Positions 1 through 64,000 of a stretch of DNA of 64,000 nt are shown here, one piece after another. Origin of the DNA: Allomuricauda sp. GTDB lineage: Bacteria; Bacteroidota; Bacteroidia; Flavobacteriales; Flavobacteriaceae. The first letter of the stretch is position 1. Every line of letters begins with the position of its first letter. Under the pieces are notes generated by a model. That model saw nothing but the letters and a program-made list of their open reading frames with translations. It was not told where the DNA came from and did not search any database. Location of the stretch: contig NZ_PABT01000023.1 of assembly GCF_002699205.1 (NCBI RefSeq), positions 62,001 through 126,000 of the forward strand. The letters run 5' to 3'. A program made the position numbers and the translations under genes.

Positions 1-408
1 ATCTTTGGCAAGGGTCTCCATTCGGGTTTTATCTCCCAAAATACTTCCTTTGCTCAGTGAACTGGTAGGGTCCACGGCGAGAACGGCCACTTTGTTTCCT
101 TGGTCGGTCAATGTTTTTCCCAAGGTTTCAATAAACGAACTTTTTCCTACGCCGGGCACTCCGGTAATGCCCAGCCGAATACTTTTGTTGGGACGGGCCA
201 AACATTTTTCTATTACGGTATTGGCTTTATCAAAATGGGCGGGTTTGGTGCTCTCCAATAAGGTAATGGCCTTGGCCAACATGGCTTTGTTCCCATCAAA
301 AATACCTTGGGCCAAATCTTCCGCAGAAATCTCTTTCTTTCTAAGGGATTTGATTTTTGAAATGGTATCCGGGTATATTTTGTTTTCTTCTGTCAAGGGT
401 GATTTCAT
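1..408 (-). CDS. meaB: Methylmalonyl-CoA mutase-associated GTPase MeaB/ArgK, N-terminal part (runs off the left edge)
   Basis: Reverse-strand translation starts MKSPLTEENKIYPDTISKIKSLRKK... and contains RLGITGVPGVGKSSFIETLGKTL (P-loop) and VAVLAVDPTSSLSKGSILGDKTRM, typical of MeaB. Missing from the ORF track because it is truncated by the window edge. Confidence 0.93.
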   Translation of the reverse strand, partial: MKSPLTEENKIYPDTISKIKSLRKKEISAEDLAQGIFDGNKAMLAKAITLLESTKPAHFDKANTVIEKCLARPNKSIRLGITGVPGVGKSSFIETLGKTLTDQGNKVAVLAVDPTSSLSKGSILGDKTRMETLAKD

Positions 409-606
409 CTAGATCAACACGAATTTATAAAGATTTTACGGGTTTGTGTGCACTTGGGGTGTATATGGTCACTTTTTCTTTTATCCATTTCACAAAAATT
501 TAATATCCGTATAATCGGACTTCCGCCCACAAATTGGTACCTTATTGGTTGAATGATCGGTTCCTGTCAAGGTGCCGATTTTTATGAACCTATAAACATT
601 TAAAAG

Positions 607-1032
607 ATGAAGACTATTTTTGAGGCCAAGGCCACTAATACGGGAGGAAGAGCTGGACACGTGACAAGTGAGGACGGCGTTTTGGATTTTGACATCAGTA
701 TGCCGAATTCCAAAGGAAAGCCAGACCCAAAGTCCACAAATCCTGAAGAACTTTTCGCCGCAGCCTACTCCACCTGTTACGCTGGGGCCGTGGAAGCTGT
801 AGCCAAGAGTCACAATGTGGAGGATCTTGGAGATTTCAGCGTAACGGCCATTGTGGCGTTTAATAAAGAGGAGGAAGGCTTTTTCTTGGAAGTGACCTTG
901 GATACCTATTTGCCCACGGTAACTAAGGAAATGGGGGAAACCATAATCAAGGAAGCTCACGAAATGTGCCCTTATAGCAAGGCCACACGTGACAATATTA
1001 CTGTACACCTGAATCTATTGATGGACGAGTAA
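607..1032 (+). CDS. ohr: Organic hydroperoxide resistance protein, OsmC/Ohr family
   Basis: 141 aa; STCYAGAVEAVA and EMCPYSKATRDN redox cysteine motifs of Ohr. Confidence 0.93.
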   Translation: MKTIFEAKATNTGGRAGHVTSEDGVLDFDISMPNSKGKPDPKSTNPEELFAAAYSTCYAGAVEAVAKSHNVEDLGDFSVTAIVAFNKEEEGFFLEVTLDTYLPTVTKEMGETIIKEAHEMCPYSKATRDNITVHLNLLMDE

Positions 1033-1054
1033 AACACATAACTTTTTAATAATG

Positions 1055-1087
1055 AGCCCCGTTGATGACCATCAACGGGGCTTTTTT
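1055..1087 (+). terminator. Intrinsic terminator of the ohr gene
   Basis: Perfect 12-bp stem AGCCCCGTTGAT-GACC-ATCAACGGGGCT followed by TTTTTT. Confidence 0.92.
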
Positions 1088-1123
1088 GTTAAAAATGAGC
1101 TAAAAACAACCTAATTTGCAACG

Positions 1124-1720
1124 TTGCAGTATTTGCATCGTCCTTACTACGGAACAACTAAAGAACCAGACATAGAACCGACTGTGCTCCATATTGAGCT
1201 TGTAGAAAAGTGCAAGGCGAACGACCGTCAGGCGCAAATGAAACTGTATCGTCAGTATTGCGATGGCATGTTCTGTGTAGCTATGCGATTTCTCAAAAAT
1301 GCGGATGATGCGGAAGATGTCCTACAGGATTCATTTATAAAAGCCTTTCAGCGTATAGGACAGTTTCAAGGAGAAGTAACATTTGGGGCTTGGTTGAAAC
1401 GAATCGTGGTGAACCGGTGTATTGATTTTTTAAAATCAAAACATCAGCAAACGGTGGAATTGAAGGAAAGTTATCTACATGTGACGGAGGAGCATGATTG
1501 GTCGGTGGAAGAGGGGATTTCCGTTGCACAAGTGAAGGAAGCCATTGAAGAACTTCCACAAAAATATAGATATGTGGTGCAATTGTTCTTGGTCGAAGGG
1601 TATGATCATGCGGAAATAGCAGAAATTTTGGGTATAACGGAAACCGCATCCAGAACCCGGCTGCTTAGAGGAAAAGCCCAATTAAAAGAAAAATTAAAGG
1701 ATATAGCTTATGGCACGTGA
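1124..1720 (+). CDS. ECF RNA polymerase sigma factor (TTG start)
   Basis: Sigma70 region 2 (ADDAEDVLQDSFIKAFQRIGQFQGEVTFGAWLKRIVVNRCIDFLK) and region 4 (LPQKYRYVVQLFLVEGYDHAEIAEILGITETASRTRLLRGKAQL). Confidence 0.93.
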   Translation: MQYLHRPYYGTTKEPDIEPTVLHIELVEKCKANDRQAQMKLYRQYCDGMFCVAMRFLKNADDAEDVLQDSFIKAFQRIGQFQGEVTFGAWLKRIVVNRCIDFLKSKHQQTVELKESYLHVTEEHDWSVEEGISVAQVKEAIEELPQKYRYVVQLFLVEGYDHAEIAEILGITETASRTRLLRGKAQLKEKLKDIAYGT

Positions 1721-2312
1721 TCTCAGGAAATTGTTTGAAAAGGAAAGGGAGCAAAAACGCTACAACATGAAGGATGGTCATGAGGACCGTTTTTTAGCCA
1801 AGCTGGAGGCCGAGTTGCCCAATGATCCTCCTAAGAGAAAAATCTTTTCCCTTTGGATGCAAATTGCCGCATCTGTTGTGGTGGCTGTGGGACTGTCTTT
1901 TTATTATTTCAACAGCAATGAAAATACGACAAGTCCCAATGGAAAGGTGACGGTTGTGGACAATGATAATCCGAATGGTGATGTTCAGGGCATTTCATTA
2001 GGGGATTTATCCCCGGATCTTAAAAAGATTGAGACCTATTATATCACCACTATCAATCTTCAGTTGGCCGAATTGGCCGACGACCCTGTAAATAAGGATC
2101 TTGTGGACAGTTACATGGAAAGGTTGGCCGAACTGAACAAGGAATATCATAGGCTGAACCAAGAGCTGAACGAATTGGGTCCAAACGATCAAACCATAAG
2201 TGCCTTGATCAATAACCTACAGCTGAGGTTGCAGTTATTGCAAAAGTTGAAAACAAAGTTGAATCAATTAAAATCATCAAAAAATGAACAGGAATCATCA
2301 AATATTGTGTAG
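1710..2312 (+). CDS. Putative anti-sigma factor / membrane protein partner of the ECF sigma
   Basis: Overlaps the sigma gene by 11 nt; cytoplasmic N-terminus, single TM (FSLWMQIAASVVVAVGLSFYYF), coiled-coil extracytoplasmic part. Confidence 0.7.
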   Translation: MARDLRKLFEKEREQKRYNMKDGHEDRFLAKLEAELPNDPPKRKIFSLWMQIAASVVVAVGLSFYYFNSNENTTSPNGKVTVVDNDNPNGDVQGISLGDLSPDLKKIETYYITTINLQLAELADDPVNKDLVDSYMERLAELNKEYHRLNQELNELGPNDQTISALINNLQLRLQLLQKLKTKLNQLKSSKNEQESSNIV

Positions 2313-3744
2313 CGGATTGCTCCTGTTGCTGGTAGGGTTTACTTGCCACGCACAGGAGAGGTCCAAAACCTACAAGGAAACCTTTAATGTGAACAAGGAT
2401 ACGGAATTGAATGTCAATACCAGTTATTCCGATATTGAATTCGAGGCTTGGGACAAGGACCAAGTAGAGATTACCGCAGTGGTTGAACTGGAAGGGGTGG
2501 ATGAAGCGGAAGCTGATGCTTATTTTGAAAGGGATCTGGTCAAAATTATGGGCAATAGCAAGGAAATCGAAGTGAGCACAGAAGGTGCTGGACCTAATTA
2601 TACATTCGATTTTCAAGGATTTAATATTGATATCCCCGAAATGCCCTCGGTTGCAGAAATTATTGCAAATGTAGAGATACCAGAAATACCAGAAGTTGTA
2701 TTTCCTGAAATAGCGGTTATGCCCTCAATGCCACCAATGCCCCCGCTCCCCCCAATAGAATTTGATTACGATGCCTATAAAAAGGATGGCGACAAGTACA
2801 TGAAAGAGTGGAAGAAGGAGTTTGATAAAACTTTTGATAAAGAATATAGGAAGCGTTTTGAGGAATGGGGAAAACGTATGGATGAAATGGCCAAAGAAAG
2901 AGAGGCTAGAAGAGCAGAATTGATGGAGGAGAGAAACCAACTCAAGGAAGAGCGGGAAAAGGTACGGGAAGAAATGAACGAAAGATTAAGAGAGCAGCGG
3001 GAAGAACTTCGAGAACAACGGGAAGAACTTAGGAACGAACAGGCTGAACTTAGGGAACAGCTACGGGAAGAAGCTAGGACGATCCACGGAAGTCCCAACG
3101 TGTTCTATTTTTCTTCCGATGGTCAGCATAAAGAGTATAAGGTCAAAAAACGAATCATTATTAAAATGCCGAAGTACATTAAACTTAATATGAATGTGAG
3201 GCATGGCAAGGTGAAACTTGCCGAAAACACCAAGAACATCAATGCAAGCTTGTCCTATGCAAGCTTGCTTGCTTCTACCATTGATGGTGCCACTACGGAT
3301 ATTCGGGTGTCCTACTCTCCCGTGACAGTGCAAAACTGGAATTACGGTAAGCTTAGTGTAGATTATTCCGATAACATCAATTTAAAAGAGGTGAAAGAAT
3401 TAAAACTGAATTCGGTATCCTCCAATGTGGTCATAGGCCATTTGGCCGGCAAGGTCGCCGTTGTCAATGATTTTGGGGCATTGAGCATCCATGAAGTTTC
3501 CAATAATTTCAATACCATAGATGTTTCCATGGAGAATGGGGAGTTGAATTGCAAATTGCCCGAATCGCCTTTTGCGATTTCTGTACATGAGACCACTTCT
3601 GATTTTACCTATCCAGAAGCATTGAAATTGGTGTCCACCAAAAAAGGTGGTACCAATATCCATACGGGGTACCATATCAGTAAGAATGATGGGAAAACCA
3701 TCACTATCAATTCCAAATATAGCGAGGTGGTTCTAAAGGACTGA
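2284..3744 (+). CDS. DUF4097-like exported protein with long charged coiled-coil insertion
   Basis: Signal peptide (MNRNHQILCSGLLLLLVGFTCHAQ), beta-rich C-terminus typical of DUF4097-type adhesin-like proteins, E/R/K-rich heptad segment; overlaps the upstream gene by 29 nt. Confidence 0.65.
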   Translation: MNRNHQILCSGLLLLLVGFTCHAQERSKTYKETFNVNKDTELNVNTSYSDIEFEAWDKDQVEITAVVELEGVDEAEADAYFERDLVKIMGNSKEIEVSTEGAGPNYTFDFQGFNIDIPEMPSVAEIIANVEIPEIPEVVFPEIAVMPSMPPMPPLPPIEFDYDAYKKDGDKYMKEWKKEFDKTFDKEYRKRFEEWGKRMDEMAKEREARRAELMEERNQLKEEREKVREEMNERLREQREELREQREELRNEQAELREQLREEARTIHGSPNVFYFSSDGQHKEYKVKKRIIIKMPKYIKLNMNVRHGKVKLAENTKNINASLSYASLLASTIDGATTDIRVSYSPVTVQNWNYGKLSVDYSDNINLKEVKELKLNSVSSNVVIGHLAGKVAVVNDFGALSIHEVSNNFNTIDVSMENGELNCKLPESPFAISVHETTSDFTYPEALKLVSTKKGGTNIHTGYHISKNDGKTITINSKYSEVVLKD

Positions 3745-3837
3745 TCTTGACACCGTCCCAAAGAACCACTTCAATTCATTCCATACACCTTCTTCCTCCA
3801 AGGACAAACCTACATTACCTTTCACTATTTTATTCAA
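3733..3837 (-). CDS. Candidate 34-aa small ORF (TTG start) overlapping the msrA 3' end
   Basis: Reverse-strand translation (M)NKIVKGNVGLSLEEEGVWNELKWFFGTVSRSVL*; protein-like composition in an otherwise unexplained gap; AAGGA upstream of the TTG. Confidence 0.35.
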   Translation of the reverse strand: MNKIVKGNVGLSLEEEGVWNELKWFFGTVSRSVL

Positions 3838-4520
3838 TGTACATTTTCCTTCAGATAGGACTTGAAGTTCTTTTTAAAACTATTTAATCTGGGAATGGAA
3901 ACATTTCTGATATAACTGTTGTTTGGATTCCGTTTTTCGTAATCCTGATGGTATTCCTCCGCCATATAAAACTTTTCAAAGGGTTTTACCTCTGTAACAA
4001 TGGGGCGGTCACCATAAACGTTTTCAGTTTCTAATTTGTCAATGTAGTCCTGGATAATATTTTTTTCCCCATCGGTTTTATAAAATGCGATGGAACGGTA
4101 TTGTGCGCCACGGTCTGGTCCCTGTCTGTTTAGCGTGGTTGGGTCATGGGAACCAAAAAATACCTGCACCAACTGGGTGAACGATATGACATTGGGGTCA
4201 TAATGCACTTCAACAGCTTCTGCATGGTGGGTTTTGCCATAAGAAACCTGTTCATAGGTCGGATTTTTCTCCGTGCCCCCAGAATACCCGGAATATACTT
4301 CCTTTACACCCTTTACGCTTTCAAAAATAGCCTCCACACACCAAAAACATCCACTGGCAAAGTAGGCTGTCTCATATTCCTGAAGTTGATCAGCAGTTGG
4401 TTTGATGACCAAACTGTTTTCCAACTGTTCCTTATGGGTAATATCTTGTTTATCCGATTTGTTTTTGGGTTGGCAACTTATGGTTGTCAACAAGAGTAGT
4501 ATTAAAGTTGAAATTCTCAC
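3834..4520 (-). CDS. msrA: Peptide-methionine (S)-S-oxide reductase MsrA (lipoprotein form)
   Basis: AYFASGCFWCVEAIFESVKGVKEVYSGYSGG active-site motif; lipobox-like LLLTTISC at N-terminus. Confidence 0.95.
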   Translation of the reverse strand: MRISTLILLLLTTISCQPKNKSDKQDITHKEQLENSLVIKPTADQLQEYETAYFASGCFWCVEAIFESVKGVKEVYSGYSGGTEKNPTYEQVSYGKTHHAEAVEVHYDPNVISFTQLVQVFFGSHDPTTLNRQGPDRGAQYRSIAFYKTDGEKNIIQDYIDKLETENVYGDRPIVTEVKPFEKFYMAEEYHQDYEKRNPNNSYIRNVSIPRLNSFKKNFKSYLKENVH

Positions 4521-4778
4521 GGCGTTCCTTTTTTTAGTTTGTTGTAATAAGATACCAAGAATTACTTGGATGGTCGTTAAAAAATGTTAATCATCCACCT
4601 TATGGTACTTATGATACTTCTCTCTATAAAGTCGACACTTGTCGAACAACGTTGTTTTTTCCTACACTTACTTGTGAAGGTATAATCTTTTTCCTATAAC
4701 AAATATCTAGTTCTTAAGTATTTACAAATACCCTACAAGGGTGATGATCGATGAAATGCACATGCGTTCGGTATGTTG

Positions 4779-4903
4779 TTTTTGACCCAGAAAACGTTCG
4801 TCGACGATAAAAAACACTTTACCCGAAAAAAAAATATTCACCGACAGAAAAGTGTCATTGGGCGATGGAAATTCATTTGAGCTTGTTGTTGGAGGTAATT
4901 TTA
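4779..4903 (+). promoter_or_regulatory. Phased repeat array plus promoter upstream of the 78-aa exported protein gene
   Basis: Repeated CGA-centred motif (TTTTTGACCCAGAAAA; TTCGTCGACGATAAAA; TTTACCCGAAAAAA; TTCACCGACAGAAAA; TTGGGCGATGGAAA) with core starts 4783, 4802, 4824, 4842, 4863, then TTTG (4876-4879)-N16-TAATTTTA (4896-4903), close to the Bacteroidota -33/-7 consensus. Confidence 0.5.
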
Positions 4904-4923
4904 CATCGTAAACAAAAAGAAAA

Positions 4924-5160
4924 ATGAAGACAATTTTCACCATCATCGCAATCACTTTTTTAGGAACTATGGCTTCTGCACAAAATATTTCCAAAGAAGC
5001 TAAAGTAGATACCACTACTAGAGGTGTTGAATTGAAAATTGAAATCGACCAAACGATTCTTAAGGATAGAAAAATGGTAAGGTTGTACAAGTTTAAAAAC
5101 TCTAGAATCAAAAAGGAGCTTTCTTTTACAACCAAAAAGAGCAAAGCTAAATTGGCTTAA
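4924..5160 (+). CDS. Small exported basic protein of unknown function
   Basis: 78 aa with signal peptide MKTIFTIIAITFLGTMASAQ and Lys/Arg-rich mature part. Confidence 0.7.
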   Translation: MKTIFTIIAITFLGTMASAQNISKEAKVDTTTRGVELKIEIDQTILKDRKMVRLYKFKNSRIKKELSFTTKKSKAKLA

Positions 5161-5165
5161 TTGTA

Positions 5166-5258
5166 ATGTTAGGGTTTATAATTCCTTTCGCATTGTTTCT
5201 TGGCGTTTCGTTTGTTCTGGCAAATATTGCCTTTTCCCTAAGGGAAAGAAAACCTTGA
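5166..5258 (+). CDS. Candidate 30-aa single-TM membrane peptide
   Basis: MLGFIIPFALFLGVSFVLANIAFSLRERKP* starts 5 nt after the upstream stop codon; positive-inside C-terminus; followed by a terminator at 5292. Confidence 0.5.
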   Translation: MLGFIIPFALFLGVSFVLANIAFSLRERKP

Positions 5259-5291
5259 AAGTTTAAGTTTATATTGGGATAATATGGATGA

Positions 5292-5319
5292 GGTCGGTGT
5301 TACACCGGCCTTTCTTTTT
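5292..5319 (+). terminator. Intrinsic terminator of the small exported protein unit
   Basis: GGTCGGTG-TTA-CACCGGCC hairpin (one G.U) followed by a T-rich tract. Confidence 0.8.
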
Positions 5320-5338
5320 GTTTATGGATGATATTTAC

Positions 5339-6568
5339 TTATTGATCTACCGAATTGAACTGCTCAATGACCTCTTCAAACTCTATGGTGTAGTGTGTCC
5401 CTTTTTTAGAATAATCCCTAGTAATGGAACCTCTAAGTTGACGGGTCAGGTTGTAAATTAATTTTAACCCCAGAGAATTGGAAGTCTTAGGGTTTATTTC
5501 CTCAGAATATCCGATACCATTATCACCCAGGTACATTTTATAGCGATTCTCACCAATTTTATCCACAGAGACGTGAATTTCACCATCACGAACCTCGGCG
5601 ATACCATATTTTAAGGCGTTGGTGATGGTCTCATTGATGATAAGCCCCAATGGAATCACAGTATCGATACTGAGTTTATAATTTTTTATGTCCAAGTTCA
5701 CTTTCACATCATAACCACTACCCTTGACCGATCTCACCAGATAATCACAAAGTTCCTGTACATAGGGCTCAAGCTCTATTTTTGATAGATAATCGTCTCT
5801 CTTGTAGAGCATCTCATGTACCATGGCCATGGAAACCACACGGTTTTGACTACTTTTTATGATACTGCTGATCTTGCTGTCGTCGATTGCCCTGGATTGC
5901 AAGCTAAGGAGGCTTGAAACGGTCTGTAGGTTATTTTTCACCCTGTGGTGCACTTCTTTTAGCAGGGTTTCCTTTTCTTCGATGCGTTCCTGTATCTCGT
6001 TGCGGGATTTGTATAATCTATGATGGGCCCTTAACAGGTTCTTGCCGAAAACCCCACCCAAAAGATAAACTGCAAAAACAGTACTCAAATAAGCAAACCA
6101 GCTTCTTGACTCCAAGGGGACGGTATTCTCCGAAATTCTAAAATCCCCCATATCATAAAGAAAAAGTAAGGTCAGTACAGCCAAATTTACAATAAGGTAC
6201 AGTTGGCCAAAGACTTTGGTGGTGACATAACCTGCAAAAACAATAATGGCGAGCACAAATATAAAGGGGCTTTGGATGCCTCCACTGTACAGGGTTATGA
6301 TAATGGCCCCTATCATGGAGAGGATGGAAGTCAAGTTATAGGTGAGCACCAACTTTTTATGTTGTTGATACAGCAGCGTGTTCATTAGATTGATGATGGC
6401 GTAACCCAAAAAGGTAAAGGCTATGGGACCCTTTATATCCAAAAAGAAAAAGCAGACCAATCCAAAAATGGCAGCAAAGAAGGATGAATTGTAATTTACC
6501 TTAAGTATCAAATCAATTTTATCTTGTAATCTATATGTATCCTTATTAGGAATTTTCATATGCTGCAC
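5339..6568 (-). CDS. Membrane sensor histidine kinase, HisKA_2 family
   Basis: Six-TM-like N-terminus; LLKEVHHRVKNNLQTVSSLLSLQSRAI (HisKA_2 H-box), PLGLIINETITNALKYG N-box, LGDNGIGY G-box. Confidence 0.92.
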   Translation of the reverse strand: MQHMKIPNKDTYRLQDKIDLILKVNYNSSFFAAIFGLVCFFFLDIKGPIAFTFLGYAIINLMNTLLYQQHKKLVLTYNLTSILSMIGAIIITLYSGGIQSPFIFVLAIIVFAGYVTTKVFGQLYLIVNLAVLTLLFLYDMGDFRISENTVPLESRSWFAYLSTVFAVYLLGGVFGKNLLRAHHRLYKSRNEIQERIEEKETLLKEVHHRVKNNLQTVSSLLSLQSRAIDDSKISSIIKSSQNRVVSMAMVHEMLYKRDDYLSKIELEPYVQELCDYLVRSVKGSGYDVKVNLDIKNYKLSIDTVIPLGLIINETITNALKYGIAEVRDGEIHVSVDKIGENRYKMYLGDNGIGYSEEINPKTSNSLGLKLIYNLTRQLRGSITRDYSKKGTHYTIEFEEVIEQFNSVDQ

Positions 6569-6663
6569 GTGAATGTCCCTCTATCACATAAAAGTTTGAT
6601 ACTTTGTACTAGAGTAGCTTAATGGGGTGTTTAAAGCTGTAAATCTAATTATGTTTTTGATAT

Positions 6664-6696
6664 AAAAAAAGTGACAGCTTTAATAACTGCCACTTT
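6664..6696 (-). terminator. Terminator downstream of secA
   Basis: On the minus strand AAAGTGGCAG...CTGTCACTTT hairpin followed by TTTTTTT. Confidence 0.75.
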
Positions 6697-6718
6697 ATAA
6701 GTTTTGTTTGATATGTTT

Positions 6719-9700
6719 TTAGTCATTGACCAAAACCCATTCTCCTTTATCTATCAGGGGTTCAGCTTGTTTGTATTTTACCGTTTTGCTTTCTCCTGAC
6801 ATTACATTTTTAATGGTGACCCTTTCGTTTCGGCCAATTTTCGGCTTTTCACGAACGATGGTCTCGGTTACCTGTGGTCTTTGACCTTGGGTTTGTCCAG
6901 CAGCCCTGTTCTGAGCGGCCAATTCATCGCTGTTGGGAATTTCTTCTTTTGAAGTTTGAAGTTTTTCCTTTGGCCTACGCACGTTGCGTGCTTCTTGGAT
7001 TTGAGCTGTGTTCTCTGATGGCAGTTCTCCTTTGAACAAGAAGGATATTACTTCCTTGTTGACCTTGTCCATCATCTCCTTAAAAAGTTCGAAGGCCTCG
7101 AACTTATAGATCAATAATGGGTCTTTTTGTTCGTGGACCGCCAATTGGACGGACTGTTTCAATTCGTCCATTTTACGTAAGTGCGTTTTCCAAGAATCAT
7201 CAATGATGGCCAGGGTAATGTTCTTTTCAAAATCTGTGATCAGTTGCTTTCCATCACTGTTGTACGCTTTTTCAAGATTGGTTACTACATTCAGTGATTT
7301 GATGCCATCCGTAAAAGGAACAACAATACGCTCAAATTTATTGGCCTCATCCTCATATACTTTTTTAATGACCTGGAATGCTATCGTGGCACTTCGCTCC
7401 ATTTTCTGTTTATAGAAATCGTATGCCTCCTTATAAATGGTGTTGGCGATTTCCTGGAAGCTCATTTTCTTGAAATCATCTTCGCTTATCGGAGAGGTAA
7501 TGGAGAAGTATTTGATGAGCTCGAACTCAAAGTTCTTGAAATCATCGGCCATTTTATTGGTTTCGGCAATGGCTTCACAGGTATCATAGATCATATTTGC
7601 AATGTCCACTTTTAACCGTTCACCTTGCAAAGCGTGCCTTCTTCTTTTGTAGATCACCTCACGTTGGGCGTTCATCACATCATCATACTCCAATAATCGC
7701 TTACGGATACCAAAGTTATTTTCCTCTACCTTTTTCTGTGCACGTTCTATGGATTTGGTCATCATGGAATGTTGGATCACCTCGCCATCTTCCAATCCCA
7801 TACGGTCCATCATTTTGGCCACACGGTCAGATCCGAACAAACGCATCAGGTTATCTTCCAAAGAAACATAGAACTGTGAGCTACCTGGATCTCCTTGACG
7901 CCCGGCACGACCTCTCAGCTGTCTGTCCACACGTCTGGAATCGTGACGCTCCGTACCAATAATTGCCAAACCTCCGGCTTTCTTAACCTCTTCGGACAAT
8001 TTAATATCGGTACCCCTACCTGCCATGTTGGTAGCAATGGTCACTACGCCAGGTTTACCTGCTTCGGCCACAATATCTGCTTCTTTTTTATGGAGCTTCG
8101 CGTTCAATACGTTGTGCGGAACCTTGCGAACACTCAATAATTTGGACAGCAATTCCGAAATTTCAACGGATGTGGTACCGATCAATACAGGTCTTCCAGC
8201 TTGCGATAGTTTGGTGACCTCCTCTATAATGGCGTTATATTTTTCACGTTTGGTCTTGTAGATCAAATCATGTCTGTCATCACGGGCAATGGGTTTATTG
8301 GTCGGGATTTCCATGACATCCAACTTGTAGATTTCCCAAAATTCCCCTGCTTCCGTAACTGCTGTACCTGTCATACCGGACAGCTTTTTGTACATTCTAA
8401 AGTAATTTTGGAGCGTGATGGTCGCAAAAGTCTGCGTCATGGCCTCGATTTTCACGTTCTCCTTGGCCTCAATGGCTTGGTGGAGACCGTCAGAATATCT
8501 ACGACCGTCCATAATACGACCTGTTTGCTCATCCACGATCATCACCTTGTTGTCCATCACCACATATTCCACATCTTTCTCAAAAAGGGTATAGGCCTTC
8601 AGCAATTGGGTCAAGGTATGGATGCGCTCACTCTTCACGGCAAATTCCTTAAAGAGTTCTTCCTTGAGTTCCGCTTCTTTTTCAATATCCAGATCTTGGT
8701 TCTCGATTTTGGCTATTTCACTTCCAATGTCGGGCATTACAAAAAAATCTTTGTCCTGATCTTTTGAGATATAATCCACTCCCTTGTCGGTAAGCTCGAT
8801 CTGGTTGTTTTTTTCATCGATTACGAACAATAGGTCCTCGTCCACTTTGGGCATTTCCCTATTGTTGTCCTGCATGTAATAGTTTTCGGTTTTTTGAAGC
8901 AATTGCTTAACCCCTTCTTCACTCAAAAATTTAATGAGCGCCTTGTTTTTTGGCAGTCCACGGTGAACTCGCAACAATAGGAAGCCACCTTCTTTGGTAT
9001 TTCCTTCTTTAATTAATTTTTTGGCCTCGGCCAATACACCTGTTAAATGCTGGCGTTGTTTTTGTACAATGTCGGCAACCTGTGGTTTTAGCTCATTGAA
9101 CTCGTGGCGATCTCCTTCTGGGACAGGTCCAGAGATAATCAATGGTGTACGGGCATCATCGATAAGCACGGAATCCACTTCATCCACAATGGCGTAATGG
9201 TGCGGGCGCTGTACCAGATCATCGGGTGTGTGCGCCATGTTGTCCCGCAAATAATCAAAACCAAACTCGTTATTGGTTCCGTAGGTAATATCGGCATTGT
9301 ATGCGGCCCTTCTACCATCAGAGTTGGGTCTGTGCTTATCAATACAATCCACAGTTAGCCCATGAAATTCAAATATAGGTGCCATCCAGGCACTATCCCT
9401 TTTGGCAAGATAATCGTTGACGGTTACCAAGTGGGCACCTTTTCCTGCCAATGCATTAAGGTAGAGTGGGAGAGTGGCCACCAATGTTTTACCTTCCCCC
9501 GTTTGCATTTCGGCAATTTTACCTTGGTGCAGGGCAATACCTCCGATAAGCTGCACATCATAGTGCACCATGTCCCAAGTCACCTCTTTGCCGGCCGCAT
9601 CCCAAGAGTTTTTCCAAATGGCTTTGTCACCTTCCAAGGAAACATAGTCCTTCTCGCCAGAGAGCATTCTGTCAAATTCGCTTGCTGTAACGGTAAGGGT

Positions 9701-10081
9701 TTCGTTTGCGGCAAATCGTTTGGCGGTTTCCTTTACCACGGCAAATGCCTCGGGAAGTATGTCGTTCAGGGTTTTCTCGGAAATCTTGTATACTTCCTCA
9801 TTGAGCTTGTCAATTTCGGAATAGATCTCTTCGTTTCTGTCTATGTCGCTCGAATTCTCAACTTCTTTTTGTAGCTCAGCTATTTTATCGTTGATTTCTT
9901 TGCATTCTTCAGCTATTCTTGCTTTAAAGGCTGTAGTTTTTTGTCTCAGTTCGTCATGTGACAATCCTTCCAGTTCTTTCTCGAAGGATTTTATTTCTTT
10001 TACCAAAGGTTGTAACGATTTTACATCCTTTTCCGATTTATCTCCTACAAATACCTTAAGTACGGAATTAATAAAACTCAT
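6719..10081 (-). CDS. secA: Preprotein translocase ATPase subunit SecA
   Basis: [94 protein letters not shown]. Confidence 0.98.
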
Positions 10082-10166
10082 GAAATATTTTTTCTATTGA
10101 ATGTCAAAAGGCGTTCCATTGATGGGATTCCGATGGAATTCTTTCGCCAGGCTGTCAAAATTACAT

Positions 10167-10190
10167 AAAAAAAAGCCTCAAATGAGACTT
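10167..10190 (-). terminator. Terminator of the DUF2795 gene
   Basis: Minus-strand GTCTCA-TT-TGAGGC stem followed by TTTTTTTT. Confidence 0.75.
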
Positions 10191-10216
10191 TTTAACTTGG
10201 TTTGTTTTTTTTAAAT

Positions 10217-10441
10217 CTAATATTCATCCTCATTCCAGAGGTAGTCCTCTTCGGTGGGATAATCCGGCCAAATTTCTTCAATGGACTCGTATATCTCACC
10301 ACCTTCTTCTTCCATTGATTGTAGATTCTCTACAACTTCCAACGGCGCCCCTGTTCTAATTGCATAATCTATCAATTCGTCTTTGGTTGCTGGCCAAGGC
10401 GCATCGCTTAAATATGAAGCTAGTTCTAAAGTCCAGTACAT
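10217..10441 (-). CDS. DUF2795 family small acidic protein
   Basis: MYWTLELASYLSDAPWPATKDELIDYAIRTGAPLEVVENLQSMEEEGGEIYESIEEIWPDYPTEEDYLWNEDEY; start chosen at 10441 because the promoter lies inside the longer ORF. Confidence 0.85.
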   Translation of the reverse strand: MYWTLELASYLSDAPWPATKDELIDYAIRTGAPLEVVENLQSMEEEGGEIYESIEEIWPDYPTEEDYLWNEDEY

Positions 10442-10467
10442 AGTAATGGTTTGATTTATAATTTTTG

Positions 10468-10497
10468 CAAAAATAATTTTTAAACCCAATTTGTCAA
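10468..10497 (-). promoter_or_regulatory. Promoter of the DUF2795 gene
   Basis: Minus strand TTG-N19-TATTTTTG, an exact match to the Bacteroidota TTG/TAnnTTTG consensus. Confidence 0.75.
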
Positions 10498-10565
10498 GTA
10501 AAAACCCAATTATTTACAAATTATTTTATTGTTCTCAAAACAATTGGCCTAAAAAAGAGATTTTA

Positions 10566-11123
10566 TCAGTCCAATTTCTCAGGAATCCACTTGATTTCTT
10601 GGGCTTTCAAGTCTTTGGACAATTTACGTGCCAATACGAACAAATAATCCGAAAGCCGGTTAATATAGGATAGTACGTTGTCCGGTACAGGCTCATTTTC
10701 ATGTAAATATGAAATCATACGCTCACTACGGCGACAAACTGTTCTAGCAATATGACAGTATGACACGGTAGTATGACCACCCGGAAGGATAAAATGCGTC
10801 ATTTCTGGAAGATCTTCGTTCATTTTGTCCATTTCCTGTTCCAGAAATTCTATGTCCGCCGTACTTATTCGCGGAATTTTTAGTCTTTTATCCTTTTTGG
10901 GTTCCGTGGCCAAGATGGAACCTACCGTAAAAAGCTTTTCTTGGATCAAGGCCAATGTCTTTTTGAAATGCCCGTCCATTTCTTGGTCTCTCAAAAGCCC
11001 CAAATGTGAGTTGAGCTCATCAATGGTCCCATAACTTTCAATACGGATGTGGTGCTTGGGCACACGGGTGCCCGTGAATAACGCAGTCGTGCCCTTATCT
11101 CCGGTTTTGGTATATATCTTCAT
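10566..11123 (-). CDS. Cob(I)yrinic acid a,c-diamide adenosyltransferase, PduO type
   Basis: MKIYTKTGDKGTTALFTGTRVPKHHIRIESYGTIDELNSHLG...RTVCRRSERMISYL...LNRLSDYLF-type motif (YINRLSDYLFVLAR). Confidence 0.95.
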   Translation of the reverse strand: MKIYTKTGDKGTTALFTGTRVPKHHIRIESYGTIDELNSHLGLLRDQEMDGHFKKTLALIQEKLFTVGSILATEPKKDKRLKIPRISTADIEFLEQEMDKMNEDLPEMTHFILPGGHTTVSYCHIARTVCRRSERMISYLHENEPVPDNVLSYINRLSDYLFVLARKLSKDLKAQEIKWIPEKLD

Positions 11124-11191
11124 GGTGTCAGTTATCAATGTTCAATGATCAATTAACGGTAATTGCTTTTTTAATGATTATTGTCCATTGC

Positions 11192-11353
11192 TCATTGTAT
11201 ATTGTTCTTATCGTGTTGTCTTTTTCCCTCCATAAATTTGCGGGATTTTCTGCGTTTTGTCGCTTTCTTGTTTCTGAACAAAATAATCAGATAAATGAGT
11301 CCCAAAACGCCCAATACATACCAAATGGTGTTATCTGTCGCTACATTTTCCAT
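11192..11353 (-). CDS. 53-aa single-TM small membrane protein (below the ORF-track cutoff)
   Basis: MENVATDNTIWYVLGVLGLIYLIILFRNKKATKRRKSRKFMEGKRQHDKNNIQ*: one TM helix plus basic tail, sits between two same-strand genes. Confidence 0.7.
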   Translation of the reverse strand: MENVATDNTIWYVLGVLGLIYLIILFRNKKATKRRKSRKFMEGKRQHDKNNIQ

Positions 11354-11370
11354 AAGCTAAAATTACCGTT

Positions 11371-11871
11371 TTAAATCCGAATCATGAAATGTTCCTTGAC
11401 CTGTTCCCTTCGGATGGAGATAAGGCCGCAATAGTACATGTCAATGCTCACTGTAATCTGTGGTAGGGCAATCAAATGGTTCCACTGTTCCAAATTTTTC
11501 TTGTTCGCATGGATGGCATCGACCAAGATAAGACTGTCGTTGTGAAATTTTCCTTCGGAAAGCATTTTTTGAAAGGAGGCTGTATCCAATCCGTCCACAA
11601 AAAGAAGATCGACAATTTTTTTGTCAAGCTGTATCCCACGAAGGTTTTGTTTTACCAATTCCTCGATTTCGGGTTTGTTTTTTACAGAGATGCTTTCAAA
11701 AGTGAAATAGGCTATGGTCTTGAGCAGCACATTGACATTCCTTTTCCTGTGAAGTCTTTTTTTGGAATAAAGACATTCGGTCACATACTTGAACACAAAA
11801 GGGGAGTGTACCCCATGCTCATTTGTGGACTTAGCTAAGAATTTTAGGTATGAAACGACTTGAAACCACAT
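11371..11871 (-). CDS. Class I SAM-dependent methyltransferase-like protein (possibly degenerate)
   Basis: KFLAKSTNEHGVHSPFVFKYVTECLYSKK at N-terminus and DSLILVDAIHANKKNLEQWNHLIALPQITVSIDMYYCGLISIRREQVKEHFMIRI, typical of flavobacterial O-methyltransferase-like proteins; no clear glycine-rich SAM motif. Confidence 0.6.
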   Translation of the reverse strand: MWFQVVSYLKFLAKSTNEHGVHSPFVFKYVTECLYSKKRLHRKRNVNVLLKTIAYFTFESISVKNKPEIEELVKQNLRGIQLDKKIVDLLFVDGLDTASFQKMLSEGKFHNDSLILVDAIHANKKNLEQWNHLIALPQITVSIDMYYCGLISIRREQVKEHFMIRI

Positions 11872-11873
11872 TT

Positions 11874-13745
11874 TCAGCCCTCTAAAATGGATGAAAGTTC
11901 GAACCAGCGCTCTGTTTTTTGTTCGATGGCATCGGTTACTTCCTTGAGTTCAATGGATAGGTTGGCAATTTCGTCCCCATCCAATTGTGGGTCGGTGAAT
12001 TTGTTCTGGAGTTCCACTTTTTTCTCTTCCAGTTTTTGGATGTCCTTTTCCAGTTGCTTGTATTCCTTTTGTTCTGAGTAGGAAAGTTTTCCACTACTGG
12101 TGTCCCGCCAATTGTTTTCCGTTTTCTCCGATGTGTTGGTCTTGTTTTCCCGATCTTCAATCACTTTGCTGTTCTCATAGATACGATAATCGGAATAGTT
12201 GCCTGGAAAATCCTCTATAACTCCTTCACCTCGGAACACAAACAAATGGTCCACGATTTTGTCCATAAAATAGCGGTCGTGGGAGACCACGATCAAGCAA
12301 CCGGGAAAGTCCAATAGGAAGCTCTCCAGTACGTTCAGGGTAACAATGTCCAAATCGTTGGTGGGCTCATCCAGAATAAGAAAATTGGGATTTTGGATAA
12401 GAACGGTACATAAATACAGGCGTTTACGTTCCCCACCACTCAATTTTTCCACAAAGTCGTATTGTTTTTTGCGGTCAAAAAGAAAACGTTCCAATAATTG
12501 CTGTGCCGAAATTTGGCGCCCTTTTTTTAATGGAATATAATCCCCGAACTCACGGATAACATCAATGACCTTTTGTCCCTTTTTATCGGGAATCCCTTTT
12601 TGGGTGTAGTATCCGAACTTTACGGTATCTCCGACCACCACTTTACCGCCTTCAACCTCTTCTTGCTGGGTTATGATATTCAAGAAAGTGGATTTTCCAG
12701 TCCCGTTTTTTCCGATGATGCCCACACGTTCACCTTTGGTGAAGTTATAATCAAACTTATCCAAAATGGTCTTGTCGCCATAGGATTTGGAAATGTTGTG
12801 AAGCTCCAAGATTTTGCTGCCCAAGCGTTCCATGTTCAGTTCCAGCTGGACCTCGTGTTCTTTGCGTCGTTGGTGGGCACGAGCTTTTATTTCGGCAAAG
12901 TCATCAATACGCGATTTGGATTTTGTGGTCCGGGCCTTGGGTTGTCTCCGCATCCAGTCTAGTTCCTTTTTGTACAGCATTTTGGATTTTTGCTGTTCCA
13001 CGGCCTCACGTTCCATTCGGGCATCCTTTTCGTTGAGATAGTACGAGTAATTACCCTTATATGTGTACAGCTGATTATTGTCCAGTTCCAAGATCTCATT
13101 GCAGACCCTGTCCAAAAAATAACGGTCGTGCGTAACCATGAACAGCGTAATGTTCTCTTTGGCAAAATAAGCTTCCAGCCATTCGATCATTTCGAGGTCC
13201 AAATGGTTGGTGGGCTCATCCAGAATCAATAAATCGGGTTTGTTGAGCAGGGCATTGGCCAAGGCCAATCGTTTTTTTTGCCCGCCTGAGAGCGTTTGGA
13301 CCTTTGCATCCAGTTTAGTGAGCTGTAATTGGAAAAGAATCTGTTTGTACTGTGTTTCAAAGTCCCAAGCATTGAGGCGCTCCATGGCCTCGAAGGCCTT
13401 TTGGTATTGTTCGGTATCCTCGGGGTTCTCCACGGCTTTTTCATAGGCTGCGATCACCTTTAGGATTTCATTGTCGGTGGTGAAAATAGTTTCCTCAATG
13501 GTCAGGTTTGGGTCAAGGTCGGGTTCTTGTTCCAAAAAAGATATTTTTATTCCCTTGCGAGTGGTTACTTGACCGGTCTCGGAGGTATCCTTCCCCGACA
13601 TAATGTTGAGTATGGAAGTTTTGCCACTCCCATTTTTGGCAATGAGAGCAATCTTTTGGTCCTTGTTTATTCCAAAGGAAATATCGGAGAAGAGCACTAG
13701 CTCCCCGTACGATTTTGATATGTTTTCGACCGTTAATAGGTTCAT
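11874..13745 (-). CDS. ABC-F family ATP-binding protein (Uup-like)
   Basis: Two Walker A (AKNGSGKTSIL, GKNGTGKSTFL), two LSGGxxxR signatures, C-terminal coiled coil. Confidence 0.94.
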   Translation of the reverse strand: MNLLTVENISKSYGELVLFSDISFGINKDQKIALIAKNGSGKTSILNIMSGKDTSETGQVTTRKGIKISFLEQEPDLDPNLTIEETIFTTDNEILKVIAAYEKAVENPEDTEQYQKAFEAMERLNAWDFETQYKQILFQLQLTKLDAKVQTLSGGQKKRLALANALLNKPDLLILDEPTNHLDLEMIEWLEAYFAKENITLFMVTHDRYFLDRVCNEILELDNNQLYTYKGNYSYYLNEKDARMEREAVEQQKSKMLYKKELDWMRRQPKARTTKSKSRIDDFAEIKARAHQRRKEHEVQLELNMERLGSKILELHNISKSYGDKTILDKFDYNFTKGERVGIIGKNGTGKSTFLNIITQQEEVEGGKVVVGDTVKFGYYTQKGIPDKKGQKVIDVIREFGDYIPLKKGRQISAQQLLERFLFDRKKQYDFVEKLSGGERKRLYLCTVLIQNPNFLILDEPTNDLDIVTLNVLESFLLDFPGCLIVVSHDRYFMDKIVDHLFVFRGEGVIEDFPGNYSDYRIYENSKVIEDRENKTNTSEKTENNWRDTSSGKLSYSEQKEYKQLEKDIQKLEEKKVELQNKFTDPQLDGDEIANLSIELKEVTDAIEQKTERWFELSSILEG

Positions 13746-13766
13746 GGGTATCGTTTGTGTGCCAAT

Positions 13767-14936
13767 CTATAATTTGGAATACCTGATCATGTACAGGTAT
13801 CGGATGGCCAAGGTCAAAAGTAGTGGAATCAGTACAGGAGAAAAAATCTGGACCTTAATAATCCATAGCAAAAGCATTATGGCAATCAGACCTAAAGCAA
13901 CCCATAAATATTTTGACGCCCATTTTGGGACATTTTCTTGGAACACAAGACCAAAAGCGACGATCACATTTACCGGGAATGCCCACAAAATATTATAGTT
14001 GTATGGGGTAGAGGTATGATCGGCCGCCACCCAAAGTAGAAATAAAAAGGTTCCTGCCAATCCAGAAATAAACAATAGTGAAAAGTCCAGCCAGCGGCTA
14101 CGGGTTTTGTGTTTGTAATCAAAATAGGTGATGATTCCGGTAAATGCCATCAGCAGAATAAACCAAAACAATGGGGAAAGCGGAAAAAAGCTACTGTGAA
14201 TATGTTCGTTATAGTCCAAAATGGTACGTTCACGTTTTACCAAAGGCTTGCCGTTCAAGGTGGTGTGGCGCAATTGCTCCATCGTGTAGTAGGGGAGGAA
14301 CATATGTTCTTTTACCGTGGCCTTTCTATCAACGGGTGACCCGAAGGCCAGGTCAATTCCAAACATGGCCCATGTGTTCACATCCATAAATTGACGTACC
14401 AGTTGGCGGAAAGTGTACTGCTTCTCAAGATAGGAGCCATCAAAAACAATGGCCTCGCCAAATTGATTTTTTAAAATATCCCCTGTGATGCTGGAACAGT
14501 TGTTCAAAAGTGGATCGTAAAGGTAATCCCGATTTTCAGGTAAATAGTTGTGTTCAAAAAAGGCAAGGAGTTGGTTTCGCTGCTCAAGATCCAGGTCCAA
14601 AATCTGTTCTTTTACCCATCTTTTCTCCAATTCGTATTCATAGAGAAACGCTTCAAAACTTCTACGGGAGAGGGAATAGATCATTTTTCCCTTGGTGAAA
14701 TTCAAGTAGAAGTTAGGTTGGTCAAAATCGAAGGTACCGTAATTGTATACCACATCAATGCCCAAAGCGGAATCCTGTACCCGGAAAGCGGTATGGCCAA
14801 AAGCGGAATACAAGGCGTCACCGGTAGCACACGTTAGCAAGCTTATTTTAGAATTTTTGGTAAGTTGGGGGGATTGGGAATAAAGGAAATTCCCAATTAT
14901 GAATAAAAAAAATAAAAAATGGAATTTCTGTTTCAT
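13767..14936 (-). CDS. lnb: Lipoprotein N-acyltransferase Lnb (DUF4105 / Lnb_N domain plus C-terminal TM helices)
   Basis: SLLTCATGDALYSAFGHTAFRVQDSALGIDVVYNYGTFDFDQPNFYLNFTKGKMIYSLS, LLNNCSSITGD; C-terminal TM region; start at MKQKFHFLFF. Confidence 0.8.
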   Translation of the reverse strand: MKQKFHFLFFLFIIGNFLYSQSPQLTKNSKISLLTCATGDALYSAFGHTAFRVQDSALGIDVVYNYGTFDFDQPNFYLNFTKGKMIYSLSRRSFEAFLYEYELEKRWVKEQILDLDLEQRNQLLAFFEHNYLPENRDYLYDPLLNNCSSITGDILKNQFGEAIVFDGSYLEKQYTFRQLVRQFMDVNTWAMFGIDLAFGSPVDRKATVKEHMFLPYYTMEQLRHTTLNGKPLVKRERTILDYNEHIHSSFFPLSPLFWFILLMAFTGIITYFDYKHKTRSRWLDFSLLFISGLAGTFLFLLWVAADHTSTPYNYNILWAFPVNVIVAFGLVFQENVPKWASKYLWVALGLIAIMLLLWIIKVQIFSPVLIPLLLTLAIRYLYMIRYSKL

Positions 14937-15037
14937 TCTGGTTTTTATCAAGGCAAATATCTGAATAAAAACGGATCGGTCAACCATTGGTTGGTTACAG
15001 TTTAATTTTTCTTTTACTTTTACATAAATCTTGTTTT

Positions 15038-15772
15038 ATGAAGTCCTATATTCCTAACTTTTTGACCTTGCTCAATGTTTTGAGTGGCTGTATTGCTACC
15101 GTTTTTGCAGTTCTCAACCATTTGGAATGGGCGGCACTTTTTGTGTTTATAGGAATTTTTTTCGATTTTTTTGATGGTTTGGCTGCACGTGCTTTAAACG
15201 TGCAGAGCGAGATTGGGGTTCAGTTGGATTCCTTGGCCGATGTAATAACCAGTGGCCTTGTACCGGGGGTGGTCATGTTTCAGTTATTGAGCATGGCTGA
15301 ACGTGGTGGTTGGAACCTTGGCTTTATAGGGCATGATACCGAGCTGACCTTACTGCCTTTCGCAGGGTTTGCAATCACATTGGCATCAGCCTACCGATTG
15401 GCCAAATTTAATGTGGATGAAAACCAAGTATCCTCTTTTATTGGACTGCCCACGCCTGCCAATGCTTTATTGATTCTTTCGTTGCCGCTGATTCTGTTGT
15501 ACCATAACAATGAAGTACTGAACAACATCATCTTGAATCCATGGTTTTTGGTGGTTCTGACGGTTTTGAGTTCCTATTTGTTGAACTCACCGATAAAACT
15601 TTTTGCTTTAAAGTTTAAAAATAAGAGCTTTAAGGATAATGGAATCCGTTATCTATTTATTATTGGGAGTTTGGTGTTGCTTTTGACACTGCGTTTTTTG
15701 GCAATACCTTTGATAATTTTCGCTTATATTTTGATGTCGCTAATCGATGGAGGAGGAAAAGTTGCAAAATAG
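15038..15772 (+). CDS. pssA: CDP-diacylglycerol--serine O-phosphatidyltransferase
   Basis: MKSYIPNFLTLLNVLSGCIATVFAVL, FFDFFDGLAARALNVQSEIGVQLDSLADVITSG (CDP-alcohol phosphatidyltransferase motif). Confidence 0.95.
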   Translation: MKSYIPNFLTLLNVLSGCIATVFAVLNHLEWAALFVFIGIFFDFFDGLAARALNVQSEIGVQLDSLADVITSGLVPGVVMFQLLSMAERGGWNLGFIGHDTELTLLPFAGFAITLASAYRLAKFNVDENQVSSFIGLPTPANALLILSLPLILLYHNNEVLNNIILNPWFLVVLTVLSSYLLNSPIKLFALKFKNKSFKDNGIRYLFIIGSLVLLLTLRFLAIPLIIFAYILMSLIDGGGKVAK

Positions 15773-16217
15773 TGGGTTTGGTGGTGAAGTAAAGGGTGTT
15801 GTATATCCATCCAAGGTGGGATTGGAGTTGCTGATTCCCGTTCTTTTGGTTTTTGGGATAGGAATTGTCAGTACTTTTGGTAAAAGCGATTTGATCGGTA
15901 TAATCGTGCAGTTTGCAATCATGTTCGCTTTCGTTGCCCTATTTTTTTCCATTTCCTATGAGGTTACCGATGAGGCTTTGACCATAACGAGCCTTTTCTT
16001 TATAAAAAAAAGTGTTCCGATCAAGGATATCACACGAATAGTGGAATCAAGCAATCCCATCAGTGCACCCGCAGCATCTTTAGATCGGTTGGAGGTTTAT
16101 TACGGTAAATACAGTAGCACTGTAATCTCACCAAAGGACAAAATGAAGTTTATTGCACATTTAAAGCGTATATCCCCTTCCATTCAAGTGGAACTAAAGA
16201 AGAAAAATAAGAAATGA
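15747..16217 (+). CDS. PH-domain-like membrane protein
   Basis: Two TM helices followed by YEVTDEALTITSLFFIKKSVPIKDITRIVESSNP...LDRLEVYYGKY, typical of bacterial PH domains; 26-nt overlap with pssA. Confidence 0.75.
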   Translation: MEEEKLQNSGFGGEVKGVVYPSKVGLELLIPVLLVFGIGIVSTFGKSDLIGIIVQFAIMFAFVALFFSISYEVTDEALTITSLFFIKKSVPIKDITRIVESSNPISAPAASLDRLEVYYGKYSSTVISPKDKMKFIAHLKRISPSIQVELKKKNKK

Positions 16218-16219
16218 GT

Positions 16220-16960
16220 TTAAAAATTGAGTTTCTTTTTCCGTAGCTCAAAGTTTTGGCCCAAGTACACCTTTCTCACCATTTCATCCTTGGCAAGTTC
16301 TTCGGGAACACCGGCTTTTAGGATACCCCCTTCGAACATAAGGTAAGAACGTTCCGTAATGGCCAAGGTTTCCTGAACGTTATGGTCGGTAATCAAAATT
16401 CCGATGTTTTTATTCTTCAACTGGGCAACAATACGTTGAATGTCTTCTACCGCAACCGGGTCTACACCGGCAAACGGTTCGTCCAGCAAAATAAATTTTG
16501 GGTCGGTGGCCAGTGCCCGGGCAATCTCGGTTCGGCGACGTTCACCACCAGATAATAGGTCCCCACGGTTTTTACGGATATGGCCCAGACCGAATTCATC
16601 AATAAGGGATTCCATTTTCATATGTTGCTCTTTTTTGCTCAACTTGGTGAGCTGCAACACACTGAGAATGTTTTTTTCTATGCTAAGTTTTCGGAAAACC
16701 GATGCTTCTTGTGCCAAATAGCCAATGCCGTTCTGGGCTCTTTTGTACATGGGGAAACTGGTGATGTCCATATCATCCAGGTAAATGTTTCCACCATTGG
16801 GCTTTATCAACCCAACAATCATGTAGAACGAAGTGGTCTTGCCGGCACCGTTCGGACCTAAAAGGCCAACAATTTCACCTTGGTTTACCTCAAGGGATAT
16901 GCCTTTAACAACTTTTCGGCCACGGTAGGCCTTCATTATATTTTCTGCTCGTAGCTTCAT
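16220..16960 (-). CDS. lptB: LPS export ABC transporter ATP-binding protein LptB
   Basis: [80 protein letters not shown]. Confidence 0.96.
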
Positions 16961-17017
16961 AAGAACTTGCCAAAACTAAACATATTCTTTTTCTGGCGTA
17001 TGGTCTTTTGGTTTTTT

Positions 17018-17371
17018 TTAAGCTTCGTTTTCTTCCAAGTCCTCCCAATACTCGTATGCACGTCGCAAATGTGGGATTACAATGGTTCCACCTACCAATG
17101 TGGCGATGCCCAAAGTTTCCATGATCTCTTCTTTGTTGGCACCTGCTTCTTTGGAACTTTCCAAATGATATTTTACACAGTCATCGCAACGGAGCACAGC
17201 AGAGGCTACCAGTCCCAGAAGTTCTTTGGTCTTAACGTCCAAGGCTCCGGGCATATACGCATTGGTGTCCAGGTTGAAGATTCGCTTTATAAGTTTGTTG
17301 TTCTCGGCAAGGAGCTTATCGTTCATCTTTGCACGATAGGCATTGAACTCTTCTACATTGTTATTGCCCAT
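17018..17371 (-). CDS. Carboxymuconolactone decarboxylase / AhpD-like family protein
   Basis: LLGLVASAVLRCDDCVKYHLESSKEAGANKEEIMETLGIATLVGG (CxxC AhpD-type motif). Confidence 0.93.
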   Translation of the reverse strand: MGNNNVEEFNAYRAKMNDKLLAENNKLIKRIFNLDTNAYMPGALDVKTKELLGLVASAVLRCDDCVKYHLESSKEAGANKEEIMETLGIATLVGGTIVIPHLRRAYEYWEDLEENEA

Positions 17372-18203
17372 TTTTTGCGGCTTTTTCTTTTTTGATTTCG
17401 CTTTTAACTACCATTTTGGAAATGAATATGCTCACTTGGTACAAAATAAGTACGGGTATACAAACAATAATTTGACTGGTTACATCCGGAGGTGTAATGA
17501 TTGCGGATAGAATCAAAATGATCACCAGGGCTATTTTTCTGTACTTTTTGAGAATTTCCGGGGTCACCAATCCTACCTTGGTCAAAAAGTAGATTATAAT
17601 AGGCAGTTCAAACATGATCCCGCAGGCAATTACCGAGGCTCTAACCGTTCCGATATAAGAGGCCAGGTCTATTTCGTTCAATACTTCCTTGCTGACTTGG
17701 TAAGATCCTAAAAAGTTGATGGATAATGGTGCAACTATGTAATATCCGAACAATACACCAAGGAAGAATAATCCCGAGGCCGTAATGATGAATCCCTTGG
17801 AATGCTTTCTTTCGTTTTCATAGAGCCCGGGACTGATAAATTTCCACAATTCCCATAGAATATAAGGAAACCCGAGGATTACACCTGCCCAGATCGAGGT
17901 CCATATATGGGCAGAGAACTGCCCGGCCATCAATCTACTCTGAATTGTAAATGGGATTTCGTCACCACAAAATTCCGAATCAACTCCAAACAACTTCCCG
18001 ATGTTGCAGAAAAACTGATAAGTTGGAAAGTCCATGTTCTTGGGGCCGAACAATATAGTGTCAAAAATAAAGCCCCGGAACACAAAGGCGACACAAGCTA
18101 TTATCACCACGGCCAAGGTGGATCTCACCAAGTGCCAGCGCAATTCTTCCAAATGGTCCAAAAAGGACATTTCATCCGGATTTTTTCTCTCTTTTTTAGC
18201 CAT
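17361..18203 (-). CDS. tatC: Twin-arginine translocase subunit TatC
   Basis: MSFLDHLEELRWHLVRS, six-TM topology, FELPIIIYFLTKVGLVTPEILKKYRK. Confidence 0.96.
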   Translation of the reverse strand: MAKKERKNPDEMSFLDHLEELRWHLVRSTLAVVIIACVAFVFRGFIFDTILFGPKNMDFPTYQFFCNIGKLFGVDSEFCGDEIPFTIQSRLMAGQFSAHIWTSIWAGVILGFPYILWELWKFISPGLYENERKHSKGFIITASGLFFLGVLFGYYIVAPLSINFLGSYQVSKEVLNEIDLASYIGTVRASVIACGIMFELPIIIYFLTKVGLVTPEILKKYRKIALVIILILSAIITPPDVTSQIIVCIPVLILYQVSIFISKMVVKSEIKKEKAAKNGQ

Positions 18204-19168
18204 TATAGGATTCCCTCGTTTATAAGGTTATGGATATGGACCACTCCGGCATAGGTGTCGCCATCAAAGGCCAACAACTGGGATATGCTTTTTTCCTGTA
18301 ACAATTTCAGTGCCTTGATGGCCAAGGTGTCCACATCTATTGTTTTAGGGTTGGAAGTCATAATATCCCTTGCGGTAAGTCCACTTATATTATCGTATTT
18401 GCTCAACATTCTTCGAACATCACCATCCGTGACAATTCCGACCAATTTGCCCTTGTCCATTACTGCGGTGACACCCAACATTTTTTCGGATATTTCCACA
18501 ATCACATCCTTTACTTTCGTATTGACGTCCACTTGCGGTTTTTGATTGTTCACCACGATGTCGGCTACGCGCAAATATAATTTTTTCCCCAAAGCACCCC
18601 CTGGATGGTATTTGGCGAAATCGGAACTGCTGAAGCCTTTGAGTTCCAACAAACATATTGCAATGGCATCTCCCATGGACATTTGTGCGGATGTACTTGT
18701 TGTTGGTGCCAAATTATTGGGGCACGCTTCTTTTTCCACAAAAGTGTTCAGTACAAAATCGGCTTGTTTGGCCAATGCGGAATCCATGTTCCCCGTAATA
18801 CCTATAAGTTTATGGTTTCCCACTTTGATCAAGGGTAACAATGCCTTGATCTCTGGAGTGTTCCCACTCTGGGAGAGGAGGATGACCACGTCGTTTTGTT
18901 GAATAGTGCCCAGATCTCCATGAATGGCATCGGCAGCATGCATAAAAATGGCCGGGGTTCCTGTGGAGTTCAATGTCGCCACTATTTTGGAGGCAACTAT
19001 GGCACTCTTGCCTATTCCAGAAACGATGACTCTTCCGTCCGATTCTAAGATACACTGCACGGCATGTGCAAATTGGTCGTCTAACAGACCTATTAAATTG
19101 GCCACGGCCTTGCTCTCAATTTCGAGGGTCCGCTTCGCTATGGATAAAATTGACTTAATGTCGCTCAA
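18203..19168 (-). CDS. kdsD: Arabinose-5-phosphate isomerase (KpsF/GutQ family, SIS + 2 CBS)
   Basis: VSGIGKSAIVASKIVATLNSTGTPAIFMHAADAIHGDLG; C-terminal CBS pair. Confidence 0.94.
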   Translation of the reverse strand: MSDIKSILSIAKRTLEIESKAVANLIGLLDDQFAHAVQCILESDGRVIVSGIGKSAIVASKIVATLNSTGTPAIFMHAADAIHGDLGTIQQNDVVILLSQSGNTPEIKALLPLIKVGNHKLIGITGNMDSALAKQADFVLNTFVEKEACPNNLAPTTSTSAQMSMGDAIAICLLELKGFSSSDFAKYHPGGALGKKLYLRVADIVVNNQKPQVDVNTKVKDVIVEISEKMLGVTAVMDKGKLVGIVTDGDVRRMLSKYDNISGLTARDIMTSNPKTIDVDTLAIKALKLLQEKSISQLLAFDGDTYAGVVHIHNLINEGIL

Positions 19169-19352
19169 AGTAATTAACCGATTAACTGATTGTATTCCTA
19201 AAAGAATGTCTTATATTTAAGTTTACAAAACTAATCAAACTATCTTTTACAGACTATAATGGAAATAATAATAGATTCTTTTGGAATTGAACAGTTAAAA
19301 TAATAGTATCAACTACCTTTTAGGTTGCTTGTAATAAATTGAAAATGTGGAA

Positions 19353-21554
19353 ATGAGCCTAACAAACACTGATTTGCATTCCTCGCTCAAAAAATATTTT
19401 GGTTTCTCAAAATTTAAAGGACTTCAGGAAGAAGTAATTGAAAATGTACTTAACGATAAGGATACTTTTGTAATCATGCCAACAGGAGGGGGGAAATCCC
19501 TGTGCTACCAGTTGCCTGCACTTATGAAAGAAGGAACGGCAATTGTTGTTTCTCCTTTGATTGCCCTGATGAAGAACCAAGTGGATGCCATTAGGGGAAT
19601 ATCCGAGCAGCACGGTATTGCCCATGTATTGAACTCCTCATTGACGAAAACAGAGGTTAAACTGGTAAAAGAGGATATTACCAACGGTGTGACAAAATTG
19701 CTGTACGTAGCCCCGGAATCCCTGACCAAGGAGGAAAATGTAGAATTTTTAAGAAACGTGAAACTTTCCTTTGTTGCAGTGGACGAGGCCCACTGTATCT
19801 CGGAATGGGGCCATGACTTTAGACCTGAATACCGGAACCTCCGTGGAATCATAAATAGGTTGGGAGATGATATTCCAATAATTGGGCTTACCGCAACGGC
19901 CACGCCGAAGGTGCAGGAGGATATAATTAAAAATTTGGGCATGACGGACGCCAAAGTTTTCAAGGCATCGTTCAACAGGCCCAATTTATTTTATGAGGTA
20001 CGTCCAAAGACCAAGAATGTGGATGCCGATATTATCCGCTTTGTGAAACAAAATCAAGGTAAATCCGGGATTATCTATTGTTTGAGCAGAAAACGTGTGG
20101 AGGAATTGGCCCAAGTGCTACAGGTAAATGGAATCAGTGCCGTGCCTTACCATGCTGGCTTCGATGCCAAGACACGCTCCAAATATCAAGATATGTTCTT
20201 GATGGAGGAAGTGGACGTTGTTGTTGCCACGATCGCTTTTGGTATGGGGATAGATAAACCGGACGTGCGTTTTGTGATCCATCACGATATCCCTAAAAGT
20301 ATAGAAAGTTATTATCAAGAAACCGGTCGCGCAGGCAGGGATGGGGGTGAAGGACATTGTTTGGCCTATTACGCCTATAAAGATGTGGAGAAGCTAGAAA
20401 AATTCATGTCGGGAAAACCTGTAGCGGAACAAGAGATCGGAAATGCCCTCTTACAGGAAATTGTGGCCTATGCCGAGACATCCATATCCCGTAGAAAGTT
20501 TATACTGCACTACTTTGGGGAAGAATTCGACGAGGTGAACGGTGAAGGTGCCGATATGGACGATAATTCCAGAAACCCAAAACCCAAAGAAGAAGCCAAA
20601 GAACAAGTGGTCAAACTGCTGAGTGTGGTAAGGGATACCAACGAAAAGTTCAAAACCAAAGAAATTGTACGGATTTTGGTAGGTCAGACCAATGCCATGA
20701 TATCTTCCCATAAAACCGATGAAAAACCCTTTTTTGGGATTGGAAAAGAAAAGGACAAGGCTTTTTGGATGGCTTTGACAAGGCAGGTCCTAGTTGCTGG
20801 ATTGTTAAAAAAGGAAATAGAGCAATACGGCATTCTTCACTTGACCGAAGCAGGAAAAAAATACCTTGAAAACCCTGAGTCGTTCATGATGACAAAGGAT
20901 CATGTGTACTCTAAAGATGATACAGGGAATATTGTTGTCCCCGAAAAATCCGGAGGAGCCGTTGCAGATGAAAATTTATTGAAATTGTTAAAAGATCTTC
21001 GGAAGAAAGAAGCACAAAAGAGGGGAGTTCCCCCTTTTGTTGTATTCCAAGATCCATCTTTGGAGGATATGTCCCTGAAATATCCGGTGACCATGGATGA
21101 ATTGCTCAATATTCAAGGGGTTGGTGAAGGAAAAGCCAAGAAATATGGAAAACCGTTCGTGGAAATGATTTCCAAATATGTGGAGGAAAATGATATTGTA
21201 AGACCCGATGACCTTGTGGTAAAAAGTACCGGAGCCAATTCTGGATTAAAGCTTTATGTGATACAAAGTGTGGACAGAAAATTGGCCTTGGATGATATTG
21301 CCTCAGCCAAAGGATTGGAACTTCCTGAACTGATTAAGGAAATGGAGCAAATCGTGTTCAGTGGTACAAAACTGAATATTGGTTACTGGATCGATGAAAT
21401 ATTGGATGATGACCAACAAGAGGAAATCCATGAGTACTTTTTGGAGGCGGACACCGATTCCATTTCTGCAGCCATTGACGAATTTGATGGTGATTACGAG
21501 GATGAGGAACTCCGCTTGTACCGTCTTAAGTTTATAAGTGAAGTGGCGAATTAA
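19353..21554 (+). CDS. recQ: ATP-dependent DNA helicase RecQ
   Basis: MPTGGGKSLCYQLPAL, VDEAHCISEWGHDFRPEYR, ATIAFGMGIDKPDVRFVIHHDIPKSIESYYQETGRAGRDG, RQC/HRDC-like C-terminus. Confidence 0.97.
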   Translation: MSLTNTDLHSSLKKYFGFSKFKGLQEEVIENVLNDKDTFVIMPTGGGKSLCYQLPALMKEGTAIVVSPLIALMKNQVDAIRGISEQHGIAHVLNSSLTKTEVKLVKEDITNGVTKLLYVAPESLTKEENVEFLRNVKLSFVAVDEAHCISEWGHDFRPEYRNLRGIINRLGDDIPIIGLTATATPKVQEDIIKNLGMTDAKVFKASFNRPNLFYEVRPKTKNVDADIIRFVKQNQGKSGIIYCLSRKRVEELAQVLQVNGISAVPYHAGFDAKTRSKYQDMFLMEEVDVVVATIAFGMGIDKPDVRFVIHHDIPKSIESYYQETGRAGRDGGEGHCLAYYAYKDVEKLEKFMSGKPVAEQEIGNALLQEIVAYAETSISRRKFILHYFGEEFDEVNGEGADMDDNSRNPKPKEEAKEQVVKLLSVVRDTNEKFKTKEIVRILVGQTNAMISSHKTDEKPFFGIGKEKDKAFWMALTRQVLVAGLLKKEIEQYGILHLTEAGKKYLENPESFMMTKDHVYSKDDTGNIVVPEKSGGAVADENLLKLLKDLRKKEAQKRGVPPFVVFQDPSLEDMSLKYPVTMDELLNIQGVGEGKAKKYGKPFVEMISKYVEENDIVRPDDLVVKSTGANSGLKLYVIQSVDRKLALDDIASAKGLELPELIKEMEQIVFSGTKLNIGYWIDEILDDDQQEEIHEYFLEADTDSISAAIDEFDGDYEDEELRLYRLKFISEVAN

Positions 21555-21566
21555 TATTCGCCACTT
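21541..21566. other. Stop-codon-embedded perfect hairpin at a convergent gene junction
   Basis: AAGTGGCGAAT-TAAT-ATTCGCCACTT, 11-bp perfect inverted repeat spanning the overlapping stops of recQ and the CCC protein. Confidence 0.85.
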
Positions 21567-21862
21567 AGTTCTCCTGTTGTGATCATGGCCACTATAAGGC
21601 CAAAATATAGAATGGTCAGTACCAAATAGATCAGTGCTAGGGCTAAACCTATATAGGATAGGATCTTCCCAGTCTTTACATTGCTGTAATCCGTATAATT
21701 TTCAGGGTTTTGTTGGTACAATTGGTTGGCGGTCTTGGCCTTGACCAATCCAATGATACTGAATATGGCCCCGAAAGGACCACAGCAAAACAAAGTGCCG
21801 ACAATGGAGAGTATCCCCATTGTCAACACGGTGCTTGCTCCTGGTAAGGGTTGTTGGCTCAT
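21551..21862 (-). CDS. CCC-motif membrane protein (DUF4190-like)
   Basis: MSQQPLPGASTVLTMGILSIVGTLFCCGPFGAIFSIIGLVKAK...YTDYSNVKTGKILSYIGLALALIYLV. Confidence 0.8.
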   Translation of the reverse strand: MSQQPLPGASTVLTMGILSIVGTLFCCGPFGAIFSIIGLVKAKTANQLYQQNPENYTDYSNVKTGKILSYIGLALALIYLVLTILYFGLIVAMITTGELSGEY

Positions 21863-21866
21863 TATA

Positions 21867-22190
21867 TTATTGGTATTGTTCCATCATTTCATTTACTTTT
21901 TCCATATAGCCATCCCAGCCGCCCATTTGGTTGATGGACCATAACGTGTAAAATAAGTACAGAGCTCCGATGACCATACCAATAATGGCTAAAATTTTTA
22001 CGGTTTTTAGGGTGCTGTAATTTTTATACAAGTCTGGATTCTCAGCATATGTTTTTTCATCTTTTTTGATCAATAAAAAGGCAATTCCGCCCAGGACAAG
22101 ACCAGGTGCACCTCCAAAACAACAGCAGAGGAATGATAAAATGGCTAAAACAAGCGCGATGGTTACATTGGGAAGGTTTTTTTGTTCCAT
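21867..22190 (-). CDS. CCC-motif membrane protein paralog
   Basis: MEQKNLPNVTIALVLAILSFLCCCFGGAPGLVLGGIAFLLIKKDEKTYAENPDLYKNYSTLKTVKILAIIGMVIGALYLFY, same architecture as the downstream gene. Confidence 0.8.
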   Translation of the reverse strand: MEQKNLPNVTIALVLAILSFLCCCFGGAPGLVLGGIAFLLIKKDEKTYAENPDLYKNYSTLKTVKILAIIGMVIGALYLFYTLWSINQMGGWDGYMEKVNEMMEQYQ

Positions 22191-22201
22191 GGTTAAAATG
22201 T

Positions 22202-22513
22202 TTAGTTTATAAATTTGGTTATATAATTTATTAAAATTAGAGCAACGGTAGCTATTCCCAATATGATAATCAATCTTTGGTTGATATTTAAATTGAAAAC
22301 CTTGTTCCCAATGACCAATGCAAAAAGCGGGAGTATGGTATAAATAGCTGGATACATTTGAAACGCGGCCACAAACTCACCATGCAATAAAAGATGGAGA
22401 GCGCGCTGCATTCCACAGCCGGGACAATCAACGCCCAAAAGCTGTTTGTTGAGACAGGGCAGCATATAATCCTCTAAATTCATTGTGTAAATGGCGGTTA
22501 TTAGGTACATCAT
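22202..22513 (-). CDS. DUF2752 family membrane protein
   Basis: MNLEDYMLPCLNKQLLGVDCPGCGMQRALHLLLHGEFVAAFQMYPAIYTIL; start placed downstream of the ORF-track start to avoid overlap with the divergent Smr gene. Confidence 0.85.
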   Translation of the reverse strand: MMYLITAIYTMNLEDYMLPCLNKQLLGVDCPGCGMQRALHLLLHGEFVAAFQMYPAIYTILPLFALVIGNKVFNLNINQRLIIILGIATVALILINYITKFIN

Positions 22514-22594
22514 AGTCTGTGATGACCGAAAAATACTATTATTTTTGTATTCGAGTTTAATTTTCACCGCATTTTTTATTGCAATAATTAAAAT

Positions 22595-23137
22595 ATGGGC
22601 AAATTTTCGATTGGAGATAGGGCTGAGGTTTTGGATGAAGCCATTTCTGGCACCATACAAAAAATACAGGGTGACGAAGTGGTTTTACTTACTGATGATG
22701 GTTTTCCGATGAATTATGCAATTGAAGACCTTGTAAAGATCGTAGGAGATATTTCCGTTACCAATTATGAGGTTGCCCAAGTGAAAAAACAAAAGGAGCT
22801 GTCCGCAAAAAGAAAAACTCCAGTGGTAAAGCCGAAAGAGCGGAATACTCCGCAAATGGAAGTGGACCTCCATATTCACCAATTGGTGAAATCCAGTAAG
22901 GGAATGAGCAATTACGATATGTTGAATATCCAATTGGACACTGCAAAGCGACAGTTGGATTTTGCCATGAGAAAACGGATACAGAAAGTAGTGTTCATCC
23001 ATGGTGTCGGTGAAGGTGTATTAAAGGAAGAACTTCGGTATCTTTTTAAAAGGTACGACAACCTAAAATATTATGATGCCGATTATCAAAAATACGGGCT
23101 AGGCGCTACCGAGGTGTATATTTATCAAAACACCTAG
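22595..23137 (+). CDS. Smr/MutS2-like domain protein (DUF2027-type N-terminus)
   Basis: EVDLHIHQLVKSSKGMSNYDMLNIQLDTAKRQLDFAMRKRIQKVVFIHGVGEGVLKEELRYLFKRYDNLKYYDADYQKYGLGATEVYI (Smr domain). Confidence 0.93.
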   Translation: MGKFSIGDRAEVLDEAISGTIQKIQGDEVVLLTDDGFPMNYAIEDLVKIVGDISVTNYEVAQVKKQKELSAKRKTPVVKPKERNTPQMEVDLHIHQLVKSSKGMSNYDMLNIQLDTAKRQLDFAMRKRIQKVVFIHGVGEGVLKEELRYLFKRYDNLKYYDADYQKYGLGATEVYIYQNT

Positions 23138-23658
23138 TCCGGAATGTCCGTGTAAACATCACCAAACTCACTGATGCTAAGGTTTGTGATGCGCTCGTCG
23201 TCTTCCGTCACAAAGGATATGCCGCTCAAGCTTATGGTATGGATAAACTGGGTGTCGTCGTCTGGGTCCACCATGGTTTCTATAATTACCAAGCCATCCT
23301 CTGCTTCTACCTCACTGATAACAACGGGTTCGGCAGGAGGAATATCATCACAGAAATAATCATCATCCACATCATCGGAGAAAATACGATACGTGACCTG
23401 CGATTGGCTGGGCACCGTACTTTCCGTAGTAACCGTTTCTCCTACGGTACCATTGTTTAGAACACCACTTTGAAGTACCAGAATGAGAGCTTCGCTATCA
23501 TTTATTTTGAACAGCAGGTTTTTGGAATCCGTTGCTGGTTCAGTACAGTAATCCAAAGATACACTATCAAAGTCAATGGTCTCAATTTCGAGATCACCAT
23601 CACTGCAAGAAAAGAGTAAGCCCCAACAACAAAGTACTAAAAGAATGAATTTTCTCAT
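23134..23658 (-). CDS. Hypothetical lipoprotein
   Basis: MRKFILLVLCCWGLLFSCSDGD lipobox; no further family recognised. Confidence 0.65.
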   Translation of the reverse strand: MRKFILLVLCCWGLLFSCSDGDLEIETIDFDSVSLDYCTEPATDSKNLLFKINDSEALILVLQSGVLNNGTVGETVTTESTVPSQSQVTYRIFSDDVDDDYFCDDIPPAEPVVISEVEAEDGLVIIETMVDPDDDTQFIHTISLSGISFVTEDDERITNLSISEFGDVYTDIPD

Positions 23659-23736
23659 GCACCAAATTTAAGGTAATTACAATTTAATACCCCAATTCCA
23701 AGGTGCAGTTTAAAAGAAATTAACTTTATTTCATGT

Positions 23737-23744
23737 ATTTTTGC
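23737..23744 (+). promoter_or_regulatory. -7 promoter element for the cysteine desulfurase gene
   Basis: TATTTTTG matches TAnnTTTG; 26 nt before the start codon; -33 element weak. Confidence 0.5.
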
Positions 23745-23769
23745 TCCTCTTTTAAAAGCAAACTCAACC

Positions 23770-24918
23770 ATGCAAAAAGTCTATCTGGACAATGCTGCTA
23801 CAACGCAGGTAAGGAAAGAAGTAATCGAGAGAATGCAAGAGGCACTGGCCCAACACTACGGTAACCCATCCTCGACCCATAGTTTTGGAAGGTCTGCCAA
23901 GACTGCTGTGGAGCAAGCCAGGAAAACCATCGCCAAGACCTTGAACGCCCAACCATCGGAGATAATTTTCACGTCGGGAGGGACCGAGGCCGACAACATG
24001 ATTTTGCGATGTGCCGTAAGGGATCTCGGGGTGGAGACCATTATTACTTCCAAAATAGAGCATCATGCCGTTCTTCACACCGTGGAGGAACTCGAAAAAG
24101 AATACAATATTGCTGTTTGGTATGTGGATTTGGATGAGTTTGGAAACCCAAAACTCGACCATTTGGAAAGCCTGCTTAAAAGGGACAATTCCAAAAAAAT
24201 GGTCAGTTTGATGCATGTGAACAACGAGATCGGTAATATTACAGATATTGCCGCCGTTGGTGGGCTTTGCAAACAAAATGATGCGCTTTTTCATTCCGAC
24301 ACGGTACAATCCATTGGGCATTACCCTTGGGATGTGCAAGCGGTTCCCGTTGATTTCATGACTGCCGCAGCGCATAAGTTCCATGGACCAAAAGGAGTCG
24401 GTTTTGCATTTATCCGTAAAAACTCAGGATTAAAACCATTGATTTTTGGTGGAGGTCAAGAGAGGGGATTTAGGGCAGGAACCGAGCCATTTCACAATAT
24501 TGTTGGGTTGGAAGAAGCTTTTGTAAAGGCTTATGAGCATTTGGAAGAAGAGACGAAAACAGTAAAGGAGCTCAAAAAGTATTTCTTGGATAAGATTGGC
24601 CAAGAAATCCCCGGAGCTATCTGTAATGGCCTTTCCGGTGACTTGGAAAAAAGCACTTATACGTTGACAAATGTACGCCTGCCATTGGATAAACAAAAAG
24701 GATTGATGCTTTTGTTCCATTTGGATATGAAGGGCATTGCTTGTTCCAAAGGTAGTGCATGCCAGTCCGGAAGTAATCAGGGGTCGCATGTGCTTTCCGA
24801 AATTTTATCGGAAGAAGAGTTGGACAAGCCCAGTTTGCGCTTTTCTTTTTCCATGTACAACACCAAGGAAGAGTTGGACTACACTGTTGAGGTCCTAAAA
24901 GAGTTTGTGAACAATTAA
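23770..24918 (+). CDS. Cysteine desulfurase (NifS/IscS-like class V aminotransferase)
   Basis: VYLDNAATTQVRKEV, FTSGGTEADNMIL, MTAAAHKFHGPKGVGFAFIRK, ACSKGSACQSGS. Confidence 0.94.
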   Translation: MQKVYLDNAATTQVRKEVIERMQEALAQHYGNPSSTHSFGRSAKTAVEQARKTIAKTLNAQPSEIIFTSGGTEADNMILRCAVRDLGVETIITSKIEHHAVLHTVEELEKEYNIAVWYVDLDEFGNPKLDHLESLLKRDNSKKMVSLMHVNNEIGNITDIAAVGGLCKQNDALFHSDTVQSIGHYPWDVQAVPVDFMTAAAHKFHGPKGVGFAFIRKNSGLKPLIFGGGQERGFRAGTEPFHNIVGLEEAFVKAYEHLEEETKTVKELKKYFLDKIGQEIPGAICNGLSGDLEKSTYTLTNVRLPLDKQKGLMLLFHLDMKGIACSKGSACQSGSNQGSHVLSEILSEEELDKPSLRFSFSMYNTKEELDYTVEVLKEFVNN

Positions 24919-25568
24919 GGCTGGTTCCGATCTCTTCGTTTTTCTCTGTCGTAAGGAAATTTTCTTGATGCGGCCTTCATCATTTTATCGATAAGTTCGG
25001 TGGTGTTTTTTCCGGTTTTCTTGGAGATTTCGTTCTCGTACCTCCAAAGTAGTTTCCCTGTCTTGCCATCACTTATTTTAAGCCCGATCCTGCCATAGTT
25101 AGCATTCCCGCTAAAATAATCCAAGATGCTGAAATCCGTGGGCACACCTTCGGATAAGAGTATGTTTAAATTTAGGTTGCCACTGATGATTCCATCGACG
25201 TTCAATATTTTACACAATTCTTGAGTGGTAAAAGTGTCAATATTGTTGTAGTCTATATTGTTTTGGGCCAAAATGGCATTGGTGTTATTGATGTTCTGGA
25301 AATCGACGTTGAATTTCTTTCGTTTTTTTCTTTTGGAAAAATACATCTCCAGTGCGCTTTGAACAGCATAACCTTCCTTTTTTGCCAGTACCTTTAGTTC
25401 GTCCCTGTTGACGGCCTTTTTCAGTTCCAAATGTGCTATAAAAGGAACAATGGCCAACACCTTGTGCTTGTTCGTAAGTTCATCAAACCTAATGTTTTCA
25501 TAGATGTTCTTCTGGGCTGACACCATGGCCGTGGTCAAAAGAATAAAAACGAAGACAATTTTTTTCAT
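24915..25568 (-). CDS. Exported hypothetical protein
   Basis: Signal peptide MKKIVFVFILLTTAMVSAQ; VDGIISGNLNLNI...GKTGKLLWRYENEISKKTGKNT suggests a GNA1162/CsgG-like secreted fold, weakly. Confidence 0.6.
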   Translation of the reverse strand: MKKIVFVFILLTTAMVSAQKNIYENIRFDELTNKHKVLAIVPFIAHLELKKAVNRDELKVLAKKEGYAVQSALEMYFSKRKKRKKFNVDFQNINNTNAILAQNNIDYNNIDTFTTQELCKILNVDGIISGNLNLNILLSEGVPTDFSILDYFSGNANYGRIGLKISDGKTGKLLWRYENEISKKTGKNTTELIDKMMKAASRKFPYDREKRRDRNQP

Positions 25569-25705
25569 TGATCAATTTTTAGTTCAACACCTCTGTTTTT
25601 TTTGTCTTTAGGTTATGAAAAAGTTGTGATTGATTTCCTTTTTGGGAATTGGTAAAAAACAAACAAGAAATAGGCCGAGTCCATTTTTCGTTTGCAAAAG
25701 TAAGC

Positions 25706-27397
25706 CTATTTCCTGAAAAACTTGCAGGTAAAGGTGGTCGAGTTGCCCACATTATCGGTTACGGTAACTTTCAAATCACATTCGGTATCGTTAATAATAT
25801 TGTCTTCAAAGTTGTAGGTTATCGTGTTTGTTTTGGGTTCGTACTCCATCAGAATCCATTTTCCGTTTAAAGTGGCCGAATAGGTGTCAATGCCACTGAG
25901 GTCGTCGGCAATGGTTAGGCTCAGGTAGTTGTAATTGCTCAGCCATTGTTTTTCCTTGAAGTTTTTTGGCTTGACCGTAGGGGCAATGCTGTCCCTTACC
26001 AAAGTGTAGGTGCCCAACGTACGGGTTCTGGTAGTAAAAGAACCGTCCCGCTTGTAGGTTTTTGAGTAAGAGGGCCTCATTTTACTGTCCAGATGGGCAA
26101 TGAACATTTGCTTCCTTTCCTCGGGCGAATATTTTGACGGGTCAAAACTTATAGTGAAATTTCGGTGTGCTGCCACACTATTGTCGTGTATGGTGACGGT
26201 ATCGCTCCCTTTTTCCAGGTTGATGAAGAAATCCTCATAAAATGTATTTGCGGGAAAAAAAACCTTTGCGCCCCCTAGGTCAAAATTATTGGGCTTATTG
26301 GCAATCACAAAATGGTCTGTGGTTTTATCTTGCTTGGCAATTTTCACCTCTTGTTTTTTTCCCTCTATTGGAATGATCAGTTTGGTGGTATTCCCGGCCA
26401 GGTCGGAGATGAGCAGTTCCACATTGTAGGACATGCCTTCTTCTACATTTATTTTGCCGTCGTTATAGAGCGATTTATAAATGCTCAAATGATTGTAGGG
26501 TTCTTTGAAACATTTTTGGATACGCTCCCTATGATCATAAAAATGGGCGTAATCAATAAGGGTGTTTATATACCGGGTTTCCCCAAAGGAGAAAGAATCA
26601 AAATCAAATTCAGAGTAAACCCTTCCATTGACAATTTGTTTTATGGCATAAACCCCATTTTTGTTCGCGGCCATGTCCAAGCGGTCAAAACTGTTGACTC
26701 CAAAACCAATGGTGCCTATGGCGCTTACTTTATCGGCCAAATACGATCCGTCAGCCTGTCTTGTATAGTTCAATTGAATTTTTTTGGCACTTTGGTTAAT
26801 CAAAGCGTCGTCGGACAATGGATATCCAAACAACTCCAGAATGGATGGGTCTGTGGCATCCCTAACGTCATAACCGTACAGGAGTGGATTGGTGGGTTTG
26901 CCGTTTACACTGTTGCGTATCTCAAAATGAAGATGGGGCCCCGCAGAACCTCCAGTGTTTCCCGAGTAGGCGATAATGTCCCCTTTTGCTACCTTGAGCT
27001 CACCATAATCGGGGAACATTTCCACTTCGTAGGATTGTTTTTCATACTGTACTTTTTTTACATACTCCTCTATCCCGGGGCCAAATTTTTTAAGGTGGGC
27101 ATACACCGAGGTATACCCGTTGGGATGGGCAATGTATAGGGCCTTCCCGTAGCCCCAGTGCGAGACCTTGATACGTGTGACGGTGCCATCCCCAATGGCA
27201 TAAACCGGCAGACCTTCTCTTTGCTGGGTCTTGATGTCCATTCCGGAATGGAAGTGGTTTGAACGGAGTTCACCGAACGTCCCGGCCAAAACCAAGGGAA
27301 TATCCAAAGGGGAACGAAAAGTATCTTGGGGATATTTCTTTTGGGCAGAAACCAATATTGTTATCAAAAAGAAAGCTAAAAAGAAGTTGCAGCGCAT
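25706..27397 (-). CDS. M23 family metallopeptidase
   Basis: GTFGELRSNHFHSGMDIKTQQREGLPVYAIGDGTVTRI...YAHLKKF...GNTGGSAGPHLHFEIRN. Confidence 0.94.
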   Translation of the reverse strand: MRCNFFLAFFLITILVSAQKKYPQDTFRSPLDIPLVLAGTFGELRSNHFHSGMDIKTQQREGLPVYAIGDGTVTRIKVSHWGYGKALYIAHPNGYTSVYAHLKKFGPGIEEYVKKVQYEKQSYEVEMFPDYGELKVAKGDIIAYSGNTGGSAGPHLHFEIRNSVNGKPTNPLLYGYDVRDATDPSILELFGYPLSDDALINQSAKKIQLNYTRQADGSYLADKVSAIGTIGFGVNSFDRLDMAANKNGVYAIKQIVNGRVYSEFDFDSFSFGETRYINTLIDYAHFYDHRERIQKCFKEPYNHLSIYKSLYNDGKINVEEGMSYNVELLISDLAGNTTKLIIPIEGKKQEVKIAKQDKTTDHFVIANKPNNFDLGGAKVFFPANTFYEDFFINLEKGSDTVTIHDNSVAAHRNFTISFDPSKYSPEERKQMFIAHLDSKMRPSYSKTYKRDGSFTTRTRTLGTYTLVRDSIAPTVKPKNFKEKQWLSNYNYLSLTIADDLSGIDTYSATLNGKWILMEYEPKTNTITYNFEDNIINDTECDLKVTVTDNVGNSTTFTCKFFRK

Positions 27398-27547
27398 ATA
27401 AACATCAATATTTGCCTACGAAAGTAACCAATGTTTTGATTTGAGAAAAAGATTTAAGAAACCTCTTACGGCTTTGCGATGCTTAAAGAATAAATCTTAA
27501 AAGTATTGCGAGGTTGTGTCAGGTTGGTTAACTTTGTGTGATACGTA

Positions 27548-27853
27548 TTGTTGTTTGCATATATGGGCGAACTTGTTGAGATTGTGGATTCTTTAGAGAA
27601 TAAGGTGAGCAAGCTGCTGCACAAAATGGAGCTGTTGCACCAAGCCAATGCCAAGTTGAAGAAGGAATTGGAACTTCTGAAGGAAGAAAACGAACTTAAA
27701 CAGAATGCACTAAAAGAATGGGAGGAAAAATATGACTCCCTAAAAATGGCAAACACAATACTGGGTAGTAATACTAGTAAAACAGAAGCAAAGCTCAAGA
27801 TAAATACATTGATTCGCGAAATTGACGTTTGTATTGCCAAATTAGCGGATTGA
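27548..27853 (+). CDS. Small coiled-coil protein (ZapB-like position and composition)
   Basis: LEIVDSLENKVSKLLHKMELLHQANAKLKKELELLKEENELKQ-type heptads; overlaps zapA. Confidence 0.65.
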   Translation: MLFAYMGELVEIVDSLENKVSKLLHKMELLHQANAKLKKELELLKEENELKQNALKEWEEKYDSLKMANTILGSNTSKTEAKLKINTLIREIDVCIAKLAD

Positions 27854-27867
27854 TCGGTACCGAAATT

Positions 27868-28161
27868 ATGGACGAGAAGCTCAAAATAAAGCTTTCCATT
27901 GCAGATAGGGTTTATCCGTTGACGATTGATCCAAAGCAGGAGGAAGGGTTGCGCAAAGCGGCCAAGAACATAGAAAATCTGGCAAAAAAGTTTGAGCAAA
28001 ACTATGCCGTTCGGGATAAGCAGGATGTGTTGGCCATGTGTGCCTTACAATTTGCTTCCAAGATTGAGCAAGGTGGAATAGAACGTTCAGAAAATGCAGA
28101 GGCCGCCATGCAGCGCCTTAGGGCATTGGACGAATTGGTCCATTCCAAATTGGGGGAATAA
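27868..28161 (+). CDS. zapA: Cell division protein ZapA
   Basis: MDEKLKIKLSIADRVYPLTIDPKQEEGLRKAAKNIENLAKKFEQNYAVRDKQDVLAMCALQFASK; start taken at the MDEKLK Met inside the longer ORF. Confidence 0.92.
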   Translation: MDEKLKIKLSIADRVYPLTIDPKQEEGLRKAAKNIENLAKKFEQNYAVRDKQDVLAMCALQFASKIEQGGIERSENAEAAMQRLRALDELVHSKLGE

Positions 28162-28187
28162 GTTCTTTTAAATAAAATATTGTTACT

Positions 28188-28359
28188 GCCCACATTGGTA
28201 ATTAATTTTTGACAAACTCAACACTATTATTATTAGAAAGGGTGAGTTTAGATTGTAAAAGCAGGCCCTACCTGTATAGGGATCCTTGATCAGTCTGTTA
28301 GCCCTAAACCTGTAATTTGGAGTTTGTACAAAACTTCGGCCGATGTGGGCTTTTTTTTT
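28188..28359 (+). ncRNA. Putative 6S RNA (6S-Flavo-like)
   Basis: 11-bp closing stem GCCCACAUUGG (28188-28198) with CCGAUGUGGGC (28340-28350, one U.G), followed by nine T; second stem ACAAACTC (28212-28219)/GAGTTTGT (28320-28327); apical CCCTA-CCTGTA..TAGGG hairpin; located directly after zapA, a conserved genomic neighbour of 6S RNA in other bacteria; no plausible ORF. Confidence 0.75.
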
Positions 28360-28377
28360 AACTAAACACAAGCAAAC

Positions 28378-29949
28378 ATGGATAATATCATAGTAATTGT
28401 TGTAGCAGCTGTTGTGGGGCTGGCAATAGGATTCGCAATTGCCAAGATGATGGAGAAGGGCAAAGCATCCAAGACTATTGCCAACGCAAAGAGAGAAGCG
28501 GCAAATATCATTAAGGAAGCGAAGAAAGAAGGGGAAAGTATAAAGAAAGATAAGATTTTCCAGGCCAAAGAAAAGTTTTTGGAACTGAAAGCGGAACATG
28601 AGAAGGTCATTATCAATAAGGACAAAAAAATTGGTGAGGCCGAAAAGAGAACAAGGGACAAGGAATCCCAAGTAAGCAGTGAACTGGCCAAGAACAAAAA
28701 ACTGAACGAACAGCTACAGGAAAAAATAAAAGAGGTCGCCTACAAGAGTGAAATCCTCGAGAAAAAACAATCCGAAGTAGAGAAACTCCATAAAAGTCAA
28801 GTGCAGCAATTGGAGGTCATTTCTGGCCTTTCTGCCGAGGATGCCAAAGCACAATTGTTGGAATCTTTAAAGGAAACCGCTAAAAGTGATGCCATGGCCT
28901 ACCTTCAAAATACTATGGAGGAAGCAAAACTTACTGCACAGCAAGAGGCCCGTAAAATTGTGATTAATACCATCCAGCGAATAGGGACCGAAGAAGCTGT
29001 GGAGAACTGTGTATCCGTTTTCAATCTGGAGTCTGATGATGTAAAAGGCCGTATAATTGGCCGTGAGGGAAGAAACATCCGTGCCTTGGAATCTGCCACC
29101 GGAGTGGAGATCATTGTGGACGATACCCCGGAGGCCATCATATTGTCTTGCTTTGATTCGGTAAGAAGGGAAGTTGCCCGATTGTCCTTGCACAGATTGG
29201 TCACCGATGGAAGAATTCACCCTGCCCGTATCGAAGAGGTGGTGAAGAAGACCGAAAAGCAGATCAACGAGGAAATAGCCGAAATTGGAAAACGAACAGT
29301 AATTGACCTGGGGATCCATGGATTGCACCCGGAATTGATAAAAGCTGTGGGCCGAATGAAATATCGTTCCTCTTACGGGCAAAATTTATTGCAGCATTCA
29401 AGGGAAGTTGCAAAACTTTGCGGGGTAATGGCAGCGGAATTGGGGCTGAACCCAAAATTGGCCAAACGGGCCGGATTGCTCCATGATATTGGAAAGGTAC
29501 CGATGGCCGAAGTTGAGGTCGAGACACCACACGCTATTCTGGGAATGCAATGGGCCCAGAAATACGGAGAAAAAGATGAGGTGTGCAATGCGATCGGAGC
29601 CCACCACGATGAAATTGAAATGACCACATTGATTTCCCCCATAGTGCAGGTGTGTGACGCCATTAGCGGGGCGCGTCCCGGGGCAAGAAGACAAGTACTG
29701 GATTCCTATATCCAACGTTTGAAGGATTTGGAGGACATTGCCTTTGGTTTCAATGGGGTACAGAAAGCCTATGCCATCCAAGCCGGTAGGGAACTCCGTG
29801 TGATCGTGGAAAGTGAAAAAGTGAACGATGACAAGGCGGCTGAACTGTCTTTTGAAATCTCGCAAAAAATTCAGACGGATATGACATATCCCGGTCAGGT
29901 AAAGGTCACCGTCATTCGTGAGACCCGATCAGTGAACGTGGCCAAATAA
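28378..29949 (+). CDS. rny: Ribonuclease Y
   Basis: N-terminal TM, long coiled coil, KH ([45 protein letters not shown]), HD domain ([25 protein letters not shown]). Confidence 0.98.
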
Positions 29950-29959
29950 GCCCAAGGGT

Positions 29960-31207
29960 TTAATCTTTGATGTTGTTTAAAATCCAGGGCAACGGAATTT
30001 CATCATATTGTGTGCTTGACCTATTGGTAGTGCTTGTCCCATTTTTTGACATTACCACAAGCCACATATTATCTCCATAGGTGATAGAAGTTATGGAATA
30101 GCCTTTATTTGTCCTTTCTTTGATCCAATCAAAAGGATATTCGGTTTGGGTTTTCCATGATTGGGCCCCGAGTTTGGAACCTTTGCTCATTGTCAATGCC
30201 CATAGACCGTTTCCATAGGTCGCCGAAGTGATTGCATAGTTTTCATTCCAATTGTCAATGATCCAATCCCTTGGGATCTCAACACTGGTTTTCCATTTTT
30301 GGGTTTCAAAACCGGTATTTTTGTCCATGACCACGTACCAGTTGCCTTCGCCGCTCGTCATTGAAGTAATACTATATTCATTGTACCATTTTTCGTTTAT
30401 CCAGTCCTTGGGAAAGGTACTGGACATTTTCCAAGATTGTGGTCCCAGCCCATATCCTTTACTCATAACGACCACAAAAGTGCTTTTGCTTTCATCAAAA
30501 TCTAGGGCTGTGATGTAAAAATCTTGATCCCATTGGCTTTTGATCCAGTCGCGAGGGTAGTCTTGGGATTCTTTTATTCTTTGTTCAGTGTAGTTTGTCA
30601 GATTGTTGTCGTCAATAACAGTGGCCCAAACAGATTTTGTATCTATCCCATTTGCCAATACGGTCACCGATTTGTCAACAACAGGAAAGGACAATTCCCC
30701 CTTGTTTAAAAACAGGAGTAGCTGGAACAAGGATTCGTCTTCGTTGAAATAATCATCCAAATACCCTTTTGTGAGCGCATTGGGATTCAATCGGACCCAA
30801 TACAACATGGGTTGCATATATTGGGTAATGTCCCCACCACTATATTCATTGTCATCTACAGTATAAGCTTTGTAATTTCCGTTGCCATCGTCCTCCAAAT
30901 AGAAATTATCTGCCGAGTAGCCCGTATCTGTTGCCCCCCTTACTATGGTAGCATCAGTTCCATCCAGGTATCTGTCCGTGGTTCCATCCGATTTTTCAAA
31001 ACTTTTATAGGTACATCCAAAATTTGCTAATTTGTCCAATCCATTTATATAATATTTTACCCGCACCAGGGATTCATTTTTTTCGTAAAAAATGATCAGG
31101 GCCGTATACTTTGTTTCACCACTGATCCAGCTGGCTTCGAAGTATTCTTGGGAATAACCTATAAATGTGGTGAATAAAATAATACCTAGAATGAATGATT
31201 TGTTCAT
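29960..31207 (-). CDS. Exported protein with four to five ~46-aa repeats (DUF7477-like)
   Basis: Signal peptide MNKSFILGIILFTTFIGYSQ; repeats [YFI]P.DWI..[KN]W...Y.IT[SA].....W.[VL][VT]M[SD]K..G...Q.WK from ~residue 240 to the C-terminus. Confidence 0.75.
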   Translation of the reverse strand: MNKSFILGIILFTTFIGYSQEYFEASWISGETKYTALIIFYEKNESLVRVKYYINGLDKLANFGCTYKSFEKSDGTTDRYLDGTDATIVRGATDTGYSADNFYLEDDGNGNYKAYTVDDNEYSGGDITQYMQPMLYWVRLNPNALTKGYLDDYFNEDESLFQLLLFLNKGELSFPVVDKSVTVLANGIDTKSVWATVIDDNNLTNYTEQRIKESQDYPRDWIKSQWDQDFYITALDFDESKSTFVVVMSKGYGLGPQSWKMSSTFPKDWINEKWYNEYSITSMTSGEGNWYVVMDKNTGFETQKWKTSVEIPRDWIIDNWNENYAITSATYGNGLWALTMSKGSKLGAQSWKTQTEYPFDWIKERTNKGYSITSITYGDNMWLVVMSKNGTSTTNRSSTQYDEIPLPWILNNIKD

Positions 31208-31447
31208 GGGGTTTGGGTTGGTGGTTGATTTAGTTTTGAAAGTCAAGGTTTCGATTTAACGCTAAAAAAACCAAAAAAATATGATGTAATGCCCGAAAAA
31301 CAGAAAGAAACGCATCTTTTTATATACACTCCTTTTTTATACCTGTTTTTTTGAGATTTGTTCAAGAACGAATGAACTGACAATTATCATACTTTTCCAG
31401 TTGGAATCAAGGTAACTTCATTGAAGAAATTTTAAACTACTGGAACG

Positions 31448-31873
31448 ATGAAAATTGGTGTACCTGTTTCGAAAATAATGACCAAAAATTTGGTCACGTT
31501 GAGCACCAAAGATGATTTGGTGACCGCTGAACGACTTTTTAAAAAACATCATATAAGACATATCCCCGTGGTCGAGGGCAGCTTGATCAAAGGAATGTTG
31601 AGCCTTACGGATTTAATGCGCATCAGTTTTGCAGACGCCATCGATGAACACGAGGAAGTTGTGGATACCATTGTTTACAATATGTTCACGATTCCACAAG
31701 TTATGGTGCACGATGTGGTGAGCGTAACTTCTGATACCACCATTAAGGAGGTGGCCGAAATTTTGGCCAAAAGGGAATTTCACGCTTTGCCCGTGGTTGA
31801 CAATGGAAAGCTTAAAGGAATCGTTACAACAACGGATCTTATAAAATACTTTTTGAAAAGTATTGACGAGTAA
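31448..31873 (+). CDS. CBS domain-containing protein
   Basis: Two CBS motifs: VSKIMTKNLVTLSTKDDLVTAERLFKKHHIRHIPVVEG and EVAEILAKREFHALPVVDNGKLKGIVTTTDLIKY. Confidence 0.93.
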   Translation: MKIGVPVSKIMTKNLVTLSTKDDLVTAERLFKKHHIRHIPVVEGSLIKGMLSLTDLMRISFADAIDEHEEVVDTIVYNMFTIPQVMVHDVVSVTSDTTIKEVAEILAKREFHALPVVDNGKLKGIVTTTDLIKYFLKSIDE

Positions 31874-31913
31874 GCAATGTAGGTTCTAATGGAATTGGAA
31901 AGGGCTGGGTAGC

Positions 31914-33968
31914 TTATTCTTCTTCATTGCCATTCTCTTCTTCCTCGATTTCTTTATTGATTTTATGCTCAAGTATATTGAGCTTTTTCATCTTTTCCTT
32001 CCAAGTTTGAAGTGCTTCCTTTTGCTTGTTCAGATTATTGATGACTTCCTTTACCAAAGGATTGTCTTCGGAATTGCCGGAGAAAAACTGAAGGTTGTTC
32101 TCCAATTGGCGAATTTCTGATTTTACTTCATCAATCTTACGTTTCACAAAGACTCGTTCGTTACCGATAGCGTAATTGTCTTCTGTTTTGGCAAGTTCCT
32201 GTACCTTATTGCCATATTTGAGCAGTTCCGATTCCTGTTTGCTAATCCCCAATTTTTTGAAAAGAGCATCCACAATTTTGTTGAACTTACTGTTGATGTG
32301 CTTTTTGTTGTAGGGAATACGCCCGTATTTTTTCCATTCGGCCAAAAATGCTTTGAGTTCTTCAAGGTCTTTCTTTTGGTCGCCGCTCAATTCAAACTTT
32401 TTTAGGCGGTCAAGACATTCGCTTTTCTTTTTGAAATTTTCGAACTCCTCGTTGTGCGCCTCATTCCTTTCTGCATGCAAACGATCGAAGTAATGGTTGC
32501 AGGCATCCTTGAATTCCTTCCATATTTTATCGGAAAATTTTCTGGGAACATGACCGATTTTCTTCCAGTCCTGCTGTATGCGCTTCATTTTGGGGGTAAC
32601 CTCTTCCCAATCATCACTATCCTTCAAGGAGATGGCCAAGGCCAAGAGCTCTTTTTTCTTTTCCAGGTTGATTTGTTGCTCCTTTTTCTGATTTTTATAA
32701 AACGCATTTTTGGACCTGTTGAACTTACGGACGGTTTCTTTAAAATTCCTCCAAGTTTCCTCGTTTACTTTTTGTGGTACCTTGCCGGCCTTGAAGAATG
32801 ATTCCCTAAGGGCTTCCACTTCCTTTATCTGTTGCTGGATACCTCTATGGTTGTCCGCAACATTCTCCGCAATTTTTGCTATCGCAGCAATGATTTCATT
32901 TTTCTTCTCGAGGTTTTTCTCGTACTCCTTTTCCAGTTCTTGGAAATGTTCCTGCCTACGTTGGTGCATCGCCTTTGTAGCGTTACTGAACTTTTCCCAG
33001 ATTTCTTCTCGGTGCTCTTTGGCCACAGGGCCGATATCTTCCTTCCAAATCTTATGGAGCGTCTGCAGTTCCCTAAAAGCTTTGCCCAGATCGGGTTCTT
33101 CCACCAAGGCTTCCGCACGCTCTACCAGTTTTTTCTTTTCCTCAAGGTTGTGCTTAAAATCTAAATCGCGCAATTCACGGTTCAAGTGCAGAAAATCGTA
33201 AAAGATTTCCATATGATGGTGGTAGGTGCGCCAAACATCATTGTAATTGGTACGAGGAATGGGACCTGCATTTTTCCAGCGGTTCTGCAGGTCTTTGAAA
33301 TTGTTATAGGTGGTGTTGATATCCTCTTCTATATCAATCAGTCCTTTCAACTCTTCTATGATATCCAACCTTTTTTTTAGGTTGTCCTTTAAGGTCTGGT
33401 CCAGTTGTTTATAGTACTGGTCCCGTTTTTCACGAAAGTCGGCATAGACTTCATTGAATTGTCTTTTGGCTACGGAATTGTATCGAAAATCTATTTCGTT
33501 TCCTCCTTTGGATACAAATTCTTCCTTTTTCTCATCGATAAATTCCTGGAATTTTTGGTCGAACTCGTATTTTATGGCGCTGACATGTTTGTTGATTGCC
33601 TGTACTTTTTCGTTCTTGACCAAGCGTTGCAGTTCCCCCACAAGGTTTTCCATGGACATGGAATGGTAGTCCAACATCGGGATGGTGTGACGCTTTTCGT
33701 TTTCCGCATCTTCCGCATCTTCCGCATTGGATTCGTCTATTTCATCCAGATGTTCGTTGGAATCGTTCTTTACAGTAATTCCTTCATCCTTCTGTGTTTC
33801 GGAAGCTGAATCCTTTTCGGGCTTTTTTTCTTCCTCGCTTTTGGACGTTGTTTCTTCGGACACTTTTGGTTCTGCTTGATTGCTTTCTTCCAAATGTCCT
33901 TTTGTATTTTCTGACGTTTCTTCTATTCCACCTTCAGCTTGCTGAAGTTTACCATCGTTTTCCTGCAT
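31914..33968 (-). CDS. DUF349 domain-containing protein
   Basis: Repeated LQNRWKNAGPIPRTNYNDVWRTYHHHMEIFYD / IQQDWKKIGHVPRKFSDKIWKEFKDACNHYFDRL type helices. Confidence 0.92.
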   Translation of the reverse strand: MQENDGKLQQAEGGIEETSENTKGHLEESNQAEPKVSEETTSKSEEEKKPEKDSASETQKDEGITVKNDSNEHLDEIDESNAEDAEDAENEKRHTIPMLDYHSMSMENLVGELQRLVKNEKVQAINKHVSAIKYEFDQKFQEFIDEKKEEFVSKGGNEIDFRYNSVAKRQFNEVYADFREKRDQYYKQLDQTLKDNLKKRLDIIEELKGLIDIEEDINTTYNNFKDLQNRWKNAGPIPRTNYNDVWRTYHHHMEIFYDFLHLNRELRDLDFKHNLEEKKKLVERAEALVEEPDLGKAFRELQTLHKIWKEDIGPVAKEHREEIWEKFSNATKAMHQRRQEHFQELEKEYEKNLEKKNEIIAAIAKIAENVADNHRGIQQQIKEVEALRESFFKAGKVPQKVNEETWRNFKETVRKFNRSKNAFYKNQKKEQQINLEKKKELLALAISLKDSDDWEEVTPKMKRIQQDWKKIGHVPRKFSDKIWKEFKDACNHYFDRLHAERNEAHNEEFENFKKKSECLDRLKKFELSGDQKKDLEELKAFLAEWKKYGRIPYNKKHINSKFNKIVDALFKKLGISKQESELLKYGNKVQELAKTEDNYAIGNERVFVKRKIDEVKSEIRQLENNLQFFSGNSEDNPLVKEVINNLNKQKEALQTWKEKMKKLNILEHKINKEIEEEENGNEEE
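33702..33728 (-). repeat. In-frame 9-bp tandem repeat within the DUF349 gene
   Basis: TTCCGCATC TTCCGCATC TTCCGCATT, encoding AED repeats (NAEDAEDAEN). Confidence 0.9.
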
Positions 33969-34109
33969 TAGTAGCTTGTTTACTATTGATTGACGTAAAT
34001 TATAGCCAATTTAACAACTTAATTGTCTAATAGCAAAAGTATTGATTCTTCTTTTGAAGAAGATTATTGTTGTGTGAATAGGACCAATACCTATGTCGAT
34101 TGCCTTTTT

Positions 34110-34841
34110 TTAAGGGTTGTTCCAAATTTCCCAAGATTTTTCTGCTTGGTATTCCAACATTTTTGATCCATTGCAAATAGAGGCTCCATTTGCTTCTCCA
34201 GTGGCCAAGAACGCTGTTTTTTCAGGGTTGTACGTGAGGTCGAACAACAGGTGCTCCGGTCCAATGTATTGGTAGGGGAGTGCAGGTTTGTCTTTGACAT
34301 TCGGGAATGTTCCCAAAGGGGTGCAGTTAATGATCAAGGTGTTTTTTTCTATAATGTCCTTGTCAAGTTCTTCATAGGTGTACTGTCCTTCCTTTTTACT
34401 GCGTGAAACGTAGGTATTTTTAATCTCCATTTGATCCAAAACGAAACAAATGGCTTTGGATGCCCCCCCTGTTCCCAAGACCAAGGCATTCTTGTGATGT
34501 GTTTTTAGATGGGGTTCCAATGATTTTTGAAAACCGTAGGCATCGGTATTGAAGCCTTTTAGACCACTTTCTGTAAATTGAATGGTGTTTACAGCTCCGA
34601 TTTGCTCTGCTGTGGGGTCCAATTCGTCCAAATAGGGGATAACATCTTGTTTATAGGGAATGGTGACATTGAGTCCTTTTAAGTGATCTTGGGCAAGCAC
34701 ATTTTCGAGTTCCGCTATATTTTGAATGTCAAAATTCTCATAGCTATGGTCTGAAAGTCCCAGATGTTTAAATTTTTGTGTGAAATATCCTTGCGAAAAG
34801 GAGTAAGAGATATTTTTACCGAGAAGCCCGTACCTGTTCAT
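34110..34841 (-). CDS. aroE: Shikimate dehydrogenase
   Basis: YGLLGKNISYSFSQGYFTQKF, GLNVTIPYKQDVIPYLDELDPTAEQIGAVNTI, LGTGGASKAICFVL, INCTPLGTFPN. Confidence 0.94.
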   Translation of the reverse strand: MNRYGLLGKNISYSFSQGYFTQKFKHLGLSDHSYENFDIQNIAELENVLAQDHLKGLNVTIPYKQDVIPYLDELDPTAEQIGAVNTIQFTESGLKGFNTDAYGFQKSLEPHLKTHHKNALVLGTGGASKAICFVLDQMEIKNTYVSRSKKEGQYTYEELDKDIIEKNTLIINCTPLGTFPNVKDKPALPYQYIGPEHLLFDLTYNPEKTAFLATGEANGASICNGSKMLEYQAEKSWEIWNNP

Positions 34842-35853
34842 TTTTTTGTCTGTTTTTGCCATACCAATCCAAAATCAATAATATCAAAATCCCTATTAAA
34901 ATAAAAAGTATGGCCCACCAGGTTTCTGCCTCTGCCATATCCGGAAAATGCCTGGTGTAGTTAAGTATGATTTTGTCCCCGTTGGAGTCCAATAGAGGAT
35001 TTCCTGCCTCATCCAGTTTGAAAATGGTTCTTTTCCATGGCCAAAGAACTCCCAAAGACCCTGTAATAAACCCTAACAATACGGCTGTTGTAGTGGCCTT
35101 ATAGTGTTTTAGGACATAACTGAGGAGGTGGGAAAAAGTAACTAAACCAGTTATGGACCCCAAGGTGAAAACCCCCAATATTTTTAGGATTCGAATGCGT
35201 TCCGGGTCTTCCATGAACCCAAAATCCCCTGAAAAAATTTCCGAAAAAGTATCATAGAGCGCATTTACGGAGTCTACCAAAAGCAATACATAATTGCCGA
35301 GAAGGATCAAGATAAAGGAACCTGACAATCCGGGAAGCGTCATACCGGAAACACTTATGATTCCACAGAAAAAGATAAAAAGCAGATTGTCGTTCTCTTT
35401 GGCGGGATTTAAAAAACTAATGGACAAACCAATGATCAACCCGATAATTCCGGCAATAATGGTCCGTTTGTTCCAAGGGGCAAAATCCTTGCCTATGTGA
35501 TAAATGGAACCGATCACCATTCCAAAGAAGGTGGCCCAGACAAAAAGTTCGTTGTGGTCCAAGAAATAGTCCAAAATCCTGGAGACACTGAAATAACTGA
35601 CCAACATTCCAAAAATCAACAGGCCCAGAAATTTGGCGTTGATATATTGGAAAAAGCTTTTGAACCTTCCGTTAAGGAATAATTTTAAGGCTTTGGAATT
35701 CAGTTTTTGTAAGGAGTAGATGAATTCTTCGTAAAAACCGGCCACAAAGGCAACAATACCGCCCGAAACCCCTGGAACCTTGTTGGCAGCTCCCATACAA
35801 AGGCCTTTTATGACCAAGAAGAAATTATCCAGAAATGTTCTAGGTTGATGCAT
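34816..35853 (-). CDS. DUF368 family protein (undecaprenyl-phosphate translocase family)
   Basis: GLCMGAANKVPGVSGGIVAFVAGFYEEFIYSLQKL, GMTLPGLSGSFILILLGNY. Confidence 0.9.
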   Translation of the reverse strand: MHQPRTFLDNFFLVIKGLCMGAANKVPGVSGGIVAFVAGFYEEFIYSLQKLNSKALKLFLNGRFKSFFQYINAKFLGLLIFGMLVSYFSVSRILDYFLDHNELFVWATFFGMVIGSIYHIGKDFAPWNKRTIIAGIIGLIIGLSISFLNPAKENDNLLFIFFCGIISVSGMTLPGLSGSFILILLGNYVLLLVDSVNALYDTFSEIFSGDFGFMEDPERIRILKILGVFTLGSITGLVTFSHLLSYVLKHYKATTTAVLLGFITGSLGVLWPWKRTIFKLDEAGNPLLDSNGDKIILNYTRHFPDMAEAETWWAILFILIGILILLILDWYGKNRQKNEQVRASR

Positions 35854-35872
35854 ATACCGCAGTGGATTTTCC

Positions 35873-36790
35873 TTATTTTTTAGAGGCTAATCTTTCCAGT
35901 ATAAAAATAAGTGAAAAACCTAGGATGGCTAATATAATGGCAAGCATTAATTTGTTATCCCCTTCAAAAGCACCTGGAAGTATGTTCATATCATCAACAA
36001 CAATGGTCTTTTCTCCAAATGTTTTGGTCTCCAACACTTTTTTCCAGGGCCAAATTTTGTTCAAGGAGCCCAAAATAAAACCTGTCAACAGGGCCAAAGT
36101 AATATTTTTATAGTGGTCGAACATCCATTTGAGCAATCGGGCAAAGCTCAAAAGACCAAAAATGGCACCTACGCCCACTGTTAATATAATTTTAATGTCC
36201 CTTTCATGAACAGCATCCAAAATGGTTTTGTACGAGCCCAATAAAACAAGAATGAAGGCTCCGGAAATACCGGGAAGTATCATGGCGCATACGGCCAATG
36301 CCCCGGATAAAAAAAGGTAGGGCAGGCTGTCCACATTGTCACTTGCGGGCAGTTCGGTAATGAAGAATGCCAAAGCGGCCCCAAAAATCAATACAACCAC
36401 TGTACCGAGGGTCCATTTAGAAATTTCCTTTCCCACAAAAAAGATGGAAGCCACCACAAGGCCGAAGAAAAAGGACCATAGTAGAATGGGCTCGTTCTCC
36501 AATAACCAGCTGAGAAATTTTGCCAATGAAAGCACACTGATGAATATTCCAAGGAAAAGAGCTAATAGAAAGTTGCCATTTACCTTGTTCCATACGGCTT
36601 TTGTGCCATCTTTCCGAAAAATCGAAATAAGCGACAAATCAATGTTGTTGATGGATGTTATGAGTTCTTCGTAAATACCGGAAATAAAGGCAATGGTCCC
36701 TCCCGATACTCCTGGGACAACATCTGCGGCACCCATGGCCATTCCTTTCAAGGTGACGAAAATATAGTCCAGTATTCGACGTGTTTGCAT
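35873..36790 (-). CDS. DUF368 family protein, tandem paralog
   Basis: GMAMGAADVVPGVSGGTIAFISGIYEELITSINNI, AMILPGISGAFILVLLGSYKTIL. Confidence 0.92.
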   Translation of the reverse strand: MQTRRILDYIFVTLKGMAMGAADVVPGVSGGTIAFISGIYEELITSINNIDLSLISIFRKDGTKAVWNKVNGNFLLALFLGIFISVLSLAKFLSWLLENEPILLWSFFFGLVVASIFFVGKEISKWTLGTVVVLIFGAALAFFITELPASDNVDSLPYLFLSGALAVCAMILPGISGAFILVLLGSYKTILDAVHERDIKIILTVGVGAIFGLLSFARLLKWMFDHYKNITLALLTGFILGSLNKIWPWKKVLETKTFGEKTIVVDDMNILPGAFEGDNKLMLAIILAILGFSLIFILERLASKK

Positions 36791-36811
36791 GTATTTGAGA
36801 ATAATCTAGGG

Positions 36812-38212
36812 TTACTTGGCTGTTTTCCTGATTTTTGAAACCAGCGCTTTTACCCAATCAACTTCTACGAATTCGGGGAATTCTTTTTCAAATTGCTGCA
36901 ATTTACCAATATCCAATTTCATGGCCTTGGATAAAATTGCTTTTGCTTCATCCAAATCGCCATTTTTTAAATGTGTGCCTGCCAAGGTATAGGTCAGGTC
37001 GGTGTGATCTGGATAAAATTCCAATCCTTGGGTCAAAACTTCAATGGCAGAGTTGTAATCACCGATTTTATTGAGCACTTCTGCCCAGTTTTTCCATGTT
37101 TCCAATTCGTAGTTTCCCAATTCCACGGTTTGCTTGTAGGCAAAGTCGGCTTCGTCCATGTTGTCCAGGGCAAAATAAATCTTACCGGCCTTTTTCCAAT
37201 ATTTTGGGTTTTCCCCATCAATATTTATCGCCTTATTGATGTAGTATAGGGCCTTTTCATAGTTTTTTTGCCTAACATGGAAATCGGTAATGGCCAGCCA
37301 ACCTTTGTCCAACAATGGATCTTCGTGAACAGTGTGGTAGTAATAGTATTTGGCTAAATCATAGTTTCCCAATTTTTCGTGGCATTTGCCCAAACGCAGA
37401 AAAGCGTATGAGGTGGGGTCTTCAATGGATATGGTATGTTCGTAATTCTCAATGGCCTCATTGTAGCGCCCCAATTTTTCAAGGACCTTTCCTTTTTCAA
37501 AATAGGCACCGATAAAGGAATCATCGGAAATAATGGCGAAATCAAAAGCGGTCAAAGCTTCTATGTACAATTTTTTGGCCAGATACATTTTACCTAATTG
37601 GTGCCAGGCCACTTCGCAATAGGGATTACGTTCCAAGTAATCGTTCAGGTAATGGATACAGCCGTCAAAATCCTCCAAAAATTCAAAACAGTACACTACG
37701 TTGTAAAGTGATGAGTAGTCTTGGTCATCCATTTCTACACAACGCATAAAACAGAATTTGGCCTGCTCATAATTGTCCATAAAAAGGTATTCCATTCCTA
37801 GCAACGAGTGAATATCAAAGGAGTGGTCCGTTATGTTCAGTGCTTCCAATAACAGATTCACCGCCTCCTGGTGTTTGTCCTGTTTGGAGCGGATATTGGC
37901 CCGTTGGATATAGACTTCCTCATTGTCCGCATTGATGTTCTGAATTTCATCCAGCAGGGTTTCTGCTGCATCAAATTTGTCTTCAAAAGCCAATACTTCC
38001 ACCTGTAACAACTTCAATTCCATGGAGTTCGGATGTTGCTCCAACCCAATTTGAATGGCTTTTTTGCCCAAAGAGATTTTACCGTTGTTCAGGTAGTAGT
38101 GTATAATTTCCTCAAAGTCCTCCGCATCAAAGAAATAGACGTCATCCGTCTTGAGCATGGACTCAAATTTGTTTATGGATTTATCAGGATATTCGTTAGA
38201 GTCTAACGCCAT
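36812..38212 (-). CDS. Tetratricopeptide repeat protein
   Basis: Multiple TPR motifs, e.g. AFDFAIISDDSFIGAYFEKGKVLEKLGRYNEAIENYEHTISIEDPTSYAFLRLGKCHEKLGNYDLAKYYY. Confidence 0.92.
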   Translation of the reverse strand: MALDSNEYPDKSINKFESMLKTDDVYFFDAEDFEEIIHYYLNNGKISLGKKAIQIGLEQHPNSMELKLLQVEVLAFEDKFDAAETLLDEIQNINADNEEVYIQRANIRSKQDKHQEAVNLLLEALNITDHSFDIHSLLGMEYLFMDNYEQAKFCFMRCVEMDDQDYSSLYNVVYCFEFLEDFDGCIHYLNDYLERNPYCEVAWHQLGKMYLAKKLYIEALTAFDFAIISDDSFIGAYFEKGKVLEKLGRYNEAIENYEHTISIEDPTSYAFLRLGKCHEKLGNYDLAKYYYYHTVHEDPLLDKGWLAITDFHVRQKNYEKALYYINKAINIDGENPKYWKKAGKIYFALDNMDEADFAYKQTVELGNYELETWKNWAEVLNKIGDYNSAIEVLTQGLEFYPDHTDLTYTLAGTHLKNGDLDEAKAILSKAMKLDIGKLQQFEKEFPEFVEVDWVKALVSKIRKTAK

Positions 38213-38298
38213 AGTAACTTTTTTGGTTGAACTATGGACTTAAAATTAATCCTTTGTGGTTCTGTTTAAGTCCAAATTCTATGTATGTTATCAACAAA

Positions 38299-39495
38299 TT
38301 AGTTAACAGTACTGGGTTTGTAGCTGTTTAAAATACTGAGGATTTGGTCGCAACCTTCCTCAATTTCTTTCATGGAAATGGTCAAAGGAGGCGATATTCT
38401 CACCGCTTTGGGCTCGAACAACAACCAAAATAGTATCAAGCCTTTTTTAGCGGCCTCCAGTACCAAATAGTCGGCCACTTCCTTGCTCTCCATAATTGGG
38501 GCCAGCATCAATCCTTTGCCCCTTACTTCTTTTATCAAGGGGTGTTTCAATAGATTTCGGAACAGTTTTTCTTTTTCTAAAGCTTGCGGGATTATATCGG
38601 TTTCGGTAATTTCTTTTAACGTGGCCAAACTTGCCGAGGCAATCACGGGATTTCCCCCGAAAGTTGTAATGTGGCCAAATTTGGGATTATCCTTTAAATC
38701 GGACATCAGCTCCTTAGATGCAACAAATGCACCCACGGGCAGACCAGAGGCCATTCCTTTCCCAATGACCAGGATATCCGGCGTACAGTTATAATGTTCA
38801 AAAGCGAACAATTTGCCTGTTCGGCCAAAACCTGGTTGAATTTCGTCCAATACCAACAGGGCACCGACTTCGTCGCAACGTTTTCTGACTTTTTCGAGAT
38901 AACCGTTTTTGGGTAAAATAAATCCTGCACCACCTTGAACAGTCTCCAAAACAACGGCAGCGGTTTTTTCCGTGATGTTTTCCAGTTCTTCTTCCGAGTT
39001 GAACAGAATGGACCTAACATCTGGAATCAACGGACGGAAAGCACTTTTTCGTTCTTCAAGGCCCATAAGGCTCAAACTGCCCATTGTATTTCCGTGATAG
39101 GCGTTTTTGGCAGCTATTATTTGCGACCGCCCTGTATGTCGTCGGGCCAACTTTATAGCGCCTTCCATGGCTTCGGTCCCAGAATTCACCAAATAAGTTG
39201 TTTCCAGATTATCCGGAAGGAGGGAGGCCAAAAGCTTTGAAAATTCTACCGCGGGTTTTTGTATGTATTCGCCGTAGACCATAACGTGCATGTACTTGTC
39301 TACCTGTGTTTTAATGGCATCCACTACTTTAGGATGGCAATGTCCCAAACTGCACGCAGAAACTCCGGCCACAAAATCCAAATGCGCATTGCCATCTGTA
39401 TCATAAATGTAGCTTCCCTTGGCATGCGAAACTTCCAAGGCCAATGGATGGGGAGAGGTTTGGGCTTGGTATGTAAAAAAATCGTTCTTGGACAT
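38299..39495 (-). CDS. Class III PLP-dependent aminotransferase (aspartate aminotransferase/acetylornithine-type)
   Basis: NSGTEAMEGAIKLARRHTGR, LVLDEIQPGFGRTGKLFAFEHYNCTPDILVIGKGMASGLPVGA. Confidence 0.93.
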   Translation of the reverse strand: MSKNDFFTYQAQTSPHPLALEVSHAKGSYIYDTDGNAHLDFVAGVSACSLGHCHPKVVDAIKTQVDKYMHVMVYGEYIQKPAVEFSKLLASLLPDNLETTYLVNSGTEAMEGAIKLARRHTGRSQIIAAKNAYHGNTMGSLSLMGLEERKSAFRPLIPDVRSILFNSEEELENITEKTAAVVLETVQGGAGFILPKNGYLEKVRKRCDEVGALLVLDEIQPGFGRTGKLFAFEHYNCTPDILVIGKGMASGLPVGAFVASKELMSDLKDNPKFGHITTFGGNPVIASASLATLKEITETDIIPQALEKEKLFRNLLKHPLIKEVRGKGLMLAPIMESKEVADYLVLEAAKKGLILFWLLFEPKAVRISPPLTISMKEIEEGCDQILSILNSYKPSTVN

Positions 39496-39503
39496 TATGG
39501 GGT

Positions 39504-41198
39504 CTATTCTTTCTTTTTAAGAACCGTTTTTTTGGGTTTTACTGCTTTGGTATTGGGGGCATTTATAGGGTCGTTCTCATTGTTTTGGCGTTCATTTTCC
39601 TCTGCATCAATGTCAATGGGATTGTCTATGCCCCGAATTTTGACCAGCTCAATGTTGTTGTCGTCTTCATCAAAAATTTCATCCTTAGATCTTATCCGTT
39701 CATCGCCGCGCCAAACAAAACCTTTCAATTTTCGACTATCAACGGGCAAATCGGTTTCGGGAAATATATCACCATCAGGATTTACAAAAAAGGTAATATC
39801 CTCAATGTCATTATCGGCCATGAGCAATCGAATCTTACTGCATATGGTCTTGTCTATACCGATTAGCTCATCATCATCGTTATAGACATAATAAATGACC
39901 TCGGTGTTTTGCACCAAGTCGATGATCTTTAGTTCGTTCTCAATGAATTTACCAAAGAGGTTCTTGCCCTTGGCTTGATTGTACCCTGTTCCGCTGATGG
40001 TGTCCAGAGATATGATAAAGGCATTCTCTATCACTTTCAGGGAATCCAGTTTATCGGTTTCCATATCGGATATCAAGTGAATGCTGTCACCGGTAATCTG
40101 GTTGTCCACATTCCACAAGATAGGTTCTGTGATCAATTGGGTGATTCCGGTCCTTTCATCAAAATGGATGGAATCGCATTTGCCGCTCAAATCGGTTTTA
40201 TAGAATTTTGCATTATGGAATGCCCGTAGAATCCGCTCTTCCTCTTTTCCCGTAACCATTAGGGTATCCCCGTGCATGTAAAGCGAATCTTTTTCCACCA
40301 AACTGATGGAAACTGCCCTTTTGGTGGCAAAAACAGAATCTTTGGCTTTATGGACTTCGGCATAGTGTGCTTTGATCACCCCATTGTTGATGGTGTCCGT
40401 AATCTTGATGTTGTTGGTGGCCGAAGCAAATTCCGTAGCCTTGTCAAAATAGAGACTATCCCCTTCAATGATCTTGTTGTCGTAATCAATGCGTGTATTC
40501 TTGATGCCGTAGCCTTGTTCTATTTTGGTATCATAAAACCCACGTTCGCAATAAATTTTATATTCTTCCCCGGTTATTGTAGAGGGGCCGTACATATAAG
40601 CATTTTTGGAAGTGGTGTAATAATCCAATTGTTCGGAATCGATGATGTAATCCGGGTTGTCTATGTGTACGTTTCGCTGAAACTGATATTTTTTTGGGGT
40701 CATAAAATAAGTGCCGATCTTGCTGGTAAGCACATTGGCGGAATCCACTACTTTGCCCCCGGAGTTGTAGTACGCCTTTTGGTTTTCCCTGTCAAAATAA
40801 AGGGTGTCGGTGGTCAAGGTCATCTGGCCGTTTGTCAAATCCACATTTTCCCAAGCTTTGGCCAGTTTGGTATTTCCATCATAATCCATTTTACCACTGT
40901 TCATTTCAATGGAGTCCCCTTGTTGCAAACGAATATTGCCAATGGCCTTCAAACGGTTTTCTTTGGTATAAAATATGGCAACATCGCACCAAAGGTCAGC
41001 GCCTTGGTGTTCAAACTGTACTTGTCGCTCGTCATCCTTACTGAAAATGGATGCACCAGGAAACTGGGCCTCGTCTTTGGTGAAGTTGGCTCCGTAGACA
41101 ATGTTGATTTGTCTACTGCCTTCGGGCTGCTGTTCTTGGGCAAACGCTCCAAAAGCTATAAGAAATAGGATGAAAAATGAAATGCTTTTCAATTTCAT
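39504..41198 (-). CDS. OstA-like / LptA-related protein
   Basis: Signal peptide, repeated OstA motifs (DLWCDVAIFYTKENRLKAIGNIRLQQGDSIEMNSGKMDYDGNTKLAKAWENVDL). Confidence 0.88.
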   Translation of the reverse strand: MKLKSISFFILFLIAFGAFAQEQQPEGSRQINIVYGANFTKDEAQFPGASIFSKDDERQVQFEHQGADLWCDVAIFYTKENRLKAIGNIRLQQGDSIEMNSGKMDYDGNTKLAKAWENVDLTNGQMTLTTDTLYFDRENQKAYYNSGGKVVDSANVLTSKIGTYFMTPKKYQFQRNVHIDNPDYIIDSEQLDYYTTSKNAYMYGPSTITGEEYKIYCERGFYDTKIEQGYGIKNTRIDYDNKIIEGDSLYFDKATEFASATNNIKITDTINNGVIKAHYAEVHKAKDSVFATKRAVSISLVEKDSLYMHGDTLMVTGKEEERILRAFHNAKFYKTDLSGKCDSIHFDERTGITQLITEPILWNVDNQITGDSIHLISDMETDKLDSLKVIENAFIISLDTISGTGYNQAKGKNLFGKFIENELKIIDLVQNTEVIYYVYNDDDELIGIDKTICSKIRLLMADNDIEDITFFVNPDGDIFPETDLPVDSRKLKGFVWRGDERIRSKDEIFDEDDNNIELVKIRGIDNPIDIDAEENERQNNENDPINAPNTKAVKPKKTVLKKKE

Positions 41199-41519
41199 GA
41201 AATTTTGCCCAAAAGTAGGATTTTTAACCGAAGTGACGCATATTCATTTAGAAAGCTTTGGGAAATCAAAGTTGGCCAAGGGAAACTTGAAGATTGTCGT
41301 GATGCCCCCCATAGATGTGCAGGTGCGAAATGGATATGGATGTAATCTCAGCCTTAAAGGCACAAGGATTAGGTGTGACATATAATAAAATCGCCCGAAA
41401 AAATGGTAGCCACGACATGATTGCCGTTTGGTCACCAGTTTTTCCGAGCAATTTTAATGAACGATTATCGAAGGGGCCGTTTGATTCCCATATCGTTCAA
41501 ATTTTATTCCATAAAGGAA

Positions 41520-41999
41520 CTAATTGTTCAAAAATGCCGAGTACATCCAAACCAATTTTTCCTGCTCACGGATATAGTCGCTCATAAGGGCATTGGTACC
41601 TTCATCGTTGGAATCGCTGGCCATTTCCAAAAGTTCCCTTTCCAAAGGAAGAAGCACTTCGTAGCCGTCCAAGATTGCCTGTACCGCTTCCCTGCCACTT
41701 GATACATTTTTTGCAGCTTTGATTTTGGACAGTTCTGAATAATCGGCATAGTTGTGCAATGGCGTAAAGCCCAAGGTTAAAATTCTTTCCGCAATTTCAT
41801 CGATTTTCACCAAGGAATCGTTGTAGAGTTCTTCAAATTTCGCATGTAGCTCAAAAAACTTTTCGCCTTTGATGTTCCAATGGAACCCACGGGCGTTCAT
41901 GTAAAATATCTGATAGTTTGCCAAGAGCTCATTGAGTTTGTCCGATAAGTCTTTTGATGCTTTATTGTCGAGTCCTATTTGATTAAGTTTATCTGTCAT
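41520..41999 (-). CDS. dps: DNA starvation/stationary phase protection protein Dps
   Basis: LNELLANYQIFYMNARGFHWNIKGEKFFELHAKFEELYNDSLVKIDEIAERILTLG. Confidence 0.95.
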   Translation of the reverse strand: MTDKLNQIGLDNKASKDLSDKLNELLANYQIFYMNARGFHWNIKGEKFFELHAKFEELYNDSLVKIDEIAERILTLGFTPLHNYADYSELSKIKAAKNVSSGREAVQAILDGYEVLLPLERELLEMASDSNDEGTNALMSDYIREQEKLVWMYSAFLNN

Positions 42000-42084
42000 G
42001 GTTTCTTATTTTAAGTTGATATAAAGATAAGGAATAAGCGATTTGTGTATAGTGATATGAATCACATTGGACTGTTGTGATAAA

Positions 42085-44199
42085 TCAATCATTTTTTTTG
42101 ATCAGGCTAATGGCAAATCCTCCGCCTTCAGCCATTTGGACCGTTATAGAGGAATCTTTGCCAATATCAAGGTTCTCAATGGTAATGGCCGTCGGATTGT
42201 TTTTGTAATGGGCATCTTCCGCATCTTTATAAATGATGGCTTCGTAGTCCACTCCATCATCCAAAAAATCAAAATCAATCGTAATTTCCCTAGAGTTTTC
42301 ATCCGTAATCCCACCAACGAACCAATTACCTGTTCCTCTTTCTTTTCTGGCAATGGTTACATAGTCCCCAACTTCTCCGTTCAATACTTTGGACTTGTCC
42401 CAATCGACCCCGACATCCCTGATAAATTGGAAAGCTGGTTGGTTTTCATAGTTTTCGGGCAGGTCGCATGCCATTTGAACGGGACTATAAATGACTACAT
42501 ATAAGGCCAATTGTTGGGCAATGGTGGTGCTGACCCGGTTGTTTTCTTTTGTGGGCAGTTCAATATCGAAAACACCGGGCGTAAAATCTATTGGCCCGGC
42601 CAACATGCGGGTAAATGCCACAATGGGCAAATGTTCCGGTGGATTGCCACCATCGGCCGACCATGCATTGAACTCTTGTCCCCGTAATCCTTCACGGGCA
42701 ATCGCATTGGGGTAGGTCCTTCGTATCCCAGTTGCCTTTATGGGCTCGTGGGCGTTTATCGCAACGTTGTATTTGGCCGCGGTCTCCAGTACTTTTCTGT
42801 AATGGTTGACCATCCATTGCCCGTGGTGATATTCCCCTTTCGGAATAATTTTGCCTACATACCCGGTTTTGACGGAATGTATGCCCAATTTGTTCATTAA
42901 CTGGTATGCTGTATCCAATTGTTGCTCATATGTTCTTGGTGCCGCAGAGGTTTCGTGGTGCATGATTATCTCCACGCCCTTTTCTTTGGCGTATTTGTTC
43001 AGACCTTCCAAATCATAATCCGGGTAAGGTGTGACAAAATCGAAAACACCTTCCCGGTCTTCAAAACCTATCCAATGTTCCCAACCAGTGTTCCAACCTT
43101 CCACCAAAACTCCCTTGATATTGTTTTTGGCGGCAAAATCAATATATCTTTTCGTATTCTCCGTTGTTGCCCCGTGCTTGCCCGTTGGTTTGGCATCTTC
43201 CGTAAATGTGTTCATGTCTTGGGAACCTGCATAATCCCAAGTGGATTTACCGAGGTGCATTTCCCACCAAATACCAACATACTTTTTAGGTTCGAACCAA
43301 CTTACATCTCCCAATTTGTTGGGCTCGTTGAGATTGACGATTAGTTTGGACTCGATAAGGTCACCTGCCTTGTCCGCAATTTGGATGGTTCTCCAAGGCG
43401 TTTTAAAGGGAAGTTCTCGTTTTACTTTGTAACCCGTTCTGCCAGAGCCCACCAATTCACTTGTCAACAACAAGGATTCATTGTCCACTTTTAGCGTCAT
43501 TCCGGCGTAATCCGTGAGATTGGCTTCGTGGAAGCTTAAATGAAGGCCATCTTCGCCGCGCATGGTCACCGGGGTATTTACTGCATTTTCAGGGATATAT
43601 GTTTGGGCCAGGTCGGCATTGTTCCGTTTGGAAATGGCATCTATTTCCGAAACCTTGGTAGTGTTGTACAAATGCTCATAAATATCCCAATCCCCGGGAA
43701 TCCACCAAGATGTGTAATCCTCTGTGAGTTGAAATTCGGTGTTTTCATCCATGATGATGATACTGTCGATCCCTTGCTGTGGTAAAAATTCGTAACGGAA
43801 CCCAATACCATCATCATAAGCCCTAAAATAGATGTTGAACTTACGGTTGGGAGCAACTGTTTCTTCAAGCTCAACGACCAATTCATTATAATGGTTTACC
43901 ACTTCTTTTTGTTCGCCCCAAGGCATTTCCCAAGTTTCATTGACCGTGTTTGTGGTTGAGTTGATGATATTGAGATTTGATTTCAACGAATTTTGGTCCT
44001 TGAAATCAAAACTCATGGAAGAGGAATCAATAACGATTTTATTATTATGGTGCACTAGATAATGGGGTGCACCTTCTTCGGACAAATAGAACTCGATGGA
44101 ATTTGACCCATTTGGTGATGAAACCGTCAATTGGGCAGTCTCCTTGGTACAGGAAATGATACATCCCATTAAAAATAGAAGGGTAAATGTTTTGTTCAT
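42085..44199 (-). CDS. Glycoside hydrolase family 97, inverting (SusB-like)
   Basis: GVLVEGWNTGWEHWIGFEDREGVFDFVTPYPDYDLEGLNKYAKEKGVEIIMHHETSAAPRTYEQQLDTAYQLMNKLGIHSVKTGYVGKIIPKGEYHHGQWMVNHY...NAHEPIKATGIRRTYPN. Confidence 0.94.
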   Translation of the reverse strand: MNKTFTLLFLMGCIISCTKETAQLTVSSPNGSNSIEFYLSEEGAPHYLVHHNNKIVIDSSSMSFDFKDQNSLKSNLNIINSTTNTVNETWEMPWGEQKEVVNHYNELVVELEETVAPNRKFNIYFRAYDDGIGFRYEFLPQQGIDSIIIMDENTEFQLTEDYTSWWIPGDWDIYEHLYNTTKVSEIDAISKRNNADLAQTYIPENAVNTPVTMRGEDGLHLSFHEANLTDYAGMTLKVDNESLLLTSELVGSGRTGYKVKRELPFKTPWRTIQIADKAGDLIESKLIVNLNEPNKLGDVSWFEPKKYVGIWWEMHLGKSTWDYAGSQDMNTFTEDAKPTGKHGATTENTKRYIDFAAKNNIKGVLVEGWNTGWEHWIGFEDREGVFDFVTPYPDYDLEGLNKYAKEKGVEIIMHHETSAAPRTYEQQLDTAYQLMNKLGIHSVKTGYVGKIIPKGEYHHGQWMVNHYRKVLETAAKYNVAINAHEPIKATGIRRTYPNAIAREGLRGQEFNAWSADGGNPPEHLPIVAFTRMLAGPIDFTPGVFDIELPTKENNRVSTTIAQQLALYVVIYSPVQMACDLPENYENQPAFQFIRDVGVDWDKSKVLNGEVGDYVTIARKERGTGNWFVGGITDENSREITIDFDFLDDGVDYEAIIYKDAEDAHYKNNPTAITIENLDIGKDSSITVQMAEGGGFAISLIKKND

Positions 44200-44298
44200 G
44201 ATATTGGTTTAGAGTCAATTAATTTTTTGCAGTAAGCTAATCTCCCGAATTGGAAATCGGGTACAAAAGTTACTGAAAAATGAACAAAAAACCGAGGC

Positions 44299-45567
44299 TT
44301 ATCTATGGATTGTTTGGAGCCTATCGGGACCTACGGAAACTATCTTTATGGGCACATTCAATTGTTTTTCCAAAAACGCGATATACTCATTTAGGGATTC
44401 AGGCAATTCTTCCTCTTTTGTGAGTTTTGTGAGGTCTTTGCTCCAACCTTTCATTTCGGTGTAAACTGGAGTTACATATTCCTCGTCAATATTATAGGGC
44501 AAGTGCTGAATTTCTTCTCCCTTGTACTTGTAGGAGGTGCAGACCTTGATAGTGTCAAAACCGCTCAGGACATCGGCCTTCATCATCATCAGTTCGGTTA
44601 CCCCATTGATTTGAACGGCATATTTCAAGGCTACCAAATCTAGCCATCCACAACGCCTTGGTCTTCCTGTGGTTGCCCCAAACTCTTTGCCTACATTTGC
44701 CATGGTGGCTCCATCCTCATCAAAAAGCTCGGTAGGGAAGGGGCCACTGCCGACCCGCGTAGTGTATGCTTTGAATATTCCCAGAACCCTTTCAATTTTA
44801 TTGGGGGCCACGCCCAATCCGGTACATGCCCCGGCTGCTGTGGTATTGGATGATGTGACGAACGGATAGGTCCCAAAATCGATATCCAACAAAGAGCCTT
44901 GGGCGCCTTCGGCCAAAATCTTTTTGCCTTCGGACTGTGCCTTGAAAATATATTCTTCGCTGTCAATGAAGGTCAGTTTTTTGAGTGTTTCCACACCTTC
45001 GTAAAATTCTGCCTCCAATTCATCGAGGTTGTATTGAATGTCTACATCATAAAAACCGATCATGGCCTCATGTTTATCGGCCAAGGCACGATATTTTGTT
45101 TTCCAGTCCTCGAATTCCAAATCCCCGACACGCATACCATTACGACCTGTTTTGTCCATATAAGTGGGGCCAATACCTTTTAGGGTGGAGCCTATTTTTG
45201 CTTTTCCCTTTGACGCTTCGGAAGCGGCATCCAACAAGCGGTGCGTAGGTAGGATCAGATGGGCTTTACGTGAAATGAAGAGCTTGGATTCGATATCGAT
45301 ATTGAATTTCTCCAAATTGTCCAGTTCTTTCTTGAAGATTACGGGGTCTATCACCACTCCGTTACCAACAATATTAATGGCGTTTTTATGAAAAATCCCT
45401 GAAGGAATTGTATGCAAAACGTGTTTTATGCCATCAAACTCTAAGGTATGTCCTGCATTTGGGCCTCCTTGAAATCGGGCGATAATATCGTATTCCTTGG
45501 TAAGTACATCAACAATTTTTCCTTTTCCTTCGTCTCCCCATTGGAGTCCAAGCAATAAATCTACCAT
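44299..45567 (-). CDS. purA: Adenylosuccinate synthase
   Basis: VDLLLGLQWGDEGKGKIVDVL, GGPNAGHTLEFDGIKHVLHTIPSGI, GCTGLGVAPN-type motifs. Confidence 0.97.
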   Translation of the reverse strand: MVDLLLGLQWGDEGKGKIVDVLTKEYDIIARFQGGPNAGHTLEFDGIKHVLHTIPSGIFHKNAINIVGNGVVIDPVIFKKELDNLEKFNIDIESKLFISRKAHLILPTHRLLDAASEASKGKAKIGSTLKGIGPTYMDKTGRNGMRVGDLEFEDWKTKYRALADKHEAMIGFYDVDIQYNLDELEAEFYEGVETLKKLTFIDSEEYIFKAQSEGKKILAEGAQGSLLDIDFGTYPFVTSSNTTAAGACTGLGVAPNKIERVLGIFKAYTTRVGSGPFPTELFDEDGATMANVGKEFGATTGRPRRCGWLDLVALKYAVQINGVTELMMMKADVLSGFDTIKVCTSYKYKGEEIQHLPYNIDEEYVTPVYTEMKGWSKDLTKLTKEEELPESLNEYIAFLEKQLNVPIKIVSVGPDRLQTIHR

Positions 45568-45579
45568 GTAATGTTCGGG

Positions 45580-46047
45580 TTATTCGGTTAGGTTTTTTTC
45601 TTTGTTTCGGGTTCCGTAGAAATATAATGAGTGATTGTTGATCTTAATGTCAAAAACCTCCTCAATGGTTTTTTTGATGGATTGTATGCGCGGGTCACAA
45701 AATTCCACTACTTCGCCCGTATCAGTAAGTATAACATGGTCATGTTGACGGTCAAAATATGACTTCTCATACTGGGCTTGGTTTTTGCCGAACTGGTGTT
45801 TGCGTACCAGTTTGCTCTCCAACAAAAGTTCAATGGTATTGTAGAGCGTGGCACGGCTCACCCTATAGTTCTTTGTTTTCATTTTGATGTAAAGGGATTC
45901 TACGTCAAAATGATCGTCACTATTGTAGATTTCCTGTAAAATGGCGTATCGTTCAGGGGTTTTGCGGTGTCCTTTTTCCTCAAGGAAAGCGGTGAACACG
46001 TTTTTTACGATCTCCTGATTTTTATTGTTTCCCATGACTTTCTGCAT
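45580..46047 (-). CDS. Fur family transcriptional regulator
   Basis: [84 protein letters not shown]. Confidence 0.92.
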
Positions 46048-46075
46048 AGCTAATGCACAAAGGTACAGTTTAAAA

Positions 46076-48280
46076 TTAAATTCTTGTCACTTTATCTATC
46101 CCTTCGACCTGTTTTAAACGGTTCATCAATTTTTTAAGGATGTTGTTGTTTTTGACGACCAGGGTTATCTTTCCCTTGAAAGTCCCTCCATCGGCACTAA
46201 AGTTGAGGTTCCGCATGTTCACGTGCATATTTTCGGAGATGATCTTGGTAATGTCCTTTACCAATCCCATATTGTCAATTCCCGTGATTTGGATATCCAC
46301 CGAAAATTCTTCTTGTGACGAATCTATCCATTTTGCACTAATGATTCGATAGGCATAATTGGATTGAAGGGAAATGGCGTTGGGACAATTCTTTTTGTGG
46401 ACCTTGATACCATCGTTCACACTTACAAATCCAAAAACTTCATCTCCAGGAATGGGATTGCAACATTGTGACAATTTATAGTTTAACCTTTCTTCTTCTT
46501 TTCCAAATACAAGAAGGTCATATTTTGTGGTGATCTCATTTTTGTCAACATCTTTGGGAACAGGTGTCTTACGGATTCTGTTCTTAAAGAAATTGATAAA
46601 TGCATTGTGATAGGAGGAAGCAAAATCTTTAAGCTTGTCATTGTCGATTACCCCAATACCGACCCTGTAAAAAAGGTCCAAACTTGTCTTCAATTTGAAG
46701 AATGTGACCAATTTGTTGATGGTATCCTCGTTCAGGTTTATTTTTTGGGCCTTGAGTTTTCGGCGCAGGATTTCCTTTCCTTCGGCGGCAATCTCTTTTT
46801 TCTCTTCACTGAGCGATGATTTGATTTTGGAACGAGCTCGTGCCGTTTGCGCGTAATCCAACCAACTTTGGGTAGGTTTGGCACTTTCCGAGGTAATGAT
46901 TTCTACTTGGTCACCACTTTGGAGTACGGTTCCCAGGGGAACCAATTTACCGTTTACCTTAACGCCGCGGGTCTTCATACCTATTTCAGTATGTATGTTG
47001 AACGCAAAATCCAGCGCCGTTGCACCCTTTGGCATCGATTTTAGGTCACCTTTTGGTGTAAACACGAATATTTCCTTGGAATAGAGGTTGAGTTTGAACT
47101 CTTCCACAAAATCCACAGCGTTGCCGTTGGAGTTTTCCAGAGCCTCTTGAAGCTTGTTCAGCCATTCTTCTATTCCCTGTTCCTTTTGCTCTCCATGTTT
47201 GTATTTGAAGTGTGCAGCGTAGCCTTTTTCCGCAATTTCGTGCATGCGCTCGCTTCGAATCTGTACCTCCACCCATTTTCCTTTGGGGCCCATTACCGTA
47301 ATGTGGAGCGCTTCGTAACCAGTGGATTTTGGAGAGGTGATCCAATCCCGCAATCGGATAGGATTGGGGGTGAAGTGATCGGTGACAATGGAGTATATTT
47401 TCCAAGCAAGGAACTTTTCGTTCTTGCGATCGGATTTGTAAATGATTCGAATTGCGAACTTATCGTAGACCTCATCAAAGGTTACATTTTGGGTCTTCAT
47501 CTTTTTACGGATGGAGTAGATGGATTTCATCCTTCCCTTGATGTAATAGTTAAGGCCCTCTTTATCCAAGGAGGTTCTGATCACATTGGCGAAATCCTCT
47601 ATGTAGGCCAGGCTTTCTTCTTCGGTATCCTCAATTTTGGCCTGAATATCATTAAATACTTCGGGCTCCGTGTATTTTAACGAAAGGTCCTCCAAATGTG
47701 TTTTGATATTGTAAAGCCCAATTCTGTGGGCAAGGGGAGCATAGATATAAAGGGTCTCCGAAGCTATCTTTACCTGCTTGTGCTCTGGCATGGAATCCAT
47801 GGTGAGCATATTGTGGTAACGGTCCGCGATCTTAATGATGATCACCCGGACATCGTCATGTAGGGTCAGCAACATTTTTCTGAAGTTCTCCGCTTGCTGA
47901 CTTATGTCCTTATCCTTTTTAAGGTGGGCAATCTTGGTTAGTCCATCCACAATTCGGGCAACGGTCTCGCCGAACATACGCTCAATGTCATCCAAGGTAT
48001 AGGGTGTGTCCTCCACTACGTCATGGAGCAGGGCAGAAGCAATGGAAACGGCATCAAGGCCGATTTCCGAAGCTACAATCTTGGCCACGGCAATAGGGTG
48101 GAAAATATAAGCTTCCCCAGATTTTCGACGTTGGTCTTTATGGGCATCCACGGCCACGTCAAAGGCAGAACGAATCAACTTCTTGTCCTCATCCGTCAAC
48201 GTTTGGTAGCTAATGCGAAGTAATTCTTTGTACTGCTTCGCAATCTCCTTGTTCTCTTTTTCAATAGCAGCCTCTGTCAT
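46076..48280 (-). CDS. RelA/SpoT family bifunctional (p)ppGpp synthetase/hydrolase
   Basis: HD domain ([22 protein letters not shown]), synthetase region, TGS ([31 protein letters not shown]), C-terminal ACT. Confidence 0.96.
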
Positions 48281-48324
48281 AGTATATTAAATTTACTACA
48301 ATCTTATAATCTAAACAACAAAAT

Positions 48325-49557
48325 CTATGCCTTTAAGTTTCTGATGCGTTCTACCAGTGGTGGATGTGAGTAGTGGACAAAAACATAGGCAGGGTGAGGG
48401 GTCAGGTTGCTCAAGCTTTTTCTGGACAACTTTTTTAAGGAGGAAATCAAAGGTGCTGCCGCAAAAGTGGTCTTGGCAAAATCATCGGCCTGGAACTCGA
48501 ACTTCCTCGATAAGTAGTTCATGATCAATCCTGTAATTTCTGATATGGGACTGTACAAAAGGGCGAACCCTACCAAAGCGGCATGAAAACTAGGGGTGGA
48601 AACGCCAATGGCCAACGAAATTTCTGGATGATTGATGAACAAGGATAGAATATACAAGGTTAAACCGGTTGTCAACAGGGAAACGATAAGATTGACGATT
48701 ATATGTTTGCGTTTATAATGACCTACTTCGTGTGCCAAAACCGCGACAATTTCATCTTCGGTCAGATCATTGATCAATGTATCAAAAAGTGTGATGCGTT
48801 TTTCCTTTCCGAATCCTGAGAAATATGCATTTGCCTTAGTGGATCGTTTGGAACCATCTATCACAAAAATATTTTGGAGCTCAAAACCTACTTTTTGGGC
48901 ATAGTTTTCAATAGCACTTTTTAAGCTTCCATCCTGTAAGGGGGTTTGTTTATTGAAAATAGGGACAATAAGGCGGCTATAAAATAAGTTGATAAAAAGG
49001 ATCACCCCCGAAACCATGGCCCACGCATAGATCCAAAAATTGGGTCCAGTGGATTGATAAAATAGCATAAAGAGCGTCAAAATACCTCCCCCCAGGATAA
49101 CGGTAAGGATGGCTCCTTTCAGTTTATCCGATAAAAAGGTGGATTTAGTGGTTTTGTTGAATCCATACTTTTCCTCGATAACGAAGGTTCGGTAATAGGA
49201 GAATGGTAGCCCCAAAACAGCACTTCCAAGCATAATGATTCCGAAGAAAATCAAAGCCATTGGAATGGTACTTTCCGTAATGGAGCGTGTGAGTTGGTCC
49301 ACCCACTCAAAACCTCCGAACCAGAGGAAACAAATGGTTGCCACCAGTGAGAATCCGTCGGAAATCAACCCGAATTTATAATTCGTTTTTTTGTATTGCT
49401 GTGATTTTTGATACTCGTTTTCATCAAAAACATCGGCGAGCTCTGAGGGTAGAGTGGATTTGAACCACTTGGCATTCAGGTACTCCAAATACTGGTGGGC
49501 CAAATATTGGACCACAAGGATGGCCAGTATAACAAAAAATAGTGAATTTTTTTCCAT
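48325..49557 (-). CDS. M48 family metallopeptidase (Ste24-like)
   Basis: Multiple TM; IVAVLAHEVGHYKRKHI HExxH; FEFQADDFAKTTF. Confidence 0.94.
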   Translation of the reverse strand: MEKNSLFFVILAILVVQYLAHQYLEYLNAKWFKSTLPSELADVFDENEYQKSQQYKKTNYKFGLISDGFSLVATICFLWFGGFEWVDQLTRSITESTIPMALIFFGIIMLGSAVLGLPFSYYRTFVIEEKYGFNKTTKSTFLSDKLKGAILTVILGGGILTLFMLFYQSTGPNFWIYAWAMVSGVILFINLFYSRLIVPIFNKQTPLQDGSLKSAIENYAQKVGFELQNIFVIDGSKRSTKANAYFSGFGKEKRITLFDTLINDLTEDEIVAVLAHEVGHYKRKHIIVNLIVSLLTTGLTLYILSLFINHPEISLAIGVSTPSFHAALVGFALLYSPISEITGLIMNYLSRKFEFQADDFAKTTFAAAPLISSLKKLSRKSLSNLTPHPAYVFVHYSHPPLVERIRNLKA

Positions 49558-49560
49558 AGC

Positions 49561-50361
49561 TTAAAATCCGCGCTGGCGCTTCGCCTCAAATATAAGTATT
49601 GCAGCGGATACCGAAACATTCATGGAGTCTATTTCCCCTTGCATCGGTATAATTATGTTTTGGTCGGAATTTTCAAGCCATTTTTCTGTCAATCCAGTAG
49701 CTTCCGTACCCATCACTAGGGCGGATGCGGCTTTAAAATCACAATCCACATAATTTTTTGAAGCGGTCAAGGCAGCACAATAAATTTTGATTTGGTTAGT
49801 TTGCAAAAAATCAATGATCTCGTCCGTGGTCCCGACTCCTATTTGGTTGGTGAAAAGGCAACCTACGCTGGAGCGGATAATGTTTGGACTATATAGGTCA
49901 GATCTGGGGTTTGCAATTAAAACGGCGTCCACGGCAGCGGCAGCGGCCGTACGTAGAAGAGCACCGATATTACCCGGTTTTTCAGGAGCTTCGGCAACGA
50001 GGACCAAAGGTGTTTTGTTTTTAAAAGTGATGTGCTCCAAATGATGATCTTTGGAACGCATCAATCCAAGAACGCCCTCCGTAGTGCCACGATGTGCGAT
50101 TTTACCGTAAACATTCTCGGAGACTTGGATAATTTCCGGTCGGGAAGCTTTGATGAAAGATTCGATGGGGATGTCGCCCATGATTTCCGGACAATACAGG
50201 AGGGTCTGTAAATTATACCCTCCTTTTTGGGCCAATTCAATCTCTCGTTGTCCCTCTACAACAAAAAGCCCGGTATTTCTTCGTTCACGCGACTTTTCCT
50301 TAAGGAGCAGGATTTTTTTCACCAAAGAATTTTGGGCACTACTTATCAATTTGGCTTCCAT
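49561..50361 (-). CDS. TrmH/SpoU family RNA methyltransferase
   Basis: VAEAPEKPGNIGALLRTAAAAAVDAVLIANPRSDLYSPNIIRSSVGCLF, ALVMGTEATGLTEKWL, IPMQGEIDSMNVSVSAAILIFEAKRQR. Confidence 0.95.
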   Translation of the reverse strand: MEAKLISSAQNSLVKKILLLKEKSRERRNTGLFVVEGQREIELAQKGGYNLQTLLYCPEIMGDIPIESFIKASRPEIIQVSENVYGKIAHRGTTEGVLGLMRSKDHHLEHITFKNKTPLVLVAEAPEKPGNIGALLRTAAAAAVDAVLIANPRSDLYSPNIIRSSVGCLFTNQIGVGTTDEIIDFLQTNQIKIYCAALTASKNYVDCDFKAASALVMGTEATGLTEKWLENSDQNIIIPMQGEIDSMNVSVSAAILIFEAKRQRGF

Positions 50362-50430
50362 AATATGGTAAAAATAGATATTCCTGTAATTATAAAAAGG
50401 TGTTTTCGACCAAAGGGTAAAATATGAACC

Positions 50431-51231
50431 ATGAATAAACTAACCATTTTATTGATTTTCTTGGCCTTTTGTGCCTGTAAACAAGCCCCAAAAGCTGAAA
50501 AAGTTGAAGCGCCCGTTCCTCGAGAAACCCCTAGGTCCACACCCAAATACCCAGAAGCCATCGTCAATATTTTTGAGGCGCATGGTGGATTGGAGCAATG
50601 GAAAAAACAACGTACGCTGTCTTTTGTGCTTCCTAAACCAAATTTACAGGAAACCCATACGATAGATTTGTGGTCCAGAAAGGATAGAATTGATGCCGAA
50701 CAATTTTCGATGGGTTTTGATGGTGAACAACCTTGGCTGTTGGATGCCGATCAAAATTATAAAGGGGATGTTGGATTTTATCATAATTTGATGTTTTACT
50801 TCTATGCCATGCCTTTTGTTTTTGCCGATGATGGCATTGTTTATTCAGGGGCTGACGACTTGGAGTATGATGGAAAGAGCTACCCTGGAATAAAAGTGGC
50901 CTATCAGGCTGGGGTGGGAGCCTCATCCAAGGATGAATATTATATCCATTTTGATGCCGATACCCATCAAATGGCGTGGTTGGGCTATACGGTAACCTAT
51001 AGGTCTGGGGAAAGTTCGGACAATGTTAAATGGATCAATTACAACGATTGGCAAAAAGTGAATGGGGTCCTATTGCCGAAATCCATTACTTGGTTTCAAT
51101 TAGAGGATGGAAATCTAATTGCGCCGAGAAACACGGTCATTTTTGAAAGCGTTAGCTTGAGTGAAATTCCGAAAGCCATGGATTTTTATGAAAAGCCAGC
51201 AGAAGCAGTCTATGTTTTGGATAAAAAATAA
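50431..51231 (+). CDS. DUF6503-like lipoprotein
   Basis: Lipobox LLIFLAFCAC; AHGGLEQWKKQRTLSFVL...ETHTIDLWSRKDRIDAEQFSMGFDGEQPWLLD. Confidence 0.7.
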   Translation: MNKLTILLIFLAFCACKQAPKAEKVEAPVPRETPRSTPKYPEAIVNIFEAHGGLEQWKKQRTLSFVLPKPNLQETHTIDLWSRKDRIDAEQFSMGFDGEQPWLLDADQNYKGDVGFYHNLMFYFYAMPFVFADDGIVYSGADDLEYDGKSYPGIKVAYQAGVGASSKDEYYIHFDADTHQMAWLGYTVTYRSGESSDNVKWINYNDWQKVNGVLLPKSITWFQLEDGNLIAPRNTVIFESVSLSEIPKAMDFYEKPAEAVYVLDKK

Positions 51232-51233
51232 AT

Positions 51234-51263
51234 AAAAAAGGCGCCGATTTCGGCGCCTTTTTT
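51234..51263. terminator. Bidirectional intrinsic terminator
   Basis: AAAAAA-GGCGCCGA-TT-TCGGCGCC-TTTTTT, perfect stem with A and T tracts on both sides between convergent genes. Confidence 0.95.
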
Positions 51264-51281
51264 ACAATATCTCTCTATAAT

Positions 51282-52580
51282 TTACTGTCCTTCCTTTTCT
51301 CTCTCGTATTTGTCCATATACCTTTTCCAAAGTTTTGTCTGGTGGGTTTCCAAAGAAATATCCCTACCATCAATATATGCCTTGATCAGTTGATTGGTGC
51401 GCATATCCAAGGCATCTCCTTCGGAAATAAAGAGCGTGGCGCTTTTGCCTTCCTCTAAAGTTCCGTACCTATCATCAATACCCAAAATCTTGGCAGTATT
51501 GCCGGTAATCAGTTGCAATGCTGTTTCCTTGTCCAATCCTTGCGCTACCGTCTGTCCTGCATAAAAAGCAAGGTTTCTTGTCTGGAAATTGGCAGCATTC
51601 TCGTTCTGTAATCCCACTAAAAGTCCCGCATCTACCAACAACTTTGGTAATTTATAGGTAAAGTCATAGTCATCATCATCAAATCGGGGCAATGAATGGG
51701 TCCGTTCCACTAAAACGGGAATATTGTGCTGTTTTAAGAAACCAGCTATTTTATTGGCGCTATATCCTCCTACGATCACAACGTGCTTAACCCCCATTTC
51801 TTTGGCAAAGGTTACGGCATCGGTTATTTCCTTTTCACCATTGGCATGGATGTAAAGGCGTTTTGAGCCATCAAAAAGCCCCTGCATGGCTGCAAACGGA
51901 AGGTTTTTCTCTTTTTCTGTTGTCTTTCCGTAGGCTATGGAATTTTGGAAGAAGTTTTTGATGTCATCCATCTCTTTCCCGTAATCTTTATTTGGGATAA
52001 AACCTCTTCCTTCGCCCATCCACCTTCTGCCTCTTCTAAAGAAGTTTGGCCAGTTCATATGGATGCCGTCGTCTGTTTTTAACGCTGCATCTTCCCAGTT
52101 CCATGCATCAAACTGTACAATACTTGATGTGCCGGAAATAGTTCCCCCCTGTGGGGTTATCTGCCCAATGAGAACACCGTTGGGGCGCATACTTTCCACG
52201 ACCTTTGATTCGGCATTGTAAGCAATTAAACTACGGACATGGGGAATCATTTCACCAATTTCATCTTGGTCATCACTGGCCCTAACCGCATCCACTTCTA
52301 CCAAACCAAGTGATTTGGAAGGAGCTATAAAACCAGGGTACACATGTTTGCCTTCGGCATTGATTACCGTGCCGACCGAGGGAGCCTCAAGATTTGCACC
52401 AATGGCCGTGATCGTGCCGTCATTAAAAATGATGGTGCAGTTTTCAATGACCTCTCCGTTTCCGATGTGGGCGGTTGCACCAACTATCGCAATTTGTTCG
52501 GATTGAGGTGGGGCAGGGGTTTGTTGTGCATTCAATGAAACCCCAAATACGATTGCTATGATTAAAAATATTCTTTTCAT
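51282..52580 (-). CDS. Amidohydrolase-like exported protein lacking the HxH motif
   Basis: IAIVGATAHIGNGEVIENCTIIFNDGTITAIG, HVYPGFIAPSKSLGLVEV (no HxH), C-terminal TLEEGKSATLFISEGDALDM; start set at MKRIFLIIAIVFG. Confidence 0.85.
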   Translation of the reverse strand: MKRIFLIIAIVFGVSLNAQQTPAPPQSEQIAIVGATAHIGNGEVIENCTIIFNDGTITAIGANLEAPSVGTVINAEGKHVYPGFIAPSKSLGLVEVDAVRASDDQDEIGEMIPHVRSLIAYNAESKVVESMRPNGVLIGQITPQGGTISGTSSIVQFDAWNWEDAALKTDDGIHMNWPNFFRRGRRWMGEGRGFIPNKDYGKEMDDIKNFFQNSIAYGKTTEKEKNLPFAAMQGLFDGSKRLYIHANGEKEITDAVTFAKEMGVKHVVIVGGYSANKIAGFLKQHNIPVLVERTHSLPRFDDDDYDFTYKLPKLLVDAGLLVGLQNENAANFQTRNLAFYAGQTVAQGLDKETALQLITGNTAKILGIDDRYGTLEEGKSATLFISEGDALDMRTNQLIKAYIDGRDISLETHQTKLWKRYMDKYEREKEGQ

Positions 52581-52590
52581 AATTTGTTTT

Positions 52591-55536
52591 TTAAAGGGTT
52601 TCACATTCAAATCGTTCTTTCTTGTTTTGAACGGGAGTACGGGTTTTTGCACCCTTCTTTTTTTCGTTCAGCATCATACCAATAAGTTGGTTTCTCTCCT
52701 TTTTTACGGATTCCCTCAACATTTTGTCTTTTTCGAGATCAAAATATACTTTTCCTTCGATCAAGGTTTTTTCCGCCTTGGCATATACAGATAGTGGGTG
52801 GTCGCTCCATAGGACAACGTCCGCATCTTTTCCTTCTTCGATACTGCCCACTCGGTCGTCCAAATGCAATAATTTTGCAGGGTTCAATGTTACCGTTTTC
52901 CAGGCCTCAATTTCCGACAGGCCACCGTATTTTACCGTTTTACCGGCTTCTTGATTTAATCTGCGGGACATTTCAGCATCATCACTGTTGATGGCTACCG
53001 TGATACCTTGGCTTGTCATGATCGCGGCATTGTAGGGAATGGCATCGTTTACCTCATATTTGTAGGCCCACCAGTCACTGAATGTGCCGCCTCCAACACC
53101 ATGTGCGGCCATTTTATCGGCCACTTTGTAGCCCTCCAAAATATGGGTGAACGTATTCATTCTGAAACCAAATTTCTCGGCTACCTTCATCATCATGTTG
53201 ATCTCGCTTTGCACGTAGGAATGGCAAGAGATGAACCGTTCCCCATTTAAGATTTCAGCCAAGATTTCCATTTCTTCGTCGTGACGGTACGGTTCTCCAC
53301 TTTTTTTCTTGGCATCGTATTCCTTGGCTCTCTGGAAATAATCGGTATATACCTGCTCAACACCCATTCTGGTTTGGGGAAAACGGGTATAGCTGCCCCA
53401 ATTGGACTGCTTTACGTTTTCACCCAAGGCAAATTTGATGAACTTGGGGGAGTTCTCAAATATCAATCCTTCTGCGTTTTCGCCCCACTTAAGTCTCAGT
53501 ATGGCAGATTGCCCGCCTATGGGGTTGGCGGAACCGTGCAAAAGTTGTGCGGTAGTAACCCCACCTGCCAGATTTCGATAAATATCCATGTCTTTCGGAT
53601 CTACCACATCTTCCATTCGAACTTCGGCAGAAGAGTTATGTCCCCCTTCGTTGATCGATAAGGCGGCAATATGCGTGTGCTCGTCAATAATTCCAGCGGT
53701 CAGGTGCTTTCCAGTAGCGTCTATAACGGTGGCTCCTCCTGGACGTAAATCTTTGCCCACTTTGGCAATTTTACCTTTTTTTATCAATACATCTGTGTTT
53801 TCCAAGATGCTCTCACCGGTCCAAACTGTTGCATTTTTAAACAGGATATCCTCTTGCTTGGGTTTCTCCTTGTAGCCGTATCCAACGTTTGGATATGTTA
53901 CCGCCATCAACTGGGGTTTTTCACCGGCTTCTTTATCTTTGGATTTTTCTTTGTACGGCGCAGTTCTTGTCAGTGTTGCCGAAGTTTCATTTCCATTGGG
54001 AAGGACCACGGTCCCTTTGATGGTCTCCGTATTTGACAAAACATGGGCCACCAATCGGTAAGCACCGGTATTGCCCTCGCTAAAAGATATGTTCAACCAA
54101 TCCAAAGAATAATCAATCTTGGATTCCAAGGTCTCGGAACCTTTTTTGACCTCGGCTTTTGGCTTGTCCAAATCCCCTGATAATGAAACGGTATACGTGT
54201 TTCCATTTACCGTAAGATTGTAGTCACCGCGAACATCGATGATATCCATGCTCTTGATAACGTTCCTGTTTCCCTGTACCCAGTTTTCATAAAGCGTGGT
54301 TCCTTTGTCAAAAATGTCACCTGAAGTGATCAAGAAGTTGGCATGGCTTCCAGGTTGCAAGGAACCTATTTCGTCTGATTTGCCCAGAATTTCGGCAGGA
54401 ATGGTGGTCAAAGCTTCCAATGCTTTGGTCTTGGAAAGACCATAGGTGATGGCCTTCATTATTTTTTCCTTAAACTCCTTTGGCGATTTAAGCCCGTGTA
54501 AGGTGATGGAAAAATCCACACCGTTGTCTGCCAATACTTTTGGATTGGAAGGTGCCAAATTCCAGTGTCTCATATCTTTTAACGCAATGTATTTTGCTTT
54601 CTGAGGATCGGATACATCAAATGGGTCTGGAAAATCAACGGGCAGGATCAATTTGGCATTTGTGGCTTTTATATCCTCAATACGCTCATATTCATCACCA
54701 CCGGCCAAAATGGTATATTGAATTCCAAATAAATCCCCGATCTTATCGGCACGTAGCACATTACCATTGCCACCGGCAGCGAAAATTTGGGTTAATCCCT
54801 TGTTGGCGATGAGGGCTTCCAAAGAACGGTCCTTGGTGTCCACGTTACCTTTGCTGTACCAATCCATATCGTAGTACAATTGGCGCATCAATGCCATGGC
54901 CCCCATTAAAGAACTTGGGTAGGATTGTTTTGAGGCGACACTCTTGTTAAAGGAAAAGTATTGTGCCGATTTGTCCGAAAGAATTCGCTGCGCTTCGGAA
55001 GCATTGTCATTTAAGGTGACCAAAAGACCTGTTCCCCTTGCAATACCATCTTGAATGTGTGTGTTGATGGCACCAAAACCGGCATTTCTGAGTTCTTTGG
55101 CCTTTTTGGCATCGTACTCAAAACTGTTGATGGCATCATTCTCTGGCATGATATGGTCGTTCCAGTAAAATCCTTCCCTTGATGGGCCATACTGGGCAGA
55201 CCTTCCGCCTCCGCCTGCTCTCTTTGGGAGTTTTACCCCAAACCCAGAGAATACATCAATGAATGAGGGGTAGATAAACTTCCCATTCATATCCTCAACA
55301 ATAGCATTGCTCGGAATGTTTACGGATTTCCCCACTTGTACCACTTTGCCGTTTTTAATCAGCAAAGTTCCATTGTTGATAACTTGCGTGGGGGTTACAT
55401 AGATCTTGGCATTGGTAAATGCGGTGTAGTTGTTGTTTTTCTTTGCCTTTACACCATCATTTATTGGAAAATAATCCTGTGCGAACAAAGAAACACTGCC
55501 CATAAATAACAGCAGCGCTAAAAGTTTAAGTTTCAT
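52591..55536 (-). CDS. Double-domain amidohydrolase (degenerate N-terminal domain, intact C-terminal domain)
   Basis: N-half FIYPSFIDVFSGFG (no HxH); C-half LTAGIIDEHTHIAAL, FISCHSYVQ, NTFTHILEG, VAINSDDAEMSRRL, RVGSIEEGKDADVVLWSDHPL. Confidence 0.9.
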   Translation of the reverse strand: MKLKLLALLLFMGSVSLFAQDYFPINDGVKAKKNNNYTAFTNAKIYVTPTQVINNGTLLIKNGKVVQVGKSVNIPSNAIVEDMNGKFIYPSFIDVFSGFGVKLPKRAGGGGRSAQYGPSREGFYWNDHIMPENDAINSFEYDAKKAKELRNAGFGAINTHIQDGIARGTGLLVTLNDNASEAQRILSDKSAQYFSFNKSVASKQSYPSSLMGAMALMRQLYYDMDWYSKGNVDTKDRSLEALIANKGLTQIFAAGGNGNVLRADKIGDLFGIQYTILAGGDEYERIEDIKATNAKLILPVDFPDPFDVSDPQKAKYIALKDMRHWNLAPSNPKVLADNGVDFSITLHGLKSPKEFKEKIMKAITYGLSKTKALEALTTIPAEILGKSDEIGSLQPGSHANFLITSGDIFDKGTTLYENWVQGNRNVIKSMDIIDVRGDYNLTVNGNTYTVSLSGDLDKPKAEVKKGSETLESKIDYSLDWLNISFSEGNTGAYRLVAHVLSNTETIKGTVVLPNGNETSATLTRTAPYKEKSKDKEAGEKPQLMAVTYPNVGYGYKEKPKQEDILFKNATVWTGESILENTDVLIKKGKIAKVGKDLRPGGATVIDATGKHLTAGIIDEHTHIAALSINEGGHNSSAEVRMEDVVDPKDMDIYRNLAGGVTTAQLLHGSANPIGGQSAILRLKWGENAEGLIFENSPKFIKFALGENVKQSNWGSYTRFPQTRMGVEQVYTDYFQRAKEYDAKKKSGEPYRHDEEMEILAEILNGERFISCHSYVQSEINMMMKVAEKFGFRMNTFTHILEGYKVADKMAAHGVGGGTFSDWWAYKYEVNDAIPYNAAIMTSQGITVAINSDDAEMSRRLNQEAGKTVKYGGLSEIEAWKTVTLNPAKLLHLDDRVGSIEEGKDADVVLWSDHPLSVYAKAEKTLIEGKVYFDLEKDKMLRESVKKERNQLIGMMLNEKKKGAKTRTPVQNKKERFECETL

Positions 55537-55595
55537 AGGGTTTAGAATTAATTAGTCGGATTAAAGATAATCTTTGTGAAAGGACTCCACAAGTC

Positions 55596-56699
55596 TCAAA
55601 GCTGGCCAGAGCGTTGTTTTCGGTAGTTGATCATGAGCCCTACGACGGAGTTGTAACTTTTTATGCCTTCTTTTTGGTTGTTCGCCTTTAAAAAAGTGTT
55701 GAACACGGATTTGAAGAGGGGTTCCAACGGATTTTCATATTTTTTCCAAAAATCATTCAATTCGTTAAAATTTTCCTTGACGCCAGCGTGTAATGTAGGA
55801 ACAATTTCATTATACCGTTCCTCATCCTTATGGTAAAGGTCGGTAAGGCAATAGCCCAAAGCGTGATGGTACGCGGAATATTTAAAATAAGGGTCCGCAC
55901 TTTGCGAAGTGACCAAAAAACCTATAAAGTTGGTGGCACCCTCTGCCGAGTAGCCCAATTGATGACCTACTTCATGACCGCTCACCGCCGGTAACCTGAA
56001 TTTTGGTGTAACCCCATTTACTTGCGCCTCATTGGTGAAAGGGTTTAGATAGCCTCCATAGCCCATAAATGTAAGAGGGACGCTATAGATGGATGATTTG
56101 AGGCTTCTATGTTCGTATTCAAAATCCGGGTATTGCTTTGCAAAGTTTTTATAAGCTTCTTCTGTTTTTGAAAAGATTTCTTTTTTGGAATAGGGGATAT
56201 GTACGGGCGATATGGTGTCCCCTGTCAATTCAAGTTGATATTGGTTCGCTTTATCAGCAATATATCGGGTCAGTTCCACCAATTCTTCAACTGTATAATC
56301 ACGCTCAATCCCCAATTTCCAATTGATGGGCTGTCGGTGATAGTTCATTCCCCAAAGCAGATGAAAGGCAAAAAACGCAATGGATAGCACCACGACAATA
56401 TTTTTCAAGAACAGTAGTGGTTCCCCCTTGATGCTTTTCCAATGCAGGTAGATGTACCTTAGGGCAAGAAAAACAAGGGCAGTGTACATTAAATCCCCGA
56501 AAGAAAACGGCAACCATCCAAAAAGCAATCGTAAAAGCCGTGAGATATACGGATAAATGCCATTGCTATAATAATCCTCAACGAAGTTTGGGTAACTCCC
56601 GATCCATTTTACCAATAGTATTTGAAGCGGAAGTGCAATGGCTATGACTGTCTTGGTTTTTTGTCCCATCAAAAATGAAGCAAATCGTTTTAGGCGCAA
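55596..56699 (-). CDS. DUF3810 domain-containing membrane protein (putative zinc metalloprotease)
   Basis: N-terminal TM segments; PAVSGHEVGHQLGYSAEGATNFIGFL. Confidence 0.85.
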   Translation of the reverse strand: MRLKRFASFLMGQKTKTVIAIALPLQILLVKWIGSYPNFVEDYYSNGIYPYISRLLRLLFGWLPFSFGDLMYTALVFLALRYIYLHWKSIKGEPLLFLKNIVVVLSIAFFAFHLLWGMNYHRQPINWKLGIERDYTVEELVELTRYIADKANQYQLELTGDTISPVHIPYSKKEIFSKTEEAYKNFAKQYPDFEYEHRSLKSSIYSVPLTFMGYGGYLNPFTNEAQVNGVTPKFRLPAVSGHEVGHQLGYSAEGATNFIGFLVTSQSADPYFKYSAYHHALGYCLTDLYHKDEERYNEIVPTLHAGVKENFNELNDFWKKYENPLEPLFKSVFNTFLKANNQKEGIKSYNSVVGLMINYRKQRSGQL

Positions 56700-56700
56700 T

Positions 56701-56732
56701 AAAAAAGCCGCACGGAAAAGTACGGCTTTTTT
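56701..56732 (-). terminator. Terminator downstream of the cyclophilin-FKBP gene
   Basis: AAAAAAGCCGCAC-GGAAAA-GTACGGCTTTTTT hairpin with A and T tracts. Confidence 0.8.
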
Positions 56733-56751
56733 GTGTTATGTTCTAAAGTGA

Positions 56752-57858
56752 TTATTGTTGTATTCCCACGATTTCCACGTCAAAAACCAAAGTGGAACCA
56801 CCTGGTATCGGTCCATAATCGTTGTCTCCATATCCTAAATGTGGTGGGATGAACAGGCGAAGTTTATCACCGACTTTCATGGTCAACAGTCCCTCGCGGA
56901 AACCTGCCGCCAATTGTGCGTCGGGACTATAGTCCATTGGAAAAGGTTGATAACCGCCCTGATCTCTTCTCGCTGCGTTCAATTGGTTGAATTTTTCGGC
57001 AACCTCTTCAATGTTACTGTCAAATAAGTCACCGTTGAACAACCAACCGGCGTAGTTAACCAGTACTTTTTGCCCTATTTTGGGCTTTTCTCCGTCACCC
57101 TCTTCCAAGGTTAAAATACGTAGACCGCTCGATGTTTCTTCGGCCTCATTGATCTGTTCGGTAAACTGGGCAGCCAGATCTTCCTTCATTTTTTTGAATG
57201 CTTCCTCAGCTTCTTTGGCCTCTTCAAAGTAGTCGCTCATGATTTGAACAGCGTCAAACTGGCGTGCTTCTTTGCCATTGCGTACTATTTCCACATGGTT
57301 CATCACGACATTGGTGATAGGCTTGTCTCCAGGACCTGTCTCAACATTCGCAATGGAGTCAACAACATCCAATCCCGTAACCACCTCACCAAAAACGGTG
57401 TGCTTACCGTCCAACCAAGGCGTTGCTTTGTGTGTGATAAAAAATTGGCTACTGTTGGTCTTCGGCCCTCTGTTGGCCATGGAAAGGATTCCTTTTTTGG
57501 AGTGTCTCAAAGAATCGTTGAACTCGTCTTTGAAAGTATATCCAATATTTCCGCTTCCAGTGCCGGTGGGATCACCTCCTTGGATCATAAAATCTTTGAT
57601 GACCCTGTGGAAAATTACTCCGTCGTAGAACTTTTTGTCCTTGTACTCATCATTTACAAATGGGTTTTTCCCTTCGGCCAAGGATACAAAGTTGGCCACC
57701 GTAACCGGGGTTTTCTTGTATTCCAATTGGATGATGATATCTCCCTTGGTGGTTTGGATGTCGGCAAAGATACCGTCCCCCAAATCGGCATATTTGCTTG
57801 ACTTGCAACCTATGATTACCAAGAGGAATAATGGTATGATGTAAAATAATTTCTTCAT
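56752..57858 (-). CDS. Cyclophilin-FKBP fusion peptidyl-prolyl isomerase (lipoprotein)
   Basis: Lipobox LLVIIGCKSS; cyclophilin VIFHRVIKDFMIQGGDPTGTG..FKDEFNDSLRHSKKGILSMANRGPKTNSSQFFITHKATPWLDGKHTVFGEV; FKBP KIGQKVLVNYAGWLFNGDLFDSN...LRLFIPPHLGYGDNDYGPIPGGSTLVFDVEIV. Confidence 0.95.
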   Translation of the reverse strand: MKKLFYIIPLFLLVIIGCKSSKYADLGDGIFADIQTTKGDIIIQLEYKKTPVTVANFVSLAEGKNPFVNDEYKDKKFYDGVIFHRVIKDFMIQGGDPTGTGSGNIGYTFKDEFNDSLRHSKKGILSMANRGPKTNSSQFFITHKATPWLDGKHTVFGEVVTGLDVVDSIANVETGPGDKPITNVVMNHVEIVRNGKEARQFDAVQIMSDYFEEAKEAEEAFKKMKEDLAAQFTEQINEAEETSSGLRILTLEEGDGEKPKIGQKVLVNYAGWLFNGDLFDSNIEEVAEKFNQLNAARRDQGGYQPFPMDYSPDAQLAAGFREGLLTMKVGDKLRLFIPPHLGYGDNDYGPIPGGSTLVFDVEIVGIQQ

Positions 57859-57869
57859 TGTTTATGGAT

Positions 57870-58418
57870 TTAGTTTAAACTGTCGTTATCTATTATGATG
57901 GTATGTAACTCTACGGATGATTTTAGCGGTGTTTTGGGGCCGATCGCCTTGTTGTCACCTTGATAGCCATAGGCCAAGGGGGATGGAAACAAAAAAGTGG
58001 CCTTCTCATTGATTTTTAAAAGTTTTACGGCATTTTGAAGCCCGGGAAACAATTGTTGTTTGTCTATTACATGTGATGTTGGGCCAATTTCTTCCGAGGT
58101 ATATATAGTGTCGTTGTCCAAGCTCATCAAATTGTAGGAAAACAGGATTTGATCTCCCGTTTTTGGCAGGTACGTAGCGGTATCGTTCTTGGTCTCATAG
58201 TAATACCAAAACCCATTTGGGCTCGATAGGTATTCGTGGACCGTGTCCTTGGCCATGATTTCCTGTATGGCTTTTTCCTCAGCTGCCAACAATTTTTTGG
58301 TACGCTCAATGGACTCCTTGTAAAAACTGCCAGATTTTATCTCTACGGGCCTTCTGGGTTCCGGCCCGCCACAGCTCATAAAGAGTACGCCCAATAGTAC
58401 AGCTAGAAAAAATCTCAT
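57870..58418 (-). CDS. gldI: Gliding motility-associated peptidyl-prolyl isomerase GldI
   Basis: Lipobox VLFMSCGGPEPRRP; FKBP-like domain ...TGDQILFSYNLMSLDNDTIYTSEEIGPTSHVIDKQQLFPGLQNAVKLLKINEKATFLFPSPLAYGY. Confidence 0.88.
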   Translation of the reverse strand: MRFFLAVLLGVLFMSCGGPEPRRPVEIKSGSFYKESIERTKKLLAAEEKAIQEIMAKDTVHEYLSSPNGFWYYYETKNDTATYLPKTGDQILFSYNLMSLDNDTIYTSEEIGPTSHVIDKQQLFPGLQNAVKLLKINEKATFLFPSPLAYGYQGDNKAIGPKTPLKSSVELHTIIIDNDSLN

Positions 58419-59431
58419 GGATTCAATTTATTTTTATAGGTTTTCAAAATTTCAATGAAATAGGAAATGGTATTCTCCATGCTCATTTCGCTTCTGCCAC
58501 CAGCGGCATTGGTATGTCCTCCACCATTGAAATGTTCCCTTGCAAATTCGTTGACGGAAAAATCACCAACGGAGCGAAGTGAAATTTTAATGATGCCTTC
58601 TTCCCGGTTTTCAATAAAAATGAGCGCAAAAATAATACCTTCCAAAGTTAGCCCATAATTCACAAAACCTTCAGTATCTCCTTTTTTATAGTCGTACCGG
58701 TCCAGCTCATCTTGGGTGAGGGTGATGTAGGCCGTTCTGTACTCGGGTAGGATCACCATATTGCTCAAGGCAACGCCCAACAAATGTAAACGGGAAGGGG
58801 AATTGGTGTCAAACACTTTCCTGTGGATTTCCATATTGTCGGCTCCCTTATCAATGAGTTCGGCCACCACGCGATGTGTTTTGCTAGAGGTTGAACGATA
58901 TTTGAAAGAACCCGTATCCGTCATGATGCCCGTGTACAAATTCGTGGCTATTTCGGCATTGATAGAAGCCGTTTCATCCAAAAAATCAATAAAATTGTAC
59001 ACCATCTCACAAGTGGAGCTCATGGTGACATCAGAATAGGTCACCTTCGCATAATCACTTGGTTGCTGATGGTGGTCTATCATTATAAAATCAGCTTTGG
59101 TCTCTTGTAGAACACTTTCCATTTGGCCGACACGGGACAAATCGTTAAAGTCAAGAGTGAAAATCACGGTAGCTTCTTCTATAAGGGCTTTGGCCTTGGA
59201 GTTTTCCCTCTCAAAATTTATAACCGTATCGTTGCCGGGCATCCATTTTAGGAATTTCGGGTAGTCGTTGGGTGCTATTACGTGGACTGTATGCCCTTTT
59301 CCCTTTAAGAATCCATGGAGTGCCAAACAGGAGCCCATGGCATCCCCATCAGGATTTCTATGGGGTATGATCGCTATCTTTTGGGGTTGGGAAAGAATCG
59401 ATTTTACTGTAGTGATATCCACTGAATTCAT
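58415..59431 (-). CDS. DHH family phosphoesterase (NrnA-like oligoribonuclease/pAp phosphatase)
   Basis: IAIIPHRNPDGDAMGSCLALHGFL, FIMIDHHQQPSDYAKVTYSD, HFNGGGHTNAAGG. Confidence 0.94.
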   Translation of the reverse strand: MNSVDITTVKSILSQPQKIAIIPHRNPDGDAMGSCLALHGFLKGKGHTVHVIAPNDYPKFLKWMPGNDTVINFERENSKAKALIEEATVIFTLDFNDLSRVGQMESVLQETKADFIMIDHHQQPSDYAKVTYSDVTMSSTCEMVYNFIDFLDETASINAEIATNLYTGIMTDTGSFKYRSTSSKTHRVVAELIDKGADNMEIHRKVFDTNSPSRLHLLGVALSNMVILPEYRTAYITLTQDELDRYDYKKGDTEGFVNYGLTLEGIIFALIFIENREEGIIKISLRSVGDFSVNEFAREHFNGGGHTNAAGGRSEMSMENTISYFIEILKTYKNKLNP

Positions 59432-59505
59432 GCGGCCAAATATACAATAATATAATATAGCCGTGATTTGGTTTATTCGTATTTTTGATTCCGTAAATAC
59501 ACATT

Positions 59506-60540
59506 ATGAAAAAATACTACACTTTTCTTGTTGCCTTGGTACTGTTTTCGGCCTGTAAGAAGAAAGCGGAAAAAACGGTTGAAATCGAGGCCGAACCGAC
59601 ACCAGATTTTATAGTGGCCTTTGGGTCGTGCAATATGGCGCAAGAGCCCAATCCTTTTTGGGACGATATTTTAGCGGAAAACCCAAATGTATGGATTTGG
59701 GGAGGGGATATTGTTTATGCTGATACGGATGATGTTGATCGATTGAGATCGATCTATGCCATGCAGGACACTGTCGCCGGATACAACAAATTAAAACAGG
59801 AGGTGCCGATAATAGGAACTTGGGACGATCACGATTTTGGTTTGAACGATGGAGGGTCGGATTTTTCTATAAAGAAAGAGAGCCAACAAGTGTTTTTGGA
59901 TTTTATGGACGTTCCCGCAGATAGTGAACGAAGAAAACAAGAGGGGGTTTATGCATCACACGAATATGAAGTCCCAAATGGCAAAGTGAAAGTTATTGTT
60001 TTGGATACGCGCTACTTTAGAAGTGAGCTGGTCAAGGATGAGGAATCCGAAAAACGTTATAAGCCAACCACCGACCCCGAGGCCACCATGCTTGGTGAAG
60101 CACAATGGCAATGGTTGGAGAAGGAGCTCAACGGGTCCGATGCCGATTTTAACTTGATCATGTCCAGTATTCAAGTGCTTTCGGGTGAGCATGGTTTTGA
60201 GACTTGGGGCAATTTTCCTTTGGAAGTGGAAAAGTTGGAAAATATAATTGTCCAGTCGGGGGCAAAAGGCGTGATCATTTTATCGGGGGATAGACATATT
60301 TCAGAGTTCTCCAGAGCCGATATAGATGGTCTTTCTTATCCTTTGGTGGATTTTACCAGCAGTGGACTAACCCATTCCTATTTTAGTTTTAGCGGTGAAC
60401 CCAACAAATATCGTGTCGGGGAAGTGGTATCCGATAAGAGTTATGGTATCATCAACCTAAACTTTGAGGATAGGGAGGCGGAATTTAGGATCATGGGAGA
60501 TAATGGGGTTGTACTGCAAGAGTTAAAACAAACCTATTGA
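59506..60540 (+). CDS. Alkaline phosphatase D (PhoD-like) family lipoprotein
   Basis: Lipobox LVLFSACKKK; FGSCNMAQEPNPFWDDILAENPNVWIWGGDIVYADTDD, GTWDDHDFGLNDGG, ILSGDRHISEFS. Confidence 0.93.
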   Translation: MKKYYTFLVALVLFSACKKKAEKTVEIEAEPTPDFIVAFGSCNMAQEPNPFWDDILAENPNVWIWGGDIVYADTDDVDRLRSIYAMQDTVAGYNKLKQEVPIIGTWDDHDFGLNDGGSDFSIKKESQQVFLDFMDVPADSERRKQEGVYASHEYEVPNGKVKVIVLDTRYFRSELVKDEESEKRYKPTTDPEATMLGEAQWQWLEKELNGSDADFNLIMSSIQVLSGEHGFETWGNFPLEVEKLENIIVQSGAKGVIILSGDRHISEFSRADIDGLSYPLVDFTSSGLTHSYFSFSGEPNKYRVGEVVSDKSYGIINLNFEDREAEFRIMGDNGVVLQELKQTY

Positions 60541-60543
60541 GCC

Positions 60544-60573
60544 TTGTCCCTTGGGCGAAAAAGCTTAAGTTTG
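60544..60573 (+). promoter_or_regulatory. Promoter of ndk
   Basis: TTG-N19-TAAGTTTG, matching the Bacteroidota -33/-7 consensus, just upstream of the ndk ATG. Confidence 0.75.
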
Positions 60574-60589
60574 CGCAAAATTTAAAAAA

Positions 60590-61009
60590 ATGACTGGAAA
60601 TAGAACCTTTACCATGATCAAGCCCGATGCCGTTGAAAACGGATACATTGGTGCGATTCTGGATAAAATAACGGCTGCTGGGTTTAAGATCGTGGCCATG
60701 AAATACACGCAGCTCAGCAAAAGAGATGCCGAATTATTCTACGCCATCCACAAAGATCGTCCATTTTTTGGAGAGTTGGTGGAGTTTATGACAAGAGGCC
60801 CCATTGTTGCGGCCATATTGGAAAAGGACAATGCTGTGGATGATTTCCGCGCGTTGATCGGAGCCACCAACCCGGAAGAAGCTGCGGAAGGTACCATTAG
60901 AAAACTATACGCTGCCAGTATTGGTGAAAATGCAATACATGGTTCCGATAGTGATGAAAATGCAGCTATTGAAGGTGCTTTTCACTTTTCAGGAAGGGAA
61001 GTGTACTGA
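60590..61009 (+). CDS. ndk: Nucleoside-diphosphate kinase
   Basis: [44 protein letters not shown] active site. Confidence 0.98.
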
Positions 61010-61034
61010 TCGTGATATAGGATATTTTAACTGG

Positions 61035-61059
61035 AGCCACCCTTGGGTGGCTTTTTTTT
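61035..61059 (+). terminator. Intrinsic terminator of ndk
   Basis: AGCCACCC-TT-GGGTGGCT followed by T8. Confidence 0.95.
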
Positions 61060-61103
61060 GTTCCTTACTTGTTGCGGGATAACAGCAATGGTTTTACCGA
61101 TTT

Positions 61104-61215
61104 GTCATTGCGTGCTCATTGAGTGAAGTCATTGTGCGACACGCAATACCATTAGTGGTTGGTGGAAATTATGGAATCAGTTGGATTTCTCGTTGTTTCA
61201 TTTTGTCGAAATGAC
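61104..61215. repeat. REP-like palindromic elements in the intergenic region
   Basis: ATTGCGTG (61107-61114)...CACGCAAT (61140-61147) and TCATTT-TGTCG-AAATGA (61198-61214) within GTCATTTCGACAAAATGAAACAACGAGAAATC on the minus strand. Confidence 0.5.
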
Positions 61216-61300
61216 CTCCGGATGTGCATTCGTCACTCCCAACGAACGTGGCAAACCTGTTGTGATAACTTGCCTGGGTGTGGTTTATCGGCATAGCAAA

Positions 61301-61597
61301 TCATCTCAATACCAATTTCTTCACCAAATCCTTTCCGAGTTCTTCGTTGATCATCTTGATGATCTTGGTCTTGCCCAAACTCAATTCTTCTCGAAGTACG
61401 GAAGAGGAGAGAGAGATAAAGAGTGTTTCATTCCGTAGTTCAACGGCAGTGGTATAGTTGTTCACCCCATTGCCCATTAGTTTTTCCCACGCCTCTCTGA
61501 CATCCACTTTATCTATGCCTTTCTGGAGCTTGTTCTCTTTGATGAATTCGCTCAAGGCCTCACTTAATGGTATGTGGGAGCTGTGTCTCTTTGCCAT
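61301..61597 (-). CDS. DUF721 / DciA-like protein
   Basis: MAKRHSSHIPLSEALSEFIKENKLQKGIDKVDVREAWEKLMGNGVNNYTTAVELRNETLFISLSSSVLREELSLGKTKIIKMINEELG. Confidence 0.9.
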   Translation of the reverse strand: MAKRHSSHIPLSEALSEFIKENKLQKGIDKVDVREAWEKLMGNGVNNYTTAVELRNETLFISLSSSVLREELSLGKTKIIKMINEELGKDLVKKLVLR

Positions 61598-62025
61598 TAC
61601 TGTGGAATTTTGATGGGTTCAAAACGTTTGTACCTGTAGGTGATGCCCTCTTGGTTGGTTACCGAAAAAGTCAAGGAATCCAATTGTACCAGTTTTTCTT
61701 CCCATTCACTCAGTTCCGTTGAATAGCGTAGAATAATGGTTTCGTTGCCATTGGATTTTGATATGGTAAACCCTTCCATATCTTTTGAGGTATCGTAAGT
61801 ACCATCAAATTTAGGTTTCATTTTTTTTCTATATCCCTTCCTGTCTTTCAATTGAATAAAATCGATGTTCGGGTTTATGCCATATTCCTTTATGGAACCA
61901 TCAGGGAATTCCACTTCGGCAATTTCCCAGTATCCGTTCAAATAATGTAAGTTATCTTCATTTATGGCCTGGTCATTGCATCCCAGCAACATTAAAACCA
62001 ATAAAAAGGAAAGAATTCGTCTCAT
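61597..62025 (-). CDS. Lipocalin-like lipoprotein
   Basis: Lipobox VLMLLGCND; NGYWEIAEVEFPDGSIKEYGINPNIDFIQLKDRKGYRKKMKPKFDGTYDTS. Confidence 0.7.
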   Translation of the reverse strand: MRRILSFLLVLMLLGCNDQAINEDNLHYLNGYWEIAEVEFPDGSIKEYGINPNIDFIQLKDRKGYRKKMKPKFDGTYDTSKDMEGFTISKSNGNETIILRYSTELSEWEEKLVQLDSLTFSVTNQEGITYRYKRFEPIKIPQ

Positions 62026-62029
62026 GGTG

Positions 62030-63109
62030 CTACAAGTTAAATATTTTATAGCTCTGATGGATGTTTTTTACAACATCTTCGGTTCTGTCAGCATGGGTGT
62101 CACTAATAAAAATTTGACCAAAATTATCATCTTTGACCAAGCCAACGATATGGGAAACCCGATTTTCGTCCAGTTTGTCGAAAATATCATCCAACAATAA
62201 AATGGGGGTGGTGTCGGCCAATTCTTTAATAAAATGAAATTGTGCCAATTTCAGGGCTATCAAGAAGGATTTTTGTTGGCCTTGGCTTCCAAATTTTTTG
62301 ATGGGATGCCCGGCTATCGTAAAGCTTAGGTCATCTTTATGTATGCCAACAGAGGTGTATTGCAATGCACGGTCCTTTTCAATATTCCGTGCCAAAAGGT
62401 TTGAAAGCGTATCATCGCCAAGTTGGCTCTCATAGGAAAGGTCTATCTGTTCATTCTTCTCGGAAATATTTTGATATTGTTCTTTGAAAATGGGTAAAAA
62501 TGCCTCAATGAACTCAACCCTTTTTTGATGGATGGCCGTTCCCAAACCGTTCATTTGCTCATTGTAAATATCCAAAGTATCGGGGTCAAAAGTATGGTTG
62601 GCCGCAAAATATTTGAGCAGGGAATTTCGCTGGGACACCACTTTGTTGTATTTGATGAGGTTTTGCAGATATACCTTGTCGGATTGCGAAATGACACCAT
62701 CAATGAATTTCCTTCGGGTCTCGCTTCCTTCCAGGATAAGGTCGCGATCCGAGGGAGAAATGATCACCAATGGTAAAAAACCAATGTGCTCAGAAAATTT
62801 TTCGTAGGGTTTTCCATTGCGTTTTATCACCTTTTTGGTCCCTTTTTTGAAGGAGCAAAGTATTTTTTCCGTTCGGTTGTGCTTCTCAAATTCACCCTCG
62901 ACGACAAAAAAATCGGTGCCGTGCTTTATGTTCTGCGTGGAAACCGGATTAAAGTAGCTTTTGCCAAAGCACAAAAGGTAAATAGCATCCAAAACATTGG
63001 TCTTTCCAACTCCATTGTCACCCACCAAACAGTTGATCACAGGGTCAAAATCCAGTGTCTTGGAGTCGAAATTCTTGTAATTGACTAAAGATAAATGTCT
63101 TAAAAACAT
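62030..63109 (-). CDS. recF: DNA replication and repair protein RecF
   Basis: [84 protein letters not shown]. Confidence 0.97.
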
Positions 63110-63187
63110 AAAATTTGGAGAAACATTTTGGAATTAAAAGATGCTCCCTCGGAAAAGGGATTCCAAAAATAACGAATAAATTACCTT

Positions 63188-63215
63188 TTGGTTTTGGATA
63201 AAAACTTTATTTTTG
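63188..63215 (+). promoter_or_regulatory. Promoter of the TPR membrane protein gene
   Basis: TTG-N17-TATTTTTG ahead of ATG at 63236. Confidence 0.7.
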
Positions 63216-63235
63216 CGCGACCAATTAAATGACGG

Positions 63236-63997
63236 ATGGCAACATACAAGAAGAGAGGCTTTAAGCCAAAAAATAAGGAAGAGGAAGCTCAGATAGAAGA
63301 ACACGACAGCACAACTGCTGAAGTTTTCAATACTTTGGACGAAAGTGCTTCCAAAACCGAAGCGTGGGTTCAAAAGAACCAGAACTATATTTTGGGCGTT
63401 ATCGGTGTAATTGCCGTGGGTGTTTTGGCCTATTTGGGCTATCACCAATTTATCCAAAACCCGAAAGAAGCTTCTGCAGCAAATGAACTTTTTTATCCAC
63501 AACAATATTTTGACCAAGCTTTGGCAAGTGAATCAGAGAGGGATTCCTTGTTTACATTGGCATTGAACGGAGCTCAGGGAAAATATGGGTTCTTGGATAT
63601 AATTGAGGAATACAACGGGACCAAAGCAGCCAATTTGGCCAAGTATTCTGCGGGTATGACCTATTTGAACCTGAAGCAGTACGATCAGGCCATTTCATAT
63701 TTGGAGGACTTTTCGTCCGATGACGACATTATGGGGGCGATGGCCAAAGGTGGAATTGGAGATGCTTTTTCCCAATTGAACCAGCCTGAGGACGCATTGG
63801 ATTACTACGAAAAAGCCATTGCTCATAGTGATAATGAGTTTACCGCACCGCGATTTATGTACAAAGCGGGTGTAGTTGCCTTGGATTTGGGAGAGAAAAG
63901 CAAAGCCAGGGAATACTTTGAGCGAATCAAGGAAGAGTACCCAGATTCGCAAGAAGCCAATGGTATTGATGCCCTTATCGGATTGGCGCAAAACTAA
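63236..63997 (+). CDS. TPR repeat protein with one N-terminal TM helix
   Basis: NYILGVIGVIAVGVLAYLGYHQF TM; TPR motifs (AKYSAGMTYLNLKQYDQAISYLEDFSSDDDIMGAMAKGGIGDAFSQLNQPEDALDYYEKAI). Confidence 0.9.
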   Translation: MATYKKRGFKPKNKEEEAQIEEHDSTTAEVFNTLDESASKTEAWVQKNQNYILGVIGVIAVGVLAYLGYHQFIQNPKEASAANELFYPQQYFDQALASESERDSLFTLALNGAQGKYGFLDIIEEYNGTKAANLAKYSAGMTYLNLKQYDQAISYLEDFSSDDDIMGAMAKGGIGDAFSQLNQPEDALDYYEKAIAHSDNEFTAPRFMYKAGVVALDLGEKSKAREYFERIKEEYPDSQEANGIDALIGLAQN

Positions 63998-64000
63998 AAC

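Follow-up and report, generated by a model that had tools for sequence, protein, structure and literature searches.

A 6S RNA gene between zapA and rny in Allomuricauda sp., with a covarying outer stem and a boxA-like sequence upstream

The 6S RNA gene and its native fold

The 6S-Flavo RNA family (RF01685) was described in 2010 by Weinberg et al. (PMC2864571), and within the phylum 6S RNA was detected among the known RNAs of Flavobacterium psychrophilum, where it is transcribed (PMC9723704), and, together with its product RNAs, in Bacteroides thetaiotaomicron (PMC7366714). Two further Rfam families are of interest here, the general 6S RNA (RF00013) and RF01693 (Bacteroidales-1), which Rfam describes, as a suggestion, as 6S-Bacteroidales RNA. 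The locus that we compare with them lies in a window of 64,000 nt from Allomuricauda sp. (Flavobacteriaceae), for which a first-pass annotation had read the sequence between zapA and rny as a 6S RNA with two mutually exclusive pairings. The locus is arranged as follows:

27868..28161, + strand: zapA (97 aa), preceding 6S on the same strand, as it does in relatives
28162..28174, + strand: sequence GTTCTTTTAAATA resembling boxA, immediately behind the zapA stop codon, at the place where a matrix derived from rRNA operons has its best site in most genera
28188..28359, + strand: probable 6S RNA of some 165-172 nt, drawn from the outer stem through the last U of the U-run, by its matches to RF01685 and RF00013 and its fold
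28378..29949, + strand: rny (ribonuclease Y, 523 aa), following 6S on the same strand, as it does in relatives

A short ORF at 27548-27853, directly upstream of zapA, looks like a coiled-coil protein by eye and could encode a ZapB-like partner.

When the whole window was scanned with Rfam, 6S-Flavo was the sole family above threshold: positions 28216-28325 of the + strand match model positions 1-108 with 102.9 bits (E = 5.1e-17; gathering score, 85 bits), so that the covariance-model search proposed in the first-pass annotation came out in favour of its reading. At permissive thresholds two more 6S models align here below their own cut-offs, namely RF00013, end to end, at 28184-28355 (31.3 bits against a cut-off of 46.4; E = 1e-4), and RF01693, over its full length, at 28194-28356 (26.1 bits against 60; E = 0.018), and the extents of both matches agree with the predicted fold of the window RNA. 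As had been noted before, no convincing ORF is present: none fits the zapA-rny intergenic region, and the minus-strand ORFs listed there overlap the flanking genes by chance.

The own genome carries one copy of 6S-Flavo, and the same holds for the family at large, with a match once per genome in 395 of the 399 Flavobacteriaceae genomes sampled and in all genera (203/203). When one genome was drawn per genus, 148 of 151 family members had a match, including every one of the 127 of good quality. Outside the family the model fades, leaving weak matches in a related family of the same order (f2). Gene order is stable too: 153 of 160 loci have zapA, 6S and rny in succession on one strand. Six of the seven exceptions have no match to one of the two flanking genes, at least one of them (L074) owing to a contig cut, and the seventh (L047) is a weak 6S-Flavo match that we regard as false.

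The fold of the window RNA is as follows, all features being on the + strand:

28188..28199, + strand: outer closing stem, 5' strand, pairing with 28339-28350; absent from the RF01685 model
28207..28219, + strand: inner closing stem (P1), 5' strand, including segment a (AAACUC); supported by covariation
28220..28238, + strand: central bubble, 5' side, unpaired in the consensus; putative product-RNA template by analogy with known 6S RNAs (PMC8876501)
28239..28305, + strand: apical stem domain of four short helices, with compensatory changes in 15 of 18 pairs
28243..28249, + strand: UGAGUUU (segment b), a conserved internal loop, proposed in the first-pass annotation as partner of 28214-28220
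28306..28319, + strand: central bubble, 3' side, starting with AAACYU (28306-28311); complementary to the P1 3' strand, candidate release hairpin
28320..28333, + strand: P1, 3' strand, segment c GAGUUUGU, with one bulged A; supported by covariation
28339..28350, + strand: outer closing stem, 3' strand; likely intrinsic terminator together with the U-run after it
28351..28359, + strand: T9 tract, terminator-like; a T run is conserved here in the alignments of relatives

The outer stem, U9 tract and inner stem reported earlier were all found in place. The outer stem joins GCCCACATTGG (28188-28198) to CCGATGTGGGC (28340-28350) by 10 Watson-Crick pairs and one G-U pair and spans 163 nt, and within P1 ACAAACTC (28212-28219) pairs with GAGTTTGT (28320-28327). 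The whole folds at -57.4 kcal/mol, against -36.0 +/- 4.0 for shuffled sequences (z = -5.4), and none of 200 shuffles did as well. Minimum-energy folds of the relatives contain the outer stem in 148/148 genera and the inner stem in 139/148.

Covariation was assessed on an alignment of 59 diverse genera. In the native structure 96.2% of cells are paired and 34 of 43 pairs have changes on both sides, values that were reached by none of 500 shuffles, while sliding the partners lowers pairing to 31-48%. The outer stem is among the best-supported helices (compensatory changes in 11 of 12 pairs, 97.4% of cells paired), and P1 follows with compensatory changes in 8 of 13 pairs and 93.9% paired; the absence of covariation in the closing stem had been named beforehand as grounds for giving up the 6S assignment. 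The outer stem, although it lies outside the 108-nt Rfam model, is thus genuine, and since it encloses the whole RNA, with a T-run right behind it, stem and U-run together are likely the terminator. Taken together, fold and helix covariation give the rod of a 6S RNA, with a closing stem, a large central bubble and an apical stem within the usual 160-200 nt or so.

Near the start of the outer stem, an A at -3 is kept in 148/148 genera and a C at -2 in 95%; the sequence TTACTGCC (28183-28190) is conserved beyond the needs of pairing and may be a start or processing site.

The RF01685 match above gathering, the covariation of the closing stem, the conserved zapA-6S-rny order and the sub-threshold matches to other 6S models firmly support the identity of the RNA, as first proposed. 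Judged from its sequence, the zapA-rny intergenic region is an ordinary, intact 6S RNA gene, and almost certainly the single one of this flavobacterium, a member of Rfam 6S-Flavo and a rod-like mimic of an open promoter.

A boxA-like element upstream

In bacteria boxA sits in two places, the rRNA leader and the 16S-23S spacer. The 13 nt that follow the zapA stop codon resemble it, and in most genera GTTCTTTAAAATA or a close variant is found upstream of 6S, mostly 24-28 nt ahead of the outer stem (the place was examined in loci L001-L160). Among the complete relatives examined, elements like GTTCATTRACATATTG occur in the rRNA leaders, and GTTCATTGACATATTG in most 16S-23S spacers; the GTTCWTTNAMATA core of the rRNA-operon boxA, the NusB-S10 site, is common to the block upstream of 6S and to the leaders and spacers of the family. 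The likeness also emerges from an independent matrix, built from rRNA sites alone and used to seek the best site in an 800-nt stretch per locus: in 115 of 148 genera that site lay at -45 to -15 relative to the 6S outer stem, where position alone predicts 5.8 such genera. The 6S version differs from rRNA boxA in that it usually does without the CATATTG end.

The window site itself is a looser match, scoring 8.5 where most rRNA sites score 14.6-21.5. In the own genome the boxA-like pattern occurs 15 times, compared with 4 for the reversed pattern, so that the strength of the case lies in conservation and not in the single site. Most of the other occurrences fall within genes or on the strand opposite to a gene, and we set them aside as chance; their surroundings contained no RNA or tRNA genes. 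A separate boxA-like sequence of this genome, GTTCTTTGACATA at locus L231 (G000:C16), is apparently intergenic and lies about 355 nt upstream of an ORF that resembles RNase E/G (named by eye).

We tentatively propose that the 6S gene of the Flavobacteriaceae is preceded by a boxA-type site for Nus factors, at which the antitermination complex that also serves rRNA might make transcription processive or chaperone the long-range folding of the RNA. In that case transcription of the precursor would begin before 28162, within zapA or in front of it, and the precursor would later be trimmed. It is also quite conceivable that 28162-28174 is a promoter or an RNA-processing signal for 6S rather than a boxA: (i) the distance from the block to the outer stem is rather constant, as it would be for a promoter; (ii) boxes of the TAnnTTTG type stand, by eye, at a comparable place upstream of Bacteroidales 6S genes; and (iii) the block is absent upstream of 6S in the related family f2. 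The block, however, does not fit TAnnTTTG, the consensus of the flavobacterial primary promoter box (PMC9723704), and it does match an element that the rRNA operons of the same family carry twice, in the leader and in the 16S-23S spacer; both points argue against this second reading. We found no paper in the open-access literature that joins boxA and 6S RNA in this sense. Should the boxA-like element prove real, Nus antitermination in Bacteroidota would act on 6S as well as on rRNA and would couple the supply of 6S to the apparatus of ribosome production, so that two global controls of transcription would be connected in a way that experiments can test.

Proposed release from RNA polymerase and the alternative pairing

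The RNA forms a long rod, made of the outer closing and likely terminator stem, the inner closing stem, the central bubble and the apical domain, that mimics an open promoter. By analogy with other bacteria, it would in stationary phase occupy the RNA polymerase carrying the primary sigma factor. When nucleotides return, the polymerase would copy a short product RNA off the 5' side of the bubble and thereby open the inner closing stem. The 3' strand of that stem, now free, would find a new partner close by, most plausibly on the 3' side of the bubble, and the enzyme would be released.

What the freed strand could pair with was followed by folding with the 5' strand of P1 blocked. In 89 of 148 genera the 3' strand then takes AAACYU, on the 3' side of the bubble, as its partner, and 130 of 148 form either this pairing or a hairpin of the strand with its own flank. 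The 3'-bubble hairpin forms in 60% of relatives, mildly above the 41% obtained with the bubble shuffled, and its complementarity is conserved, with no covariation between the strands. It resembles a hairpin described for E. coli 6S (PMC8876501), and these observations favour, if weakly, a pairing between the freed 3' strand and the 3' bubble over the second fold of the first-pass annotation as the candidate for release.

The hairpin with the own 3' flank has 8 bp in the window and is preferred there; it was set aside as a general release fold, being formed in only 38-42 of 148 genera. A pyrimidine at 28334, kept in 133/148 genera, may reflect this flank hairpin. For a bubble-collapse helix of the B. 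subtilis type there was no excess over shuffles worth claiming.

The second fold pairs AAACTCA (28214-28220) with TGAGTTT (28243-28249), and had been thought to be a possible release conformation. The complementarity is real, perfect over 7 nt in the window; its five-pair core, ACUCA/UGAGU, is available in 137 of 148 genera, and the two segments are strongly conserved. Folded alone, the 5' half has this hairpin as its optimum in 89 of 148 genera; the 5'-half fold of the window RNA does not contain it. That it is a functional, selected conformation, whether a release form or a folding intermediate, is nevertheless unlikely, for the following reasons. (i) The pairing does not covary in the 59-genus alignment: one pair of seven is changed on both sides, and 85.2% of cells are paired as against 85.1% in shuffles. 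(ii) Among 186 sequences UGAGU is altered in many ways, to UAAGU, UCCGU, UGUAU, UGAUG, UGAAU, UGAUU, UGCGU and CAAAU, while ACUCA stays unchanged; a few rows of this comparison are alignment shifts, and the pairing is clearly broken in at least eight genera. (iii) The L149 lineage did alter both strands together (ACUUA/UAAGU), but UAAGU also arises without a change in ACUCA, so that the double change may be coincidence, and the native partner changed there too; in L151, where the first strand changed, the native partner alone followed. (iv) Forcing the pairing costs 9.7 kcal/mol in the window RNA and 7.1 on average across relatives. (v) In characterised 6S RNAs the product RNA hybridises during release to exactly this 5' strand (PMC8876501), and with the strand so covered the pairing is unlikely to serve as the release fold.

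Covariation, lineage counts and energy thus give no support to the alternative pairing as the release fold. Of the two exclusive folds, the complementarity holds, whereas the second fold is probably not a working switch; it is best seen as chance or sequence-conserved complementarity, formed at most transiently during RNA synthesis.

That the sequence instead acts in cis, as a leader or attenuator for rny or as a 3' element of zapA, to which its position directly upstream of rny on the same strand and its terminator-like end ahead of the rny start might point, is highly improbable given the match to a trans-acting family, the 6S-type fold whose terminator stem closes the whole RNA, the detection in F. 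psychrophilum of 6S among the known RNAs, and the Bacteroidales relatives, with neither zapA nor rny detected within the loci examined.

Comparison with other 6S RNAs

The gene is typical of a known family, and the new detail that we add is modest: covariation support for the outer stem, a survey of gene order, evidence against the alternative pairing, and the element resembling boxA. These data confirm and complete the 6S RNA of a large bacterial family. They support a full-length model of about 165 nt, with the outer stem as its likely terminator, where the Rfam model covers the inner 108 nt, and they connect the general 6S model with the flavobacterial and Bacteroidales ones.

The closest relative is 6S-Flavo itself (RF01685; PMC2864571), from the same phylum, with which the window RNA shares the sequence and structure of the inner 108 nt. 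They differ in extent: the RF01685 model pairs the apical stems only, so that the inner closing stem of the window RNA falls partly in the model's unpaired ends and the outer stem outside it altogether.

AAACUCA and GGAGUUU of the window RNA recur in RF01693, as does an outer stem with a T-run at its end; unlike at the window locus, neither zapA nor rny was detected near the RF01693 examples. A pattern scan for Bacteroidales 6S gave three true examples among many chance matches. At L248, L251 and L260 boxes of the TAnnTTTG type lie, by eye, close upstream of the Bacteroidales 6S, and no zapA or rny was detected in those loci. The 6S RNA of family f2 (L045 and L046, the same places as L240 and L239) matches both RF01685 and RF01693 below cut-off and bridges the flavobacterial and the Bacteroidales 6S RNAs.

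Finally, 6S/SsrS (RF00013), as found in E. coli and B. subtilis, has the same closing stem, central bubble and apical stem at a similar length. The window RNA differs from it in having little sequence identity with it and in being followed by rny. The gene of E. coli 6S adjoins zapA and is in that respect placed as the gene of the window is.
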